This document shows, piece by piece, positions 1-64,000 of a DNA stretch of 64,000 bases; the first letter of the stretch is position 1; every line of letters starts with the position of its first letter. This stretch comes from Aeromonas piscicola. Lineage in GTDB: Bacteria > Pseudomonadota > Gammaproteobacteria > Enterobacterales > Aeromonadaceae. A model generated the notes under the pieces. It ran no database searches, had not been told where the DNA came from, and worked only from the letters and a program-made list of their open reading frames with translations. Where the stretch lies: the NCBI RefSeq assembly GCF_000820005.1, contig NZ_CDBL01000055.1, positions 48,935 to 112,934 on the forward strand. The letters run 5' to 3'. Both the position numbers and the translations under genes were made by a program.

Positions 1-1823
1 GCGGCAGCCGGGGCGGATCCGATGGCCGGCTCGGCTTCGACAGCGATAGCCCCGGGCTCGGTGACCTTGTCATCCGCAGCTTGAGCGGCCTTTTTGGCCT
101 TGGCACGGGCCAAGGCTGCAGCGATGGCTGCTTTTTTCGGATCCTGTGCCGCGGGTGTTGGCGCAACATCGGTGTGCTCATCGCCGCTGGCTGCCTTGGC
201 GGCGCGCCGAGCGATGGCTTCCTGCTTGCGCGCCTCGCGGGCGGCAATCATGGCGCTGTTGTCGGGCTGATCAGCCGCCCCGCTGGCGGTTGCCTCCTGC
301 TTGGCCTTGATACGGGCCAGGGCGGCGGCGACCGGATCTTCGCCACCGGCGGCCGTCATGGCCTGGCGGCGCTGGGCCGCTGCCTCGGCGTGGCGAGCCT
401 CGCGGGCCGCTTTTTCCCGCTCGAAGCGGGCCTGCTTGGCCTCGAAACGCTGCTTGGCACGCTCGGCCTTTTCGGCCTCGGCACGGGCCTCGCGGATATC
501 ATCCTTGGCAATCTTGTAGTACTGCACCAGGGGGATCTCGCTCGGGCAGACCCAGGCGCAGGCACCGCACTCGATGCAATCGAACAGGCTGAGCCCGTCG
601 GCCTTGTCGTACTCCTTGGCACGGCTGTACCAGTAGAGCTCCTGGGGCAGCAAATTGGCCGGGCAGGCATCGGCGCAGGCGCTGCAGCGGATGCAGGCCT
701 GTTCAGGGCCGGGGGGCGGCAGCTCGGCCCGGGTCGGGGAGAGCAGGCAGTTGGTGGCCTTGACCACGGGCACCATGGCATGGGGCAGGGTGAAGCCCAT
801 CATGGGGCCCCCCATGATGACCCGCTGATCCGCTTCGGGTTGCAGCTCGAAACGCTGCAACAGCCAGCGCACCGGGGTGCCCAGCAGCACCCAGGCGTTG
901 CCGGGCTTTTTGAAAGCGTCGCCGGTGAGGGTGACGATGCGGGAGATGAGCGGCTCGCCGTCGATGATGGCGCGCTTGATGGCAAATACGGTGGCCACGT
1001 TGAGCACCATGATGCCCATGTCCACCGCCCGGCCTCCCTTGGGTACCTGACGGCCAGTGAGCAGCTCTATGGTCTGCTTGGCGCCGCCCGAGGGGTACTT
1101 GGTCGGCACCGTCTTGACCAGCACGTCCTCATCGGTGGCGTGACGGGTCAGCTCGCCGATGGCGGCCGGCTTGTTGTCTTCCACCCCGATCAGGGTCAGC
1201 TTGGGCTTGAGCAGATGCTTGAGCACCCGGATGCCGTCCATGATCTCGTCGGCATACTCCTGCATCAGCCGATCGTCGGTGCTGATGTAGGGCTCGCACT
1301 CCAGTCCGTTGACGATCAGGATCTCGGTCAGTTGACCGCGCCCGTCCAGCTTGCTGTGGGTCGGGAACACGGCGCCGCCGAGGCCCGCGATGCCGGCCTG
1401 CTGGATACGTTCCAGCAGCTCGCCCCGCTCCAGATTCCAGTAGTCGCTGCGGCCCTGGCGCTCACCCCAGGCATCTTCCTCATCCGGGGTGAGGGTGATG
1501 CAGAGATCATCGAGGCCGGAGGGGTGCGCTACCGTGTGGTGGCCGATGGCGGTGATGGTGCCCGAGGTGGAGGCGTGCACCGGCACTATGCGACCCTTGT
1601 CATAGCGGGTCAGCGGCTGACCCTTCTTGACCTTGTCGCCGACCTGCACCAGCAGATCGCCAGCCGGGCCCGCGTGCTGGCGCACCGGTATGATGAGCTG
1701 GGGCGGCAGGCCCGCGTCCACCACCGGGGTCAGGCTGGATTGATCTTTGTTCTCGGGAGGATGAATGCCGCCGTGAAAATCCCACAGGGTGCCTGCTTTG
1801 ATGCGTTCGAGTAAGGACTGCAT
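1..1823 (-). CDS. rsxC: Ion-translocating oxidoreductase complex subunit C, 3' end cut by window
   Basis: Peripheral NADH/flavin and 4Fe-4S subunit of the membrane Rsx (Rnf) complex, which moves electrons to ferredoxin-type acceptors; in E. coli Rsx keeps SoxR reduced. The start is the ATG at 1823 (protein begins MQSLLERIKAGTLWDFHGG). About 607 codons are visible. The middle carries two ferredoxin-type clusters (CIRCSACADACP, then CIECGACAWVCP). After these the protein becomes a long Ala/Lys/Arg/Glu-rich, helix-forming tail (roughly residue 450 to the edge), the variable C-terminal repeat typical of proteobacterial RsxC. It lies 14 bp downstream of rsxB in the same operon; rsxDGE should follow beyond the left edge. 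The stop codon is not in the window. Confidence 0.95.
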   Translation of the reverse strand, partial: MQSLLERIKAGTLWDFHGGIHPPENKDQSSLTPVVDAGLPPQLIIPVRQHAGPAGDLLVQVGDKVKKGQPLTRYDKGRIVPVHASTSGTITAIGHHTVAHPSGLDDLCITLTPDEEDAWGERQGRSDYWNLERGELLERIQQAGIAGLGGAVFPTHSKLDGRGQLTEILIVNGLECEPYISTDDRLMQEYADEIMDGIRVLKHLLKPKLTLIGVEDNKPAAIGELTRHATDEDVLVKTVPTKYPSGGAKQTIELLTGRQVPKGGRAVDMGIMVLNVATVFAIKRAIIDGEPLISRIVTLTGDAFKKPGNAWVLLGTPVRWLLQRFELQPEADQRVIMGGPMMGFTLPHAMVPVVKATNCLLSPTRAELPPPGPEQACIRCSACADACPANLLPQELYWYSRAKEYDKADGLSLFDCIECGACAWVCPSEIPLVQYYKIAKDDIREARAEAEKAERAKQRFEAKQARFEREKAAREARHAEAAAQRRQAMTAAGGEDPVAAALARIKAKQEATASGAADQPDNSAMIAAREARKQEAIARRAAKAASGDEHTDVAPTPAAQDPKKAAIAAALARAKAKKAAQAADDKVTEPGAIAVEAEPAIGSAPAA

Positions 1824-1837
1824 GGTTACTCCGCTGT

Positions 1838-2401
1838 TTATTCCACTATCTTGACCGGAATGGCGACGCTGGCCAGATCCCACTTCCAGTTGTCGACCGT
1901 GGTCGGCACAGGGATCATTTCGATACAGTCGGTTGGGCAGGGATCAACACAGAGATCGCAGCCGGTGCACTCGTCTGCGATGACGGTGTGCATCGCCTTG
2001 GTGGCACCGACGATGGCATCGACCGGACAGGCCTGGATGCACTTGGTGCAGCCGATGCATTGATCTTCATGGATGAAGGCGACTTTTTTTACCGGGACGG
2101 CGGCTTCACCACCGCCCAGCGGCTGGGGTTCTACCCCCATGAGGTCGGCAATCTTGCGTATGGTGGCATCGCCACCGGGCACGCACTTGTTGATCTGATC
2201 GCCGTTGGCCAGCGCCTCGGCGTAGGGCTTGCAGCCCGGGTAGCCGCACTGGCCGCACTGGGTCTGCGGCAACAGGGCATCGAGCTGATCGACGATGGGA
2301 TCGGCTTCCACATGAAACTTGACGGCGGCAAAGCCCAGAATGATGCCGAAGGCCAGGGCCAGCAGCGCCAACACCAGAACGGCAAAGAGTATGTGAGTCA
2401 T
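1838..2401 (-). CDS. rsxB: Ion-translocating oxidoreductase complex subunit B
   Basis: Ferredoxin-like subunit of the Rsx/Rnf complex, 187 aa, the usual family length. One N-terminal membrane anchor (residues about 4-26) is followed by the conserved cluster motif CGQCGYPGC (about 49-57, with a further Cys near 74), then two ferredoxin cluster motifs, [12 protein letters not shown] and [12 protein letters not shown]. It passes electrons between RsxC and the membrane subunits. It starts 4 bp after rsxA and ends 14 bp before rsxC, so the three are co-transcribed. Confidence 0.97.
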
Positions 2402-2405
2402 AGCG

Positions 2406-2987
2406 CTATATCTTGATGAGGCCGGTAAAGCCCATAAAGGCCAGCGACATCAGGCCGGCGGTGATCATGGCGATGGAGACGCCGCGAAACGGAGTGGGAA
2501 CATCTGCCGCCACCAGGCGCTCACGCATGGCGGCAAACAGGATAAGCACCAGCGAGAAGCCGCAGGCTGCACCAAAACCGTAGATGATGCTCTGAATGAA
2601 GTTGTGACGCTCATTGATGCTCAGCAGCGCCACCCCCAGCACGGCACAGTTGGTGGTGATGAGCGGCAGGAAGATGCCCAGCAGGCGATAGAGGGTCGGG
2701 CTGCTCTTGCGGATAACCATCTCGGTGAACTGAACCACGACGGCGATCACAAGAATGAAGGCGAGCGTGCGCAGGTAGGCGATGTTCAACGGGATCAGGA
2801 TATAGTGTTCCATCAGATAGGAACAGGCGCTGGCCAGCGTCATCACGAAGGTGGTGGCCAGCCCCATGCCGATGGCGGTCTCCAGCTTGCCAGAGACGCC
2901 CATGAAGGGGCACAGGCCGAGAAACTTCACCAGCACGAAGTTGTTAATCAGCACGGTGCCGACCAATAAAAGCAGGTACTCAGTCAT
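2406..2987 (-). CDS. rsxA: Ion-translocating oxidoreductase complex subunit A
   Basis: Integral membrane subunit of Rsx/Rnf, 193 aa with six predicted hydrophobic helices, beginning [20 protein letters not shown] as in all RsxA proteins. It is related to NqrE of the sodium-pumping NADH:quinone reductase. It is the first gene of the leftward rsx operon; the promoter should lie in the 112-bp gap shared with the divergent DMT transporter at 3100. Confidence 0.97.
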
Positions 2988-3099
2988 TGAAGGTTGGTTA
3001 TCCGGTTTGAGGGCGGCGGTATTATCTGATTTTAGGTGCCTTTAAACAACCGCAAGGCCGCATGGTTATTATTCAAATGGCCAGTTTCATGGAGGAAAT

Positions 3100-3996
3100 G
3101 TGCGCCCTTTACCTATCTTTACCCTCACCCTGGCGATGCTGCTCTGGTCCAGCTCCTTTATCGCGCTCAAGCACGTGCTGGGGATCTGGGGCTTCGGCCA
3201 GGTGCTGTTCATGCGCATGAGCGTGGCCGCGCTCTGCTGGCTGCTCTGCTACCGCTACCTGGGCAATTTCCGCTATCAAAAGGGAGACTGGCGCTGGTTG
3301 GCCCTGATGGGGGGACTGGAGCCCTGCCTCTACTTCCTGCTGGAGGTGAATGCTCTGCGTTACACCAGTGCCGGGCAGGCGGGCATGGTCTGCGCCTTGT
3401 TGCCGCTGATCGTGGCCCTGGTGGCCTTTGTGCTGCTCAGGGAGCGGGTGAGTCGCCGCCAGTTGCTCGGGTTTGCCATCGCCATCTTCGGCATTGCCCT
3501 GTTGGGGCTGGGCAGCGGGGTGGACGAGTTTGCCCCCAACGCTCTACTTGGCAACAGCCTGGAGATGGGGGCCATGCTGTGCGCTGCCACCTATTCGGTG
3601 GTATTCAAGAAGCTATCCAGCCGCTACAGCGTGCTGACCTTGACCGCGCTGCAGGCCTTTATCGGTACTCTCTTCTTCGCCCCCTTCGCCGTCAGCGAGC
3701 CCTGGCCCACCGCCTGGGCCTGGCAGGACATGGCGGTCATCGTCTTCCTCGGTGCCTTCGTGACGCTCGGAGCCTACCTGCTCTACAACTGGTCGGTGAC
3801 CCAGGTCAAGGTGACGTTGGCGGCGGCCTATGTGAACCTCATTCCTGTCTTTACCTTGTTGCTGGCCTATCTGCTGCTGGGGGAAACCCTGACGTCGCTG
3901 CAGTGGCTCGCCTGTGGCGCCGTGCTGCTAGGCATAGTGGTGGGACAACTGCCCGCTCGGCGCAAAGTGCGCGAGCCGGTTATCGCCGACAGCTGA
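3100..3996 (+). CDS. EamA/DMT-superfamily inner-membrane exporter
   Basis: 298-aa drug/metabolite transporter with about ten hydrophobic helices in two EamA repeats (about 5-140 and 150-285). The start is GTG at 3100, chosen because a strong GGAGGA ribosome-binding site lies at 3091-3096 and the resulting N-terminus (MRPLPIFTLTLAMLLWSSSF) has the standard DMT first helix. Substrate cannot be told from sequence; relatives export amino acids or metabolites. It is divergent from rsxA and monocistronic or followed by the small gene at 4092. Confidence 0.88.
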   Translation: MRPLPIFTLTLAMLLWSSSFIALKHVLGIWGFGQVLFMRMSVAALCWLLCYRYLGNFRYQKGDWRWLALMGGLEPCLYFLLEVNALRYTSAGQAGMVCALLPLIVALVAFVLLRERVSRRQLLGFAIAIFGIALLGLGSGVDEFAPNALLGNSLEMGAMLCAATYSVVFKKLSSRYSVLTLTALQAFIGTLFFAPFAVSEPWPTAWAWQDMAVIVFLGAFVTLGAYLLYNWSVTQVKVTLAAAYVNLIPVFTLLLAYLLLGETLTSLQWLACGAVLLGIVVGQLPARRKVREPVIADS

Positions 3997-4091
3997 TTTA
4001 TCCCGGAGGCTGATCGATGGACTAGAGTCAGCACAGTCAAAGGGCGTGTGTCGCTCATCACCTTGGCCAGCCTTTATCCGGGAGAATGCCG

Positions 4092-4289
4092 ATGAACAGC
4101 ATGATGTTATTGACAAGGGCACAGGCCCTGTTGACCCATAATCCCTTTACGCTGGACGATGCCAGGTCACTGGAAGCGCTGGAGGAGGCAGCGGTGGGAG
4201 AGGAGGGGCTGCTGATCGCTGAATTGTGGGAGGCAGCCCTGATGCAGGCTGACGAAGAGGCTCGCCATTACATGAAGGGGGAAGGCTGA
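4092..4289 (+). CDS. Small acidic protein of unknown function
   Basis: 65-aa acidic, probably soluble helical protein. I do not recognise the family. The ATG at 4092 is preferred over the one at 4086 because GGGAGA (4080-4085) sits 6 nt upstream of it and directly abuts the other. Composition is rich in Glu, Leu and Ala with a central Glu-rich run (about residues 25-50), which suggests a small regulatory or adaptor protein, but nothing proves this. Good ribosome-binding site and genome-typical GC support it as a real gene. Confidence 0.6.
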   Translation: MNSMMLLTRAQALLTHNPFTLDDARSLEALEEAAVGEEGLLIAELWEAALMQADEEARHYMKGEG

Positions 4290-4343
4290 GTATCGGGTCT
4301 GGTTATCTCGAACGCCGGGTACGGGCGAGGGCATAGCGCCTGT

Positions 4344-4553
4344 TCACCCCTTGCTTGCCAGCTTGATAATTTTGATCACCTTGCCCTCGTGGTTGAAGTC
4401 GGGGTTGTAGGTGGCCTCCTGCCAGATCTTTTCACCGTGACGGCCCTGGGGATAAAGAGACCTGACTGGATATTTCCCAAGCCAAAATCTCTCCAGAAGT
4501 TGGTTTTTTCCGATAAAACTCGTTATCACAGAACATGTTGTGGTGCTTGGGTA
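4344..4553 (-). pseudogene. Decayed PAS-domain remnant (chemoreceptor type)
   Basis: On the minus strand the last codons read GRHGEKIWQEATYNP then GKVIKIIKLASKG and stop at 4344. This is the C-terminal half of the PAS domain found in soluble or Aer-like chemoreceptors and some sensor proteins. The preceding part is in a different frame: codons from about 4548 to 4505 read KHHNMFCDNEFYRK, again a standard PAS segment (KHH.MFCD..F). A frameshift between about 4480 and 4505 separates the two. No chemoreceptor signalling domain remains. Conserved motifs split across frames make a degraded gene the best reading. Confidence 0.72.
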
Positions 4554-5290
4554 TCGATCAATGAGCATCTGACACACAGCTGTGCTGGCCGGCATGCCCG
4601 CAGACCTCCGATGGTGCACACAAAAAGGCCGAGCGAGACGCCTGGCAAAGTTGCAGGCACTGAGTACCACATCTGCTCGCTGTCGATAGAAACCCGCCGT
4701 TATCTGGCAGAAAGAGCCTTAGGCCCCAGCCTAGAACAAATACCTCGCCCGTAAGCCCCACCATACTGATGAAGCGCTGCGTCTCCATGACGATCTGCGC
4801 GATACCCCCAACTATTAGGACGAGCCGCAGATTCTCTACTTTGGTACCCTGCTCGAATACGGTACTGCCCACCAGTTCGGCCGCCCCGAGATCAATTTGC
4901 CAGCAGAGCTCTATTTGAGAGCCATCAGAGGAAGATCAGAAAAGCGTGCTGGATACGCTGTTATAGCTATCTCATACCCTAACGCCTGTAACGCGCTATA
5001 CCCCATTGCATTCTTCAAGGAATACGGATCGGCACGATGCATCCAGGTCCTTGAGCATCGTCTTAAACAGCATTAAACGCAGCTTCAGTATCAATGTTCG
5101 AGTTGTCGACAGAACTATGTCGGCACTCTCTCTTTTGGACGAACGCCAATGCAGACCGAGCAAACGTACTTTACCGCTGATGGGGACGGTACAGCCAAAA
5201 AAACCGAATGGTTATCACAGTGGCGGAGAATAGTATTCGAATAACACCTTAGATTTACCTATTCTTGTCGGAAGTGATCAGTACAACTCA
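4554..5290. other. Intergenic stretch with no supportable gene
   Basis: About 740 bp, AT-richer than the flanks. Several open frames exist on both strands, but none has a convincing ribosome-binding site together with recognisable motifs. It probably holds further decayed sequence upstream of the PAS remnant plus the promoter of the gene at 5291. Confidence 0.5.
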
Positions 5291-8200
5291 ATGGATGAGC
5301 GTTTCGGGAGCAAAAGGAGTACGACATTGGGACGAAGTTTTGAAGCTCGATTGTTAGGTACCGCCTTGCTCACTGTCTTGGCTGTTATTGCTCTATCCTT
5401 CACGACTTGGCGGGTGTTGAACGATTCTTCCCAAGCGGCCCAATGGGTATCCCACACTCATGAACTGCTGCATTTACTTGCCCGAACTCGCGGCTACACA
5501 TTGCAAACCGAATTGGCAACTCAGGGTTATCGTCTAACTGGGGATGAGGCAAACTTGGTTGAACGTGACGCAGCCATTCTCGGAAGGGAAAGGAATCTGA
5601 TACTTATTAAAAAATCGATTGGCGACAATCCACGTCAAAGGGATAGATGGGAGCAGTTACGAAAAGTGGTTGATCAGCGCCTGTCAATAGCGCGAGAGAT
5701 CGAAAGACTACGAAGAACTCAAGGAGAAAATGCTGCCAGCACCTATGTTAAAAGTGCACCTCTAAGAGCAACGAGAACAAGTATCTACAAACTGCTGGAT
5801 GAAATGGATAATGAAGAAAGGATGTTGCTTGAAAGGCGCCAAATTGAGCTAAGAAAGCTTAATCGAACACTCCTTTTTTTAGAGATAATCATAGCTATAT
5901 CTGTCTGCTTATTATTGTTGAGTATTTTAGTGCTGGTTATAAGACAGCTGAAAATTGTCAGAGATGAGCAGAATGTTCGCGTGGCCAGTGAAAATAACTT
6001 GATTTCTATATTGAGCTCTATAGGTGATGCAGTCATTGTGACAGACGTTTCCGGCCAGATAACCAGATTGAATCGGATGGCTGAGTCGATGACCGGGTGG
6101 CCAGCTACCGATGCAATAGGAAAGCAACTGGAAGATATTATTATCCTTGTTGATGAAGATACCCACGAATCTGTGGATCTACCTATTGCAGCTGCTTTGG
6201 CTACTGGCGTTGTCCAGACACCAGCGCGGCATCTTCTGCTTATCTCGCGTGAAGGAAACGAAGTCCCTGTGAGTGATAGTACGGCGCCCATCTCTCAACC
6301 ACGGAAGGTGGCCAGTGGGATTGTGCTGGTTCTACGAGATGTGGCGACACAGCGCCAAGCAGAAAGAGCTATCCTTGCTCAGAATGCTCAACTAGAGCAG
6401 AACGTTCATGAGACTACGCACCAATGGCATGAAAGCGAAACACACTTACGTGATGTGCTTACCTCTGTTCCAATGATGATTGCATATGTGAATTCAAACC
6501 GTCGATATGTATATGTAAACCAACAATATCGCGCTCGTTTTGCACCTGACTGGCAAGACATCACCAATCACTCAGTCCAAGAGGTCTTGGGTGATGAACG
6601 CTACGTCATTGCAGAACCATTGATTACTAAAGCCTTGAGGGGAGTTGCTCAATGTTATGACTGGCAACCTTTTCCAGGAGTGTGGCAACAAATAAACTAC
6701 TTTCCAAAGCGGGATATGAAAGATGAGGTCGTTGGTTATTACGTTTTGGGCGCTGACATTACGATGCAGAAATTATCTGAACTCAGGATTCAGACACTGA
6801 ACGAAGAACTGGCTCAGCGAGTCAAGGAGCTGGAGCATGTATCACGTGCTCTACGAACGCTTAGTGCTGGCAATAGAGCAATGCTTCGAGCCAGTCATGA
6901 GCAAGAGTTACTTGAAAGCATGTGCCAAGCGATCGTGCAAGTCGGTCACTATAAGATGGCGATCATTTGGTACCGGGTCGAAGGGAGTGACACACTTATA
7001 TATCCCGTTGCACAGAGCGGTTTCCCAGGGGGGATGGAAGCACTCACGATATTAAAGGAACGGCTGGTTGAGGGAAGTCGAGGAAATAGTGTTACTCCAT
7101 TAGCTATACGAACAGGGGAAATTCAAGTTTCTCATAATATGGCTGACGATAAAGATTTTTCACAATGGCGAGACCAGTTACATGGTACGACTTCCAGTTT
7201 GTCATGCCCCTTGACCGTAGAAGGAAGTACCATAGGCACATTGACAATTTATGATATAGAAAAAAATGCGTTCAGTCAGGATGAAATCAACTTGTTGACC
7301 GAATCCAGTGAGGATCTGGCATTTGGTATATCTATACTGCGATCTCAAATGGAGCACGAAAATACAAGGAATGCGATGCAATATATCTTAAGGCATGACC
7401 CACTCACAGGGCTAGGAAATGTCTTGCTATTTGAGCAAATGCTGACAGAAAAACTCGCAGTTTGCATGCACGAAGAAAAGCCACTGAGCACATTGCAGTT
7501 CAACATAGAGCGATTGAGTGAAATAAATGATGTGTTGGGGATCAGGCATGGTGACGAAGTACTTTGTGATTTTTCCCGACGATTACTGCAAGGTGCACCT
7601 GGTGCCTCTTTTGTTGCCCGTATAAGAGGAGATGAATTTGCCATCATATTGGATGGTTGTGATACTCATGCCGCATTGAGACATGTCGATGAAATTCTCC
7701 AAAAGTTATTACCTGCATATCAGATCGCCGGTATCTCTATTGAAGTGACAGCCAAGGTTGGTATTGCGCTGTTCCCCCTACATGGTGCTACAGCAGCAGA
7801 GCTATTGCGTAATATGAGCAAAGCTGTAAATCAAGCGAAGAAAATGGGCGTTGATGTATCCATCTACGATCCCGGCCAACCTCAAACTGAAGCAGCCAAA
7901 CTGGCAATGGTAGGTGAACTACGCCGTGCGATCGAAAATAATGAGTTTCGTCTTTATTTACAACCCAAGCTGGCACTTCACAACATGAGTGTTTGCGGGG
8001 CTGAGGTATTGATCCGCTGGGCGCATCCTGAGTTAGGCCTTCTGGGACCAGGGAGCTTTATCAACTTGGCAGAGAAAACGGGTTTGATAAAGCCTTTGAC
8101 GGAGTGGATCCTCCAAGCCGCCCTTGACCTACTACAGCGGTGGCTTGTGCAAAACTTGGAAATGCCTATTGCCGTGAACTTGTCTGCTCGGAATCTTCGG

Positions 8201-8710
8201 GATGAAGAGCTCCCCAACAAGATATCGGCATGGCAGATTGAGCGGGGTGTGTACTCGGGACTTCTCGAGTTGGAGATTACTGAAAGCTCAGTGATGGAGG
8301 AACCCGAGCAGTCATTATCATTGTTACAGGCAATGAAAGATAATGGGCTCTCCCTCTATATAGACGATTACGGTACTGGCTACTCATCTCTCAAATATCT
8401 ACAACAACTTCCTGTGGACTATATAAAAATTGATCAGTCATTTGTCACCAATATGTCGGACAACGATGGTTCAGCATTGATTGTCCAGTCAACTATCGAA
8501 CTGGTGAAAGGATTGGGGCGAAAAACTGTAGCAGAAGGGGTTGAGTCCTTGGCTGTGCTGCAACAGTTGAAAGCGCTAGGCTGTGACTATGCTCAAGGAT
8601 ATCTCATCGCGAAGCCAATGCCTGCCGAGCAGTTTCAGTTTTGGGTAAGTGAGTTTGATTCAGACAGGTTAAGTGTTCAGCCTGACTCAAACTATGTTGC
8701 TCATCGGTAA
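5291..8710 (+). CDS. CHASE3-PAS-PAS-GAF-GGDEF-EAL cyclic-di-GMP protein
   Basis: 1139-aa membrane sensor for c-di-GMP turnover. Order: TM helix (about 20-42), periplasmic CHASE3-like helical domain (43-190), TM helix (195-218), PAS (about 230-355), second PAS (385-500), GAF (540-690), GGDEF (705-870), EAL (880-1125). The EAL domain keeps EVLIRW, the ELEITES Glu, DDYGTGYSS and VAEGVE, so phosphodiesterase activity is likely. The GGDEF domain has RGDEF (about 778-782), but the metal-binding segment reads FNIERLSEIND, with Asn and Glu in place of the usual two Asp, so cyclase activity is doubtful and the domain may be regulatory. Base composition is clearly AT-richer than neighbours, suggesting transfer. 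Confidence 0.9.
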   Translation: MDERFGSKRSTTLGRSFEARLLGTALLTVLAVIALSFTTWRVLNDSSQAAQWVSHTHELLHLLARTRGYTLQTELATQGYRLTGDEANLVERDAAILGRERNLILIKKSIGDNPRQRDRWEQLRKVVDQRLSIAREIERLRRTQGENAASTYVKSAPLRATRTSIYKLLDEMDNEERMLLERRQIELRKLNRTLLFLEIIIAISVCLLLLSILVLVIRQLKIVRDEQNVRVASENNLISILSSIGDAVIVTDVSGQITRLNRMAESMTGWPATDAIGKQLEDIIILVDEDTHESVDLPIAAALATGVVQTPARHLLLISREGNEVPVSDSTAPISQPRKVASGIVLVLRDVATQRQAERAILAQNAQLEQNVHETTHQWHESETHLRDVLTSVPMMIAYVNSNRRYVYVNQQYRARFAPDWQDITNHSVQEVLGDERYVIAEPLITKALRGVAQCYDWQPFPGVWQQINYFPKRDMKDEVVGYYVLGADITMQKLSELRIQTLNEELAQRVKELEHVSRALRTLSAGNRAMLRASHEQELLESMCQAIVQVGHYKMAIIWYRVEGSDTLIYPVAQSGFPGGMEALTILKERLVEGSRGNSVTPLAIRTGEIQVSHNMADDKDFSQWRDQLHGTTSSLSCPLTVEGSTIGTLTIYDIEKNAFSQDEINLLTESSEDLAFGISILRSQMEHENTRNAMQYILRHDPLTGLGNVLLFEQMLTEKLAVCMHEEKPLSTLQFNIERLSEINDVLGIRHGDEVLCDFSRRLLQGAPGASFVARIRGDEFAIILDGCDTHAALRHVDEILQKLLPAYQIAGISIEVTAKVGIALFPLHGATAAELLRNMSKAVNQAKKMGVDVSIYDPGQPQTEAAKLAMVGELRRAIENNEFRLYLQPKLALHNMSVCGAEVLIRWAHPELGLLGPGSFINLAEKTGLIKPLTEWILQAALDLLQRWLVQNLEMPIAVNLSARNLRDEELPNKISAWQIERGVYSGLLELEITESSVMEEPEQSLSLLQAMKDNGLSLYIDDYGTGYSSLKYLQQLPVDYIKIDQSFVTNMSDNDGSALIVQSTIELVKGLGRKTVAEGVESLAVLQQLKALGCDYAQGYLIAKPMPAEQFQFWVSEFDSDRLSVQPDSNYVAHR

Positions 8711-9102
8711 ATCCGGAACCCTTGATCTCTTGGCGATTCTGTAACCCGTCATAAACCCTTAGCAAACCATCCAGCATGAAACTGGCTGCACCTGTTTATC
8801 GGAGCATTTTAGAGGGAGGGATGAGTGGGCAGGAGGGACACAGTGTATACCGACCTATGAGATCGAGGTTTAATGCTGGTGTAACGGGCTTATCAAACTC
8901 GGCGATTCCTGTGCCATCAAGTTTGATAAAAGTACCAAGGGCACGGTTTCTCGTTTTAGGTAGAAAGATTTTGCATTTTCCGCGGCTGGTTACACAAATC
9001 TGTTCATTTTCCCCGCAGTCCAACACATCAGAGCACCCTAGGGCGGCAAGATGAGGTATCTTATGCCCCGATTTCATCCATTTAACGGATCCGAGACCCC
9101 AT
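8711..9102. other. Intergenic region upstream of fabV
   Basis: 392 bp, still AT-richer than the genome. It contains the inverted repeat at 8890-8929 and must contain the fabV promoter. A 116-codon minus-strand frame (8796-9146) runs through it and into fabV, but shows no recognisable domain and is not called. Confidence 0.5.
8890..8929. promoter_or_regulatory. Perfect 10-bp inverted repeat upstream of fabV
   Basis: TTATCAAACT at 8890-8899 is exactly repeated in reverse complement as AGTTTGATAA at 8920-8929, with a 20-nt spacer. It has no T-tract, so it is not an ordinary terminator. It could be an operator with widely spaced half-sites or a leader hairpin, about 175 bp before fabV. Confidence 0.4.
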
Positions 9103-10296
9103 ATGATTATCAAACCCAAGGTTCGCGGCTTTATCTGCACCACCACTCACCCGGTTGGCTGTGAGGCCAATGTTCGTCGCCAGATTGCTTACACCCAGGA
9201 GCAGGGCATGATTGCCAATGGCCCCAAGCGGGTGCTGGTGATAGGCGCTTCCACCGGTTATGGTCTGGCTTCCCGGATTGCCACTGCCTTCGGTAGCGGT
9301 GCTGCCACCATAGGCGTCTTCTTCGAAAAAGCCGGTAGCGAAACCAAGACGGCGACTGCGGGCTGGTACAACTCAGCAGCATTCGACAAGGCTGCCAAAG
9401 AGGCGGGTCTGTATGCGAAAAGCGTCAATGGCGATGCCTTCTCCAACGAGTGCCGCGCCAAGGTGATCGAGCTCATCAAGGCCGATCTGGGCCAGATCGA
9501 TCTGGTGGTCTACTCCCTGGCCTCGCCGGTACGCAAGATGCCGGAGACAGGTGAAGTGGTGCGCTCTGCCCTGAAACCGATCGGCGAGACCTACACCACC
9601 ACCGCCATCGATACCAACAAGGATCAGATCATCACCGCCACCGTCGAGCCGGCGAACGAGGAAGAGATCCAGAACACCATCACCGTCATGGGCGGCCAGG
9701 ATTGGGAACTGTGGATGGCTGCCCTGCGCGATGCAGGCGTGCTGGCTGACGGCGCCAAGTCCGTGGCTTACTCCTATATCGGCACCGACCTGACCTGGCC
9801 AATCTACTGGCACGGTACCCTGGGCCGCGCCAAGGAAGATTTGGACCGCGCCGCCACCGCCATTCGTGGCGATCTGGCCGCCAAGGGCGGCACCGCCCAC
9901 GTGGCCGTGCTCAAATCCGTGGTGACCCAGGCCTCTTCTGCCATTCCGGTGATGCCGCTCTACATCTCCATGGCCTTCAAGATCATGAAGGAGAAGGGTA
10001 TTCACGAAGGTTGCATGGAGCAGGTCTATCGCATGATGCGCACCCGCCTCTATGGCGAAGAGCTGGCGCTGGACGAGCAGGCCCGCATCCGCATGGATGA
10101 CTGGGAACTGCGTGAAGACGTGCAGCAGACCTGCCGCGATCTCTGGCCTTCCATCACCACCGAGAACCTCTCCGAGCTTACCGACTACACCGGCTACAAG
10201 CAGGAGTTCCTGCGCCTGTTCGGTTTCGGCCTGGCCGAGGTGGATTACGAGGCGGATGTGAATCCGGACGTGAAATTCGACGTGGTCGAGCTCTGA
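9103..10296 (+). CDS. fabV: Enoyl-[acyl-carrier-protein] reductase FabV (NADH)
   Basis: Last step of fatty-acid elongation: reduces trans-2-enoyl-ACP with NADH. Length of 397 aa is standard for FabV. The N-terminus [20 protein letters not shown] and the nucleotide-binding segment [17 protein letters not shown] (about 46-62) are diagnostic. The FabV active-site pattern Tyr-x8-Lys appears as [10 protein letters not shown]. FabV-type reductases are intrinsically insensitive to triclosan. The gene stands alone and ends in a strong terminator. Confidence 0.97.
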
Positions 10297-10314
10297 TCCT
10301 GACCCAAGTGCAGA

Positions 10315-10341
10315 CAGGGCCCTGCGGGGCCCTGTTTTTTT
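10315..10341 (+). terminator. Rho-independent terminator of fabV
   Basis: Stem CAGGGCCC / GGGCCCTG followed by seven T residues, 18 bp after the fabV stop. Confidence 0.9.
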
Positions 10342-10345
10342 ATCA

Positions 10346-10374
10346 AAAATTCCGCTAAGTTGCGGAATTTTATT
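10346..10374 (+). terminator. Second hairpin in tandem after fabV
   Basis: AAAATTCCGC and GCGGAATTTT form a perfect 10-bp stem around TAAGTT. It is symmetrical and A/T-flanked on both sides; it may back up the first terminator or lie in the yfcC leader. Confidence 0.6.
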
Positions 10375-10458
10375 ATCAGCGATCACCTTTTTCCCATATC
10401 AAACCCGCTAGTCTTGCGCTGATCGGATCACAGACGGCATTGCCGAGGAACGGAAGCT

Positions 10459-11934
10459 ATGACCACTCCAAACGAGGCGCCCAAGAAGCGCCAACTCCCC
10501 ACAGTCTATACCCTGCTTTTCATCATCATCGCCCTGATGGCGGCCCTCACCTGGGTGCTGCCAGCGGGCAAATACAACTATGTCACCGCCAAGACCCAGC
10601 AGCCGGTTGCGGCGGCGGCCGTGGCCGACTACAGCGGCGACGAGCGATTGCTGCCTGTGCCCGGCAGCTACACCGAGCTGCCCTCCCACCCGCAAGGGGT
10701 GTTCGAGGTGCTCAAGGCCCCCATTCAGGGCTTTCACAAGGCGGCCGACGTGGCGCTGTTCGTGCTCATCATCGGCGGCTTTCTGGCGGTGACCATGCAA
10801 AGCGGGGCGCTTGATGCGGGTGTGGGGGCCATAGTACGCGCCTTCGCCGGGCGCGAGCGGCTGCTGATCCCTGTGCTGATCGCTCTGTTTGCCCTCGGCG
10901 GCTCCACCTTCGGCATGGCGGAGGAGACGGTGGCCTTCTGGGCGCTGATCGTGCCCGTCATGATGGCGGCAGGCTTCGATCGCATGGTGGCGGCGGGGAT
11001 CATCCTGCTTGGCTCCGGCGTCGGTGTGCTCGCCTCCACCGTCAACCCCTTTGCCACTGGCATCGCCTCCGGTTTTGCCGGCATTCCCATCGGTGAGGGG
11101 ATTGGCCTGCGGGTCATCCAGTGGCTGTTGCTGGTGATCTTCGCCTCCTGGTTCGTGATGCGTTATGCCAAGCAGGTACAGCAGGACAAATCCCGCTCCG
11201 TGCTGGCGGACATCGCCTATGACGACGAATTCTCCCAGATGAAGCGCAGCGACTCGGCCTTCACCGGCAAGCAGAAGCTCACCATGCTGGTGTTTTTCGG
11301 CACCTTCCTGCTGATGATCTACGCAGTGGTGCCCTGGTCTGATCTGGGCATCGATCTGCTGCCCACCTTTGGCTGGTGGTTTGACGAGCTCTCCACCCTC
11401 TTCTTCAGCGCCTCCATTCTGATTGCGCTGATTAACCGGATGCCGGAGTCCAATTATGTGGCGACCTTCCTTAACGGGGCCCGGGATCTGATCGGCGTGG
11501 CGCTGGTGGTGGCGGTGGCGCGCGGCATCTATGTGGTGATGGAGCAGGGCGTTATCATCGACACCATTTTGCACTGGGCCGAGGGGCTGGTGACCGGCCT
11601 CTCCTCGTCGGTCTTCATCCTGATGGCCTATCTGGTGCACATCATTCTTAGCTTTTTTATTCCCTCAACCTCGGGGCTGGCGACCGTCTCCATGCCGCTG
11701 ATGGGGCCGCTGGCGGATTTCTCCGGCATCTCCCGGGATCTGGTGATCACCGCCTATCAATCCGCCTCCGGCTGGATCAACCTGTTCGCCCCCACCGCCG
11801 CCCATCTGGTGGCCGGGCTGGCGCTCGCCAAAATCCCCTACGATCGCTTCGTGCGCTGGGTGCTGCCCTTCATCGTCGGGGTGGCCCTCATCACCATGGC
11901 TGTGCTGGTGGCTGGCACTTTGCTGCACGGCTGA
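10459..11934 (+). CDS. yfcC: YfcC-family carrier (C4-dicarboxylate/ArcD-like)
   Basis: 491-aa inner-membrane protein with about 12 hydrophobic helices, of the anaerobic C4-dicarboxylate/basic amino-acid carrier family that includes E. coli YfcC. Recognisable segments are the N-terminal PTVYTLLFIIIALMAALTWV followed by LPAGKY, then GGSTFGMAEETVAFW and STVNPFATGIASGFAG, which form the conserved core. Substrate is unproven; relatives exchange arginine/ornithine or carry dicarboxylates. The start ATG at 10459 has GGAAG about 5 nt upstream. It converges on alaA across a bidirectional terminator. Confidence 0.88.
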   Translation: MTTPNEAPKKRQLPTVYTLLFIIIALMAALTWVLPAGKYNYVTAKTQQPVAAAAVADYSGDERLLPVPGSYTELPSHPQGVFEVLKAPIQGFHKAADVALFVLIIGGFLAVTMQSGALDAGVGAIVRAFAGRERLLIPVLIALFALGGSTFGMAEETVAFWALIVPVMMAAGFDRMVAAGIILLGSGVGVLASTVNPFATGIASGFAGIPIGEGIGLRVIQWLLLVIFASWFVMRYAKQVQQDKSRSVLADIAYDDEFSQMKRSDSAFTGKQKLTMLVFFGTFLLMIYAVVPWSDLGIDLLPTFGWWFDELSTLFFSASILIALINRMPESNYVATFLNGARDLIGVALVVAVARGIYVVMEQGVIIDTILHWAEGLVTGLSSSVFILMAYLVHIILSFFIPSTSGLATVSMPLMGPLADFSGISRDLVITAYQSASGWINLFAPTAAHLVAGLALAKIPYDRFVRWVLPFIVGVALITMAVLVAGTLLHG

Positions 11935-11960
11935 TGATTCAGCTGCAAACGACAGATAGC

Positions 11961-11986
11961 AAAAAGGCTCCCGAGGGAGCCTTTTT
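11961..11986. terminator. Bidirectional terminator between yfcC and alaA
   Basis: AAAAAGGCTCC / GGAGCCTTTTT stem-loop with A and T tracts on the two sides, serving both convergent genes. Confidence 0.9.
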
Positions 11987-11998
11987 CATGAGCCGTGC

Positions 11999-13213
11999 TT
12001 ACTGCTTGTAGCCCTTGAGGAAGCGGGCGAGACGGCCTATGGCCTCTTCCAGCTCCTCTTCACGGGGCAGGAACACCAGCCGGAAGTGATCCGGCGCCGG
12101 CCAGTTGAAGCCTGTGCCCTGCACCAGCAGCAGTTTCTCTTGCTGCAACAGGTCGAACACCATCTTCTGGTCGTCGCGAATGTCGTACACCTTGGGATCC
12201 AGGCGCGGGAACATGTAGAGCGCCCCCTTGGGCTTGACACAGGAAACGCCGGGGATCTCGTTCAAGAGCTCCCACGCCTTGTCCCGCTGCTTGCGCAGGC
12301 GGCCGCCCGGCAGGATCAGCTCGTTGATGCTCTGGTAGCCGCCGAGCGCGGTCTGGATGGCGTGCTGCATCGGCACGTTGGCACACAGTCGCATGGAGGC
12401 CAGCATCTCCAGCCCCTCGATATACCCCTTGGCGCGCCCCTTGGGCCCGGTAATGACCATCCAGCCCTGGCGGAAACCACAGGCACGATAGGCCTTGGAG
12501 AGGCCGTTGAAGGTCACCACCATCACATCGTCGCACAGGGTGCAGACGCTGGTGTGGGAGATGTCGTCGTAGAGGATCTTGTCGTAGATCTCGTCGGCGA
12601 AGATGATGAGGTTGTGCTGGCGGGCTATCTCGATCACCTCCAGCAGGAACTCGCTGCCGTAGACGGCGCCGGTCGGGTTGTTGGGGTTGATCAGCACCAG
12701 GCCGCGGGTGCGCGGTGTGATGCGGGCGCGGATGTCGTCCAGATCCGGATACCAGTCGGCCCCTTCGTCGCAGCGGTAGTGCACCGCATGGCCACCGGAG
12801 AGGGTGACGGCGGCGGTCCAGAGCGGATAGTCGGGGGAGGGCACCAGCATCTCGTCGCCGTTGTTGAGCAGCGCCTGCATGGCCATCACGATCAGTTCGC
12901 TGGCGCCATTGCCGATGTAGATGTCATCGATATCGACCTTGCGCATCCCTTTTTGCTGGTAGTACTGCATCACTGCCTTGCGGGCCGAGAAGAGCCCCTT
13001 GGAGTCGCAGTAGCCCTGGCTCAGCGGCATGTTGAGGATCACATCCTTGATGATCTCTTCCGGCGCATCGAAACCGAACGGGGCCGGGTTGCCGATATTG
13101 AGCTTGATGATGCGGTGGCCTTCGTCTTCGAGACGGCGAGCCTCTTTATGCACCGGGCCGCGAATGTCATAGCAGACATCGTCGAGCTTGTGCGACTTGT
13201 CGATAGTGAACAT
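11999..13213 (-). CDS. alaA: Glutamate-pyruvate aminotransferase AlaA
   Basis: PLP-dependent class I/II aminotransferase that makes alanine from pyruvate and glutamate. 404 aa, near-identical in layout to E. coli AlaA (YfbQ). Substrate-side segment KLNIGNPAPFGFDAP near the N-terminus, the NPNNPTG motif near 180, and the PLP lysine in FNGLSKAYRACGF (about 240) are all present. The start ATG at 13213 has an AAGGAAG site about 11 nt upstream. It is transcribed away from the small DUF1653 gene, and a perfect palindrome lies in the shared upstream region. Confidence 0.95.
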   Translation of the reverse strand: MFTIDKSHKLDDVCYDIRGPVHKEARRLEDEGHRIIKLNIGNPAPFGFDAPEEIIKDVILNMPLSQGYCDSKGLFSARKAVMQYYQQKGMRKVDIDDIYIGNGASELIVMAMQALLNNGDEMLVPSPDYPLWTAAVTLSGGHAVHYRCDEGADWYPDLDDIRARITPRTRGLVLINPNNPTGAVYGSEFLLEVIEIARQHNLIIFADEIYDKILYDDISHTSVCTLCDDVMVVTFNGLSKAYRACGFRQGWMVITGPKGRAKGYIEGLEMLASMRLCANVPMQHAIQTALGGYQSINELILPGGRLRKQRDKAWELLNEIPGVSCVKPKGALYMFPRLDPKVYDIRDDQKMVFDLLQQEKLLLVQGTGFNWPAPDHFRLVFLPREEELEEAIGRLARFLKGYKQ

Positions 13214-13574
13214 GGTGAGTGTGCTTCCTTCCCCGTGGGGACGCGTTGGCGAAAAAGGCGATTTTTAGTATCAAATTTCTTTTCCCCTATTCTTCACAGA
13301 ATTGAATGCTAGAACAATCTTCTTTTTAGTAGAATTCCCTGATTTTTAGCCCTAAAACAGGGTTGCTGAAACGTTAAATTCAGCATGATCGTTTGTGTGA
13401 ACCGAGGTTCACTAGTGAAAGATGAGGGGCTGATTAACAAAGCTACCCGACTGTGTTGAAATATTCGCATCCAATGGCACGATTGGCTTGCGTAAAAAAT
13501 CGTGGCCTGTCCCCCTCGTCGGGCTTTGGCACGTCGTCGCTTTGCCCATTTTTGTCATCTGTTGAGGTATCTCC
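13214..13574. other. Divergent intergenic region alaA / DUF1653
   Basis: 361 bp, AT-rich, with promoters for both genes expected. The only clear structure is the palindrome at 13397-13412. The plus-strand ribosome-binding site of the DUF1653 gene (GAGG) is near 13564. Confidence 0.6.
13397..13412. promoter_or_regulatory. Perfect operator-like palindrome
   Basis: GTGAACCGAGGTTCAC is a perfect inverted repeat with 7-bp arms and a 2-bp centre. The spacing is typical of a dimeric repressor site. It lies about 185 bp upstream of alaA and about 165 bp upstream of the DUF1653 gene. Which regulator binds is unknown. Confidence 0.5.
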
Positions 13575-13787
13575 ATGCACGCACCCGCGCCAGGCCGTTA
13601 TCGTCACTTCAAGGGAGGCTATTATCAGGTGCTCACCCTGGCCCTGCACACCGAAACCCAGGAGCAGCTGGTGATCTATCAATCCGAGCAGGATGGTCAG
13701 GTCTATGCCCGTCCCGTCGCTATGTTCATGGAGTGGATTGAGTATCAGGGGCAGTTGGTGAGCCGCTTCACCCCGACTGCGGGCTGA
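13575..13787 (+). CDS. DUF1653 small protein
   Basis: 70-aa single-domain protein of the DUF1653 family, recognisable by the start PGRYRHFKGGYYQVL and the ending (PVAMFMEWIEYQG). The family is widespread, and its fold resembles small beta-barrel SH3-like proteins. Biochemical role is not established. It ends just before a bidirectional terminator shared with grxA. Confidence 0.85.
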   Translation: MHAPAPGRYRHFKGGYYQVLTLALHTETQEQLVIYQSEQDGQVYARPVAMFMEWIEYQGQLVSRFTPTAG

Positions 13788-13804
13788 GCGGCGGTTTGCA
13801 TCAT

Positions 13805-13834
13805 AAAAAAAGGCGCCATCGGGCGCCTTTTTTT
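13805..13834. terminator. Bidirectional terminator DUF1653 / grxA
   Basis: AGGCGCC / GGCGCCT stem flanked by A7 and T7 tracts. Confidence 0.92.
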
Positions 13835-13846
13835 ATGCGGGAGAGC

Positions 13847-14110
13847 TTACTGGTAGAGACCCAGGTTCTCTTTGGCATAGGCTTCGAAATCGGTGCAGCC
13901 ACCAATGTGCTGCTCGTCCAGGAAGATTTGCGGCACTGTATTGACCGGCTTGCCGGCGCTCTTGGCCAGATCTTCCTTGGTGATGCCTTCGGCGTGGATG
14001 TCCACGTAGCGGAATTTGAAATCGTCACGCTGTTCAACCAGCTGCTCGGCGATCTGCTTGGCACGGACACAATAGGGGCAACCGGGACGACCAAAAATCA
14101 CTGCAAACAT
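13847..14110 (-). CDS. grxA: Glutaredoxin 1
   Basis: 87-aa cytoplasmic thiol-disulfide oxidoreductase that uses glutathione to reduce ribonucleotide reductase and other proteins. Active site CPYC at residues 11-14, cis-Pro loop NTVPQIF, and GG-C motif HIGGCTDF. The ATG at 14110 is chosen because GGAG lies 7 nt upstream and the protein then begins MFAVIFGRPGCPYC, as in GrxA; a longer frame upstream adds non-conserved residues. Confidence 0.96.
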   Translation of the reverse strand: MFAVIFGRPGCPYCVRAKQIAEQLVEQRDDFKFRYVDIHAEGITKEDLAKSAGKPVNTVPQIFLDEQHIGGCTDFEAYAKENLGLYQ

Positions 14111-14287
14111 GTTCTCTCTCCGTTGATATGAAGCAGGGCACAGCATAGCCCCGCCTCGTGGCTAGTCAAAGTGGAAATTGTCGATACGGCCGTTCGCCAT
14201 ATCCGATGGGCCGATGCATGGCCGCTCGGTGAGCGCAGTGGCCGTGGCTGAGACAGGCATCCGTCATCGATCCGCTGAGTCGACTCA

Positions 14288-15721
14288 TTACTGGTCGGCA
14301 ATCTGGATCGGCTGTTGCTGATAGATGCTCTCCAGCACGCCCTTTTCGAACACTGTCCAGGGCCAGACGGCCTTGCTGGCACGGTAGCGCTCGTGGGTGG
14401 CGGGATCCTGCGACAGACCGCGCTGGAACATCACGAAAGCCTTGCGCTGGCCCCCGGCGGTATCGATGAAGCCGGCCAGGTTGGAGGTGCCGGTGATGGT
14501 GCCTGTCTTGGCATGCACCTTGTTTTTCATCATGGGAGCGGTGACACTGCGTCGCCACGCCAGGGTGCCATCCACCTGGGAGCTCGGCAGCAGCTTGATC
14601 AGGCCAAGCTCGGCATCATTTTTCTGGATAAAGTTCAGCACCGACAGCATCTGACGGGCGCTGATGAGATTGTGAGCAGAGAGGCCGGAGCCGTCGGCCA
14701 GGGTGGCGTTGCCAAGGTCTATGCCATTCTTGGTCAGGATGGCGCGCACCGCCATGGTGCCGCTGCGATAGCTGCCCGGCTTGTTGTAGTAATGGCGACC
14801 CACGGTTTTGAGGAAGGTATCGGCGTAGAGGTTGTCGGATTTTTTGAGCATCTTGGAGAGCATGATGGGCAATGAGACCGAATAGTGGGTGCCCAGGGTC
14901 TCGGCCCCTTCCGGTGCCTTGTGGGTTACCCGCAGCAGCCCCTCATGCTTGATGCCGGCTCTGTCCATGGCCCAGCGAATGTTGTCCCAGCCCCAGGCTT
15001 CCACGTCGTGAATGGCAAAACGCAGACCCTGCGGCTCCTTGTTCGGGGTGATGCAGCCCTTGAGCTCGTAGAAGTTGCCCTTGGCCATGTCCACTTCCAG
15101 GGCGCAGAACTGGCGCGCCATGTCGCCATAGCTCATCACTTCCACGTTGTCGGCGCCTATGCCGATGGGCACGCCGGTAGCTACGTTGCCGGTGGCGGGT
15201 TTGCCAATCTGGGTGGCGGTGATGGTGCCGTAGGCGCAGTTTTTGTCGATGATGACAGACGAGACCGGGGCGGCGAAGCAGAGGGTCTGATCCCCCCATG
15301 ACCAGCCGTTGCCGCGTTCATAGCCGTTGTAGGCGCCGGTATTGACGTAGACATTGCCCTGGATGCGGTTGACCCCGAGCTGCTTGAACAGGGCCAGCAG
15401 ATCCATCCGTGACAGGGTGGGATCGCCAACAAAGTTGATCCAGATGTCGCCCTTGATGGCGTCACCCTGTCTGGCGCCCGGCTGGGCTTGGATGTCGGTG
15501 GCAAAGCGGAAGTCGGCGCCGAGCTCGAGGCGAGCGGCCAGGGCAGTCAGCACCTTCATGGTGGAGGCGGGCGCTATCATGTCATCGGCGTGGCGGGCGA
15601 ATTCCACCCCGCCATTGCCCTGCACTATGATGGCGTACTGGCCCCCCTTGGGTGGGGTCAGCGGGGCGGCCTGAGCCACCATGGAAAACAGAGCACAAAA
15701 ACCAATCAACAGCCGCTGCAT
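14288..15721 (-). CDS. dacB: D-alanyl-D-alanine carboxypeptidase/endopeptidase (PBP4)
   Basis: Periplasmic class C penicillin-binding protein that trims pentapeptides and cleaves peptidoglycan cross-links. 477 aa from the ATG at 15721, which has GAGGA upstream. A signal peptide ends near VAQA-AP (about 18). Active-site motifs are in order: SxxK in PASTMK (Ser53), SxN in KKSDNLYAD, and KTG in HAKTGTITG. Upstream lies the duplicated radD 3' end, so its promoter is inside or next to those repeats. Confidence 0.95.
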   Translation of the reverse strand: MQRLLIGFCALFSMVAQAAPLTPPKGGQYAIIVQGNGGVEFARHADDMIAPASTMKVLTALAARLELGADFRFATDIQAQPGARQGDAIKGDIWINFVGDPTLSRMDLLALFKQLGVNRIQGNVYVNTGAYNGYERGNGWSWGDQTLCFAAPVSSVIIDKNCAYGTITATQIGKPATGNVATGVPIGIGADNVEVMSYGDMARQFCALEVDMAKGNFYELKGCITPNKEPQGLRFAIHDVEAWGWDNIRWAMDRAGIKHEGLLRVTHKAPEGAETLGTHYSVSLPIMLSKMLKKSDNLYADTFLKTVGRHYYNKPGSYRSGTMAVRAILTKNGIDLGNATLADGSGLSAHNLISARQMLSVLNFIQKNDAELGLIKLLPSSQVDGTLAWRRSVTAPMMKNKVHAKTGTITGTSNLAGFIDTAGGQRKAFVMFQRGLSQDPATHERYRASKAVWPWTVFEKGVLESIYQQQPIQIADQ

Positions 15722-15781
15722 AACATCCTCTAACGTGACGAAGGGCCCGGCAGTGGTGCCGGCCCTGATAACCAACCATTC

Positions 15782-15945
15782 TCTCTTTCACCTGCCGACC
15801 GCAGTGCCTGCCTCTAGCCAGAGGCGTTGGCGGTACGATACCGGCCGACATGATCCAATCTGTTCTCTTTCACCAGCCGGCTGCAGGGCCTGCCTCTAGC
15901 CAGAGGCGTTGGCGGTGCGATACCGGCCGACATAATCAAAAATTT
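15782..15945 (-). repeat. Two 82-bp direct repeats duplicating the radD 3' end
   Basis: Unit A (15782-15863) and unit B (15864-15945) match at about 72 of 82 positions by eye. Unit B contains the last codons and stop of radD. Unit A re-encodes them outside the gene: read leftward, radD ends [18 protein letters not shown] and unit A reads [18 protein letters not shown] then stop. The first bases of the pattern (TCTCTTTCACC on the plus strand) recur at 15782, 15864 and 15946, exactly 82 bp apart. Confidence 0.9.
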
Positions 15946-17656
15946 TCTCTTTCACCTGCCAGAAGCGACCCGACTTGCGGGCGATGACAAAATCCGGGTG
16001 ACGAAACTGGCTTGATACGGCCAGCACGCTCGCCAGAGTGGCGAATTCGGGCTCCAGGCCCGGGGCGGGCCAATGATGACGCACAAAGACCTGTTGAAAC
16101 AAGCGCCTTGCACCCGGGGAGTGAAAGCCGAAGTACTCCATCAGGGTGAGTCCGTCCTCGTCGTGGTAGGTCACTTCCAGCCGCTCCCCCTGTTTGCCGC
16201 GTCCTGCGGTGAGGGTCAGCCCCGCGCAGCGAATGACCATGCAATCCTTGAGATTGAGCGCCTCCTTGAGCTTGTCGTCCGGATCCACCAGCAACTGATC
16301 GCAGCTCTGGCAGCGGCGGGCGGCGATGTCGTTTTCGGCGCCGCAGGCGGGGCAAATTTTTGACCGAAAGCGATAGTCGCACTCCTCGCGGTGGCCCTCG
16401 TCATCCTCAAACAAGCCCTGACAGCGGCGGCCGTAGTGCTCGATCACCTTGCCATCCTCGTTGGTCTTGCCCCAGAAGGTGTTGGCAAAGCCGCAGGCGG
16501 GGCAGGGCACCTGCACCGGCTCGGTGCCGGCGTGAGGCCTGGGTTCCCCCACCTCTGGGGCAAACAGATTGAAGTTGTTGCCCGCATAGTCGAGCACCAG
16601 ACAATCGGTCTTGCCCGGCGAGAGACGCAGGCCGCGGCCGACAATCTGCTGATAGAGCGACACCGACTCGGTGGGGCGCAGCATCACGATAAGATCGACG
16701 TGGGGGGCATCGAAGCCGGTGGTGAGCACGGCCACGTTGACCAGAAACTTGAGCTCTCGTGCCTTGAAGGCATGGATGAGGGCGTCGCGCTCCGGGCCGG
16801 GCGTCTCGCCGGTGATCAGGGCTGCTTTCTCTCCTTTGGCGCCGAGCAGACCGTGGATCTCGTGGGCATGCTCGACGGTGGCGGCGAAGATCATCACTCC
16901 CTGCCGATCGGCGGCATACTCCAGTACCTGGCTCAGGATATGGGGGGTGACCCGCTGCTGGCGTTTGAGCTCGCCGTTGAGATCCGCCTCGCTGAACAGG
17001 CCGTTCTCCCGCGCCACCAGCTTGCTGAAGTCGTAGTGGACTATGGGGGCATCCACCATGCGCGGCGGCGTCAGGTAGCCGTTTTTGACCATGAAACGCA
17101 GGGGCAGTTCGAACACGCAGTCGCCAAACAGCCGCTCGCCGTGGCTCTTCACCATGCCGTGGTAGTGGCGCCGGTAGATCCAGCCCAGACCCAACCGATA
17201 CGGCGTGGCGGTGAGGCCTAGGATCTTGAGGGCCGGATTGGTGGCTTTGAGATGGTCGATCACCTGATGGTACTGGCTGTCGTCATCAAGTGAGACCCGG
17301 TGGCACTCGTCTATGATGAGCAGCGAGAAGGCGCCATCGAAGGCCTCCAGATTGCGGGCTACCGACTGCACCGAGCCGAACACCACTTGGGCATTGGCCT
17401 CCTTGCGGGCAAGGCCGGCGGCGAAGATGTCCGCCTTGAGATCCCAGGCCTCGTACTTGGCGTGGTTCTGCTCCACCAGCTCCTTGACGTGAGCCAGCAC
17501 CAGCACGCGGCCACGGGCCTTGCGGGCCAGCTCGGCGATCACCAGGCTCTTGCCGGCGCCGGTGGGCAGCACCACCACGGCGGGATCCGGGTGCTGGCGA
17601 AAGTGGCTGATCACGGCATTGACGGCATCGGTTTGATAGGGTCTGAGAACGAACAT
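15896..17656 (-). CDS. radD: DNA repair ATPase/helicase RadD
   Basis: Superfamily 2 DEAD/DEAH-box ATPase, 586 aa, the same length as E. coli RadD (YejH). It acts in double-strand break and crosslink repair with RecA/SSB. Walker A PTGAGKS (about 31-37), DECH box in IIDECHR, motif [12 protein letters not shown], and helicase C-domain IVGRGLRL are present. The C-terminal third has RadD zinc-type cysteine pairs ([26 protein letters not shown]). The last 20 codons are duplicated in tandem just downstream. Confidence 0.95.
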
Positions 17657-17713
17657 GGGGAACGGCTGTGGTGCAGGATGGCGCCATTATAGGGATCTTG
17701 CTGCCACAAAAAC

Positions 17714-17740
17714 AGCGGGCCGGCATGATGCCGGCCCGCT
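17714..17740 (-). terminator. Terminator after the yiaV-like gene
   Basis: Near-perfect palindrome AGCGGGCCGGCAT/ATGCCGGCCCGCT; on the minus strand it is followed by GTTTTTG. Confidence 0.8.
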
Positions 17741-17757
17741 GGGGGGTGAGGTGCTGA

Positions 17758-18795
17758 TTAATGGAACGGGAAGATGTAGTTCATCCAGCTTGCCATGCGC
17801 AGCAGTATTTTCCGCATCACGGAGACATGGTGGAAGTAGTGGGTATAGACAGCGGCCTGCCCGCTGGAGCCGGCAATCACCTGATACTTGGCCCACTCGG
17901 GATCCGTGATGGAGATGACCACCGGCAGACGACCCGGACGCACCGCGGTCGTCTGATCCAGCAGTCCCAGGTTGGCCTGCACGTTACCGGCGGCAATGGC
18001 CGGAACAACAGCAGTCACCTTGCCCTTGAAGATCTTGCCGGGCACGCCATCGATCACCACTTCGGCCTCGTCGCCCACCGCCAGACGCTGCATGCTGTTC
18101 TGCCAGAACCAGCCGACGTAGGCTGTGTCATCCTTGTGGATGAAGGTCATCACCGGACGGTACATGTAGGGGGTGGCGATCATGCCGGGGCGCAGGGCGA
18201 GCTGCACCACATGACCATCACTCGGGGCATAGACCACGGTTTGGGACTGCTGATACTTGGCTTCCAGCAACTGGGCTTGCAGATCGTTCAGGGTGGCTTT
18301 CTGCTGGTCAATCTGTGCCACGATGTCGTCCACGTTGGCCTGGGTCACATCGAGGTCGCGCTGCTTGCCCACGCCGCGGCGCATCAGGTCGCTGGCGCGA
18401 TCCCGATCCAGCCTGGCGGAGCGCAGTCGCGCGTCGATGGATTTGAGGTGCTCGCGGTTGGATTCGACCCGTGCGGTGAGGCTCTCCACTTTCAGGCGGA
18501 ACGGCTCGTCATCGATGCGAAACAGCACATCCCCTTTTTTCACCGGCTGGTTGGCCTGCACCGGGACGTCAACGACCCGGCCCTTGACCAGTGGCACTAT
18601 GGGGGTGGAGATGTAGTAGTTGCGCGCCATCTCGGAGTAGGGGTGGTTGTAGTTCATCAATATGATCAGGGTGCCTATGATGAGCACCCCGCCCAGCGCT
18701 GCCGTGGGCACTGTCCATTTGTTGAGTGGAATGCGGAAAATCTTGAACACGGCCACGCACAGTGCCGTGTAGGTCAGGATCAGTAGCAGGTCCAT
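17758..18795 (-). CDS. yiaV: HlyD-family membrane-fusion protein (YiaV-like)
   Basis: 345-aa periplasmic adaptor/membrane-fusion subunit. Two N-terminal hydrophobic helices (about 3-20 and 30-50) are followed by a biotinyl-lipoyl-like half (VVDVPVQANQPVKKGDVLF), a coiled-coil hairpin (about 100-190) and a beta-barrel domain. It pairs with the DUF3302 protein upstream (3-bp gap), as in the E. coli yiaW-yiaV pair. No outer membrane or pump gene is adjacent, so the exported substrate is unknown. Confidence 0.85.
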   Translation of the reverse strand: MDLLLILTYTALCVAVFKIFRIPLNKWTVPTAALGGVLIIGTLIILMNYNHPYSEMARNYYISTPIVPLVKGRVVDVPVQANQPVKKGDVLFRIDDEPFRLKVESLTARVESNREHLKSIDARLRSARLDRDRASDLMRRGVGKQRDLDVTQANVDDIVAQIDQQKATLNDLQAQLLEAKYQQSQTVVYAPSDGHVVQLALRPGMIATPYMYRPVMTFIHKDDTAYVGWFWQNSMQRLAVGDEAEVVIDGVPGKIFKGKVTAVVPAIAAGNVQANLGLLDQTTAVRPGRLPVVISITDPEWAKYQVIAGSSGQAAVYTHYFHHVSVMRKILLRMASWMNYIFPFH

Positions 18796-18798
18796 GAG

Positions 18799-19137
18799 TT
18801 ATCCCTGTTGTTCAGTCTGTTCGATGGTATTGATGCGCGTCTTGAGATCGGCGAGTTCCTGCTTGAGCAGTTGTATCTCGTCCTCATCCTGCTGCAGACG
18901 CTGGTTGAAGCCCCATCCCCGCTCGGGACGATAGAGGGTGGCCCAGATCCAGAGGAAGGGCCAGAGTACGTGCAGGGTAAACAGACTGACCCATCCCGCC
19001 ACGTGGATGGCGTCCTGATGGGGGTGCTGGCGGTGTTTGGCTATTTCATACGGAATGTCGTGGATCACTATGATCCCGTAGAACATGACCAGCCCGACGA
19101 AGAAGAGCAGGCCAAGGGCAAAATAATCAAGGAACAT
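18799..19137 (-). CDS. yiaW: DUF3302 inner-membrane protein (YiaW-like)
   Basis: 112-aa protein with two hydrophobic helices (MFLDYFALGLLFFVGLVMFY at the N-terminus; VSLFTLHVLWPFLWIWATL near 50-68) and a C-terminal coiled coil (EDEIQLLKQELADLKTRI). The ATG at 19137 has GGAG about 7 nt upstream and gives the family N-terminus. First gene of a two-gene operon with the yiaV-like adaptor. Confidence 0.85.
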   Translation of the reverse strand: MFLDYFALGLLFFVGLVMFYGIIVIHDIPYEIAKHRQHPHQDAIHVAGWVSLFTLHVLWPFLWIWATLYRPERGWGFNQRLQQDEDEIQLLKQELADLKTRINTIEQTEQQG

Positions 19138-19380
19138 GGGGGTCTCCAGAGGTTTGATGTACAACCAATCATTGGATTCAATTTTTTATAAAGCAATTGG
19201 GAATCACGTGTTTATCGGTTTTTAGCACGGCATCTTAAGCAATATTGTTGTACTGGAGCTTAAGTCAGCCTGAAATCGTCAAACATGATGGTGTGCCGTT
19301 CGTCGCAAGTCCTAAAAGTCGTATCTATGACAAGGACTTACGGGAGAAGTATGGCACCACTGGCGTGAAATGAGCAGAGA

Positions 19381-19408
19381 AAAGGGAGCCGATGTGGCTC
19401 CCTTTTTC
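19381..19408 (-). terminator. Terminator of the cstA-like gene
   Basis: AAAGGGAGCC / GGCTCCCTTT stem; on the minus strand it is followed by a T-rich TTTTCTCT run. Confidence 0.75.
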
Positions 19409-19422
19409 AATTTTTGAGCAGG

Positions 19423-20844
19423 CTAGCTTTCGCTGGTGCTGCTCACCAGTGCCGGTCTGAATTTCACCAGGAAGGCCACCGTCGTCACCAGAGTGCAGGT
19501 GAGACCTATGATGGTGGAGATGCCCATCTCCAGCCCGAAACCTATGGGGGCGTTGGCGAGATAGGTAAACACCACGGCCGTCATGAACATGGCAGGCAGG
19601 GTGCAGACCCAGTGCAGCTTGCCCTCTTTGGCCAGATAGGCCGCCGCAGTCCACAGCATGATGACGGCCGTGGTCTGGTTGGCCCAGCCAAAATAGCGCC
19701 AGATGATGCCAAATTCCGCCTTGGAGATGAGGAAGCCGAGGATGAACATGGGCACGGCGATCAGCAGGCGTTTGGCCATGGGCTTCTGGGTCAGATGCAG
19801 GAAGTCGGCCACTATGAGGCGGGCACTGCGAAACGCCGTATCACCGGAGGTGATGGGCAGGATCACCACACCGAGAATGGCCAGTATGCCGCCGACCGTG
19901 CCGAGCAGGCTGGTGGAGACTTCGTGCACTACGGCTGCCGGGCCACCGCTGGCCATGGTGGCGTTGAGCGCTTCCGTGCTGTCGTAGAAGGAGAGGCCCA
20001 GGGTGCACCAGATGAGGGCGATGACGCCTTCACCTATCATGGCGCCGTAGAAGATAAAGCGGCCGGACTTCTCGTTTTGCATGCAGCGCGCCATCAGCGG
20101 GGACTGGGTGGCATGAAAACCCGACACGGCGCCACAGGCGATGGTGATGAACAACAGCGGCCACAGCGGCAGCTCGGTCGGGTGCAGGTTGGAGAAATCC
20201 ATCCCTGTGTTGTAGAAGCCTTTGCCGGAGACGATGAGCCCTATGATGAGACCGACCGACATGAATACCAGCAAGGCGCCGAAGATGGGGTAGAAGCGGC
20301 CGATGATCTTGTCGATGGGCACTATGGTCGCGAGTATGTAGTAGGCAAAGATAGCCACTATCCAGTAGACCAGATCGATGGAAGTGAGGTTGGCCAGCAG
20401 GCCCGCCGGACTCAGTACGAAGACCACGCCCACCAGCATCAAGAGCACTACGGCGAACAGGTTCATGAAGTGCTTGGCGGCTGTGCCCAGGTGCTCGCCG
20501 ACCACGGTCGGCACCGAGGCGCCCTTGGCGCGTACCGACAGCATACCGGAGAAATAGTCGTGTACCGCGCCGGCGAAGATGCAGCCAAATACGATCCAGA
20601 GCATGGCTACCGGACCGTAGAGGGCACCCAGTATGGGGCCGAAGATGGGGCCGACGCCGGCGATGTTGAGCAGTTGTACCAGGTAGACTTTCTTGTCCGA
20701 CATGGGCACATAGTCCACCCCGTCAGCCATGGTAATGGCGGGGGTAGCGCGTTCGGGTTTCGGGCCGAATATCCGCTCGATGAACTTGCCGTAGATAAAG
20801 TAGCCGGCGATCAGCAAGCCGACACAGAGGAAGAACCAGATCAT
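19423..20844 (-). CDS. Short CstA-family carbon-starvation/pyruvate carrier
   Basis: 473-aa multi-helix carrier of the CstA family, which moves peptides or pyruvate. It is much shorter than E. coli CstA or BtsT (about 700 aa) and lacks their C-terminal extension. Core motifs are present: GPIFGPILGALYGP, FGCIFAGAVHDYFSGM, FHATQSPLMARC and SGDTAFRSARL. GGAG lies 7 nt before the ATG. It sits directly downstream of a LytTR response regulator and a LytS-type kinase, the arrangement of the pyruvate-sensing BtsSR system, so pyruvate is the likely cue or substrate; that is inference. Confidence 0.88.
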   Translation of the reverse strand: MIWFFLCVGLLIAGYFIYGKFIERIFGPKPERATPAITMADGVDYVPMSDKKVYLVQLLNIAGVGPIFGPILGALYGPVAMLWIVFGCIFAGAVHDYFSGMLSVRAKGASVPTVVGEHLGTAAKHFMNLFAVVLLMLVGVVFVLSPAGLLANLTSIDLVYWIVAIFAYYILATIVPIDKIIGRFYPIFGALLVFMSVGLIIGLIVSGKGFYNTGMDFSNLHPTELPLWPLLFITIACGAVSGFHATQSPLMARCMQNEKSGRFIFYGAMIGEGVIALIWCTLGLSFYDSTEALNATMASGGPAAVVHEVSTSLLGTVGGILAILGVVILPITSGDTAFRSARLIVADFLHLTQKPMAKRLLIAVPMFILGFLISKAEFGIIWRYFGWANQTTAVIMLWTAAAYLAKEGKLHWVCTLPAMFMTAVVFTYLANAPIGFGLEMGISTIIGLTCTLVTTVAFLVKFRPALVSSTSES

Positions 20845-20986
20845 TGTTACGCTCCATCATTGTTTTTTTATGGTGTGCGTAGCGAGTCTAGAGGGGGCGC
20901 TCCCGAAGGGCAGGTGAAACGTGGCGAGCGGTGCCATGGCGACCCGAGCGGTCGCCGGCTGTGATCCCGCGCACAATTCCGCGCCG

Positions 20987-21691
20987 TTATTCGAGCCCCA
21001 GTTCGTCTTTGAGCTCCTTGAGGTAACGCCGGCTGACCGGCAGCCGGGCACCGCTCGGGGTGACTATCTCTGCCAGCTGGTTCTCCAGCAGCTGGATCTC
21101 GAAGATGGCCCCCGGCGCCACCAGATATTGGCGGTGGCAGCGCAGCAGGGGCGTCTTCTCTTCCAGGGATTTCAGGGTGAGCTGGGTGTGAAACAGCTCA
21201 CCCTGGCAGGCGACGTGTACCCCGCCGAGATCGGAGAAGGCGTACTCCACCTGCTCGATGGGCAGCAGCCGCACCCGGTTGTGCAGATAGCCGGGAATGT
21301 GGCGGATGGCCGGCGCCAGCGAGGCGATGGGCTGCGGGGTGAGATCCTGCTTGAGGCGAGCCAGCGTTTTGGCCAGCCGTGCCGGTTCCACCGGTTTGAG
21401 CAGGTAGTCGAAGGCGTTCTCCTCGAATGCCTGAATGGCGTACTCGTCGAAGGCGGTGACAAACACGATGCGGGGCAGGGGATCGAGCATGGCCACCAGC
21501 TCCATGCCGCTCAGCTTGGGCATCTGGATGTCGAGAAACACCACGTCAGGTTTGAGCCGCTGGATCAGCGGCAGCGCCTCGATGGCGTTGGCCGCCAGCC
21601 CCAGAATCTCGATATCGGGATCGCCAGCCAGGTGCTGGGCCAGCTCCTCGCGGGCATAGGGTTCGTCATCGACTATGAGTGTGCGGATCAT
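20987..21691 (-). CDS. btsR: LytTR-family response regulator (BtsR-like)
   Basis: 234-aa regulator: receiver domain (about 1-120) with phospho-acceptor Asp in VVFLDIQMPKLSG and the conserved Lys in DYLLKPVEP, followed by a LytTR DNA-binding domain (about 135-234). AGGAG lies 5 nt before the ATG. It is encoded between the sensor kinase and the CstA-type carrier and probably activates the latter. The BtsR (YehT) name is by similarity and context; other LytTR regulators are possible. Confidence 0.85.
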   Translation of the reverse strand: MIRTLIVDDEPYAREELAQHLAGDPDIEILGLAANAIEALPLIQRLKPDVVFLDIQMPKLSGMELVAMLDPLPRIVFVTAFDEYAIQAFEENAFDYLLKPVEPARLAKTLARLKQDLTPQPIASLAPAIRHIPGYLHNRVRLLPIEQVEYAFSDLGGVHVACQGELFHTQLTLKSLEEKTPLLRCHRQYLVAPGAIFEIQLLENQLAEIVTPSGARLPVSRRYLKELKDELGLE

Positions 21692-21788
21692 GCAATCTCC
21701 TGAACATCGTGATGGTGCGTGAACGGCGCGGTATGGAAATGCAAGGGGTCGGCCGGGCGGGTCATCAGGGGCGAGGGGTGGCCTCTCG

Positions 21789-23459
21789 TCATGGCGCCTC
21801 CCTGGGCAGGGTGAACGCTACCCTGGTCCAGCACTCTGGTTCGCAGCTGACGCGGATGCCATACCGGCTACCGAAGGCGCTCTTGAGGCGCCGATCCACT
21901 ATGGTCATGCCGAGCCCGTCCCCCGCCGGTCCCTCCTGCCAGGTGCCGGCATTGTCCTCCACGCAGATGGTCACGCTCTCCTGGCTCTCTTCGGCATAAA
22001 GACGGATTCTGCCCTGATCCAGCAGGGTGGAGATGCCGTGCTTGATGGCATTCTCGATGAGGGGCTGCAGGGTAAAACTCGGCAGTGTCAGGCCGGCCAG
22101 ATGGGACGGGATCTCGTTGATGACGGTCAGCCGATCGCCAAAGCGGGCCAGCTCTATCTCGAGATAGGATTGGCAGTGTTCCTGCTCTTCCTGCAGGGTG
22201 GCCAGCCCGCTCTGGCGCTTGAGGTTCTTGCGAAAGAACAAGGAGAGGTGCAACAGCAGCTGACGTGCCCGCTCGGGCTCCCGCCGGGTGATGGCGCTGA
22301 TGGTGTTGAGGGTATTGAACAGGAAATGGGGGTTGATCTGGGCCTGGATGAGCTTGAGCTCGGATTGCACCAGCAGGCGCTGCTGCTGCTCCAGTCGCCC
22401 GGTCAGCAATTGCTGTGACAGCAGGTTGGCTATCCCTTCCCCCAGGGTGTGGTTGATCTTGAGAAACAACCGTTTCTTGGGTTCATACAGCTTGATGGTG
22501 CCGATGACCCCCTCGTCGCCGTGCAGCGGGATCACCAGCACCGAGCCCAGCTGGCACTGGGGCGAGATGCTGCAGCGATAGGGCTGACTGTTGCCATCGG
22601 CAAACAGCACCTTGTTGCGGGCGATGGCCTGCAGGGTGATGGCCGAGGTGATGGGGGTACCCGGCTTGTGGTGATCTTCTCCGGTACCGATGAAGGCGAG
22701 GATCTTGTCGGTATCCGTGATGGCGACGGCGCCGACCCCCGTCTCTTCCTGAATGATGTGGGCAATCTTGTTGCTGGCCTCGGGGGTGAAGCCCTGGCTC
22801 ATGATGCCGACGGTGCGATTGGCGATGGTGAGCGCCTTGGCAGAGAAGACCCGGGAGAACTTCTCATACATCTGCTGCTGATCGCGGATCATGCTGATGA
22901 ACAGGGCCGCGCCACAGGAGTTGGCCAGGATCATGGGGGTGGCTATGGTGCGTACCAGCAGCAGGGACTGATCGAACGGGGTCGCCACCAGCAGTATGAT
23001 GACCATCTGCAATATCTCGGCGTAGAGGGTGGTGAAGAAGGCGATCCTGGGTTCGAACAGTGCGTTCATCCTGCCGGAGCGCATCAGGCGCCAGTGCACC
23101 AACCCGCCGAGCAGCCCTTCGCAGGTGGTCGAGATGGCGCAGGCGAGGTCGGTAAATCCCCCTAGCGTGTAGCGGTGCATGCCGCCGGTCAGTCCCACCA
23201 GAAATCCCACCAGCGGCCCCCCCAGCAGTCCCCCCAGCACGGCCCCGACGGCCCGGGTATTGGCGATGGCATCGTCGATATCCAGCCCCACATAGGTGCC
23301 CAGGATGCAAAAACAAGAAAAAATGATGTATATCAGTATCTTGTGAGGAAGTCTGACGGAATAGTTGGCCAGGGGGCGCAGCAGCGGACTCTTGGAGAAG
23401 AGATAGGCGATCACCAGACTGACGCTCATCTGTTGAAGCAGGGAGAGGACCAACTGCAT
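21789..23459 (-). CDS. btsS: LytS/BtsS-type sensor histidine kinase
   Basis: 556-aa membrane kinase. The N-terminal third is a 5TM-LYT sensor (about 1-190), with GxY/GG-rich helices such as VGAVLGGLLGGPLVGFLVGL. A GAF domain follows (about 225-355). The His_kinase segment has the phosphorylated His in QAQINPHFLFNTLN, and the ATPase domain has LQPLIENAIKHGI and GDGLGMTIVDRRL. It is the first gene of a leftward set with btsR and the CstA-type carrier; a 97-bp gap separates it from btsR. In enterics this kinase senses extracellular pyruvate. Confidence 0.87.
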   Translation of the reverse strand: MQLVLSLLQQMSVSLVIAYLFSKSPLLRPLANYSVRLPHKILIYIIFSCFCILGTYVGLDIDDAIANTRAVGAVLGGLLGGPLVGFLVGLTGGMHRYTLGGFTDLACAISTTCEGLLGGLVHWRLMRSGRMNALFEPRIAFFTTLYAEILQMVIILLVATPFDQSLLLVRTIATPMILANSCGAALFISMIRDQQQMYEKFSRVFSAKALTIANRTVGIMSQGFTPEASNKIAHIIQEETGVGAVAITDTDKILAFIGTGEDHHKPGTPITSAITLQAIARNKVLFADGNSQPYRCSISPQCQLGSVLVIPLHGDEGVIGTIKLYEPKKRLFLKINHTLGEGIANLLSQQLLTGRLEQQQRLLVQSELKLIQAQINPHFLFNTLNTISAITRREPERARQLLLHLSLFFRKNLKRQSGLATLQEEQEHCQSYLEIELARFGDRLTVINEIPSHLAGLTLPSFTLQPLIENAIKHGISTLLDQGRIRLYAEESQESVTICVEDNAGTWQEGPAGDGLGMTIVDRRLKSAFGSRYGIRVSCEPECWTRVAFTLPREAP

Positions 23460-23614
23460 AAAAAACGTTCCTCAGAGTCCGAGCCGAAAAAAGCGGCAGG
23501 CATGAATAAGTGTGATCAGGATCTTGTTCTGCGAGCGGCGTGCGCTCGATTGCGGGCGAAGTTTGCCAGAAACGTGCAATAAAACCATATCAAATCAGCA
23601 TGTTAAATTGATAT

Positions 23615-23643
23615 TTGTGTAATCGCCCAAGGGTTGGTATTGC
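23615..23643 (+). promoter_or_regulatory. Sigma-70-like promoter of the candidate small RNA
   Basis: TTGTGT (-35, 23615-23620) and TATTGC (-10, 23638-23643) are separated by 17 bp. They predict a start near 23649-23650, exactly where the RNA structure begins. Confidence 0.5.
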
Positions 23644-23648
23644 TGGAT

Positions 23649-23724
23649 GGAGCATGAATGTATCCGCTGGATACGCCACACGGAGGTGGCATGCTCCGCC
23701 CAGCCCCCTGGCTGGGCGTTTTTT
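23649..23724 (+). ncRNA. Candidate structured small RNA (three-way junction plus terminator)
   Basis: A 7-bp closing stem GGAGCAT (23649-23655) / ATGCTCC (23691-23697) encloses two hairpins: GTATCC-GCT-GGATAC (23660-23674) and GCCAC-ACGGAG-GTGGC (23675-23690). A terminator follows directly: CGCCCAGCC (23697-23705), loop, GGCTGGGCG (23710-23718) and six T residues. All stems are fully paired. A promoter at 23615-23643 fits. It is a stand-alone plus-strand unit between minus-strand genes, so it is not the terminator of a known gene. The loop CACGGAGG matches the CsrA/RsmA GGA consensus, but one site is weak evidence. I do not recognise it as a known RNA family. Confidence 0.6.
23697..23724 (+). 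terminator. Intrinsic terminator of the candidate small RNA
   Basis: 9-bp GC-rich stem CGCCCAGCC/GGCTGGGCG with CCCT loop and T6. The T-tract is only on the plus strand. Confidence 0.85.
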
Positions 23725-23812
23725 ATCCATGGTCGGCAGTGGACCGTTTTGAGGGTAATTGGACAATTATTCAGGTTTGTCCAATGAGTTATCCCCAGCT
23801 TCTGGGGATAAC

Positions 23813-25048
23813 TCAGAAGGCAAAATAGTAACAGAAGCGCCGGGTCAGGTTGAAAAACAGCCTTTGTCCCTCATCCAGGTCTTCTTGCTTGATAAATGAC
23901 TTGATGGTGCGCTCATCCTCCCGCAGATCCAGCATGGCTACCCCTTCCGGTCGCTGTGCCTTGATGTAGGGCAGTACCTTGGGTTTGAGGGGCATGGTGG
24001 GTTCGGTGGAGAGCACCAGTGCCACAGAGTCGTCGGAGAGCTGTACCAGCGAACCTGGGGGATAGACACCCAAGACCTTGATCAGCAGCTTGACCAGATC
24101 CTGATCGAACTTCTTCTGGGACAGCTTGTAGAGCTGGCTGATGGCCTGGCTTGGGGCCGCCGGGGTAGCGCTGCTGCGCGGGTGCAGCAGCTCGTCATAG
24201 TAGTCCACCAGTCCGATAATCCGTGCCAGTGGCGGGATCTCGCCGCCCTTGATGCCGAGGGGGAAGCCACTGCCATCGAGCCGCTCGTGATGCAGATGGG
24301 CCACCTGGCGGATCTTGGGCTCAAATGCCTGCAACTGGGTCAGCATCTCCAGCCCGTATTGGGGATGCATGTTGAGAAAGTTCTGCTCTGATTTGTTGAG
24401 ATCCCCCCGTTTCTGGGTGATCTGGCTCGGTATTTTCAGCTCTCCAATATCATGCACCAGACCTGCCAGCCCCATCTCCTCGATCTCGATGGGATTCATG
24501 CCCAATTCGCGAGCCATCAGCATGGCGATGAAGGCCACGTTCAGACTGTGCTGCAGCAATATGTCGGTGTGTGGACTGCGAATGAGATGCAGGCCGAGTG
24601 GCCCTTGGTGTTCGCTGATGCGGGCGGCGGCGTTGCGCACTATCTGCGCCGTATTGGCCAGCCCCTCGTCAGGTTTGAGATTGAGGGCGCCCAGCGCATC
24701 GCGCAGCTCGGACATGGATTGGCCAAAGGCCTTGTCGGCAGCGCGCATGGAGCGGCGGAAGGCTTTTTCGTCGAAGGGAGGCGGGCCCGTGTCTATGACC
24801 TCGTCGATGATCGACAGATCGGGGCCGGCTGAGGGAATATCGCCGCGCAAGATAGGCTCTATGGGCAGATCGCTCTTGTCTGGATCCACCATCAACAGAT
24901 TGAGGTCGAGATGGCGAATGATATCGAGTTGCTGCTGATCCTTGATCTTGAAGGCATTGAACATAAAAGGGTGGTTGGTCCATCCCGTGGGGAGATGGAT
25001 GTAGTGGCCGATCCGTAACTGTTCTATCGAGGCTTGTATTAGCGCCAT
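23813..25048 (-). CDS. HD-GYP-family c-di-GMP phosphodiesterase with DUF3391
   Basis: 411-aa soluble protein. The N-terminal DUF3391 domain (about 1-130) begins with the typical VxxLxxGhYIHLPTGW pattern. The HD-GYP domain (about 150-345) has HD at 199-200 (GLVHDIGELKIP) and HHE at 253-255 followed by DGSGFP, so the third GYP position set reads GFP. Metal ligands appear intact, so c-di-GMP hydrolysis is plausible. It is monocistronic on the minus strand. Confidence 0.88.
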   Translation of the reverse strand: MALIQASIEQLRIGHYIHLPTGWTNHPFMFNAFKIKDQQQLDIIRHLDLNLLMVDPDKSDLPIEPILRGDIPSAGPDLSIIDEVIDTGPPPFDEKAFRRSMRAADKAFGQSMSELRDALGALNLKPDEGLANTAQIVRNAAARISEHQGPLGLHLIRSPHTDILLQHSLNVAFIAMLMARELGMNPIEIEEMGLAGLVHDIGELKIPSQITQKRGDLNKSEQNFLNMHPQYGLEMLTQLQAFEPKIRQVAHLHHERLDGSGFPLGIKGGEIPPLARIIGLVDYYDELLHPRSSATPAAPSQAISQLYKLSQKKFDQDLVKLLIKVLGVYPPGSLVQLSDDSVALVLSTEPTMPLKPKVLPYIKAQRPEGVAMLDLREDERTIKSFIKQEDLDEGQRLFFNLTRRFCYYFAF

Positions 25049-25110
25049 GTGCTAACTCGCATTTCATGAATGCCTAACAACAAGCTAGCAAAATTAGAGA
25101 GATAGACAAA

Positions 25111-25141
25111 CAAAAAAGCCCGCGCATGTGCGCGGGCTCTC
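25111..25141 (-). terminator. Terminator of adhE
   Basis: GAGCCCGCGCA/TGCGCGGGCT stem followed on the minus strand by TTTTTTG. Confidence 0.9.
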
Positions 25142-25158
25142 TACTTCAAGTCCGATTA

Positions 25159-27834
25159 TCAGGCCTTGGATTTTTTCTTGTTGTCCACCTTGGTCTCAAC
25201 CTTGGCTTCCACCTTGGTTGCTACTCGCGCTTCCTCGGTAAAGGGGCGGCCGTAGTAGGTATCCATCAGGATGGCTTTGAGCTCGGTGATCAGCGGGTAG
25301 CGCGGGTTGGCACCGGTGCACTGGTCATCGAAGGCTTCCAGCGCCAGCTGGTCAACCTTGGCCAGGAAGTCGGCTTCGTTCACGCCAGCTTCACGGATGG
25401 AGGCCGGGATGCCCAGAGTGGCTTTCAGCTCGTCCAGCCAGGTCAGCAGCTTCTCGATCTTGGCTGCGGTACGGTCACCGGCTGCGCTCAGACCCAGATG
25501 GTCAGCCACTTCGGCATAACGACGGCGAGCTTGCGGACGGTCGTACTGGGAGAACGCAGTCTGCTTGGTCGGGTTGTCGTTGGCGTTGTAGCGGATCACG
25601 TTGCTGATCAGCAGGGCGTTGGCCAGACCGTGCGGAATGTGGAATTCAGCACCCAGTTTGTGAGCCATGGAGTGGCACACACCCAGGAAGGCGTTGGCGA
25701 ATGCGATACCGGCGATGGTGGCAGCATTGTGCACCTTCTCGCGAGCAACCGGGTCGTTGGCACCATTCTGGTAGCTGGACGGCAGGTACTCTTTCAGCAG
25801 TTTCAGGGCTTGCAGCGCCTGACCGTCGGAGTACTCGTTGGCCAGTACGGAAACGTAGGCTTCCATGGCGTGAGTGACCGCATCCACACCACCGAAGGCG
25901 CACAGGGACTTGGGCATGTTCATGACCAGGTTGGCATCGACGATGGCCATGTTCGGGGTCAGCTCGTAGTCGGCCAGCGGGTACTTCATGCCGGTGGCGT
26001 CGTCGGTCACGACCGCAAACGGGGTGACTTCAGAACCGGTACCGGACGTGGTGGTGATACAGACCAGTTCGGCTTTCACACCCATTTTCGGGAACTTGTA
26101 GATACGCTTGCGGATGTCCATGAAGCGCATGGCCAGGTCTTCGAACGCAGTATCCGGGTGCTCGTACATGACCCACATGATCTTGGCCGCATCCATGGGT
26201 GAACCACCACCCAGCGCGATGATGACGTCAGGCTTGAAGGAGTTCGCCATCTCGGCGCCCTTGCGGACGATGGACAGAGTCGGGTCAGCTTCTACTTCGT
26301 AGAATACTTCCACTTCCATGTTCAGTTTCTTGAGCAGACGAACCACGTCGTCGGCATAGCCGTTGTTGAACAGGAAGCGGTCGGTGACGACCATTGCACG
26401 CTTTTTGCCTTCCAGGTCGCCCAGGGCGATCGGCAGGGAGCCACGACGGAAATAGATGGATTTCGGAAGTTTGTGCCACAGCATATTTTCTGCCCGTTTT
26501 GCGACTGTCTTCTTGTTGATCAGGTGCTTGGGACCGACGTTCTCGGAGATGGAGTTACCACTCCAGGAGCCGCAACCCAGGGTCAGGGAAGGAGCAAGAG
26601 CGAAGTTGTACAGGTCACCGATACCACCCTGGGTGGAGGGGGTGTTGATCAGGATTCGGGCGGTCTTCATCTTGTCGCCGAAGTATCTGATACGGTCCTG
26701 GTTGCGATCCTGATCGGTGTACAGACCAGAGGTGTGGCCGATACCACCGATGTTGACCATGGTGCAGGCCATCTCGACGGCTTCTTCGAAGTTCTTGGCG
26801 CGGAACATACCCAGAGTCGGAGAGAGCTTCTCGTGAGCGAACTCATCTTCAGCGCACAGTTCCAGGCCTTCACCGATCAGGATCTTGGTGGTGGCAGGCA
26901 CTGTCACGCCAGCCATGGCGGCGATCTTGGTGGCCGGCTGGCCGACGATATCTGCGTTCAGCGCACCGTTGATCAGCAGCACTTTACGTACCTTGTCCGC
27001 TTCATCTTTGGACAGGATGTAGCCATCGTGGTTGGAGAAACGCTCTTTCACCTGGTTGTAGATGGCGTCCACGACGATAACAGCTTGCTCGGAAGCACAA
27101 ACCACACCGTTGTCGAAGGTCTTGGACATCAGAATGGAGGCGACGGCACGTTTCACATCGGCGGTTTCGTCGATGACGATCGGCACGTTACCGGCACCTA
27201 CACCGATAGCAGGCTTACCGGAAGAGTAAGCGGCTTTCACCATGCCCGGGCCACCGGTGGCCAGGATCAGGTTGATGTCGTTGTGCTTCATCAGCGCATT
27301 GGACAGCTCAACAGACGGTTGGTCGATCCAGCCGATGATGTCTTTCGGTGCGCCAGCCGCAACGGCTGCATCCAGTACCAGCTTGGCAGCGGTATTGGTG
27401 GAATTCTTGGCGCGGGGGTGCGGGGAGAAGATGATGGCGTTGCGGGTCTTCAGGGAGATCAAAGATTTGAAGATCGCGGTAGCGGTCGGGTTGGTGGTCG
27501 GAACGATACCGCAGATGATACCTACCGGCTCGGCGATGATCATGGTGCCCATCTCGTCATCCTGGCTCAGGATGCCGCAGGTCTTCTCGTCTTTGTATGC
27601 GTTGTAGATGTATTCGGAGGCGAAGTGGTTTTTGATAACCTTGTCTTCGATGATACCCATACCTGACTCTTCCACGGCCATCTGGGCCAGGGGGATACGG
27701 GCATTGCTGGCGGCCAGGGCGGCGGCACGGAAAACCTTGTCTACCTGCTCTTGCGAGAAGCTGGCGAATTCACGCTGTGCTTCTTTGACGCGGGCGACCA
27801 GTGCATCCAGTTCAGCCAAATTGGTTACTGCCAT
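25159..27834 (-). CDS. adhE: Bifunctional acetaldehyde-CoA/alcohol dehydrogenase
   Basis: 891-aa fermentative enzyme converting acetyl-CoA to acetaldehyde to ethanol with two NADH; it forms spirosome filaments. The N-terminal aldehyde dehydrogenase half (about 1-440) has the catalytic Cys246 in [11 protein letters not shown]. The C-terminal iron-dependent alcohol dehydrogenase half has [10 protein letters not shown] and the metal-binding [16 protein letters not shown]. The end is an unusual Lys-rich tail ([13 protein letters not shown]). AGGAG lies upstream of the ATG. An FNR-like box about 165 bp upstream suits anaerobic induction. Confidence 0.97.
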
Positions 27835-27994
27835 GTTTATCTCCTGATGATTTGAAAACTGTTTAGTAAGAGCTTGGCAATGCCCGGCAATTATAGTCGC
27901 CTTGTCAAGGCGAGAATCACTACAAGGGGGTATTTACATGCCTTACTAAATTGCTTTCTGAGTCGATTATAGAGCGGGGCTGACTCAGAAAAAC

Positions 27995-28008
27995 TTGATC
28001 TGGATCAT
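27995..28008 (-). promoter_or_regulatory. FNR-like box upstream of adhE
   Basis: TTGATCTGGATCAT matches the FNR consensus TTGAT-N4-ATCAA at nine of ten positions. It is 161-174 bp before the adhE start in an otherwise gene-free AT-rich 295-bp region. Confidence 0.6.
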
Positions 28009-28129
28009 GTGTAACAAAAGAACAAAAGAAATTTTGTTTCACAATACATGTTTTCCGGATGTTACGCGAATGTAGAGTGGAGCAAAAGCGAGCTGAATGG
28101 TGCGTGAACAGGGCGCCACGCACCATTTT

Positions 28130-28762
28130 TCAAGCAGTTAGCACTATTACGTCCCAGTGTCCCCGGGTAGGGGCCAGGGGTAGTATGGGGGCTGCATTGT
28201 GATAGAAACGGCGATCATCCAGGATCAGATACCCACCAGCGTTTAATTCTTGTTGAAAAAATGGTTGTTCTTTTAATCCATGATAGAGCTGAAGTGCGCC
28301 GCCACTGACGCCCTCGCTGCCGCAAAAGAACACGCCGATGAAGTCGAAACCATCCTGATGGACGCCTTCCGGTGCGGGGGGCACGCTCTCGCCCTGGCCC
28401 GTGGTAATGCGCATCTGGTGAATGCCGATCGCCTTGCCATCCGCCAAGCCAATATGGCGGGCAAAGCGAGTCAGCATCAGCTGGAAGGCGGGGTGGGCAA
28501 CGAAGGCGGGATCCAGCTCGGCATAGGTTCTGGGCACATCCCCGAGGAACTTGTTGATGGCGGCTGCCTGAAAGAAGACGCCATTGTCGAGAGGGAAGAA
28601 GCGTGAGCCCTCTTTCTCGACGCGGCCATAGCGGCGCTCCCGAAAGGTGCCTTGGATATAGGGATCGAGCGGCAGCCGGTCAAAAAAGCCAAGCAGGGGG
28701 TCAACCGTACCTGCCGGCAGCGAATCCAGGTGCCATTGCAACTTGATGTCCGTATCAATCAT
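28130..28762 (-). CDS. 2OG-Fe(II) dioxygenase family protein (PF10014-type)
   Basis: 210-aa cytoplasmic protein resembling the family of free L-amino-acid hydroxylases (isoleucine/leucine dioxygenase type). The iron-binding HxD is in PEGVHQDGFDFIGVFF (about 137-152). The distal His is in DDRRFYHNAAPI, and an Arg near the C-terminus (TRGHWDVIVLTA) fits 2-oxoglutarate binding. The start at 28762 has AAGGA 8 nt upstream; a longer frame to 28858 adds non-conserved residues. The substrate is not known, and the family name is by motif recognition. Confidence 0.72.
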   Translation of the reverse strand: MIDTDIKLQWHLDSLPAGTVDPLLGFFDRLPLDPYIQGTFRERRYGRVEKEGSRFFPLDNGVFFQAAAINKFLGDVPRTYAELDPAFVAHPAFQLMLTRFARHIGLADGKAIGIHQMRITTGQGESVPPAPEGVHQDGFDFIGVFFCGSEGVSGGALQLYHGLKEQPFFQQELNAGGYLILDDRRFYHNAAPILPLAPTRGHWDVIVLTA

Positions 28763-29021
28763 TACAAAATCCTTGTTTGCTAAGAGGAAATATTGCGCCG
28801 AAACTCCGTGGCCGCATAAAACTCGAAGCGATTTTACCAGAGTGTTAAATGGCGACAATGTTTATTAACAAATCAATATGTTGAATTTTGGCGATACATT
28901 AGAGGAACTAACTGAAAAGCCACGAAAAGGGTGAGATTATTTGATTGGTGAAGGTTGAGGGCATGGTGTAAATTTACGCTCGGTTTATCGGGGTGGCCCG
29001 TGTGGCTTTGCTTATTTCTGG

Positions 29022-29666
29022 ATGGCGCCTATGGCAGCAATTGACGTCTCTTTATATCTGAAGTTTTTCATCGGTTTGTTCGCGATCATCAATCCGCTGG
29101 GATTGCTGCCGGTTTTTGTCAGTCTGACCGGCCATCAAACGCCGGAAGAGCGAATGAAGACCAACACCACTGCCAATATCGCGGTGATGATTATCCTGCT
29201 GGTCTCCATGTATATGGGGCAGCTGATCCTGGACGGTTTTGGCATCTCGCTGGCGTCGTTTCGCATCGCTGGCGGTTCGCTCATCACCCTGATCGCTTGG
29301 TCCATGCTGCAGGGCAAGCTGGGGGAGGTGAAGCATAACAAGCAGGAGAAAGGGGAATTGGCCGCGCGGGAATCTGTCGCTGTGGTGCCGCTGGCACTGC
29401 CGCTGATGGCGGGCCCGGGTGCCATCTCTTCTTCTATTGTCTATGCCAGCCAGAGCACCTGGTCACAAATGCTGGGCATGTCGCTGGTGGTGATGGTGTT
29501 TGCCTTCTGCTCCTGGCTCATCTTCCGTGCCGCTCCCTTGCTGTTCAAGGTGATGGGCAACACCGGCATCAACGTGGTCACCCGGATCATGGGTCTCATC
29601 ATGATGTCGCTCGGCATCGAGATCATGGTGGCGGGGATCAAGGGGGTCTTCCCCGGATTGATGTGA
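29022..29666 (+). CDS. ychE: MarC/YchE-family inner-membrane protein
   Basis: 214-aa protein with six hydrophobic helices of the MarC (NAAT) family. Diagnostic segments are KFFIGLFAIINPLGLLPVFV at the N-terminus and ALPLMAGPGAISSSIVYA in the middle. It occupies the same place as ychE of E. coli, between adhE and oppA. The start could be ATG 29022 or ATG 29031; neither has a strong ribosome-binding site. Transport of amino acids has been claimed for the family but is not established here. Confidence 0.88.
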   Translation: MAPMAAIDVSLYLKFFIGLFAIINPLGLLPVFVSLTGHQTPEERMKTNTTANIAVMIILLVSMYMGQLILDGFGISLASFRIAGGSLITLIAWSMLQGKLGEVKHNKQEKGELAARESVAVVPLALPLMAGPGAISSSIVYASQSTWSQMLGMSLVVMVFAFCSWLIFRAAPLLFKVMGNTGINVVTRIMGLIMMSLGIEIMVAGIKGVFPGLM

Positions 29667-29685
29667 TTCAGGTCTGTTTTGTCGG

Positions 29686-29712
29686 AGCCGGTCCTCGTGA
29701 CCGGCTTTTTAT
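29686..29712 (+). terminator. Terminator of ychE
   Basis: AGCCGGTC / GACCGGCT stem followed by TTTTTATTG, about 20 bp after the stop. Confidence 0.88.
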
Positions 29713-29946
29713 TGTTTCTTTTTTGTCGGCCATTTCCTAGAATCGAGCGGGTTTGTATAAAAAACGTCCGCAACGCTATATTTAAATGCTGAATAATTGG
29801 CTAAAAGTTGTTTTTTTAACCATGAAGTCCAGCCTTGCCTGACGATATCTATTGCATTATCAGAAATGTCAGGGAATTATGCTGGCAGCGGGGTACTTAT
29901 CTCGTTGATGGACAAATGCATGGAATGTTCTTGTTGGAGTATGGAA

Positions 29947-31566
29947 ATGACTCATAAAAAAACAATGATTAATACCCTCTTGGTGGCAGCTCTGTTTGGC
30001 GGTGTCAATGTGGCGCAAGCCGCTGATGTTCCCGCAGGCACCAAGCTGGCTGATGTTCAGCAGTTGGTGAAAGGCAATGGCTCCGAGCCGGCAACGCTTG
30101 ATCCCCACAAAACCGAAGGAACGGTTGAATCCAATATTCTGCGTGACCTGTTCGAAGGTCTCGTGGCCTCAGGCCCCAAGGGAGAAGTACTCCCTGCCGT
30201 GGCCGAGTCTTGGGAAACCAAGGACAACAAACACTTCGTGTTCCACCTGCGCAAAGATGCCAAGTGGTCCAATGGGGATCCCGTGACTGCCCACGATTTC
30301 GAGTTCGCCTTCAAGCGGGCCGTGGATCCCAAGACTGCGTCGCCTTACTCCTGGTATCTGGAGATCCCGACCATAGTCAATGCCAGCGAAATCATCGCCG
30401 GCAAGAAGCCGTCTGACACCCTGGGTGTGAAGGCGGTTGACGACTACACCTTCGAAGTGCAGCTGGAAAAAGCGATCCCTTACTTCGTCAGCATGCTCTC
30501 CCACACCACCACCTACCCTGTGCCGAAGAAGGTGATAGAGAAGTTTGGTGACAAATGGACCCAGCCCGGCAACATGGTATCCAACGGTGCCTATCAGCTG
30601 AAAGACTGGGTGGTGAACGAGCGGGTGGACGTCGAGCGCAACCCCAACTACTGGAACAACGCCAAGACGGTGATCAATACCGTCACCTACTTGCCGATCC
30701 AGTCCACCAACGCCGAGCTGAACCGTTATCTGGCCGGTGAAGTGGATCTCACCTACAACATGCCCATCGAACGTTTCAAGCAGATGAAAAAAGAGAAGCC
30801 CGATGAGCTGAAGGTGAGTGGTTACGTCGGTACCTACTACTACCAGTACAACTTCAAGAAGAAGCCGTTTGATGACGTGCGCGTGCGGACTGCACTCTCC
30901 TACGCCATCGACCGCAACGTGATCGCCGAGAAGGTAATGGGCAAGGGTGAGCTGCCAGGCTACACGCTGGTGCCTGACTTCGTGGACGGTTTCAAGCCGG
31001 TGGCCCCCGAGTGGTCCAAGATGACCCAGGCGGAGCGTGACACCAAGGCCAAAGCCCTGCTGGAAGAGGCCGGTTTCGATGCCAGCAAGCCGCTGAAATT
31101 CGAGCTGCTCTACAACACCGATGACAACCACAAGAAGGTGGCGGTTGCCGTTGCCTCCATGTGGAAGAAGCTGGGCGTGCAGGTGAGCCTGGTGAACCAG
31201 GAGTGGAAAACCTACCTGGAGACCAAGAAGCAGGGTCAGTTTGACATAGGCCGTGCCGGCTGGATCGCCGACTACAACGAAGCCTCTTCCATGCTGGATC
31301 TGATGCAGACCACTCACGGCAACAACGACGGCAAGTACTCCAACCCGGCGTTTGACAAGCTGATGACAGAGTCTCGCGATCAGGTGGATGAAGCCTCCCG
31401 CAACAAGCTCTATGTCCAGGCCGAAGAGATCCTGGCCAAGGACATGCCGATTGCCCCCATCTACCAGTACGTGACCTCCCGCATGGTCAAGTCCTATGTG
31501 GGCGGCTACCCGGCCAACCCGCTGGACAACCTCTACAGCAAAGACATGTATATCATTGCTCACTGA
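29947..31566 (+). CDS. oppA: Oligopeptide ABC transporter periplasmic binding protein
   Basis: 539-aa SBP family 5 protein that captures oligopeptides for OppBCDF. The ATG at 29947 is chosen because GGAG (29936-29939) is 7 nt upstream and the product then starts with a signal peptide (MTHKKTMINTLLVAALFGG, cleavage after AQA-A). The mature start ADVPAGTKLADVQQLVKGNG and the segment EPATLDPHKTEG are OppA-like. The 280-bp leader after ychE has no gene. A hairpin between oppA and oppB should let oppA be made in excess. Confidence 0.95.
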   Translation: MTHKKTMINTLLVAALFGGVNVAQAADVPAGTKLADVQQLVKGNGSEPATLDPHKTEGTVESNILRDLFEGLVASGPKGEVLPAVAESWETKDNKHFVFHLRKDAKWSNGDPVTAHDFEFAFKRAVDPKTASPYSWYLEIPTIVNASEIIAGKKPSDTLGVKAVDDYTFEVQLEKAIPYFVSMLSHTTTYPVPKKVIEKFGDKWTQPGNMVSNGAYQLKDWVVNERVDVERNPNYWNNAKTVINTVTYLPIQSTNAELNRYLAGEVDLTYNMPIERFKQMKKEKPDELKVSGYVGTYYYQYNFKKKPFDDVRVRTALSYAIDRNVIAEKVMGKGELPGYTLVPDFVDGFKPVAPEWSKMTQAERDTKAKALLEEAGFDASKPLKFELLYNTDDNHKKVAVAVASMWKKLGVQVSLVNQEWKTYLETKKQGQFDIGRAGWIADYNEASSMLDLMQTTHGNNDGKYSNPAFDKLMTESRDQVDEASRNKLYVQAEEILAKDMPIAPIYQYVTSRMVKSYVGGYPANPLDNLYSKDMYIIAH

Positions 31567-31592
31567 GTAAAATAACAAGTCGCATAACAAGC

Positions 31593-31616
31593 AGGCCCGC
31601 CGGACGGCGGGCCTTT
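31593..31616 (+). terminator. Partial terminator/stabilising hairpin between oppA and oppB
   Basis: AGGCCCGCC / GGCGGGCCT stem followed by a short TTTATT. A leaky attenuator here is usual in opp operons. Confidence 0.75.
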
Positions 31617-31662
31617 ATTACAACCGCGACCCTTTGGAAGCAGTACAGGACAGGAATTGTCT

Positions 31663-32583
31663 ATGTTGAAATTCATTCTTAAACGTCTACTGGAAGCGAT
31701 CCCGACTCTGCTGGTCTTGATCACCGTCTCCTTCTTCATGATGCGTTTCGCACCGGGTAACCCCTTCACCAGCGAACGTTCCCTGCCGCCGGAAGTGTTG
31801 GCCAACATCGAGGCCAAGTACGGCCTGGACAAGCCCATCGGCGTGCAATATCTCACCTATCTTGGCAACCTGGTGCAGGGTGATCTGGGGCCTTCATTCA
31901 AATACAAGGACTTCAGCGTCAATGATCTGGTGAGCCAGGCGTTGCCGGTCTCCGCCAAGATCGGGACGGCGGCTTTCGTCTTTGCCGTCTTGCTGGGGGT
32001 CACTTTCGGCACCATAGCGGCCTTGAAACAGAACACCATCATCGACTACCTCTTGATGTCGTCGGCCATGGCCGGGGTGGTGATCCCGGGCTTCGTGCTG
32101 GCACCCCTGCTGGTGCTCTTCTTCAGCATCTATCTGGGCTGGTTCCCGGCCGGTGGTTGGCAGGGGGGAGGGGTGCAATTCATGGTACTGCCGGTATTTG
32201 GCATGATGATGTACTACATCTCCGCCATCTCGCGAATCATGCGCGGCAGCATGATCGAGACCATGAACTCCAACTTCATCCGCACCGCCCGCGCCAAGGG
32301 CCTGCCGCTGCGTCACATCATTCTCAAGCACGCGCTGCGTCCGGCCATGCTGCCGGTAGTCTCCTATCTGGGCCCGGCCTTTGTCGGCATCATCACGGGT
32401 TCCGTGGTGATCGAGACCATCTTCGGCCTGCCGGGGATAGGTCAACTGTTCGTCAACGGTGCCCTCAACCGTGATTACTCCATGGTGCTCGGGCTGACCA
32501 TTCTGGTCGGCGCCCTCACCATCACCTTTAACGCCGTGGTCGATATTCTCTATGCCTTTATCGATCCCAAGATCCGTTACTAA
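31663..32583 (+). CDS. oppB: Oligopeptide ABC transporter permease OppB
   Basis: 306-aa inner-membrane permease with six helices. The ATG at 31663 is 7 nt after AGGA and gives the canonical MLKFILKRLLEAIPTLLVLI start; an in-frame TTG two codons upstream is less likely. The binding-protein-dependent permease loop FIRTARAKGLP and the ending FIDPKIRY match OppB. Confidence 0.95.
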   Translation: MLKFILKRLLEAIPTLLVLITVSFFMMRFAPGNPFTSERSLPPEVLANIEAKYGLDKPIGVQYLTYLGNLVQGDLGPSFKYKDFSVNDLVSQALPVSAKIGTAAFVFAVLLGVTFGTIAALKQNTIIDYLLMSSAMAGVVIPGFVLAPLLVLFFSIYLGWFPAGGWQGGGVQFMVLPVFGMMMYYISAISRIMRGSMIETMNSNFIRTARAKGLPLRHIILKHALRPAMLPVVSYLGPAFVGIITGSVVIETIFGLPGIGQLFVNGALNRDYSMVLGLTILVGALTITFNAVVDILYAFIDPKIRY

Positions 32584-32597
32584 GCCGGGAGTACATC

Positions 32598-33509
32598 ATG
32601 GTTGTCACAACTGAGAAACGCGAAGCCATAGCGGCGTTCGCACAGCAAGTGGAAGTGGTGGAAGGACGCTCCCTGTGGAAGGATGCCCGTCGCCGTTTTC
32701 TGCGCAACAAGGCGGCGCTGACCAGCCTCATCATTTTGACCATTATCGGTCTGGCGGTGATAGTGGGGCCACACCTGTCCCAATACACCTTTGACGATCC
32801 GGACTGGGGCGCCATGCAGGCCGCACCTGACATGGAAACCGGCCACTGGTTCGGGACCGACAGTCTGGGGCGAGATCTGTTCGTGCGTACCCTGCTGGGC
32901 GGCCGCATCTCGCTGATGGTCGGCATCATGGGCGCCATGGTGGCCGTGGTCATCGGCACCCTGTATGGCGCGGCTTCCGGCTTCATCGGTGGTCGGGTTG
33001 ACAGCCTGATGATGCGCATTCTTGAGATCCTCAACGCCTTCCCCTTCATGTTCTTCGTGATCATGCTGGTGACCTTCTTCGGTCGCAATCTGGCGCTCAT
33101 CTTCATCGCCATCGGGGCCGTGAGCTGGCTCGACATGGCGCGGATCGTACGAGGCCAGACCCTGAGCCTCAAGAGCAAGGAGTTTATCGAGGCGGCCCAT
33201 GTCTGTGGCGTCTCCAAGTGGAAGATCATCACCCGTCACATAGTGCCGAACGTACTCGGTATCGTGGCCGTCTACGCCACCTTGCTGGTGCCGGGCATGA
33301 TCATGTTTGAATCCTTCCTGAGTTTTCTGGGCCTCGGCGTCCAGGAACCCATGACCAGCTGGGGTGCCCTGCTGGATGAAGGCTCCAAGTCGATGGAAGT
33401 AGCCATCTGGCAACTCTTGTTCCCCGCTGGTTTCATGGTGGTGACCCTGTTTTGCTTCAACTTCCTCGGGGATGGTCTGCGTGACGCACTCGATCCGAAG
33501 GATCGATAA
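32598..33509 (+). CDS. oppC: Oligopeptide ABC transporter permease OppC
   Basis: 303-aa second permease, with a cytoplasmic N-terminus (SLWKDARRRFLRNKAALTSL), six helices and the coupling loop EFIEAAHVCGVSKWKII. The C-terminus GDGLRDALDPKDR is standard. GGGAG precedes the ATG; 14 bp separate it from oppB. Confidence 0.95.
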   Translation: MVVTTEKREAIAAFAQQVEVVEGRSLWKDARRRFLRNKAALTSLIILTIIGLAVIVGPHLSQYTFDDPDWGAMQAAPDMETGHWFGTDSLGRDLFVRTLLGGRISLMVGIMGAMVAVVIGTLYGAASGFIGGRVDSLMMRILEILNAFPFMFFVIMLVTFFGRNLALIFIAIGAVSWLDMARIVRGQTLSLKSKEFIEAAHVCGVSKWKIITRHIVPNVLGIVAVYATLLVPGMIMFESFLSFLGLGVQEPMTSWGALLDEGSKSMEVAIWQLLFPAGFMVVTLFCFNFLGDGLRDALDPKDR

Positions 33510-33541
33510 CAAGAGCGGCTAAGGATCGATAAGGAGTTTTT

Positions 33542-34528
33542 ATGAAATTACTGGATGTAAAAGATCTGCGGGTCGAGTTCAAGACCCCGGACGGCAATGT
33601 GGTGGCGGTCAACGACCTCAACTTCTCCCTGGCGGCTGGCGAGACCCTGGGGATCGTCGGCGAGTCCGGCTCCGGCAAGTCCCAGACGGCCTTTGCCATC
33701 ATGGGGCTGCTGGCCAAGAACGGCATCATCACGGGATCGGCCAAGTTTCAGGGCGACGAGATCCTGAATCTGCCGGAGCACAAGCTCAACAAGATCCGCT
33801 CCGAGAAGATCGCCATGATCTTCCAGGACCCCATGACGTCGCTGAACCCCTACATGAAGGTGAAGGATCAGCTGATGGAAGTGCTGATGCTGCACAAGGG
33901 GGTGAGCAAAGCCGAAGCGTTCGAAGAGTCGGTACGCATGCTGGATGCGGTCAAGATCCCCGAGTCGCGCAAGCGGATGAACATGTACCCCCACGAGTTC
34001 TCCGGTGGCATGCGTCAACGGGTGATGATCGCCATGGCCCTCTTGTGCCGGCCACAGCTGCTCATCGCCGATGAGCCGACCACGGCGCTGGACGTGACGG
34101 TGCAGGCCCAGATCATGACGCTGATGAACGAGCTCAAGCGCGAGTTCAACACCTCCATCATCATGATCACCCACGATCTTGGCGTGGTGGCGGGCATCTG
34201 TGACAAGGTGCTGGTGATGTACGCCGGTCGTACCATGGAGTACGGCCGGGTGAACGACATCTTCTATCGCCCGAGCCATCCCTATACCGAAGGTTTGCTG
34301 CGCGCCATTCCCCGCCTCGACACCGAAGGGGAAGAGCTGCCTACCATTCCGGGCAATCCGCCCAACCTGCTGCGTCTGCCCACCGGCTGCCCCTTCCAGG
34401 AGCGTTGCCACCGGGTCAGCGAGATTTGCGGCCAGCAGTCACCCGTTCTGACGCCGTTCAACGACGGCCGTGAGCGGGCCTGTCATTGGGTGTCTGATGC
34501 CATCAATGCCAAGGAGGTGAGCGTATGA
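33542..34528 (+). CDS. oppD: Oligopeptide ABC transporter ATPase OppD
   Basis: 328-aa ATPase with Walker [10 protein letters not shown] (about 39-47), signature FSGGMRQR, Walker [13 protein letters not shown] and the C-terminal oligopeptide extension with clustered Cys ([15 protein letters not shown], then CHW), typical of an iron-sulfur site in Opp/Dpp ATPases. Its last 35 codons are partly repeated immediately downstream. The stop TGA overlaps the ATG of the next small ORF, which is preceded by the strong site AAGGAGGTGA inside oppD. Confidence 0.95.
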
Positions 34529-34638
34529 ATGCTGTGATATGCGGCCAGCAATCCTCCATGCTTCTGACGCCGTGCAACGACGGCCGCGAGCGGGCTTGCC
34601 ATTGGGTATCGGATGCCATGATCAAGGGGGCGAATTAA
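34424..34638 (+). repeat. Tandem duplication of the oppD 3' end / oppF start
   Basis: Copy 1 begins at 34424 (within oppD) and copy 2 at 34537, about 113 bp later. Both encode ICGQQS, then an LTP segment, then [14 protein letters not shown]. Homology continues through a ribosome-binding site and a start codon: ATG 34525 after AAGGAGG in copy 1, ATG 34639 after GGGGG in copy 2. Copy 2 has gained one codon and several substitutions, so the event is not recent. Confidence 0.88.
34525..34638 (+). CDS. 37-aa ORF made from a duplicated oppD tail
   Basis: Begins [16 protein letters not shown] and ends DAMIKGAN. The first codons (MNAV) match the usual N-terminus of enteric OppF; the rest repeats the OppD C-terminus. 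The ATG overlaps the oppD stop (ATGA) and has the best ribosome-binding site in the region, so translation is likely. The stop abuts the present oppF ATG (TAA-ATG). It may act only as a translational relay, or may be a non-functional scar. Confidence 0.6.
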
Positions 34639-35634
34639 ATGGGTACTGACAAGAAACTGCTGCTGGAAGTGTCCGACCTCAAGGTCCACTTCAGCATCAA
34701 GAGTGACAGGGCCTGGCCTTGGGCCAAGCCCTCGGCGTTGAAGGCGGTAGACGGGGTGACCCTGCGCCTGTACGAGGGGGAAACCCTGGGGGTGGTGGGG
34801 GAGTCAGGCTGTGGCAAATCCACCTTTGCCCGTGCCCTGATAGGCCTGGTGCCGGCCACCGACGGCAAGGTGGTGTGGCTGGGCAACGATCTGACCAAGC
34901 TTGACCAGAAGGCGCTGCGGGAGAAGCGCAAGGAGATCCAGATGATCTTCCAGGATCCGCTGGCCTCCCTGAATCCGCGCATGACCATAGGCGACATCAT
35001 CGCCGAGCCGCTCATCACCTTCTATCCGAACCTGTCCAAAGAGCAGGTGAAGGAGAAGGTGCGCACCATGATGACCAAGGTGGGCCTCTTGCCCAACCTG
35101 GTGAACCGTTATCCGCACGAGTTCTCTGGCGGCCAGTGCCAGCGTATCGGCATCGCCCGGGCGCTGATCCTGGAACCCAAGATGATCATCTGTGACGAGC
35201 CTGTCTCGGCGCTGGATGTCTCCATCCAGGCTCAGGTGGTGAACCTGCTCAAGGCTATCCAGAAGGAGATGGGGCTGTCGCTCATCTTCATCGCCCACGA
35301 CTTGTCCGTGGTCAAACACATCTCGGATCGGGTGCTGGTGATGTATCTGGGCAATGCGGTGGAGCTGGGCACTCGCAAGGAGATCTTCGCGAACCCCCTG
35401 CATCCCTACACCAAGGCGCTAATGTCGGCCGTGCCCATTCCGGATCCGGATCTGGAGCGCAGCAAGGTCATCCAGATCCTGGAAGGGGACTTGCCATCGC
35501 CCATGAATCCGCCGTCCGGCTGCGTGTTTCGCACCCGCTGCCCGGTGGCGGGTCCCGAGTGTGCCAAGACCCGGCCCCAGCTGGAGGGCAATTTCGACCA
35601 TGCGGTCTCCTGCCTCAAGGCCGATCCGCTTTGA
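34639..35634 (+). CDS. oppF: Oligopeptide ABC transporter ATPase OppF
   Basis: 331-aa ATPase with Walker A GESGCGKS (about 54-61), signature FSGGQCQR, Walker B MIICDEPVSALD and C-terminal Cys motif CVFRTRCPVAGPEC. The start at 34639 is preceded by GGGGG and immediately follows the 37-aa ORF's stop. The N-terminus MGTDKKLLLEVSDLKVHF has lost the MNAV start seen in enteric OppF, which now belongs to the upstream small ORF. Confidence 0.94.
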   Translation: MGTDKKLLLEVSDLKVHFSIKSDRAWPWAKPSALKAVDGVTLRLYEGETLGVVGESGCGKSTFARALIGLVPATDGKVVWLGNDLTKLDQKALREKRKEIQMIFQDPLASLNPRMTIGDIIAEPLITFYPNLSKEQVKEKVRTMMTKVGLLPNLVNRYPHEFSGGQCQRIGIARALILEPKMIICDEPVSALDVSIQAQVVNLLKAIQKEMGLSLIFIAHDLSVVKHISDRVLVMYLGNAVELGTRKEIFANPLHPYTKALMSAVPIPDPDLERSKVIQILEGDLPSPMNPPSGCVFRTRCPVAGPECAKTRPQLEGNFDHAVSCLKADPL

Positions 35635-35657
35635 TGCTGGTTTGTTGAACGCGTTTG

Positions 35658-35688
35658 CGGGGCACCCTGGTGGTGCCCCGATTAATTT
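35658..35688 (+). terminator. Terminator of the opp operon
   Basis: CGGGGCACC / GGTGCCCCG stem with CTGGT loop followed by ATTAATTTT. Confidence 0.82.
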
Positions 35689-35744
35689 TGGCAAGAGGTG
35701 AAGATGCCTCTTGGCGTTATCTTTGGTCGCTGTTACTATCCGCC

Positions 35745-35882
35745 CAACAAGGGGAGTAACTTCTCGCTGGTTTGTCGTCATTACGGTGCACCCATATCCT
35801 GCAGTGCACCCGGCAGCCGGGCAGTTGATGCAAGTCAGCTGTAAGTGAGACCTTGCCGAGAGGCAAGGTGTATCTGCTCCAA
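35745..35882 (+). promoter_or_regulatory. Mn2+-sensing yybP-ykoY riboswitch
   Basis: Leader of alx. It carries the class hallmarks: AACAAGGGGAGTAAC at the 5' side, TCGTCATTACGG, and the 3' segment GAGACCTTGCCGAGAGGCAA. These match the E. coli alx leader arrangement. The aptamer ends about 55 bp before the alx start. In E. coli this RNA responds to manganese and alkaline pH. Confidence 0.85.
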
Positions 35883-35886
35883 ACGC

Positions 35887-35914
35887 AAACCCACGCCTCT
35901 CGGTCGTGGGTTTT
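35887..35914 (+). promoter_or_regulatory. Expression-platform hairpin of the riboswitch
   Basis: AAACCCACG / CGTGGGTTTT stem-loop directly after the aptamer and before the alx ribosome-binding site (GGGAGAGG). It resembles a terminator with a short T-run. Confidence 0.65.
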
Positions 35915-35937
35915 GTCGTTTTTGGGAGAGGTGAAAA

Positions 35938-36882
35938 ATGGGTGAATGGTGGATGTGGACCGGTTTCTTCAGCATAGTGCTGGTCCTGTTATGGATTGAC
36001 ATCCGCTTTGTCGGTGGTGGCAAGGCGCACAAGGTGTCCCTCAAAGAGGCCGGTGTCTGGTCCCTCATCTGGATCAGCGTGGCGCTGCTCTTCAATCTGG
36101 CCATCTGGTTCTGGCTGGATCACAGTGCAGGCCGCGAGATCGCCAACCAGAAGGGACTGGAGTTCCTCACCGGCTATCTCATCGAGAAGGCTCTGGCGGT
36201 GGACAACGTCTTCGTCTGGTTGATGCTGTTTGGCTACTTTGCCATTCCAGCCGAGCTGCAGCGCCGGGTACTGCTGTACGGGGTGCTGGGCGCCATCGTC
36301 ATGCGCGCCGGCATGGTGTTCGCGGGCAGCTGGCTTATCGAGCAGTTCCACTGGATCCTCTATCTGTTCGGCGCCTTCCTGTTGCTGACCGGGGTCAAGA
36401 TGCTGTGGGCGGCCGACAAGGAGCCTGATCTTGCCAACAACCCGCTGCTGGGCTGGATGCGCCGTCGCTTCAAGGTGACCGAGACCCTGGAAGGGGAGAA
36501 GTTCTTCGTCTGGCGTGACGGTGTGCGCTATGCCACCCCGCTGCTGCTCATTCTGGTGCTGGTGGAGGTGAGCGATCTCATCTTTGCGGTGGACAGTATC
36601 CCGGCCATCTTCGCGGTGACTACGGATCCCTTCATCGTGCTGACCTCCAACATCTTCGCCATCATGGGCCTGCGTGCCATGTACTTCCTGCTGGCAGGAG
36701 TGGCCGAGCGCTTCGCTCTGCTCAAATACGGTCTGGCGCTGATCCTGATGTTCATCGGGGTCAAGATGCTGCTGCTGGATGTGTTCAAGATCCCGACCGG
36801 CATTGCATTGGGCGTTGTGGCCCTGATCCTGCTCGCGTCCATGGGGCTGAGTCTGTTTGTGACCCGTAAAAAAGTGGCTTAA
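35938..36882 (+). CDS. alx: TerC/Alx-family manganese-linked membrane protein
   Basis: 314-aa protein with about nine helices. Conserved segments: GYLIEKALAVDNVFVWLMLF, RRVLLYGVLGAIVMRAGMVF, and ILVLVEVSDLIFAVDSIPAI with its acidic helix residues. It is thought to export manganese. It lies downstream of a yybP-ykoY riboswitch, which supports that role. It converges on the racemase gene across a bidirectional terminator. Confidence 0.93.
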   Translation: MGEWWMWTGFFSIVLVLLWIDIRFVGGGKAHKVSLKEAGVWSLIWISVALLFNLAIWFWLDHSAGREIANQKGLEFLTGYLIEKALAVDNVFVWLMLFGYFAIPAELQRRVLLYGVLGAIVMRAGMVFAGSWLIEQFHWILYLFGAFLLLTGVKMLWAADKEPDLANNPLLGWMRRRFKVTETLEGEKFFVWRDGVRYATPLLLILVLVEVSDLIFAVDSIPAIFAVTTDPFIVLTSNIFAIMGLRAMYFLLAGVAERFALLKYGLALILMFIGVKMLLLDVFKIPTGIALGVVALILLASMGLSLFVTRKKVA

Positions 36883-36895
36883 ACGCTGCACCAAT

Positions 36896-36923
36896 AAAAA
36901 GGGCTCCCGCGGGAGCCCTTTTT
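36896..36923. terminator. Bidirectional terminator alx / racemase
   Basis: AAAAAGGGCTCCC / GGGAGCCCTTTTT perfect stem with A and T tracts. Confidence 0.92.
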
Positions 36924-36935
36924 CATATCGCGTTA

Positions 36936-38162
36936 TCAGCGCTTGAGTTTCTTGGGGTTGGTGTAGCCCCAGATGGTGTACATGTCGGCCAGCAGGGCAC
37001 CGTTGTACTCCTCCAGATCCGCCTGCTTCACCTCGGCCTCACCCTGACGGCCAAACAGCACCACTTCATCGCCGGGCTTCACCCCTTTCAGATCGGTCAC
37101 GTCCACCATGATGGTGTTCATGGAGGTTTTGCCGACCACAGGCACCTTCTGACCCTGGATCAGCACATAGGCCTTGTTGCTGAGCGCACGGCGGTAGCCG
37201 TCGGAGTATCCCAGCGGCAGGTTGGCGAGCCAGGAGTCGCGCTTGAGGGTGAAGGTGCGGTCATAACCGACGGTGTTACCGGCCGGGTAGTGGTTGACCG
37301 AGGCCACCTGGGTCTTGAATGCCATGACCCGCTTGTATTCGGTGTAGGAGGGGATGGAGTCACCGTAGAGCAGGCCGCCCGGGCGCACCATGTCAAAGTA
37401 GGCGTCTGGCACTTCCAGGGTGGCGAAGGAGTTGGCGGCGTGGATGGTGAGCTTGCTGCGATCCAGCTTGCCCGCCTCGATCAGCCACTGGGAGTCCAGC
37501 TTGAACTGGGCCAGCCCCAGCTTGACGTCCTCTTTCTCTTCCACCGGGAAGTGGGTCATGATGCCGACCGGGGTGATCCCCTTGAGCTTGAGCATGGCCA
37601 GCGCATCGGCCTTGGAGTCCGCCAGACGCAGGTCGATGCCGTTGCGGCTCATGCCGGCGGAGTTGAGACCGATGTGCACCGGGATATTGGTATGGTGACG
37701 CTGGGCGATGTCGGCGATGCCCTGGGCGCTCACCAGGCTGCCGATCAGCTCTTCCATCTTGTAGGGCAGGGCCTGCTCCACTTCGTCCGGAGTGGCAGAA
37801 CGCACTCGCATCAGGCGGCCGGTGAAGCCCTTCTCGCGCGCCACGCGAGCCTCTTCGTTGCTGGCAATGCCGATGCAGGGGATATTGGCCTTGACCACGG
37901 AGGGGACCAGCAGGTCGATGCCGTGACCATATGCGTCAGCCTTCATGATGGCGCAGATCTGCGGGCCCTTGTCACCGAGGCGATCCTTGAGGGTTTGGAT
38001 GTTGTGCTCGAAGGCGCCGAGATCGACTTCCAGCCAGGCATTGCTGGCGGTTTGTACGTCGCCATTGCGATGATCGTTTGCCAGCGGCAGGTAGGGCGCG
38101 GCGACGGCCTGACCGGCCAGCAGGCCCAGGATCAAGGTGGCCAGCAGTGTCTTCTTGTGCAT
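36936..38162 (-). CDS. bsrV: Periplasmic broad-specificity amino acid racemase
   Basis: 408-aa fold-type III PLP racemase of the alanine racemase family with a signal peptide (MHKKTLLATLILGLLAGQAVA). PLP Lys74 is in CAIMKADAYGHG, and the second catalytic Tyr is in GNTVGYDRTF. A signal peptide and the sequence between are typical of the Bsr/Bar enzymes of Vibrio and Aeromonas, which make non-canonical D-amino acids (D-Lys, D-Arg, D-Met) in the periplasm rather than biosynthetic D-Ala. Monocistronic. Confidence 0.88.
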   Translation of the reverse strand: MHKKTLLATLILGLLAGQAVAAPYLPLANDHRNGDVQTASNAWLEVDLGAFEHNIQTLKDRLGDKGPQICAIMKADAYGHGIDLLVPSVVKANIPCIGIASNEEARVAREKGFTGRLMRVRSATPDEVEQALPYKMEELIGSLVSAQGIADIAQRHHTNIPVHIGLNSAGMSRNGIDLRLADSKADALAMLKLKGITPVGIMTHFPVEEKEDVKLGLAQFKLDSQWLIEAGKLDRSKLTIHAANSFATLEVPDAYFDMVRPGGLLYGDSIPSYTEYKRVMAFKTQVASVNHYPAGNTVGYDRTFTLKRDSWLANLPLGYSDGYRRALSNKAYVLIQGQKVPVVGKTSMNTIMVDVTDLKGVKPGDEVVLFGRQGEAEVKQADLEEYNGALLADMYTIWGYTNPKKLKR

Positions 38163-38353
38163 GAGGTGGTTCCTTTTTTATTGTTGGGGTTTAGGTGCAT
38201 GACGACCTGATCTCGGTCTTTGTCATACAGATGGGATAAAGTGTAGCCAAGGCATTGTTATTGTTATGAACTTTGTCAATTTCCTGCGGTATTTTTCCCG
38301 TGGGAAGTGTATCGCAAGGTGTCGATTGTGGCACCTGTCATGGGAGTCAATAG

Positions 38354-38794
38354 ATGATAGATCTGGAGTGTCGTGTGCCGCCGGTGCTGTTGTTCGGCAT
38401 AGTGGTGCTGGGCATGGTGGCGTGGGGCGGAACCGGGGAGGGGTGGCCCGTCCCGGCGCTGCTGCTGGTACTGCTGGGAGGGCTGTTCGGGTTTGGCGCC
38501 GTGTTGCGTTTTCGCCGCCAGGGCACCACCGTCAGTCCGATGCGGCCGGAGCAGGCCAGCGCGCTGGTGACGGGCGGGCTATACCGTTTCAGTCGCAACC
38601 CCATGTACCTGGGGCTGGTCTGCTGGATGATGGCGCTGGCCTGCTATCTGGGGGGCACGAGCATCTGGCTTGGGCCACTGTTGTTGTGGGGCTGGCTCGA
38701 TCGCTTCCAAATCGTGCCGGAAGAGCGGGCGCTGCGGGCGCGTTTCGGCGAGGCGTATGCAGAGTACTGCCGGCGGGTACGCCGCTGGTGCTGA
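38354..38794 (+). CDS. Isoprenylcysteine carboxyl methyltransferase-like membrane protein
   Basis: 146-aa protein with about four helices and the PEMT/ICMT-type methyltransferase signature: GLYRFSRNPMYLGLVCW near 77-93 and RFQIVPEERALRARFGEAYAEYC near the end (Glu pair plus YxxYC). Substrate unknown; such proteins methylate lipids or thiols, or are of unknown role. GGGAG is 7 nt before the ATG. It converges on the DAACS symporter. Confidence 0.82.
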   Translation: MIDLECRVPPVLLFGIVVLGMVAWGGTGEGWPVPALLLVLLGGLFGFGAVLRFRRQGTTVSPMRPEQASALVTGGLYRFSRNPMYLGLVCWMMALACYLGGTSIWLGPLLLWGWLDRFQIVPEERALRARFGEAYAEYCRRVRRWC

Positions 38795-38821
38795 ACTCGC
38801 CTGAAAGGGCAGGCACAAGCC

Positions 38822-38853
38822 AAAAAAATGGCCCGCATCAGCGGGCCGTTTTA
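38822..38853 (-). terminator. Terminator of the DAACS symporter
   Basis: GGCCCGC / GCGGGCC stem; followed on the minus strand by ATTTTTTTG, with TTTT also on the plus side, so probably bidirectional. Confidence 0.85.
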
Positions 38854-38873
38854 TATCTTGCTGGCGGGATAAA

Positions 38874-40133
38874 TCACGCCTTGGCGGTATCCACCTCACC
38901 CAGCGGCTCGGTTTCGCCCAGGCTGTCTTCAGTCTTGGCTACCACACTGGCGGCGATGGCGTTGCCCAGCACGTTGGTGGCGGAGCGACCCATGTCGAGG
39001 AAGTGGTCTATGCCGAGCAGCAGCAGGATACCTGCTTCCGGAATATGGAACTGGTTCAGGGTGGCGGCTATGACCACCAGAGAGGCGCGCGGCACGCCGG
39101 CCATCCCCTTGGAGGTGACCATCAGCAACAGCAGCATGGTGATCTGCTGGGCCAGGGAGAGCTCTATGCCATAGGCCTGGGCGATGAACATGACCGCGAA
39201 GGTGCAGTACATCATGGAGCCGTCCAGGTTGAAGGAGTAGCCCATGGGCAGCACGAAGCTGGCGATGCGCTTGTCACAGCCAAACTTTTCCAGCCGATCC
39301 AGCGTTTTGGGATATGCAGCCTCGGAGCTGGCGGTAGAGAAGGCCAGCAGTATGGGCTCGCGGATCATGGCCAGCAGGGTCAGCACGCGACGGCGAATGA
39401 ACAGGCTGCCCATGGCGATGAGCAGCAGCCAGAGGCAGGCCAGGGCCAGATAGAACTGGGCCATGAAGGTGCCATAGGTGGCGAGGATGCCGAGCCCTTC
39501 CTTGGCAACCATGGCTGCGATGGCACCGAACACGGCGAACGGCGCGAAGTTCATCACGTAGCCGGTCACCTTCAGCATGATCTCGGCGGCGCTGGCCATC
39601 AGCTTGACCACGGGTTTGGCGGCATCGCCCAGCGCGGCGGCGGCTAGCCCGAAGAACAGGGAGAACACCACTATCTGCAGGATTTCGTTGGTGGCCATGG
39701 CCTCAACCACGCTTTTCGGGATGGCGTGGGTGACGAAGTCCTTGAGGGAGATGGCGCTGGCGACCACACCGGAACTGGCAGCATCATCCGGCAGGGAGAG
39801 GGAGAGTCCCACACCCGGCTGCATCAGGGTGACCATCACCAGACCCAGGGTCAGGGAGAGCAGGGAGGCCAGCATGAACCAGCCCAGGGTCTTGGCGCCG
39901 ATGCGGCCCACGGTGCGGGTATCGCCCATCTTGGCGATACCGACCACCAGGGTGGTGAAGACCAGAGGAGCGATGATCATCTTGATCAGGCGCAGGAAGA
40001 TGTCGGTCAGTATGGTGATGTCACTGGCAAAGCCAGCGGCCTGATCCGGGGCAAACATGCGATAGCCTTGACCAGTCAGGATGCCAACCAGCATCGCGAT
40101 GAGGATGGCAACCGTCAATTTATTCATTTTCAT
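38874..40133 (-). CDS. Dicarboxylate/amino acid:cation symporter (DAACS)
   Basis: 419-aa sodium- or proton-coupled glutamate/dicarboxylate transporter. The ATG at 40133 gives the typical start MKMNKLTVAILIAMLVGILT. Signature elements: FLRLIKMIIAPLVFTTLV, the serine-rich loop FSTASSEAAYPKT, MGYSFNLDGSMMY, and DHFLDMGRSATNVLGN. GltP- and DctA-type substrates cannot be separated by eye. A diverged copy of its last codons occurs at 55088-55160, fused to another gene fragment. Confidence 0.92.
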   Translation of the reverse strand: MKMNKLTVAILIAMLVGILTGQGYRMFAPDQAAGFASDITILTDIFLRLIKMIIAPLVFTTLVVGIAKMGDTRTVGRIGAKTLGWFMLASLLSLTLGLVMVTLMQPGVGLSLSLPDDAASSGVVASAISLKDFVTHAIPKSVVEAMATNEILQIVVFSLFFGLAAAALGDAAKPVVKLMASAAEIMLKVTGYVMNFAPFAVFGAIAAMVAKEGLGILATYGTFMAQFYLALACLWLLLIAMGSLFIRRRVLTLLAMIREPILLAFSTASSEAAYPKTLDRLEKFGCDKRIASFVLPMGYSFNLDGSMMYCTFAVMFIAQAYGIELSLAQQITMLLLLMVTSKGMAGVPRASLVVIAATLNQFHIPEAGILLLLGIDHFLDMGRSATNVLGNAIAASVVAKTEDSLGETEPLGEVDTAKA

Positions 40134-40338
40134 GGGGGGGGTCCCAGTTTTGATAAGTGCAAAGCGTTTAGGGTGGCAGGGGTGCCACTTCAGTCCGTTT
40201 TTGTGATCCGGGCCGTAGATTCCTGACAGCCGGTGTGCTGGCAGCATGCCTAATCCGGGGGGGTAAATCCAGAGCCTTGTGGCAGAATTTTATTCTGTCA
40301 TTAGTTGTATGTGATATGGATCTTGCATTTAACCTATA

Positions 40339-40875
40339 TTAATCGCTGTTTATTTTAATGTTGGCGAGATAATTGGCTTGCATGCATCGTTCGTTTAATG
40401 ACCGATGAGACAGAGTGAAGATCAGCAGGGCCGAGGTGGTGTGCTGCACCTGCATCTGCGCCAGAAAGGGGTCCTGCTCGTCCGCATCAAAGCCGAATAC
40501 CGGATGGGAGGGGGTGACTCTGACCGCATCCCGCGACAGGGTCAGCTCGTTCACCTCCACCCACTCGTAACCCTGGCTCTGCGCCATCTCGCCCGCCCGC
40601 TTGAGCACATACTTGCGGGCCGTCTCCCTATCGATCAGCTCGTTGCCGACAAACTCCAACTGCCACTTGTCCGGCGCAAGCCGGGTGTGGGAGAACCCCG
40701 TCCGGCTGTTCCAGAATGATTTTTCGCTGTGATAAGGGGTGGCACAGCCGAGCAGCAGGGCACTCAGCAGGCAGGCCAGCAACAGCTCAGGCAGACGGGT
40801 GCCAAAGCCGGACAGACTGGCAAATCGTCCCGCATGGCGACGGGAGCAGAAAGAGAGGGGGAGCAGACGTTGCAT
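40339..40875 (-). CDS. CC0125/CC1285-like lipoprotein
   Basis: 178-aa predicted lipoprotein with lipobox LLGC (LSALLLGCATPYH, about 40). The body has YVLKRAGEMAQSQGYEWVEV, a pattern I associate with the CC0125/CC1285 lipoprotein family (function unknown). The ATG at 40875 gives an unusually long, Arg/Ser-rich n-region before the hydrophobic core, so the true start may differ. Isolated gene between the DAACS symporter and tRNA-Pro. Confidence 0.68.
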   Translation of the reverse strand: MQRLLPLSFCSRRHAGRFASLSGFGTRLPELLLACLLSALLLGCATPYHSEKSFWNSRTGFSHTRLAPDKWQLEFVGNELIDRETARKYVLKRAGEMAQSQGYEWVEVNELTLSRDAVRVTPSHPVFGFDADEQDPFLAQMQVQHTTSALLIFTLSHRSLNERCMQANYLANIKINSD

Positions 40876-40976
40876 CGTGAGGGCCGCTTGGCGAAACACC
40901 TCATCACTACAGCACAAACCGATCCGTGAGACAATCGCCGGTCGGGTGACCTATGGCTGAGTCGGGCCCGGGGATA

Positions 40977-41012
40977 AAAGAAAAGGCCTTGTCGTTTGAC
41001 AAGGCCTTTACC
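40977..41012 (-). terminator. Terminator of tRNA-Pro
   Basis: AAAGGCCTTGTC / GACAAGGCCTTT stem; on the minus strand it is followed by TTTTCTTTTA, 9 bp after the tRNA. Confidence 0.9.
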
Positions 41013-41020
41013 GGGGAATT

Positions 41021-41097
41021 TGGTCGGTGTGAGAGGATTCGAACCTCCGACCCTCTACACCCCATGCAGATGCGCTACCTGGCTGCGCTACACACCG
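41021..41097 (-). tRNA. tRNA-Pro, anticodon GGG
   Basis: 77 nt on the minus strand: acceptor CGGTGTG/CACACCG, TAGCGCAGCC...GGTAGCGCA D-arm, anticodon stem TCTGC/GTAGA with loop ATGGGGT (GGG at 34-36), T-arm GGAGG-TTCGAAT-CCTCT, discriminator A and encoded CCA. It reads CCC/CCU proline codons. A strong terminator follows. Confidence 0.95.
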
Positions 41098-41287
41098 ACG
41101 GAGTCAGCTCGGCTGACGGGGGCTGAGTTTATGGAGATGACCCGACCCTGTCAACAGGGGAAATCCCACTCTGAGACTGTTTGCCTGCTTTACGAGCAAT
41201 TGGCGCTCAAACTACCGCCGCAGCGGCTAACTCCGGCCATCGGGGGCCCATGTCAGGGGCCTTTTTCTACGCCCTTTTCAACCCACC

Positions 41288-41322
41288 ATGCAAACGGCCG
41301 CCCTGGAGGCGGCCGTTTGCAT
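41288..41322. repeat. Perfect 15-bp stem-loop after dihydroorotase
   Basis: ATGCAAACGGCCGCC and its exact reverse complement surround a CTGGA loop, 15 bp beyond the dihydroorotase stop. There is no T-tract on either side, so it is an mRNA 3' end stabiliser or Rho-linked structure rather than a classical terminator. Confidence 0.7.
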
Positions 41323-41336
41323 CAGCGATGAGCGGA

Positions 41337-42680
41337 TCAGCGGTTGAAGGTCAGCCGCTTGCCCAGCACCTGATCGGTGACCTGGCCGTTTTGCCAGGCG
41401 ATCTGGCCGTTGACCAGGGTCATCTCCACCGTACTGTGGAAGCGGTAGCCGTTGAAGGGTGACCAGCCGCACAGGTAAAGCAGGTTGCTGTCGTTGACCA
41501 CATAGGGCTTGCCCAGATCCAGCAGCACCAGATCCGCGAAGTAGCCCTCGCGAATGTAGCCGCGATCCTGCACCTGGAAGCGCTCGGCCACCGCATGGGA
41601 GGTTTTCTTGACGATGGTTTCCAGCGAAAACACGCCGTTGTGGTAGAGCTCCAGCAGCGCCAGCATGGAGTGCTGCACCAGGGGGATGCCGGACGGCGCC
41701 TTGAAGTAGCTGTTCTGCTTCTCCTCCCAGGTGTGGGGGGCGTGGTCTGTGGCTATGATGTCCAGCACGTCGTTGCGCACCGCATCCAGCAGGGCGTGCT
41801 GGTCGGCGGCTGTCTTCACCGCCGGATTGCACTTGATCTGGCTGCCCAGGGTGTCGTAGTCCGCCTCGTTGAAGAACAGATGGTGGACACACACCTCGGC
41901 GGTGATGTTCTTGTCTTTCAGCTCGCTGAGATCATGGCTGGCGGTAAACAGCGACAGCTCCTTGGCGGAGGTCAGATGCAGCACGTGCAACTTGGCACCG
42001 TACTTTTTCGCCAGACCCACCGCCATGCTGGAGGACTTGTAGCAGGCCTCGTCATTGCGAATGCGGCCGTGCTCGCGCATAGGCACATCTTCGCCCCACT
42101 TGGCGCGGGCCTCGTCTTCCAGCACCTTGATGGAGGGGGTGTCCTCGCAGTGGGTCACTATCATCACCGGGCTCTCGCGGAAAATCGCCGCCAGTGTCTC
42201 CTGGTTGTCCACCAGCATGTTGCCGGTGGAGGAGCCCATGAACACCTTGACCCCACAAGACTGCTTGGGATCGAGGCGCTTGATCTCGTCGAGGTTGTCG
42301 TTGGTGGCACCGAGATAGAAGCTGTAGTTGGCGGCGGAGGAGTTGGCGGCTATCTGGTATTTGGCTTCGAGGGCATCGAGGGTGGTGGTCTGGGGATTGA
42401 CGTTGGGCATCTCCATGAAGCTGGTGGTGCCTCCTGCCACGGCGGCCCGGGATTCACTGGCGATGGTCCCCTTGTGGGTCAGGCCCGGCTCCCGGAAATG
42501 CACCTGATCATCGATCATCCCGGGGATGAGGTGACGACCGGCTGCATCTATCACCACGGCATCGGGCGCCTCTATGTGAGGGGCGATCCGGGCGATCCGT
42601 TCCCCTTCAATCAATACATCCGAGGCATAGATGCGGCCTTCATTGACCAGGGAGGCATTCTTGATAAGCAATTTGTTCAT
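41337..42680 (-). CDS. Dihydroorotase-family amidohydrolase (class I type)
   Basis: 447-aa amidohydrolase related to dihydroorotase (third step of pyrimidine synthesis) and allantoinase. The ATG at 42680 gives MNKLLIKNASLVNEGRIYAS. The metal site near residue 60 reads MIDDQVHFREPG, so the usual first His of HxH is Gln. Other elements remain: GVKVFMGSSTGNML (modified Lys region), VTHCED, LHVLHLTSA, and the catalytic Asp in ATDHAPHT. The Gln variant is also known to me from Bacteroidetes-type dihydroorotases. It could be a dihydroorotase or act on another cyclic amide. It is divergent from the PTPS gene. Confidence 0.82.
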   Translation of the reverse strand: MNKLLIKNASLVNEGRIYASDVLIEGERIARIAPHIEAPDAVVIDAAGRHLIPGMIDDQVHFREPGLTHKGTIASESRAAVAGGTTSFMEMPNVNPQTTTLDALEAKYQIAANSSAANYSFYLGATNDNLDEIKRLDPKQSCGVKVFMGSSTGNMLVDNQETLAAIFRESPVMIVTHCEDTPSIKVLEDEARAKWGEDVPMREHGRIRNDEACYKSSSMAVGLAKKYGAKLHVLHLTSAKELSLFTASHDLSELKDKNITAEVCVHHLFFNEADYDTLGSQIKCNPAVKTAADQHALLDAVRNDVLDIIATDHAPHTWEEKQNSYFKAPSGIPLVQHSMLALLELYHNGVFSLETIVKKTSHAVAERFQVQDRGYIREGYFADLVLLDLGKPYVVNDSNLLYLCGWSPFNGYRFHSTVEMTLVNGQIAWQNGQVTDQVLGKRLTFNR

Positions 42681-42759
42681 GGGGGAGTCCAGTTCCTTTG
42701 TCAGTGATCGCGGGTCATAATATCGCAAACTGCACTTTCTCTGTAGCAAGGCCTGACTG

Positions 42760-43659
42760 ATGAAGTTATTTGTAAGAGATTTGACCGTGATCGATTCCAG
42801 CTACCTGTGTGAACGCCGTGGCATGGTAGGGGAGAGCTGGCTGGTGGATGTCGAGATGAGCGGCGAGCTCAACGAGATGAGCATGCTGCTGGACTTTGGT
42901 CGGGTGAAAAAACTGATCAAGTCGATCATCGATGAAGAGGTGGATCACAAGCTGCTGGTGCCGGCCGAGTGCGCTCTGGTCCATGTGGCCCATCTGGAGG
43001 GAGAGGAGAGCACGGTCGATCTGCTGCGTCCGGGTCGCTCCATTCACCTGCGGTGCCCCACTCAGGGCTTTGCCTTCATCCCGGCGCCCCAGATCGACAA
43101 GGAGTCCGTCACTCGCTATCTGCTGGCGGTGCTGGCCCAGCGGCTGCCCGGCAACATCAAGGATCTGTCGCTGACCCTGCGCCAGGAGCAGATCGATGGC
43201 GCTTTCTACCACTACAGCCACGGCCTGAAAAAGCACGATGGCAATTGCCAGCGCATCGCCCACGGCCATCGCTCTCCCATCGAGATCCACCTGGACGGTG
43301 AGCGTGACGGTGAGCTGGAGCTGAACTGGGCCGAGCGCTGGGCCGACATTTACCTCGGCACCGAAGAGGACAAGGTGGCCCTCGGCGAGCTGAGCCTGAG
43401 CGAGCTGGCCCGGAGCACCCTGAGTGATGCGGCCAACACGCAGCCGGGCGAGCACTACCTCGGCTTCAAGTACGTGGCACCTCAGGGGCTGTTCCAGCTT
43501 GCCATGCCGGCGGGGGAGGTGGAGATGATCGACACCGACACCACCATAGAGCTGCTGGCCTGCTATATCGCCCGGGAAGTGAAGAAGGCGGTGGGCGACA
43601 AGTTCGTGAAAATCGTGGCCTATGAAGGGGTGGGCAAGGGCGCCATCGCCTACGCCTGA
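42760..43659 (+). CDS. Two-domain 6-pyruvoyl-tetrahydropterin synthase/QueD-like protein
   Basis: 299 aa, about twice a normal QueD. The C-terminal half has the zinc site pattern FYHYSHGLKKHDG then CQRIAHGHRSPIEI. The N-terminal half is laid out like a PTPS domain (MLLDFGRVKKLIKSI...EVDHKLL), but its HGH position reads VGESW, so zinc ligands are missing. It therefore looks like a fused pseudo-dimer with one metal-binding half. QueD makes 6-carboxytetrahydropterin for queuosine; whether this protein does is unproven. Annotated relatives in Shewanella and Vibrio have the same length, as I recall. Confidence 0.72.
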   Translation: MKLFVRDLTVIDSSYLCERRGMVGESWLVDVEMSGELNEMSMLLDFGRVKKLIKSIIDEEVDHKLLVPAECALVHVAHLEGEESTVDLLRPGRSIHLRCPTQGFAFIPAPQIDKESVTRYLLAVLAQRLPGNIKDLSLTLRQEQIDGAFYHYSHGLKKHDGNCQRIAHGHRSPIEIHLDGERDGELELNWAERWADIYLGTEEDKVALGELSLSELARSTLSDAANTQPGEHYLGFKYVAPQGLFQLAMPAGEVEMIDTDTTIELLACYIAREVKKAVGDKFVKIVAYEGVGKGAIAYA

Positions 43660-43684
43660 TCCCGCGATTCTTGCCAGAATAAGC

Positions 43685-43708
43685 AAGGCCCCGCATCTGC
43701 GGGGCCTT
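43685..43708. terminator. Bidirectional hairpin PTPS / chemoreceptor
   Basis: AAGGCCCCGC / GCGGGGCCTT perfect stem with ATCT loop. Only short T-runs follow on either strand. Confidence 0.6.
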
Positions 43709-43743
43709 GTCGTGTCAGGGCAATGGAAAAACAGACTACCTCA

Positions 43744-45756
43744 TCAGGCGCTGAGCCGGAAGCGCTTGACCAGGCTCTCCTGCTGCTCGGCGAGGGAGTC
43801 GAGCTGCTGGCTGGTCTCGGCCACCCGGGCTATGCCCTGATAGTTGAGATCCGAGATATCCGAGATGCGGTTGAGGTTGGTGGCAATGTCGGCGCTGGTG
43901 GCCTGCTGCTGCTCGGCGGCGGAGGCTATCTGGCTCGACATGTCGCTGATCAGCACCACTATTCCCTGCACTTCCTCCATGGCGTTGTTGGCGTGGGAGC
44001 TCTGATCCACGCAGCTGTCCATCTCGCGGGAGCACTCCTGCATCACTGTCACCGCCTTGGCGACCCCCTGCTGCAGGTTTTCGATCATGGTCTGGATCTC
44101 GCTGGTGGACTGGGCGGTACGCCCCGCCAGGCTGCGCACCTCGTCGGCCACTACCGCAAAGCCCCGGCCCTGCTCGCCGGCCCGGGCCGCCTCGATGGCG
44201 GCATTGAGCGCCAGCAGGTTGGTCTGCTCGGCGATGCCGCGAATGACATCGAGTATGTTGCCTATCTGGTTGCTCATGGCGCTCACATCGCCAATCACCT
44301 TGCCGGTCTGCTGCAACTTGCCCGCCAGCTGATGGGTGGTGGTGATGTTGCCCGCCATCACCTTGCGACCGGTCTCGGAGGCTTTCTCCACGTCCTGCAC
44401 CCGCTCCAGGGTCTGGTTGGCCGCTTGCGCCACTTCACGCACCGAGGCTTCCATCTGGGTCATGGCGGCGGCGACCGAGGCAGTCTCCTGGCGCTGTGTC
44501 TCCAGATCCGCCCGCACCGATTCCGTGGTGTGGCGGTTGTCGTGGGCGGCGGCGTTGAGCTGGGTCGAGGCCTGGGAGAGCTGGGTCAGCACGTCCCCCA
44601 TCTGCTGGATCAGCAGGTTGATCTGGCTGCCGAGCTGACCAAACTCGTTCTTGCTGCGAAAACCGATGCGCTGGGTCATGTCGCCCTGGGTCACTTCGGT
44701 CAGCACCCGCAGCAGTTCCTTGAGCGGGCGGCGAATCGCTTTGCCCAGGGTATAGGCCACCAGAATGGCAACCAGGATGGCGATGGCGATGCTGATCCCC
44801 TGGGTGAGGGTGCTCTGGGCCTGCACCTTGCCGGAGGCGCGTATGCTGGCGTTCATCAGCTGTTGGCTCTGGTCAGTGATCCCCTCCAGTTTACTCTGGA
44901 TGCTGACGATGAGCTTGCTGGCCTGCTTGCTCTGCTCACGCATTTGCTCCTGCTGCTGCATCAGTGCCAGGTACTGGGAGAGCACCCCCTCGCTGGCGGT
45001 GGTATCGCGCACGAAGCCGTGCACGTAGTGGCCCATGTCATTGTCGAAGTTTTTGAGCTCCCCTTGCAGATCCTTGATGGTGCTGTTGAACCCCTCGATC
45101 TGCATCTTGTTGCGCTTGAGCGCCCCTTCGATGGGGGCGGGTATGGTCTGGTTGAGCGCATCCATGGTGGAGAGCTCGATGGCGGAGAGCTTGGTGGTCA
45201 GGGTTTCTGACAGCATCTTGATGAAGCTGTCGTCAATGGTGAGCATCATGTCGCCGAGGTTTTTCTTGAACTGGGGCAGACTGACCTGGAACTGCCCCTT
45301 GGCTTGGTTCACCTTGTGCAAGCGGGTGAGGAGGGCCTGGTGTTCGGTGGGCAGGGTGCCGGTCAGCTGCAGATAGTCGCTGACCAGCTTGTTCAGTGCC
45401 GCCATCTCCCCCTGCAGCTCAGGGTGTGCCGCCGCCTGCCGGGCGAGGGTGGCGAGCGTCTTGTCGACCTGGGCCTTGGCCTGTTGCAGCTCGGCCACCT
45501 CGGCCGGGATCTGCTTGGGATCCTGCTCGGTCAGCACGTCGGTGAGCCACTTGTTGGCGCTGAGCAGGCTGATCTGGGTTTGACTGCTGGCGATCACCAG
45601 CGGCATGGATTGCCGAGTGACCTGATCCAGCGCCTGATTGAGCTCGCTCTGGCTGCGAAAGGTGAGTACCGAGGTGGCCGCCATCACGGCCACCAGAATG
45701 GCAAAGCCTAAATAGACCCTCTGCAAGATGGAGAGGTCTGACATTGTTTGTTTCAT
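43744..45756 (-). CDS. Methyl-accepting chemotaxis protein
   Basis: 670-aa chemoreceptor. TM1 (about 10-30, [19 protein letters not shown]), a long all-helical periplasmic sensor (about 35-310, size of a helical bimodular domain), TM2 ([21 protein letters not shown]), HAMP, and a signalling domain with the hairpin-tip segment [16 protein letters not shown]. The ATG at 45756 removes an unsupported N-terminal extension. The ligand is unknown. Monocistronic. Confidence 0.9.
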
Positions 45757-46006
45757 TATTGTCCCGCTGTATATGCAAAAGTCCCTTGCCTGAATACCCC
45801 GTCCATTTGATACCCTGCTACCACCTTGGGCGAGCGACGCCATCTGACGTCTTCCGGCTATCGGTATTTTTAACAATAACTGAAGAGAATGGGACAACGG
45901 CTGTGTCAAATGTCGGCTTGTGTCACACTTGACGGGCCCTGATGGCTGCCTCGGGAGCCGCTTGAGGTTGGTGTTGAATTTTCTTTTTCATATAAAGGAG
46001 TTATCC

Positions 46007-46357
46007 ATGGCGCAAGAAACCATTTTCAGCAAAATCATCCGTAAAGAGATCCCCGCCGACATCCTTTATCAAGACGATCTGGTGACCGCATTCCGGGACA
46101 TTCAGCCCAAGGCCAAGACCCATATCCTGATCATTCCCAACGTACTGATCCCCACGGTCAACGACGTGGAAGCCGAACATGAGCTGGCCCTCGGTCGCAT
46201 GTTCACGGTGGCGCGCAAGCTGGCCAGCGAGGCCGGGATCGCCGAGGATGGCTATCGCCTGATCATGAACTGCAATCGCCACGGCGGGCAGGAGGTCTAT
46301 CACATCCACATGCATCTGGTAGGGGGTCAATCCCTCGGGCCGTTGCTCTGCCTGTGA
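46007..46357 (+). CDS. hinT: HIT-family purine nucleoside phosphoramidase
   Basis: 116-aa protein with the histidine triad [13 protein letters not shown] near the C-terminus and N-terminal [27 protein letters not shown] lies just before the ATG. It heads the same cluster as in E. coli: hinT, ycfL, lpoB, thiK. The stop overlaps the next gene's ATG by one base. Confidence 0.96.
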
Positions 46358-47781
46358 TGCACCGGTTTCCCCGTCTGGCCGGCCTCCTGCTGGCCAGTGC
46401 CCTGTTGGGGGGCTGCGCCTCCCACTGGCAGGACATGTTCGTCTCCTATTCCGATCAGATGGTGCCGCTGCGCAACCAGCTGCTGCTGGGGCACGCCGCC
46501 GAGGCGCTGCCCGAGGTGCGCGAGTCCACCCTGGGGGACGACACCTATGTGCTGGACCGGCTTGAGCAGGGCCGCATCGCCTGGCTGGCCGGCCAGGATG
46601 CGGGCAGCAAGCAGGCTTTTGCCGCTGCCGACAGCCGCCTCGAGTGGGAAGACAATCAGGCCGAATACCGGCTGAGCCAGGGGCTGGGTCAGGCGGGCAG
46701 CCTGCTCACCAACGATCAGAGCATGGCTTACCTGACGCCGGATTATGAGCGCACAATGCTGCATCACTATCTGGCCCTCAACTACTTGCAGCGGGGAGAC
46801 GCCGACGGCGCCCTGGTGGAGGTGCGCCGGGCCAATCAGGTGCAGGAGCAGGCCCTCAAGGCGCGGGCGGGGGAGGTAAGCAAAGCCAGAGAGAAAGGGG
46901 CCAAAGCCAGTACAGAGCGGGAGATGCGCCAGCTGATGTCGCGCGGGGCACCGGATCTCGACCGGCTGATCGGCCAGGTGAAAAACGGTTTCCAGAACGC
47001 CTATACCTTCTATTTCTCCGGCGTGCTCTATGAGGCAGCCGGGGATCTCAACGATGCCTGGGTCGACTATCAGCGCGGCTATCAGATAGCGCCGGACAAC
47101 CAGAGCCTGCAGGATGCCTTGCTGCGCCTGGCGCGGCTGCGCGGTTCTCCCGATGAGCTCAAGGAGACCGAGAAGAAGCTGGGTCGCAAGGCGCCGCCTT
47201 TAACCAGGAATCAGGGGCAGCTGGTGGTGCTGTTTGAAGATGGGCTGATCCCGGCACGGCGCGAGCTGTTCCTGCCGCTGCCCATCTCCACCTCCAGCGG
47301 CGATTTTCGTACCTTTACCGTGGCCGTGCCCTATTACGACAACCGGGCCAGCAACACGGGCCCGCTGACGGTGTCGGTGGGCAAACGGGTTGAGCAGACC
47401 AGCGAGCTGGTGCGGCTGGAGGCGCTGGCCGCCAAGGATCTGCAGGAGCGGTTGCCGGGCATGCTGACCCGTCAGGCGCTGCGGCTGGTGACCAAGGAGC
47501 AGCTGAGGCGCACCGCCGCCAAGGAGGGGGGCGATGTGGGCAATATTCTGGTCGGCATCTTCAATACCCTCTCGGAGCGGGCCGATACCCGCAGCTGGCT
47601 TACGTTGCCGGCCCAGGCGTCCAGCTGGCAGAGCATGCTGCCGGCAGGCGAGGTGCAGCTCACCCTGGGAGCGGGCAGCGCCATGCGCACGCTGCCGCTC
47701 ACCGTTCACGGCGGGCGTACCACCCTGGTGTGGGTGCAGCGGCTCGGCGCAGGCCTGACGACCCGGGTGATGCCGCTCTAG
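46357..47781 (+). CDS. COG3014-type lipoprotein
   Basis: About 474-aa predicted outer-membrane lipoprotein: signal [20 protein letters not shown] with lipobox LGGC. TPR-like helices occupy about 40-260 (LNYLQRGDADGALVEVRRAN), followed by a beta-rich C-terminal half. Translation is coupled to hinT (TGATG overlap). It sits in the ycfL-lpoB cluster, where E. coli lacks it. It may assist envelope assembly; no function is established. Confidence 0.78.
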   Translation: MHRFPRLAGLLLASALLGGCASHWQDMFVSYSDQMVPLRNQLLLGHAAEALPEVRESTLGDDTYVLDRLEQGRIAWLAGQDAGSKQAFAAADSRLEWEDNQAEYRLSQGLGQAGSLLTNDQSMAYLTPDYERTMLHHYLALNYLQRGDADGALVEVRRANQVQEQALKARAGEVSKAREKGAKASTEREMRQLMSRGAPDLDRLIGQVKNGFQNAYTFYFSGVLYEAAGDLNDAWVDYQRGYQIAPDNQSLQDALLRLARLRGSPDELKETEKKLGRKAPPLTRNQGQLVVLFEDGLIPARRELFLPLPISTSSGDFRTFTVAVPYYDNRASNTGPLTVSVGKRVEQTSELVRLEALAAKDLQERLPGMLTRQALRLVTKEQLRRTAAKEGGDVGNILVGIFNTLSERADTRSWLTLPAQASSWQSMLPAGEVQLTLGAGSAMRTLPLTVHGGRTTLVWVQRLGAGLTTRVMPL

Positions 47782-47855
47782 GCACCCACTCAAACGACAA
47801 TGACACCCATGACTGATCGGTTGGGCCCCTGTGGCCGCCGGCTAAGGAGATCGAG

Positions 47856-48254
47856 ATGAAAGCATACGGGTTGGCCCTGGGGTTGGTTATGCTGCTGACC
47901 GGCTGCGCCACCAATACGTCCGGCGTGGCACTCTATGGTGCGGCGGGTGCGGCACCCGTGCAGGAGCAGCATCAGAATGTCAATGTGACTCTGACCGAGC
48001 TGAGCCGGCGCGAGCAAAACGGCCTGCTGCAGGTCAATGTGGCGGCGGCCAGTACCCAGCGCGGCGACAACAAGCTGCAATATCTGTTCTATTGGTATGA
48101 TGAGGCGGGGCAGGAGGTGGCCAGCGATGGTCGTGGTTGGACCCCCATCAAGCTGCACGGCTATCAGAGCCGCACCCTCTCTGCCCTGGCGCCGAGCCCG
48201 GCCGCCCGGGGATACCGGATTTACGTACGCGAAGTGATTGAGGAATCCTACTGA
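47856..48254 (+). CDS. ycfL: YcfL-family lipoprotein
   Basis: 132-aa lipoprotein with signal MKAYGLALGLVMLLTGCAT (lipobox LTGC) and the conserved DUF1425 core (LQYLFYWYDEAGQEV, GRGWTPIKLHGYQ). AAGGAG precedes the ATG. Its stop overlaps the lpoB start (TGATG). Confidence 0.88.
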   Translation: MKAYGLALGLVMLLTGCATNTSGVALYGAAGAAPVQEQHQNVNVTLTELSRREQNGLLQVNVAAASTQRGDNKLQYLFYWYDEAGQEVASDGRGWTPIKLHGYQSRTLSALAPSPAARGYRIYVREVIEESY

Positions 48255-48850
48255 TGAAAATGAATCATGCCCTGCTGATATTGACCGGCGCCCTGCTGCT
48301 TGGCGGCTGTTCCAGCACCACCGTCAGCTATGGCGATCCGACCGAAACCGAGACGGTGACAGTGGACTACGGTTCATCGGATCTGCAGGCCATCGCCGAC
48401 AAGATGGCGGACTCCATGCTCGCCTCGCCGGCCACCAGCGAGATCACCGCAGGCGGTCGTCCCGTGATGTTCATGGACTCCATCCGCAACAAGACCTCGG
48501 AGCACATAGATACCGAGGCCATCACGGACACCATTCGCACCAAGTTGCTGCGGGCCGGCAAGTTCCGCTTCGTCGACATGAGCAAGGTGGCGGCGGTCAA
48601 GCAGCAGCTTGAATACCAGCAGAGCAGCGGCATGGTGGATCCCGCCTCCATGGTGCGTCTGGGCAAGCAGACCGGTGCCCGCTACATGGTCTATGGCAAC
48701 CTCGCCAGCATCGTCAAGGACAACGGCAAGGTGAAGGATGTCTACTACCAGATGACCATGAACCTGATGGATCTGCAAAACGGTGAACTGCTGTGGGCCG
48801 ATCAGAAAGAGATCCGCAAACAGGCGAAGAAATCCACCTTTGGCTGGTGA
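48254..48850 (+). CDS. lpoB: Penicillin-binding protein activator LpoB
   Basis: 198-aa outer-membrane lipoprotein that activates PBP1b. Lipobox LLGGC (about 15-19), a short linker compared with enteric LpoB, and a globular domain beginning LQAIADKMADSMLASP. The ending LWADQKEIRKQAKKSTFGW is typical. Overlaps ycfL by one start/stop unit. Confidence 0.92.
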   Translation: MKMNHALLILTGALLLGGCSSTTVSYGDPTETETVTVDYGSSDLQAIADKMADSMLASPATSEITAGGRPVMFMDSIRNKTSEHIDTEAITDTIRTKLLRAGKFRFVDMSKVAAVKQQLEYQQSSGMVDPASMVRLGKQTGARYMVYGNLASIVKDNGKVKDVYYQMTMNLMDLQNGELLWADQKEIRKQAKKSTFGW

Positions 48851-49673
48851 TCTGGCGGAGCTGGAGCTGCTGGCCAGCCTGCCGGCCCCCTGGCGTTCGG
48901 GGCGGCTGGAAGCGCTGACCAGCGGCCTGACCAACTGCAACTATCGACTGCGCCTCCCCTCGGGGCGCAGTTATTTTTTGCGGCTCGGTCATCCGGATCC
49001 GACGCGGCTCGGCATCGATCGGGCGACCGAGTGGCAGCTCTATCGGGGGGCCATGGGTCAGGGGCTGGCGCTGCCCTGCCATCACAGCGATCTCGCCAGC
49101 GGCCTGATGCTGCTGGATTGGTGCGATGAACCCAACTGGGCCGAGGCGCCCCCGCCGCCCCCCGAGCAGCCCGGTCTGCTGGCCGAGGTGCTGGTGCGAC
49201 TGCACCGGCTGCCGGTGCCCGCCGTGGTGATGGCGGTGCGGGCTCATGCCGCCGGTTATCGCGGCCGCCTGGCCCGGATCCCTGAATGGCTGCCTGCGCT
49301 GGAGCGGGGGCTGCTCGCCAGCCGCGAGCCGGCCGATTGCAGGCTCCCTTGCCATCATGATCTCAATCCGGCTAATTTGTTGGGGTCGCGCCCCTGGGTC
49401 ATCGACTGGGAGTATGGCGCCGCCGGTCACCCCGGTTTCGAGGTCGCCAGCATACAGCGCACCCACGGCTGGGATGACGAGCGGCGAGCAGCGCTGGAAC
49501 AGCGCTATCTTGAACGGGCAGGGGGGACGCTGGGAGCAAAGGGCTTTCAGAGTCAGGCCTTCTTGCCCTGGGTCGACTACATAGGGCTGCTGTGGGCGCT
49601 GCTGATGGCCGAGCAAGTCCCCGGGCCCGATTACCAGGCCCTGATCGACACGAATCGTCAACTGCTGGAGTAA
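48840..49673 (+). CDS. thiK: Thiamine kinase-like phosphotransferase
   Basis: About 277-aa APH-type kinase in the position of E. coli thiK, which phosphorylates thiamine in salvage. The start is uncertain; a TTG at 48840 overlapping the lpoB stop gives MAGDLAELELLASLPAPW, and no ATG lies nearby. Kinase motifs: GLTNCNYRLRLPSG, catalytic HDLNPANLL (about 180) and IDWEYGAAGHPGFEV. Its last codons (IDTNRQLLE) are echoed downstream in degenerate repeats. Confidence 0.78.
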   Translation: MAGDLAELELLASLPAPWRSGRLEALTSGLTNCNYRLRLPSGRSYFLRLGHPDPTRLGIDRATEWQLYRGAMGQGLALPCHHSDLASGLMLLDWCDEPNWAEAPPPPPEQPGLLAEVLVRLHRLPVPAVVMAVRAHAAGYRGRLARIPEWLPALERGLLASREPADCRLPCHHDLNPANLLGSRPWVIDWEYGAAGHPGFEVASIQRTHGWDDERRAALEQRYLERAGGTLGAKGFQSQAFLPWVDYIGLLWALLMAEQVPGPDYQALIDTNRQLLE

Positions 49674-49786
49674 GGCCGGTGGCGGGGTTGTCAGGCGCCG
49701 CTCGACACGAATCGCCTACGCAGCAACGGCTGGCCTGGGCAGGATCAGATCGATATGAATCATCAACTCGTCAACCTTTGGAGTAG
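49642..49786 (+). repeat. Degenerate repeats of the thiK 3' end
   Basis: The motif TCGACACGAATCG of the thiK tail (49645-49657) recurs exactly at 49702-49714. A more diverged copy, GATCGATATGAATCATCAACT, occurs at 49747-49767, followed like the gene by GGAGTA. The GGAG of the last copy (49780-49783) now serves as the ribosome-binding site of the DUF6279 gene. Confidence 0.55.
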
Positions 49787-49789
49787 TGC

Positions 49790-50644
49790 ATGGTGACCTC
49801 CTTTTCCTGGCGTCAGCCCCGCAGCTGGAGCCTGCTGCTGATCTGTCTGCTGCTGGGCTGCTCCACCCGGGTGGTCTATTACTGGCTGGACGTGGCCATC
49901 GTCTGGCAGCTGGATGACTATTTCTCGCTGGATCGCAGCCAAAAGCGGCTGCTGGACAACGAGGTGAAGGGGCTGATGGCCTGGCATCGCCAGTATGAGG
50001 TGCCCCGTTACGCCGATGATCTGGACGCGCTGGCCAAGGCGGTGGCGAGTCCCATGAGCCCGGCTGAGGTCTCGCTTCATCTCAATGCGGCCCAGCAGAG
50101 CCTGACCCGCACCCTGGAGAACACGGTTCCCCGCGCCGTGCGGCTGGCGCGTACCCTGACCGAGGAGCAGGTGGCCATGTTCATGAAGGACAGGCTCAGC
50201 CGGCAGGCCGAGCGGGAGCAGGATTTTGCCCGCCAGCCCAAGGCCGAGCTGCTCAAGGAGTTCACCGGCAAGATGAACGAGCGGCTGGTGTTCTGGATTG
50301 GGGAGGTGAAGCCGGCCCAGGCGCCGCTGGTGGCCCAGTGGGTGGAGTGGCAATACGAGCTGCAGGCCCCCTGGCTGGAGTTTCAGACCGCCTGGACCAG
50401 GGAGCTGGACAGGCTGATGCAGCAACGCCAGAGCCCGGACTTCGGCGCCCAGCTCACCGCCCTGTTGCAGCAGGGGGATGGACTCATGGATGGCCGTTTC
50501 ACCGGTTACACGGATCAATCCCGCCAGCGCACCGTCAACTGGCTGAGCGCCCTGAGCCAGTCGTTGGACATCTCCCAGCGCGCCCATCTCTACACCCTGC
50601 TCAAGGGCTATGCCCGCGATTTCAGGCAGATGTCGCAGGGGTGA
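49790..50644 (+). CDS. DUF6279 lipoprotein
   Basis: 284-aa predicted lipoprotein: hydrophobic signal SWSLLLICLLLGCSTRVVYY with lipobox LLGC, then a helical body starting YWLDVAIVWQLDDYFSLDRS, characteristic of the family. Function unknown. GGAG lies 6 nt before the ATG. It lies between thiK and the secDF2 operon. Confidence 0.82.
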   Translation: MVTSFSWRQPRSWSLLLICLLLGCSTRVVYYWLDVAIVWQLDDYFSLDRSQKRLLDNEVKGLMAWHRQYEVPRYADDLDALAKAVASPMSPAEVSLHLNAAQQSLTRTLENTVPRAVRLARTLTEEQVAMFMKDRLSRQAEREQDFARQPKAELLKEFTGKMNERLVFWIGEVKPAQAPLVAQWVEWQYELQAPWLEFQTAWTRELDRLMQQRQSPDFGAQLTALLQQGDGLMDGRFTGYTDQSRQRTVNWLSALSQSLDISQRAHLYTLLKGYARDFRQMSQG

Positions 50645-50751
50645 GTTTCGTTTTCGGCCGGGCGCCGTGCGAGGCTTGATGGCCCTGCCGCCCTTGTCCT
50701 TGTTGGGTGCTTGTGGTAGTTTGCCCTTTCTATTATTTGGGAATTAACTTT

Positions 50752-51225
50752 TTGAGCCTGCTGGACAAAGTGAAACTGGCGTTGATGACACTGCTCATCT
50801 CGCTCACTCTGTTGCTCTCTACCATCTCGGTGGAGGGGCTCAAGGCATCCGCGCCTCAGGCCGCGTCCCAGCATGGCCAGGTGATGAGTGATGCCGGCAC
50901 GGGCGATCAGTCCGATACCGTGTTGGTGATCCACAGCGCCAGTGACAGCGACGACGGTGTCGTCAAGTTTGTCGGCTCCCACCAGAATCATCTGCTGCGG
51001 CTCGAACACTCTCTGCGCAGCGATCATCAGCCAGGCAGCGTCGTCTACGAGCTGATCATGAGCTGGTCGCAGCAGGCGATCCTGCTGCTGCTGTGCGGCC
51101 TGCTGCTCTACGCGGCGCTCTTCTACCCAAAAAACAGCTTCCGCGACCGCTTTGCCACCATTCACCGGCACAGGTTGCAACGCCAACACCTGCAATACCG
51201 CTTCTCCCAGAGTTATCTCGCATGA
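50752..51225 (+). CDS. Two-TM protein upstream of secD2; candidate secretion-monitoring leader
   Basis: About 157 aa from TTG 50752 (MSLLDKVKLALMTLL); GTG/ATG alternatives exist upstream and at 50785. An N-terminal signal/anchor helix (about 6-24) is followed by a polar, Ser/Asp/His-rich segment, a second helix (about 103-122, QQAILLLLCGLLLYAALF) and a 31-residue basic, aromatic and Gln-rich tail (HRHRLQRQHLQYRFSQSYLA). The tail is about ribosome-tunnel length. No enzyme motif is present. Vibrio secDF2 is preceded by VemP, an arrest peptide of similar size; position and layout suggest an analogous role here. That is inference, not homology shown. Confidence 0.6.
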   Translation: MSLLDKVKLALMTLLISLTLLLSTISVEGLKASAPQAASQHGQVMSDAGTGDQSDTVLVIHSASDSDDGVVKFVGSHQNHLLRLEHSLRSDHQPGSVVYELIMSWSQQAILLLLCGLLLYAALFYPKNSFRDRFATIHRHRLQRQHLQYRFSQSYLA

Positions 51226-51239
51226 CCCCGATGGGGGTC
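51224..51239 (+). promoter_or_regulatory. Hairpin over the leader stop codon
   Basis: GACCCC and GGGGTC can pair around the leader's stop. It may matter for ribosome pausing or turnover of the leader mRNA. Confidence 0.35.
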
Positions 51240-51270
51240 GGCCTTGCTGCACTGCCTCATCGTCTCCTGT

Positions 51271-51378
51271 AAAGCCTGCTCACCGCGCGTGAACGGGCGC
51301 CCAGTCTCATTTGTATTTTCTTGCGTGTCGTCCCCGCCATGGGTGGCGAGCGCGCCGCCTTCTCCTGACAGAGGCTTT
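51271..51378 (+). promoter_or_regulatory. Possible sequestration of the secD2 ribosome-binding site
   Basis: AAAGCCT at 51271-51277, 46 nt after the leader stop, is complementary to AGGCTTT at 51372-51378, which covers the secD2 Shine-Dalgarno (GAGG) before ATG 51383. A local hairpin CCGCCA/TGGCG sits between them. Such pairing could keep secD2 off unless opened. Confidence 0.4.
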
Positions 51379-51382
51379 TGCC

Positions 51383-53185
51383 ATGAGAAAAAAGAGTCGT
51401 ACCACCCTGAACCGCATGAGCATGTGGCAGTATGCCCTGCTGCTGCTCATGCTGTTCACCTTCGCGTTTTACTCCCTGCCCACCTTCTTTGGTGAGCAGC
51501 CGTCACTCGGCCTGCACGGCCAGACCAGTCTGACCGAGGCGCAGCGTACCCTGCTGGCCGACAACCAGATAACGCCGGTCAAACAGGTGCAACAGAAAGA
51601 GCGGGTCGAGCTGGTGTTCAACAGCCAGTCCGAACAGCAGAGGGCCAAGCAGCTGCTGGAGCAGCAGGGCTATGACAGCGCAGCCCTGACCCTGGAGTTC
51701 TACTCCAATGCGCCGACCTGGATCAGCCAGCTCGGCGCCGCCCCCATCAAGCTCGGGCTGGATCTGCGCGGCGGCTCCCAACTGCTGATCGGGGTCGATC
51801 TCAGCTTCGTGGTGGACAACCAGACCAGAAACCTGGTGGACATGCTGCGTACCCAGTTCCGCGAGGCGCGCCTGCGGGGCGCCAACGTGGCCCGGGTGAG
51901 CGAAGGGGAGGTGAGAGTCACGCTGCCTGAGGTGGCCGATCAGGCGCCCTGGCTCAACATCATCAAGGATTCCGCCGGTACCCGGCAGGATCAGTGGCAA
52001 CTCAATCGCAGCGGCAACGAGCTGCGGCTGGTGATGAGCGAGGCCGAGCGCACCCTGCTGGCCAACAACGCCGTGACCCAGAACCTGTCGATCCTGAAAA
52101 AGCGGATCAACGAGCTTGGCATCGTCGAGGCCTCGGTCCAGCGTCAGGGCCAGGATGGCATCCGCATCGAGCTGCCCGGGGTGCACAATCCCAAGCAGGC
52201 CAAGGAAGTGATAGGCGCCACCGCATCGCTGGCCTTCTACGAGGCCCAGGCCGACAGCCGTTTCTTCATGGCGGATCGCAGCGGTCAGGCTGTCGGTCTG
52301 GCCCGCAAGCCGGTGCTGAGCGGTGAGCACATCGTTGATGCGCGCGCCAATATGGGCGAGATGGGCCAACCCCAGGTCAATATCGTGCTCGACAGCCTGG
52401 GTGGCAGCAAGATGAACCAGTTCAGCCGCCAGCACGTGGGCAAGCCGATGGCTACCGTCTTCACCGAATACAAGACCAACGCCCAGGGCAAGCTGCGGGC
52501 CCAGAGCGAGGTGATCAACGTTGCGACCATCCAGACCGCCCTTGGCAACCAGTTCCGCATCACGGGTATTGGCAGTCTGCCAGAGGCCCAGGAGCTGGCC
52601 ATGCTGCTGCGGGCCGGTGCCCTTACGGCGCCGCTGAAGATCCTGGAGGAGCGCTCAATCGGCCCGACCCTCGGCTTGCAGAACATAGAGGCGGGCTTCA
52701 TCGCGCTGGCGTTCGGCATGGCGGGCATGATGCTGTTCATGATGGCCTGGTATCGCAAGTTCGGCTGGGTCGCCATCACGGCGCTCATCGCCAACCTGCT
52801 GATGCAGGTGGGCATGCTGGCCGTGCTGCCGGGGGCCGTGCTGACCCTGCCGGGGATCGCCGGTCTGGTGCTCACGGTCGGCATGGCGGTGGATACCCAT
52901 GTGCTGATCTTTGAGCGGATCAAGGACCGCCTGCGGGAGGGGGGGAGCCTTGCCAACGCCATCGACTTTGGCTATCGCTCTGCGTTTCGCACCATCTTCG
53001 ATGCCAACATCACCACCTTGATCTGCGCCGTGGTGCTCTACTCCATCGGCTCGGGCCCGCTGCAGGGCTTCTCCATCACTCTGATCCTGGGTCTCATCTC
53101 CAGCATGGTGACCGGCATCTGGGGCACCCGCGCCATCATCAACCCCCTGTGGGGCAAGCGCAGCGACAAGCTGCTGAGGGTGTGA
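51383..53185 (+). CDS. secD: Protein translocase subunit SecD, second paralogue
   Basis: 600-aa SecD with a cytoplasmic start (MRKKSRTTLNRMSMWQYALL), one N-terminal TM, large periplasmic P1 domain, and five C-terminal helices. Core motifs: LGLDLRGGSQLLIGVD, SILKKRINELGIVEASVQRQ, and the VLTVGMAVDTHVLIFERIKD helix with the proton/sodium-pathway Asp. It helps pull exported proteins across the membrane using the ion gradient. No yajC is adjacent, so this is probably the accessory SecDF2 of vibrios and relatives. ATG 51383 follows GAGG. Confidence 0.93.
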   Translation: MRKKSRTTLNRMSMWQYALLLLMLFTFAFYSLPTFFGEQPSLGLHGQTSLTEAQRTLLADNQITPVKQVQQKERVELVFNSQSEQQRAKQLLEQQGYDSAALTLEFYSNAPTWISQLGAAPIKLGLDLRGGSQLLIGVDLSFVVDNQTRNLVDMLRTQFREARLRGANVARVSEGEVRVTLPEVADQAPWLNIIKDSAGTRQDQWQLNRSGNELRLVMSEAERTLLANNAVTQNLSILKKRINELGIVEASVQRQGQDGIRIELPGVHNPKQAKEVIGATASLAFYEAQADSRFFMADRSGQAVGLARKPVLSGEHIVDARANMGEMGQPQVNIVLDSLGGSKMNQFSRQHVGKPMATVFTEYKTNAQGKLRAQSEVINVATIQTALGNQFRITGIGSLPEAQELAMLLRAGALTAPLKILEERSIGPTLGLQNIEAGFIALAFGMAGMMLFMMAWYRKFGWVAITALIANLLMQVGMLAVLPGAVLTLPGIAGLVLTVGMAVDTHVLIFERIKDRLREGGSLANAIDFGYRSAFRTIFDANITTLICAVVLYSIGSGPLQGFSITLILGLISSMVTGIWGTRAIINPLWGKRSDKLLRV

Positions 53186-53300
53186 CCGTGACCCCTGCAT
53201 TCACTCTGTGCCATAGCGCCGCGCGTTCGAGCCTGCTCCGCGCCTGCGCCACGCGCTTCCCAGCGGGAAGCCCGAGTCAGCTGTTGTCGAGGATAAAACT

Positions 53301-54215
53301 ATGTTGAGAATGATCGTTGCCATGGGGCTGACCCGCTGGCGTTACATCGGGTTGTGGATCTCCGTGCTGCTGACGGTGGCGAGCATAGCCGTGCTGGCCA
53401 TCAACGGGCTGTCGCTCGGGCTCGACTTCACCGGCGGCATACTGCTGGAGTTTCGCATCCAGACCCTGAAAGAGGCCCATGAACTGAACGCCCTGCTGAG
53501 CGCCCCGCTGGCAGGGGCGGTCGAGCTGAGCGGCGCCGGCATCCCGGGGGAGTGGCTCATCAAGCTGCCACCCCACGAGCTGCCCTGGCCGGCCGAGGAG
53601 CTGGCTGTCATGCTGGGTCAACAGCTCAACTTGCCGGTGGAGCTGCTGCGCACCACCATAGTCGGCCCTCAGGTGGGTGCCGAACTGTTCCAGCAGGGGA
53701 TGCTGGCGGTGCTGGTGGCGTCGCTCGCCATCTCCGCCTACCTGGCGGTGCGCTTCGAGTGGCGTCAGGCCATCGCCATCCTGGTGTCTGTGCTGCACGA
53801 CGGCCTGGTGGCCATGGGGTTGCTGGCGCTGTTCAACATCGAGTTTGACCTCAACGTGATCGCCGGCCTGATGGCGGTGATCGGCTATTCCCTCAACGAC
53901 AGCATCGTCATCTCGGACCGGTTGCGGGACATCTTGAGCTCACGCACCAAGCTCTCCATCCATGACTGCTCGGACGTGGCGATCAAGGCGACCTTCAGCC
54001 GCACCATGATCACCTCGGGCACCACCCTGTTCACCGTGGGCGCCCTGCTGCTGTTCGGCGGCGATGCCCTCTACGGCTTCGCCTTCACCCTGTTTGCCGG
54101 CATCCTGGTGGGGACCATCTCCTCCATCACGGTCGCCTCCACCGTGCAGGAGCTGCTGGGTCTCTCGCCCCAGGCCTACCAAAAGAAAGAGGAGGAGCTG
54201 GCAGAGGCGGCGTGA
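53301..54215 (+). CDS. secF: Protein translocase subunit SecF, second paralogue
   Basis: 304-aa SecF partner of the preceding SecD. Six helices; conserved LGLDFTGGILLEFR near 33-46 and VIGYSLNDSIVISDRLRD near 193-210. GAGGA precedes the ATG. A 115-bp gap from secD with a hairpin (GCTTCCC/GGGAAGC) is longer than usual for secD-secF pairs. Confidence 0.93.
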   Translation: MLRMIVAMGLTRWRYIGLWISVLLTVASIAVLAINGLSLGLDFTGGILLEFRIQTLKEAHELNALLSAPLAGAVELSGAGIPGEWLIKLPPHELPWPAEELAVMLGQQLNLPVELLRTTIVGPQVGAELFQQGMLAVLVASLAISAYLAVRFEWRQAIAILVSVLHDGLVAMGLLALFNIEFDLNVIAGLMAVIGYSLNDSIVISDRLRDILSSRTKLSIHDCSDVAIKATFSRTMITSGTTLFTVGALLLFGGDALYGFAFTLFAGILVGTISSITVASTVQELLGLSPQAYQKKEEELAEAA

Positions 54216-54240
54216 TGCCCCTTGTCCACTCCCTGCATGC

Positions 54241-54268
54241 AAAACGGGCCCATCGGGCCCGTTTTTTT
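54241..54268. terminator. Terminator secF2 / DUF924
   Basis: AAAACGGGCCC / GGGCCCGTTTTTTT perfect stem. The A-run on the other side makes it usable by the convergent DUF924 gene. Confidence 0.9.
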
Positions 54269-54283
54269 GTCTCTGCGGCTGGC

Positions 54284-54886
54284 CTAGAAACCGGAGCCCG
54301 GTTGCTGCAAAAATTCGGCCTCCTCCGGCGTGCTGGTGCGACCAAGTATGGCGTTGCGGTGAGGGAAGCGGCCAAAGCGTTCGATGATCAGCTGATGGCG
54401 GCGGGCAAAATCGGCGAAGCCCTCGAAGGTGGCCTGCGCCGGACCGCCGGCCTGCTCGGCCGCCAGCGCCTCGAACAGGGTCACGCTGCGGACTTGCTGC
54501 TCGCGTGATTCGGCATGCTCCAGCGGCAGGTAGAAGAAGACCCGTGCCAGCGGCGAGAGCGCCTTGTCTGCCCCCAGCGACAAGCCCTTCAGACAGAGAT
54601 CCCGGGCCAGCGGGTCCTGGGCAAAGGCGCCGGGCGTGGCGCGATGGATATTGCGTGGCAGTTGATCCAGCAGCAGGATCAGCGCCAGCCGGCCGACGGG
54701 CACCTCGGCCCAGTGGGCCAGAGAGCCGGTGGCGGCGGCTTCAGCCAGCGCCCCAAAGCGGCTGGCTATCAGCGTATCGGTTTCGCTGCTTTTTCCCCAC
54801 CAGAGCGGGGCTTGCCGTTTGGCGCGGGTGGCGTCGTCGGCGTCATCGCCAAACCAGAAATCGAGCAGAGATTGCCAGGGTTGCAT
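54284..54886 (-). CDS. DUF924 protein
   Basis: 200-aa cytoplasmic all-helical protein with family motifs LLDFWFGDD (about 6-14), LILLLDQLPRNIHRATPGAF and RFGRFPHRNAILGRTSTPEE. Function unknown. The ATG at 54886 has AAGGAG 5 nt upstream. A broken copy of the same gene and its upstream region lies at 56967-57361. Confidence 0.88.
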   Translation of the reverse strand: MQPWQSLLDFWFGDDADDATRAKRQAPLWWGKSSETDTLIASRFGALAEAAATGSLAHWAEVPVGRLALILLLDQLPRNIHRATPGAFAQDPLARDLCLKGLSLGADKALSPLARVFFYLPLEHAESREQQVRSVTLFEALAAEQAGGPAQATFEGFADFARRHQLIIERFGRFPHRNAILGRTSTPEEAEFLQQPGSGF

Positions 54887-55061
54887 GGGAACTCCTTGAG
54901 CCGGGTGGATCGGGGTGAAACAAGGCCAATTGACCCTGATGTGGTTGCGGCCTAACGGACGGCTTCTCGTTACACTGTGCCATCTTTTGCCTGAAATAAG
55001 GACCCCCTTCTTGCCGGCCTCCGCGTGTGGCATCTATCCGGTGTGCTGGCCGAGCTTTGGT
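54887..55061. repeat. Duplicated DUF924 upstream region, copy 1
   Basis: Roughly the first 100 bp (to about 54986) match 57362-57463 closely, including GGCCAATTGACCCTGATGTG and CTTCTCGTTACACTGTGCCA. Weaker similarity continues to about 55040. Copy 2 precedes the intact DUF808 gene. Confidence 0.85.
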
Positions 55062-55165
55062 GCAACAAGCTTATTCTGATGCCTGCCGCCATCGCTGCCA
55101 GTGTGGTTGCCAAGACCGAAGACAGTCTGGGTGAAACCGACGCGCTGGGCGAGAGTTAGCCGGCC
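55062..55165 (+). pseudogene. Chimeric fragment: DUF808 piece fused to a DAACS symporter 3' end
   Basis: 55062-55095 matches the DUF808 gene at 57759-57792 (about 32 of 34 bases, encoding NKLIL-PAAIA). From GCCATCGC (55088) the sequence switches to the 3' end of the DAACS symporter gene: it encodes AIAASVVAKTEDSLGET, with differences from the 38.9-kb gene mostly at third codon positions, then a stop. The 8-bp GCCATCGC is common to all three loci and marks the junction. No start or body of either gene is present. Confidence 0.85.
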
Positions 55166-55193
55166 AAGGCCTGATCACAACGTCATGAAAAAT

Positions 55194-55231
55194 AAACAAC
55201 AACGGCCCGCCAAAGCGGGCCGTTGTTGTTT
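55194..55231. terminator. Long terminator hairpin after the chimeric fragment
   Basis: AAACAACAACGGCCCGC and its exact reverse complement form a 17-bp stem with a CAAA loop, ending TTGTTGTTT. Confidence 0.8.
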
Positions 55232-55278
55232 ATGTGTCGTCTACACTGCTAGATAGTTTACATCTGGAGTGTATGGTT

Positions 55279-56898
55279 ATGAATATTGCTCGTCGGCTTC
55301 AACTGATAGCTCTGTTGGTTATCCTTGCCCTCATTTTTCTCAGCTGGTTCAGTATCAACCGCCTCGATTCGGCCAACCGGGATCTGGGTTATGTAACGGA
55401 CAATACGGTGCCAAGTATTACTCTTATCAAGGAGGTACAGGCCGATTTCTATGAATTGCATTCGCTGGTGCAAACCCATGTGCTCAATACCGACACCGGC
55501 AAGATGCAGCAGATCGAAACGGACATCTCCGATAGACGGGGACAGATCAATTCACTGCTGGACAAATATAAAGGCGAGCTGCTCTCCAACGATGAAGATC
55601 GGCGCCTGACCGACGATGACCAGCGGATTGTCGCGCAATATTATCAGGAGATAGACAAGGTTCTGCTGCTGTCGCGCCAAAACAAGAACGAGGAAGCCAG
55701 AGATATGCTGGCGGCGGAGGCCATCAAGCTGTATCAGCAGTTCGCCAAGGCGATAGCGCTCCATGTCACCTTCAATATCGATTTAGGGTTGGCACTCAAG
55801 GCGCAAGGCAAGGAGAACTACGACAACAGTCTGGAAACCCTGATCTTTATTGCCGGTGGTACCGGATTGTTAACTTTGGGATTATTTACTTGGCTATTCA
55901 TGCAGGTTGCCAGCCCGCTACGCACTGCCATGGATACCCTCACCCGGATCCAGCGCGAGCTCAATTTTACCCTCAGAGCCGATGTCAAACAGCAAGATGA
56001 GATTGGCCTGACCCTCAATGCCGTAAATCGTCTGCTCGATACGTTGCAGCAAACATTCACCGAGTTTTCCGTCGGCAGTTTGCAGATCAAGAGCACAGCC
56101 GAGTCACTCTCCCAGGCGGCACAACACCTTGCCAGCTCGGCCAGTCAGGCAAATGATGCCACAAGTCTGATCGCAGCTGGCGTCGAAGAGATGACGGTCA
56201 GTATCACAGATATCTCACAACGCACTCAGGAGACGAGCCGCATTACCAATGAGTCAGGCCAGCTAGCAACTGAAGGTGGCAAGACCATAGATCGCACCGT
56301 CCGAGCTATTAACGAGATTGCTGACTCCATCAGGCAGGCTTCTGCAGAGGTGATTGCGTTGGGTGAGGGAATTTCGCGGATTGGTGGCGTGGTCAGCGTG
56401 ATCCGCGATGTGGCGGGGCAAACCAATTTACTGGCGCTGAATGCGGCCATTGAGGCGGCGAGGGCCGGTGAGTCCGGTCGTGGCTTTGCCGTGGTGGCGG
56501 ATGAGGTGCGCAAGCTGGCAGAGCGTACGGCGCAATCCACTCAGGAGATATCAGCCACGGTAGAGGCGATCCAGCAGGAATCCAATAATACGGTATCCCG
56601 CATGAATCTGGTGGAGGAGAAGGTGAGCCAGGGGGTTGCCATGGCGACGGAGAGCGGCGCCATTATCTCCGAAATCAGGAGTGCATCGCACCGTGTGATG
56701 GAGCAGGTGGGCGAGATCACCAATGCGATCCGCGAGCAGAGTGCCGCCGCAGAGTCGATTGCCCATCAGGTGGAGAATATTGCCCAAGTCGTGCAGCAGA
56801 CCAGCAGCACCGCCGAAGAGACCTCGGCAGCCGCCGAGGAGCTCAATGTCACCACTGAGAGCATCCATCAGCAGATATCCCGCTACCGTATTCAGTAA
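55279..56898 (+). CDS. Methyl-accepting chemotaxis protein
   Basis: 539-aa chemoreceptor: TM1 (about 7-26), four-helix-bundle periplasmic domain (about 30-185), TM2 ([20 protein letters not shown]), HAMP and signalling domain with [16 protein letters not shown] at the tip. The start ATG 55279 has GGAG 9 nt upstream; ATG 55273 is possible. It is somewhat AT-richer than its neighbours and sits between the two DUF924 copies, which suggests insertion or rearrangement here. Its terminator is at 56927. Confidence 0.9.
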
Positions 56899-56926
56899 AT
56901 CCAACTTGCCGTTATCTACCTTCTCT

Positions 56927-56956
56927 CCCCGTCAGTCATCTGGCGGGGATTTTTAT
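56927..56956 (+). terminator. Terminator of the chemoreceptor
   Basis: CCCCGTCAG / CTGGCGGGG stem (one G-U pair) then ATTTTTAT. Confidence 0.85.
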
Positions 56957-56966
56957 ATGGCGCGTT

Positions 56967-57361
56967 TTAGAAACCGGAGCCCGGTTACTGCAACAACCGG
57001 CCTCTTCCGGCGTGCTGGTGCGACCCAGGATGGCGTTGCGATGGGGGAAGCGGCCAAAGCGTTCGATGATCACCTGATGGCGACGGGCGAAATCGGCGAA
57101 GTCCTCGAAGGTGGCCTGCGCCGGACTGCCGGACTGCTCGGCCGCCAGCGCCTCGAACAGGGTCATGTTGTGGACTTGCTGCTCTCGCGATTCGGCGTGC
57201 TCCAGCGGCAGGTAGAAGAAGACCCGTGCCAGCGGCGAGAGGCCTTGTTTGCCCCCAGAGCGACAAGCCCTTCAGGCAGAGAGCCCGGGCCTGCGGGCCA
57301 GAGTGCCGCTGGCGGCGTCATCGCCAAACCAGAAATCGAGCAGAGATTGCCAGGGTTGCAT
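56967..57361 (-). pseudogene. Truncated, frameshifted DUF924 copy
   Basis: Both ends match the intact gene: the C-terminal part reads FEDFADFARRHQVIIERFGR then FPHRNAILGRTSTPEE, and the start region (CAT at 57359-57361, AAGAGTTCCC upstream) is preserved. About 200 bp of the middle are missing around 57290-57320, and the last codons before the stop are altered. The copy cannot make a normal protein. Confidence 0.9.
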
Positions 57362-57559
57362 GGGAACTCTTTGAGCCGGGGGGCTCGGGCTGAAACAAGG
57401 CCAATTGACCCTGATGTGGTTGCTGCCTAACGGACGGCTTCTCGTTACACTGTGCCATCTTTTAACCCCCCTCTGATCGGCATTCGCCTGTGGCGTCTGC
57501 CCGGCGAGATTGCCTGCGTGCCCGAGGGGATGTTTTCACTGATATGAGGAATGCCTGAT
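57362..57559. repeat. Duplicated DUF924 upstream region, copy 2, and DUF808 leader
   Basis: 57362-57463 matches the region right of the intact DUF924 gene. The rest is the leader of DUF808, with TGAGGA at 57544-57549. Confidence 0.8.
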
Positions 57560-58477
57560 ATGGCCGGAACCAGTTTGTTGGCCCTGCTCGATGATATTGC
57601 CAGCGTGCTCGATGACGTGGCGCTGATGACCAAGGTTGCTGCCAAGAAGACGGCCGGCGTGCTGGGGGACGATCTCGCCCTCAATGCCGAGCAGGTTTCC
57701 GGCGTGCGGGCAGAGCGGGAGCTGCCTGTGGTGTGGGCGGTGGCCAAGGGGTCGTTTCGCAACAAGCTCATTCTGGTGCCTGCCGCCATCGCCATCAGTG
57801 CCCTGGTGCCCTGGCTCATCACCCCCTTGCTGATGCTGGGGGGCGCCTACCTCTGCTTCGAGGGAGCGGAGAAGCTGGCCCACAAGTTTCTGCCCCACGA
57901 GGCGGCAGAAGGTGAGCCGAGCAGTCAGGTTGTTCCCGACGATCTGGTGGCCTTCGAGCAGCAGAAGATAAAGGGGGGCATTCGCACCGACTTTATCCTC
58001 TCTGCCGAGATCATCGTCATCGCGCTCGGCACTGTGCAGGGCAGCAGCCTGGGCCTGCAGATCTCTGTGGTGGCGGGCATTGCCCTGCTGATGACGGTGG
58101 GGGTCTATGGGCTGGTGGGACTTATCGTCAAACTCGACGACATAGGTCTGCACCTGCTGCAAAAGTCTGACGGCAGCGCCTTGCGCCGCGCAGTCGGGCA
58201 GGGGCTGCTGGTGACTGCGCCCCGATTGATGCACCTGCTGGCGCTGGTGGGGACCATCGCCATGTTCATGGTGGGTGGCGGTATTCTGGTGCACGGCTGG
58301 CCCTTTGCCCATCACCTCGTTGAAGAGGCGGCGGGAGCCCTTGCCACCTTGCCATCCGTGGGCGCCGTGCTGGCTGCGGTGACGCCGACCCTGCTCAACG
58401 CCGTGGCCGGTGTGGTGGCGGGCATGGCGCTGGTGCTGGCCATGACTCTGGTGAGCAAACTCAAACCCGCCAAATAA
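57560..58477 (+). CDS. DUF808 (YedI-type) membrane protein
   Basis: 305-aa inner-membrane protein with the characteristic start MAGTSLLALLDDIASVLDDV then VALMTKVAAKKTAGVLGDDLA, followed by about six helices. The ATG at 57560 lies 10 nt after TGAGGA; the in-frame ATG at 57551 is too close to it. Function unknown. A 34-bp piece of this gene appears at 55062. Confidence 0.88.
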   Translation: MAGTSLLALLDDIASVLDDVALMTKVAAKKTAGVLGDDLALNAEQVSGVRAERELPVVWAVAKGSFRNKLILVPAAIAISALVPWLITPLLMLGGAYLCFEGAEKLAHKFLPHEAAEGEPSSQVVPDDLVAFEQQKIKGGIRTDFILSAEIIVIALGTVQGSSLGLQISVVAGIALLMTVGVYGLVGLIVKLDDIGLHLLQKSDGSALRRAVGQGLLVTAPRLMHLLALVGTIAMFMVGGGILVHGWPFAHHLVEEAAGALATLPSVGAVLAAVTPTLLNAVAGVVAGMALVLAMTLVSKLKPAK

Positions 58478-58657
58478 CTGCGGCCTGTCCACTGTTTGTA
58501 CACGGCCGGCAGAGGCCGCCGGACAGTTGATTGTTCGTCTTGTTTGTTGACTCGGATGGGGGCTGTGCAAGTGCCGGCTCCCTTCGTACTATCGGCAGTG
58601 GCACTCGCCCACAGAGGCGGGGCCACCCGACATGGATGCAAACAAACAAGGACAGTT

Positions 58658-60436
58658 ATGAACCTACCCGTTTGGCTGGATGATCACATCTATGCCGCCC
58701 CCGATTGCCCGGCGATCGACGCCGATTTTCATCAGGCCCGCCATACGCTGACGACCTTGAGTCAATTGCTGGACGAACTCCCTCAAACCACGGACGTCAA
58801 TGGCTTGCGCCACCTGCTGCGGGCCATCAGATCCTGCTGGACCGACGTGAACCGGTTGGTGTGGAACAGCCAGACTTATGCCTACAACCGGCTCAGTCGC
58901 AATGGTTGCGACGAAGCGGCCAAGGTGCTGCTCTGCCGTGGCCAGCAGTTGCAGGCGACCCTGGCTCAGCTCAGCAAGCCGGTAACCCTGTTCTGGGCAA
59001 GCGCCCCCGAGGGGCAGGTGCGGGCCCTGTTGCAGGATCCCGAGCTGTTCGAGCTTGCCTACCTCATTCGTCACGACAGGCGTCAGCAGGATCAACAGCT
59101 GTCGCTCGAGAGCGAGCAGCTGATCGAAGGATTGGGAGTGGATGGACTGCAAGGCTGGGGGGATCTCTACGACAGTCTGGTGGGCCGGCTCAGGCCCGTG
59201 GTGGACGAAGAGCCCATGGGACTGGCCCAGGCGGACAATCTGCTGGCCCACCCGGTTCGGGCGCGCCGTGCCAGCGCCTGGTACGGCATTCAGGCCGCCT
59301 GGCAGGCAGAGCAGGAGACGGTAGCCGCCATCCTCAATGCCATCAATGGCTGGCGCAACGAGCTCGCCGCACAGCGTGGCAAGACGCGTCGGCTCGATGC
59401 GCTGGATGTCTCCTGCCATCAGAGCCATATCGAGCGCGCCACCCTGGATACCCTGATGGCCGAGGCTCACGCCCACAAAGCGCTGGGACGGCGAGCCCTG
59501 CGCGCCATGGCCAGCGCCCGGCAGATCAGCGATTTTGCCCCCTGGGATCTCTATGCCCCTGCGCCCGCCGAGACCCCGGCCCTGCTCAGCTTCGAGCAGG
59601 CGCTGACTCTGGTGGCCGATGCCTTCGCCGGGTTTGACCCCGAAATGGGGGCCTTTGCCCGCATGATGGCCGAGAAGGGCTGGATTGATGCGGCCCCCAG
59701 CGCAAACAGGCGCAGCGGTGCCTACAGCACCGAATATGCCTATCCTCCCGAGCCTCGGGTGTTTCTCACCTTCGAGGGCACCATGGACAACCTCATCACC
59801 CTGGCCCACGAGCTCGGGCACGCCTGGCACAGCTGGCTGTTGCGGGACTTGCCGCTGGAGCAGCGCGACTACCCCAAGACGCTGGCGGAGACCGCCTCCC
59901 TGTTTGCCGAAACCCTGGTGCGCGATGCCCTGTTTGCCGCCACCGACAACATGGAGCAGCGCAGAGCCATCGCCTGGCTGGACGGGGAGCGTGCCGCCAG
60001 CCTGCTGCTCGACGTTCCGGCCCGCTTCACCTTCGAGCGGGCCCTGGTGGCGGCGCGGGAGCAGTGCTATGTGGGGGCAAGCCAGCTGCGGCAGATGATG
60101 AAATCCGCGCAGCAGCAGTGGTATGGTGACACCCTCAGCCAGTACGACGAGCTGTTCTGGGCCAGCAAGGGCCACTTCTCCATCACCGAGCTCGGCTTTT
60201 ACAACTATCCCTACCTGTTCGGCTATCTGTTCAGCCTGGGGCTCTATGCCCAGAAGGAGCGGGCCGGGGGCGATTTTGCCCACGCCTATCGCGCGTTGCT
60301 CACCGACACGGGCCGCATGAGCGCCGAGGATCTGGTGGAGAAACACCTGGGGGTCGACATTCGCGAACCCGCCTTCTGGCAGGAGAGCCTGCGCTATGTG
60401 GAGGAGGCGGTCGACCGCCTCGAGCGACTGGTGTGA
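58658..60436 (+). CDS. M3-family oligoendopeptidase, first tandem copy
   Basis: 592-aa zinc metallopeptidase of the thimet/PepF group. The HExxH zinc site is in TLAHELGHAWHSW (about 384), the downstream Glu region in TLAETASLFAETL, and the conserved FYNYPYLFGYLFSLGLYA near 510. It probably trims cytoplasmic oligopeptides. The ATG at 58658 has AAGGA upstream; codons before it are not conserved with the second copy. About 150 bp later a paralogue of nearly the same length follows. Confidence 0.9.
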   Translation: MNLPVWLDDHIYAAPDCPAIDADFHQARHTLTTLSQLLDELPQTTDVNGLRHLLRAIRSCWTDVNRLVWNSQTYAYNRLSRNGCDEAAKVLLCRGQQLQATLAQLSKPVTLFWASAPEGQVRALLQDPELFELAYLIRHDRRQQDQQLSLESEQLIEGLGVDGLQGWGDLYDSLVGRLRPVVDEEPMGLAQADNLLAHPVRARRASAWYGIQAAWQAEQETVAAILNAINGWRNELAAQRGKTRRLDALDVSCHQSHIERATLDTLMAEAHAHKALGRRALRAMASARQISDFAPWDLYAPAPAETPALLSFEQALTLVADAFAGFDPEMGAFARMMAEKGWIDAAPSANRRSGAYSTEYAYPPEPRVFLTFEGTMDNLITLAHELGHAWHSWLLRDLPLEQRDYPKTLAETASLFAETLVRDALFAATDNMEQRRAIAWLDGERAASLLLDVPARFTFERALVAAREQCYVGASQLRQMMKSAQQQWYGDTLSQYDELFWASKGHFSITELGFYNYPYLFGYLFSLGLYAQKERAGGDFAHAYRALLTDTGRMSAEDLVEKHLGVDIREPAFWQESLRYVEEAVDRLERLV

Positions 60437-60589
60437 CGGGCTGGCCCGTCTATCGCATTGGCTGATCAGACCGGCCGTTCGGGGGCGCCCCGGCGGCCCC
60501 TGTTTCTTTCGTGGCGGGCCCGCAGCGGCCCGGCCACGCGCATTTCACCCCGGGCAGCCTCTGCCCCTGATATTGATGACGAGCGTTTG

Positions 60590-62398
60590 ATGCAGCAACG
60601 AATTTACCCACAGCAGTGGCACAACCAGCATATCTATCCCGCCCTTGATTGCCCCGAGCTGGAAGCGGACATGAGCCTGGCCCGAGCCAACCTCGCCGAG
60701 CTTGCCAGTTTTATCGACGGTCTTGAGCAGGTATTGGGCAATACTGACGCCTTGCCCGATTTTTTGCGCGAAGTACGCCTGCGGGCCCAGCGGATCCGCA
60801 ATATCGGCTGGAACGTCGCCATACTGGCGGCCTGCAAGGGCAGTCAGGATGCCCGCGATGTGCTCGCCAAGCAGCTGGCTTCCCGCGCCCGCGCCCTCAA
60901 CGCCGATCTGTTCAAGACCCTGGCCCCGGTGGAAGATCTGATGCTGGGACTGCCCGAGCCCGAGTTTGAGCGGCTGATGCTGGATCCCTCGCTCGGAGAA
61001 GAGGATTACCGGCTGCGCCATGAGCGCCGCTTGCAGGATCAGCGCCTGCCGGTGGAGGCCGAGCAGCTGGTGATTGGGCTTGGCACCGACGGGTTGCACG
61101 CCTGGGGCAACCTCTACAACGATCTGGTGGGCAAGATCCGCCTCGTTATCGATGGTCGCGAGATGGGGCTAGCCGAGGCGAGCAATCTGCTATCCAGCCC
61201 AATACGGGCCCTGCGCCGCGAGGCCTTTGATGCCATCAGCGCTGGCTGGGAAGGGGAGCAGGAGACGGTGGCCGCCATCCTCAATGCCCTCAACGGCTGG
61301 CGACTTGAACTGGCGCGCCAGCGCGGCAAGCAGCGTGTGCTTGATGCGCTGGATCTCTCCTGCCATCAGAGTCACATAGAGCGCACCACCCTGGATACCC
61401 TCATGGCCGAGACCTATAACGCCCGGGGTCTGGGCCAGCGGGCGCTGGGGCTGATGGCCCGGCAGCTTGGCATTACAGATCCGGGGCCGGAGGACTTGTT
61501 TGCACCGCCTCCGGCGGCTAGCAGTCGAGAGATCCCGTTTGAAGAGGCGATCGAGATCATAGCCGCGGCCTTTGCCCGCTTCGATCCCGAGATGGGGGAG
61601 TTTGCCCGCATGATGGCCGAGAAGGGCTGGATTGATGCGGCGCCCACCCCGAACCGGCGTACCGGTGCCTACTGCACCAAGTTTGCCGAGCCGGTGGAGC
61701 CAAGGGTCTTCATCACCTATGCCGGCACCATGGACAACGTCATCACGCTCGCCCACGAGCTAGGTCACGCCTGGCACAACTGGCTCATTCGCGATCTGCC
61801 CATGAGCCAGCGCAGCTACCCCATGACGCTGGCGGAGACCGCCTCCATCTTTGCCGAAACCCTGGTGCGCAGCGCCCTGTTCGAACAGGCGCAGACGCCG
61901 GAGCAGCAGCAGGCCATCGCCTGGGCCGAAGCCGACGGTGCCGCCACCTTCCTGGTCAACATTCCGGCCCGCTTCGATTTCGAGCAGGCGCTGGTGGCTG
62001 CCCGTGGACAGGGCTATGTGTCGGCACAGCGGCTCAAGACGATGACGGACGAAGCCTGGGGCCGCTGGTATGAGGAGAGTCTGGTGCGTTATCACCCTCT
62101 GTTCTGGGCGGCCAAGGCGCATTTTTCCATCGCCGGGCTCGGTTTTTACAACTACCCCTACCTGTTTGGCTATCTGTTCAGCCTGGGGGTCTATCAGCAG
62201 TTGATGAGCCGTCAGGCGGCAGGGGAAACGAATGTGGCCGAGGCTTATCGTGCCCTGCTGCGCGATACCGGCCGCATGAGCGCCGAAGATCTGGTGGCAA
62301 AACACCTGGGTCAGGATATCCGTGAGGCTGCCTTCTGGCAGGGCAGCATGGCGCTGGTGGCGGCGGCGGTGGATCGCTTCGAGCAGACCTGCGGCTAA
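60590..62398 (+). CDS. M3-family oligoendopeptidase, second tandem copy
   Basis: 602-aa paralogue of the preceding gene, aligned over its whole length: both begin ...W-HIYPA--CPE/AI-AD, share SCHQSHIERTTLDTLMAE, and keep HELGHAWHNW and TLAETASIFAETL. The ATG at 60590 matches the start of the first copy; its ribosome-binding site is weak. Both copies look catalytically intact, so they may differ in peptide preference. A terminator follows at 62421. Confidence 0.9.
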   Translation: MQQRIYPQQWHNQHIYPALDCPELEADMSLARANLAELASFIDGLEQVLGNTDALPDFLREVRLRAQRIRNIGWNVAILAACKGSQDARDVLAKQLASRARALNADLFKTLAPVEDLMLGLPEPEFERLMLDPSLGEEDYRLRHERRLQDQRLPVEAEQLVIGLGTDGLHAWGNLYNDLVGKIRLVIDGREMGLAEASNLLSSPIRALRREAFDAISAGWEGEQETVAAILNALNGWRLELARQRGKQRVLDALDLSCHQSHIERTTLDTLMAETYNARGLGQRALGLMARQLGITDPGPEDLFAPPPAASSREIPFEEAIEIIAAAFARFDPEMGEFARMMAEKGWIDAAPTPNRRTGAYCTKFAEPVEPRVFITYAGTMDNVITLAHELGHAWHNWLIRDLPMSQRSYPMTLAETASIFAETLVRSALFEQAQTPEQQQAIAWAEADGAATFLVNIPARFDFEQALVAARGQGYVSAQRLKTMTDEAWGRWYEESLVRYHPLFWAAKAHFSIAGLGFYNYPYLFGYLFSLGVYQQLMSRQAAGETNVAEAYRALLRDTGRMSAEDLVAKHLGQDIREAAFWQGSMALVAAAVDRFEQTCG

Positions 62399-62420
62399 GG
62401 GAACTCTGGCACGTGAAGGC

Positions 62421-62455
62421 GCCGCCGGGCAGTGTATCTGCCCGGCGGCTTTTTT
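62421..62455 (+). terminator. Terminator after the M3 peptidase pair
   Basis: GCCGCCGGGCAG / CTGCCCGGCGGC 12-bp stem with TGTAT loop and T6. It touches the end of the convergent permease gene. Confidence 0.93.
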
Positions 62456-63851
62456 ATGGCCGGGGGTCGACTGGCCGAACCGGGCCCACCAGCAAGGGGC
62501 GGGGCTGGTGGCTAAGATCCGGCTGGTAGCCGTTGAAGAAGAGGTTCAGCAGCACCGAGCTCAGGGTCGCCAGCAGGATACCGCTGTGCAGCAGTGGCTG
62601 CAGCGCGGCGGGAAAGTGCTGAAAGAAGTGGCCGGAGACGGTGGGGATCATGCCTATTCCCAAGCTGATGGCGACTATGTAGAGGTTGTGACGGTTGCTG
62701 TTGTAATCGGCCCGCGCCAGGATGCGAATGCCGGTGGCCAGCACCATGCCGAACATGACGATGCCGGCGCCGCCGAGCACGAAGGGGGGAATGGAGGCGA
62801 CCATCAGCGACATCTTGGGGATCAGGCCAAAGGCGAGCAGTATCCCCCCCGACATGACGCAGACCCAGCGGCTCGATACCCCGGTCACGCTCACCAGCCC
62901 GATATTCTGGGAAAACGAGGTGTGGGGAAAACTGTTGAAGATGCCGCCAATCACGGTTCCTATACCATCCACCCGCAGCCCCCGCACTATGTCGCCCCGG
63001 CTGGCCGGGTGACCGACTATGTCGCCGAGGGCCAGAAACATCCCCATGGATTCGATGAAGGTGATCAGCATGATGACGGTGAGGGTGGCGATGGAGATGG
63101 GATCGAAGGTGGGCCAGCCGAAGGCGAAGGGGACTATGGGGGCAAACCAGGCGGCCTCATCCAGGCCGGTCAGGTTCACCTCGCCCATGCCGATGGCCAC
63201 TCCGAAGCCGAACAGTATGCCGAGCAGTACTGAGATGTTGCTGAAAAAGCCCTTGGTGAAGCGGGTCACCAGCAAGATGAAGGCGAGCACCAGGAAGCTG
63301 GTGCCTATGTAGCGCAGGCTGCCGTACTCGGGATTGCCCTTGCCCCCCGCCATCCAGTCGATCCCCACCTGCATGATGCTGATCCCGATGGAGGTGATGA
63401 CCACACCTGTCACCACGGTCGGGAAGAGCGGCATCAGGCGGCCGACCAGGGGCACCAGCAGGGTGGAGATGACCCCGGCGGCTATGGTGGCACCGAAGAT
63501 GCCGGTCAGCCCCAGATCCGGGTTGGCGCCTATGGCCAGCATGGGCATGACGGCGGCGAAGGTGACCGACATGATGACCGGCAGCCGGATCCCGGCAAAC
63601 CGGCCGATCCCCAGACACTGCAGCAGGGTGACGATACCGCAGCAGAACAGATCCGAGCTGATGAGATAAGAGATTTGATCCTTGGGCAGCCCCAGACTGC
63701 CGCCTATCACCAGCGGCACCGCCACGGCGCCTGCGTACATCACCAGCACATGTTGCAAACCCAGGGTAAAGAGCTGGCCAGGGGGGAGCATGCGTTCCAC
63801 TTCATCGACGGTGCGGCGCGTGGTCGTCCCGGGGGGATTGGTCTGGTTCAT
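62454..63851 (-). CDS. NCS2-family nucleobase (xanthine/urate) permease
   Basis: 465-aa nucleobase:cation symporter-2 with about 14 helices. Motifs: LGLQHVLVMYAGAVAVPLVI (TM1), GxxVTFAAVMPM region, TFIESMGMFLALGDIVG, and SFPHTSFSQNIGLVSVTGV with the QNxGxxxxT signature. The NCS2 signature with Ser/Gln here fits xanthine or uric acid carriers (XanQ/UacT type) more than uracil (UraA), but this is by eye. ATG 63851 is preceded by GAGG. Upstream to the window end nothing else is seen. Confidence 0.88.
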   Translation of the reverse strand: MNQTNPPGTTTRRTVDEVERMLPPGQLFTLGLQHVLVMYAGAVAVPLVIGGSLGLPKDQISYLISSDLFCCGIVTLLQCLGIGRFAGIRLPVIMSVTFAAVMPMLAIGANPDLGLTGIFGATIAAGVISTLLVPLVGRLMPLFPTVVTGVVITSIGISIMQVGIDWMAGGKGNPEYGSLRYIGTSFLVLAFILLVTRFTKGFFSNISVLLGILFGFGVAIGMGEVNLTGLDEAAWFAPIVPFAFGWPTFDPISIATLTVIMLITFIESMGMFLALGDIVGHPASRGDIVRGLRVDGIGTVIGGIFNSFPHTSFSQNIGLVSVTGVSSRWVCVMSGGILLAFGLIPKMSLMVASIPPFVLGGAGIVMFGMVLATGIRILARADYNSNRHNLYIVAISLGIGMIPTVSGHFFQHFPAALQPLLHSGILLATLSSVLLNLFFNGYQPDLSHQPRPLLVGPVRPVDPRP

Positions 63852-64000
63852 GAATACCTCACTCCTTGCGGCCCGACCGGCACGGCCGGGCAAAATGGGA
63901 CTGGCTGCACCGTTCATGGAACCCGCGATGGGCTGGGCAGGGAGTGAACGCTGATCCTGTATGCGTTCAGGCATGGTCGGCGTGGATGGCCGCCCCGGGT

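Follow-up and report, generated by a model that had tools for sequence, protein, structure and literature searches.

A candidate VemP-related leader with a second hydrophobic segment upstream of secD2 in Aeromonas piscicola

VemP of Vibrio alginolyticus is a secreted soluble chain with an established translational arrest. It is defined in the literature as a secD2 uORF with the motif RxxxWKxxNxxY, and uORFs without this motif were removed from the published classification (PMC10987492). In the stalled ribosome, Gln156 occupies the P site and Asn147-Gln156 forms a helix at the peptidyl transferase centre (PMC5449182), so that the stall lies at Asn+9. Arg-85, which is located within the exported portion 58 residues before Trp-143, is needed for regulated arrest, the W143A exchange abolishes arrest, and the VemP model includes masking of the secD2 ribosome-binding site (PMC7793623). 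SecM, ApdA/ApdP, ApcA and the RQH family are further sec/yidC uORFs that combine a signal with a conserved C-terminus (PMC10987492). Among the insertion monitors, the YidC monitor MifM of Bacillus subtilis has an N-terminal segment and an arrest sequence of its own (NAR 2021; spacing in PMC10987492).

Here we describe u1, a leader ORF ahead of secD2 in a 64,000-nt window (the whole stretch of DNA that was analysed) of the A. piscicola genome. Like VemP, u1 lies ahead of an orthologous secD2 and has an N-terminal signal, an intercistronic hairpin, a counterpart of Arg-85, an aromatic residue near −42 and 9 to 12 residues after the Asn position at the C-terminus. Unlike VemP, it lacks RxxxWKxxNxxY, has basic residues in place of SGWKE, and carries a transmembrane-type second hydrophobic segment (TM2) between the Tyr-x-Leu region and the motif; its arrest is predicted. 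u1 shares with MifM and other insertion monitors a hydrophobic segment at a set distance that could generate a releasing pull, but it has two segments and an unrelated tail sequence. It also differs from SecM, ApdA/ApdP, ApcA and the RQH family, since no motif of the R-A-P-P/R-A-G-P type is present.

Four features have been used to recognise monitoring substrates (PMC10987492): (i) a small unknown uORF before a sec/yidC gene, (ii) an N-terminal signal or membrane segment, (iii) a conserved C-terminal sequence, and (iv) a distance of over 30 residues between the signal and the point where the conserved sequence ends. u1 precedes secD2 and shows feature (i), which its paralogue u2, located ahead of nqrE2, does not. 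The u1 N-terminal segment was judged by hydrophobicity only, its C-terminus is conserved, and approximately 126 residues (from residue 25 to 151) separate the two. A literature search combining Aeromonas, arrest peptide and secDF returned no paper, and Aeromonas is not named in the accessible main texts of two arrest-peptide surveys, whose supplements may differ.

The u1 leader and its locus

The features of the leader and of the genes that follow are listed below in window positions.

50694–50722, + strand: probable promoter, with TTGTCC (50694–50699), a 17-nt spacer and TAGTTT (50717–50722), read from the sequence
50714–50715, + strand: TG of the extended −10 of this probable promoter, read from the sequence
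50739–50743, + strand: weak Shine-Dalgarno-like GGGAA ahead of the u1 TTG; the context is GGGAATTAACTTT-TTG in most u1 loci
50752–51225, + strand: u1, leader ORF of 157 codons with a TTG start and a TGA stop
50776–50826, + strand: N-terminal hydrophobic signal/anchor, residues 9–25, after KVK; hydrophobicity 2.32 (17-residue Kyte-Doolittle mean)
50998–51000, + strand: Arg83, counterpart of VemP Arg-85; invariant aligned column (39/39 rows of alignment A1, 25/25 of A7)
51079–51129, + strand: TM2, second hydrophobic segment, residues 110–126; hydrophobicity 2.51; ends 31 residues before the u1 C-terminus
51130–51222, + strand: basic, Gln/aromatic-rich tail of cytoplasmic type, residues 127–157 (31 residues); dN/dS 0.05 in six close species
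51187–51204, + strand: HLQYRF motif, residues 146–151; His146 is the counterpart of VemP Asn147 in the alignments
51214–51216, + strand: codon 155, predicted equivalent of the VemP stall codon (Asn147 + 9 = Gln156), from the alignment and PMC5449182
51370–51374, + strand: AGAGG ribosome-binding site of secD2; CCTGACAGAGG is conserved with few exceptions in an alignment of 24 sequences
51383–53185, + strand: secD2; NCBIfam NF009545, 743.5 bits (cut-off 728), and Pfam SecD
53301–54215, + strand: secF2; TIGR00966, 255 bits (cut-off 160), and Pfam SecF

The gap between the u1 stop and secD2 is 157 nt, and secF2 comes next. The other SecD of the genome is 44% identical to SecD2 and is encoded on a different contig, which makes secD2/secF2 a second pair. 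This agrees with the first-pass annotation, which had placed a 157-aa protein directly upstream of a second secDF pair. Its description of an N-terminal signal/anchor helix, of a second hydrophobic helix about 31 residues before the C-terminus, and of a basic, aromatic and Gln-rich tail also held. The interval that it had marked, 50752–51382, comprises u1 and the 157-nt intercistronic RNA. The upstream neighbours (46354–50644) encode a 475-aa protein without a Pfam match, DUF1425, LpoB, a phosphotransferase-family (APH) protein and DUF6279, and the downstream neighbours (54284–56898) encode DUF924 and a methyl-accepting chemotaxis protein.

In 31 of 32 loci, the assigned u1 start is preceded, at a distance of at most 75 nt, by a promoter-like block TG[AG]TAG[CT]TT. 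The start codon was TTG at 29 of these loci and ATG at 3, and a TTG start after GGGA is apparently used by u1 and u2 alike. Leader starts and secD2 starts are uncertain at three loci (L053, L054 and L056). No Pfam or NCBIfam family matched u1 above its cut-off, which says little because the 37 VemP-type proteins compared below have no consistent family there either. The search of Rfam gave one match below the cut-off, judged to be chance, and no convincing relative of the leader was found among solved structures.

u1 was present in 36 of 37 Aeromonas genomes, and reading of the DNA placed secD2 downstream in 36/36. The only Aeromonas genome without u1 (G035) has just the other SecD and no secD2. 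At locus L055 of G014, which fits A. fluvialis, u1 is in pieces, secD2 lacks most of its length and secF2 is decayed. G004, which fits A. bestiarum CECT 4227, has a leader that shares 97% identity with the A. piscicola one. In six close species, the mean dN/dS was 0.13 for the loop, 0.15 for TM2 and 0.05 for the tail; the corresponding values in six other species were 0.23, 0.14 and 0.14. u1 is a real gene under purifying selection. The invariant columns of 39 u1 and u2 sequences include Arg83, Trp105, Gly116, Arg150 and Phe151. The loop before Arg83 is variable in length, and the spacing from Trp105 to Arg150-Phe151 is constant within one residue in the rows compared.

Sister genera (Tolumonas and two MAGs) have a leader of the same build ahead of secD2, with tails such as AAYWNLKNLQFRFSHSRN. 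The leader was detected in 7 of 15 sister-genus genomes, and the identical 7 carry secD2; one of these matches is a contig-end fragment, and several of the 8 genomes without the leader are incomplete (63–87%). The first-pass annotation had tied its idea to conservation of the C-terminal tail, and such conservation was found in Aeromonas as well as in the Tolumonas-type relatives. Tolumonas-type SecD1 matches (e.g., G410:C1:1164266-1166110) contain one in-frame TAA in several genomes, which may be an alignment overrun.

The profiles were built from 13/20 u2 and 26/36 u1 sequences (A1), or from 20 Aeromonas u1 sequences and 5 from other genera (A7). Because the A1 and A3 profiles contain rows from the genomes searched, leader presence in those genomes is by construction and the absences are informative. 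With the full-length profile A1, no match was obtained among 372 genomes from other genera of the order, a sample with no Tolumonas type and with the best 10 candidates per genome scored. Outside Aeromonas, 8 weak matches were returned by profile A3 (E 5e-4 to 9e-3), six of them with in-frame stops. SecD2, SecF2, NqrE2, RecJ and DUF6279 were not found by tblastn at these 8 loci; the sole hit there was that of u2 to a 16-residue stretch of L148. This locus (G130:C72:146-205) is a short contig-end frame, QRRDDRRLNCHHRQYRFCHG, whose resemblance to the tail of u2 (E 5e-4 against u2) is probably due to chance. A weak leader match in G416 (E 0.009) was treated as chance.

Relationship to VemP and the second hydrophobic segment

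SecD2 matches over the family cut-off were found in 98 of 394 genomes across the order, and 40 regions upstream of secD2 were chosen from these matches. An ORF was picked in 38 regions (none in L200 and L208), with a preference for WK or LQ[YF]RF near the end, and 37 ORFs with WK..N were kept, so this VemP set is partly motif-selected. Three members (L217–L219) are close to V. alginolyticus VemP (...HRISGWKETNAMYVALNSQF...). The ORF that was dropped, L206 (G051, family f16), precedes secD2, has neither WK..N nor LQYRF and ends in ...GGRLTHNLDRFAAWRS; it is perhaps another diverged leader.

The hhalign comparison of 25 Aeromonadaceae leaders with the 37 VemP-type uORFs gave a score of 32.8 (E 4.4e-5, probability 69%), compared with 14.8 for the best of 200 column shuffles and 13.7 for the reversed VemP profile. 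Without the last 28 columns, the score was 31.7 (E 2.3e-5), and this alignment covers the region from the Arg to YxL. The last 28 columns alone gave an E of 1.3e-3, with WKxxN-x-x-Y aligned to [NH]-LQY. When only the last 85 columns were used, the score was 21.1 against a block-shuffle maximum of 18.0. The hhalign probability is moderate, 49–69% in scripted runs and 36–37% with the Aeromonas-only alignments A1 or A2. An N-terminal match (E 5.5e-4) comprises just 12 hydrophobic columns and was given no weight.

The spacing of landmarks agrees with the profile comparison. An Arg is present 56–61 residues before the Trp position in 35/37 VemP-type and 25/25 Aeromonadaceae sequences, against an Arg background of 4% at any one position, and u1 Arg83 is at 59. 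An aromatic residue is present 42–44 residues before the Trp position in 29/37 and 24/25 sequences, respectively. The C-terminus extends 9–20 residues past the Asn position in the 37 VemP-type sequences (9 in 5 of them), 11–17 in 35 u1 sequences, and either 9 (11/20) or 15 (9/20) in u2. In the sets counted it never has fewer than 9 residues there, and Asn+9 is the last residue of the shortest forms.

The first-pass annotation had called the protein motif-free. The tail has instead a conserved [NH]LQ[YF]RF, in which Arg150 and Phe151 are invariant (39/39 rows), and it is the published VemP motif and its arrest Trp that are absent. In Aeromonas u1 there is no WK, the Asn is mostly His, and the Tyr position (Y/F) is retained. 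The Trp is replaced by Leu, Arg, His or Glu, and the SGWK part, which lies in the mid-tunnel, is gone. Four of the 25 Aeromonadaceae rows of A7 retain the Trp, none of them from Aeromonas. Among the 37 VemP-type tails, 7 carry RF at Asn+4/+5 (e.g., SGWKVSNLQYRFSQQAA), all of them in family group f6. The series SGWKxxNLQYRF, YWNLKNLQFRF and basic-HLQYRF looks like a stepwise change.

This comparison favours a reading of u1 as a diverged homologue of VemP, and the suggestion of a VemP-like leader now goes beyond analogy of position. Since the published motif is missing, u1 is filed as a VemP-related variant and not as VemP. Convergence of an arrest peptide of separate origin on this position and on a similar motif would fit the patchy, independent origins of this class of arrest peptides (PMC10987492) and an hhalign probability below 95%. 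We regard such an origin as highly improbable, because the matches are collinear in two separate regions with conserved spacing, and intermediates exist with Trp and NLQFRF (Tolumonas) or with SGWK and NLQYRF (seven VemP-type tails).

The loss of the Trp raises another possibility, namely that u1 is a decayed VemP that kept both export and membrane insertion and lost arrest, acting at most through translational coupling or as a constitutive leader. The residues now found at the Trp position, the missing SGWK part and the effect of W143A on VemP speak for such decay. A sequence released from selection would not be expected to keep its tail, yet the u1 tail is among the best conserved parts of the protein (R150 and F151 in 39/39 rows; dN/dS 0.05 to 0.14), and the leader is lost wherever secD2 is lost. 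We therefore rate decay as improbable.

TM2 also separates u1 from VemP. The mean best hydrophobicity of this region was 2.33 in 25 u1 (minimum 1.76) and 2.57 in 13 u2 sequences, against a mean of 0.81 and a maximum of 1.89 in the equivalent region of the 37 VemP-type proteins, with ranges that just overlap. By this measure TM2 is a new feature relative to VemP, in line with the remark in the first-pass annotation that the second helix was not a known part of VemP. TM2 starts 45–48 residues before Asn+9 in 25/25 u1 rows; in A. piscicola its first and last residues lie 45 and 29 residues ahead of codon 155. Force measurements showed that pulling by a helix sets in when approximately 45 residues separate its N-terminal end from the peptidyl transferase centre and ceases once its C-terminal end is approximately 45 residues away (PMC7886326). 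With the ribosome at the predicted stall codon, TM2 would thus just be starting to enter the membrane, as it begins where helices start to pull. We propose that u1 may be a membrane-insertion monitor, with segment limits taken from a 17-residue window.

Intercistronic RNA and the proposed mechanism

Two hairpins were predicted in the RNA between u1 and secD2.

51223–51239, + strand: H0, short hairpin starting at the u1 stop codon (TGACCCC GAT GGGGGTC); 92% of cells paired in 17 sequences
51275–51297, + strand: H1, intercistronic hairpin with covariation, in 17 of 32 distinct sequences from one lineage

The RNA alignments contained 24 (A8) and 17 (A9) of the 32 distinct sequences. H0 showed no double changes among its 17 sequences. 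The covariation score of H1 was 0.245 versus 0.138 in shuffles, with 0 of 500 reaching it, and slid controls gave at most 0.116. In the other Aeromonas lineage (7 sequences), H1 is not formed in that register. A T-rich tract (51300–51325) lies approximately 20 nt after H1 in the aligned Aeromonas loci.

The pairing of the secD2 ribosome-binding site was above shuffles in only 1 of 15 sequences (fraction 0.02) and no stronger than shuffles in the other 14. Masking by a conserved long-range partner was rejected as unproven, as the predicted partners also differ between species. The GAGG site is missing at three secD2 loci.

We favour the reading, and consider it probable, that u1 is a regulatory nascent chain descended from VemP. 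The N-terminal segment would target the nascent chain to the Sec translocon. A helix near the peptidyl transferase centre, formed by [NH]LQ[YF]RF and about five further residues as the counterpart of VemP Asn147-Gln156, may then slow or arrest the ribosome near codon 155. A working translocon would pull the nascent chain, in VemP through export of a soluble chain and in u1 probably through entry of TM2 into the membrane, with the start of TM2 approximately 45 residues from the peptidyl transferase centre at the time of the pull. The pull would end the arrest and leave secD2/secF2 at a low level. Under poor export or insertion, the ribosome would remain in place, and the intercistronic RNA may adopt a form that permits secD2 translation. 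The opening of secD2 by arrest is the weakest step of this mechanism, since masking of the ribosome-binding site is not borne out by prediction.

The paralogous leader u2 and nqrE2

The profile search identified a paralogous leader, u2, in 22 of 37 Aeromonas genomes. At 20 loci (L031–L050; in G000:C39 and a further 19 genomes), recJ is followed by u2 and, after approximately 150–205 nt, by a lone nqrE-like gene, and the coordinates indicate the same arrangement in the remaining two genomes (G002 and G012). NqrE is a subunit of the Na+-pumping NADH:quinone reductase (Na+-NQR). The gene after u2 matches TIGR01940 nqrE over its cut-off (E 1e-91). This gene, nqrE2, is 70% identical to another nqrE of the same genome that adjoins an nqrD-like match. 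At an identity of at least 88%, nqrE2 is found in exactly the 22/37 Aeromonas genomes with u2 and in none of the 372 genomes from other genera of the order, whose best matches reach approximately 70%. Cys26 and Cys121, which we take to bind the Fe-S centre, are retained in 20/20 and 19/20 NqrE2 sequences, respectively; the exception is L038 (G025; fits A. salmonicida), the sole NqrE2 of the 20 in which Cys121 is replaced by Trp. A conserved hairpin before nqrE2 was visible by eye, yet it was not accepted, as its mean z was only −0.7 over the 20 loci. Literature searches for nqrE with Aeromonas and paralog, and for nqrE with arrest peptide, found no paper.

A nascent exported copper sensor (mBio 2023, PMC9973294) reportedly controls downstream genes outside the Sec machinery. 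It would be a precedent for an nqrE2 leader; the target and the metal signal differ, and the likeness drawn here is one of description.

u1 could also be a small working membrane protein, for instance an accessory subunit of SecDF2 (and the paralogue one of NqrE2), which does not stall and binds a partner through its tail. The two hydrophobic segments, the fixed distance from TM2 to the end, the purifying selection and the strict co-occurrence of the leader with the downstream gene would suit such a protein. That one leader family precedes two unrelated second-copy genes, secD2 and nqrE2, argues instead for a regulatory role and against a shared complex. The homology of the leader to an established arrest peptide, the presence of at least 9 residues after the Asn position in the VemP and Aeromonas families alike, and the 157-nt gap with a covarying hairpin between leader and secD2 also speak against a working protein, which we consider unlikely.

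Descent from VemP with a regulatory role thus remains our preferred reading of u1. A bolder one is that VemP became a membrane-insertion monitor by way of TM2 and was then duplicated, with u2 controlling the lone nqrE2 by a like arrest. We offer this tentatively, as a possibility that we would not yet expect to hold in full.

The u1 family indicates that an arrest-peptide family can lose its recognition motif and yet stay under strong selection. Surveys based on motifs miss such cases, as uORFs without the motif are removed in the published VemP classification (PMC10987492). If TM2 is the release element, u1 would be a natural experiment in which the readout of a force-sensing chain shifts from export to membrane insertion. 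If u2 acts on nqrE2, control by nascent-chain sensors of the Sec type would extend to a respiratory sodium pump. Should the bolder reading be true, two leaders would couple conditions at the translocon and in the membrane both to the spare SecDF motor and to the composition of the Aeromonas sodium pump.
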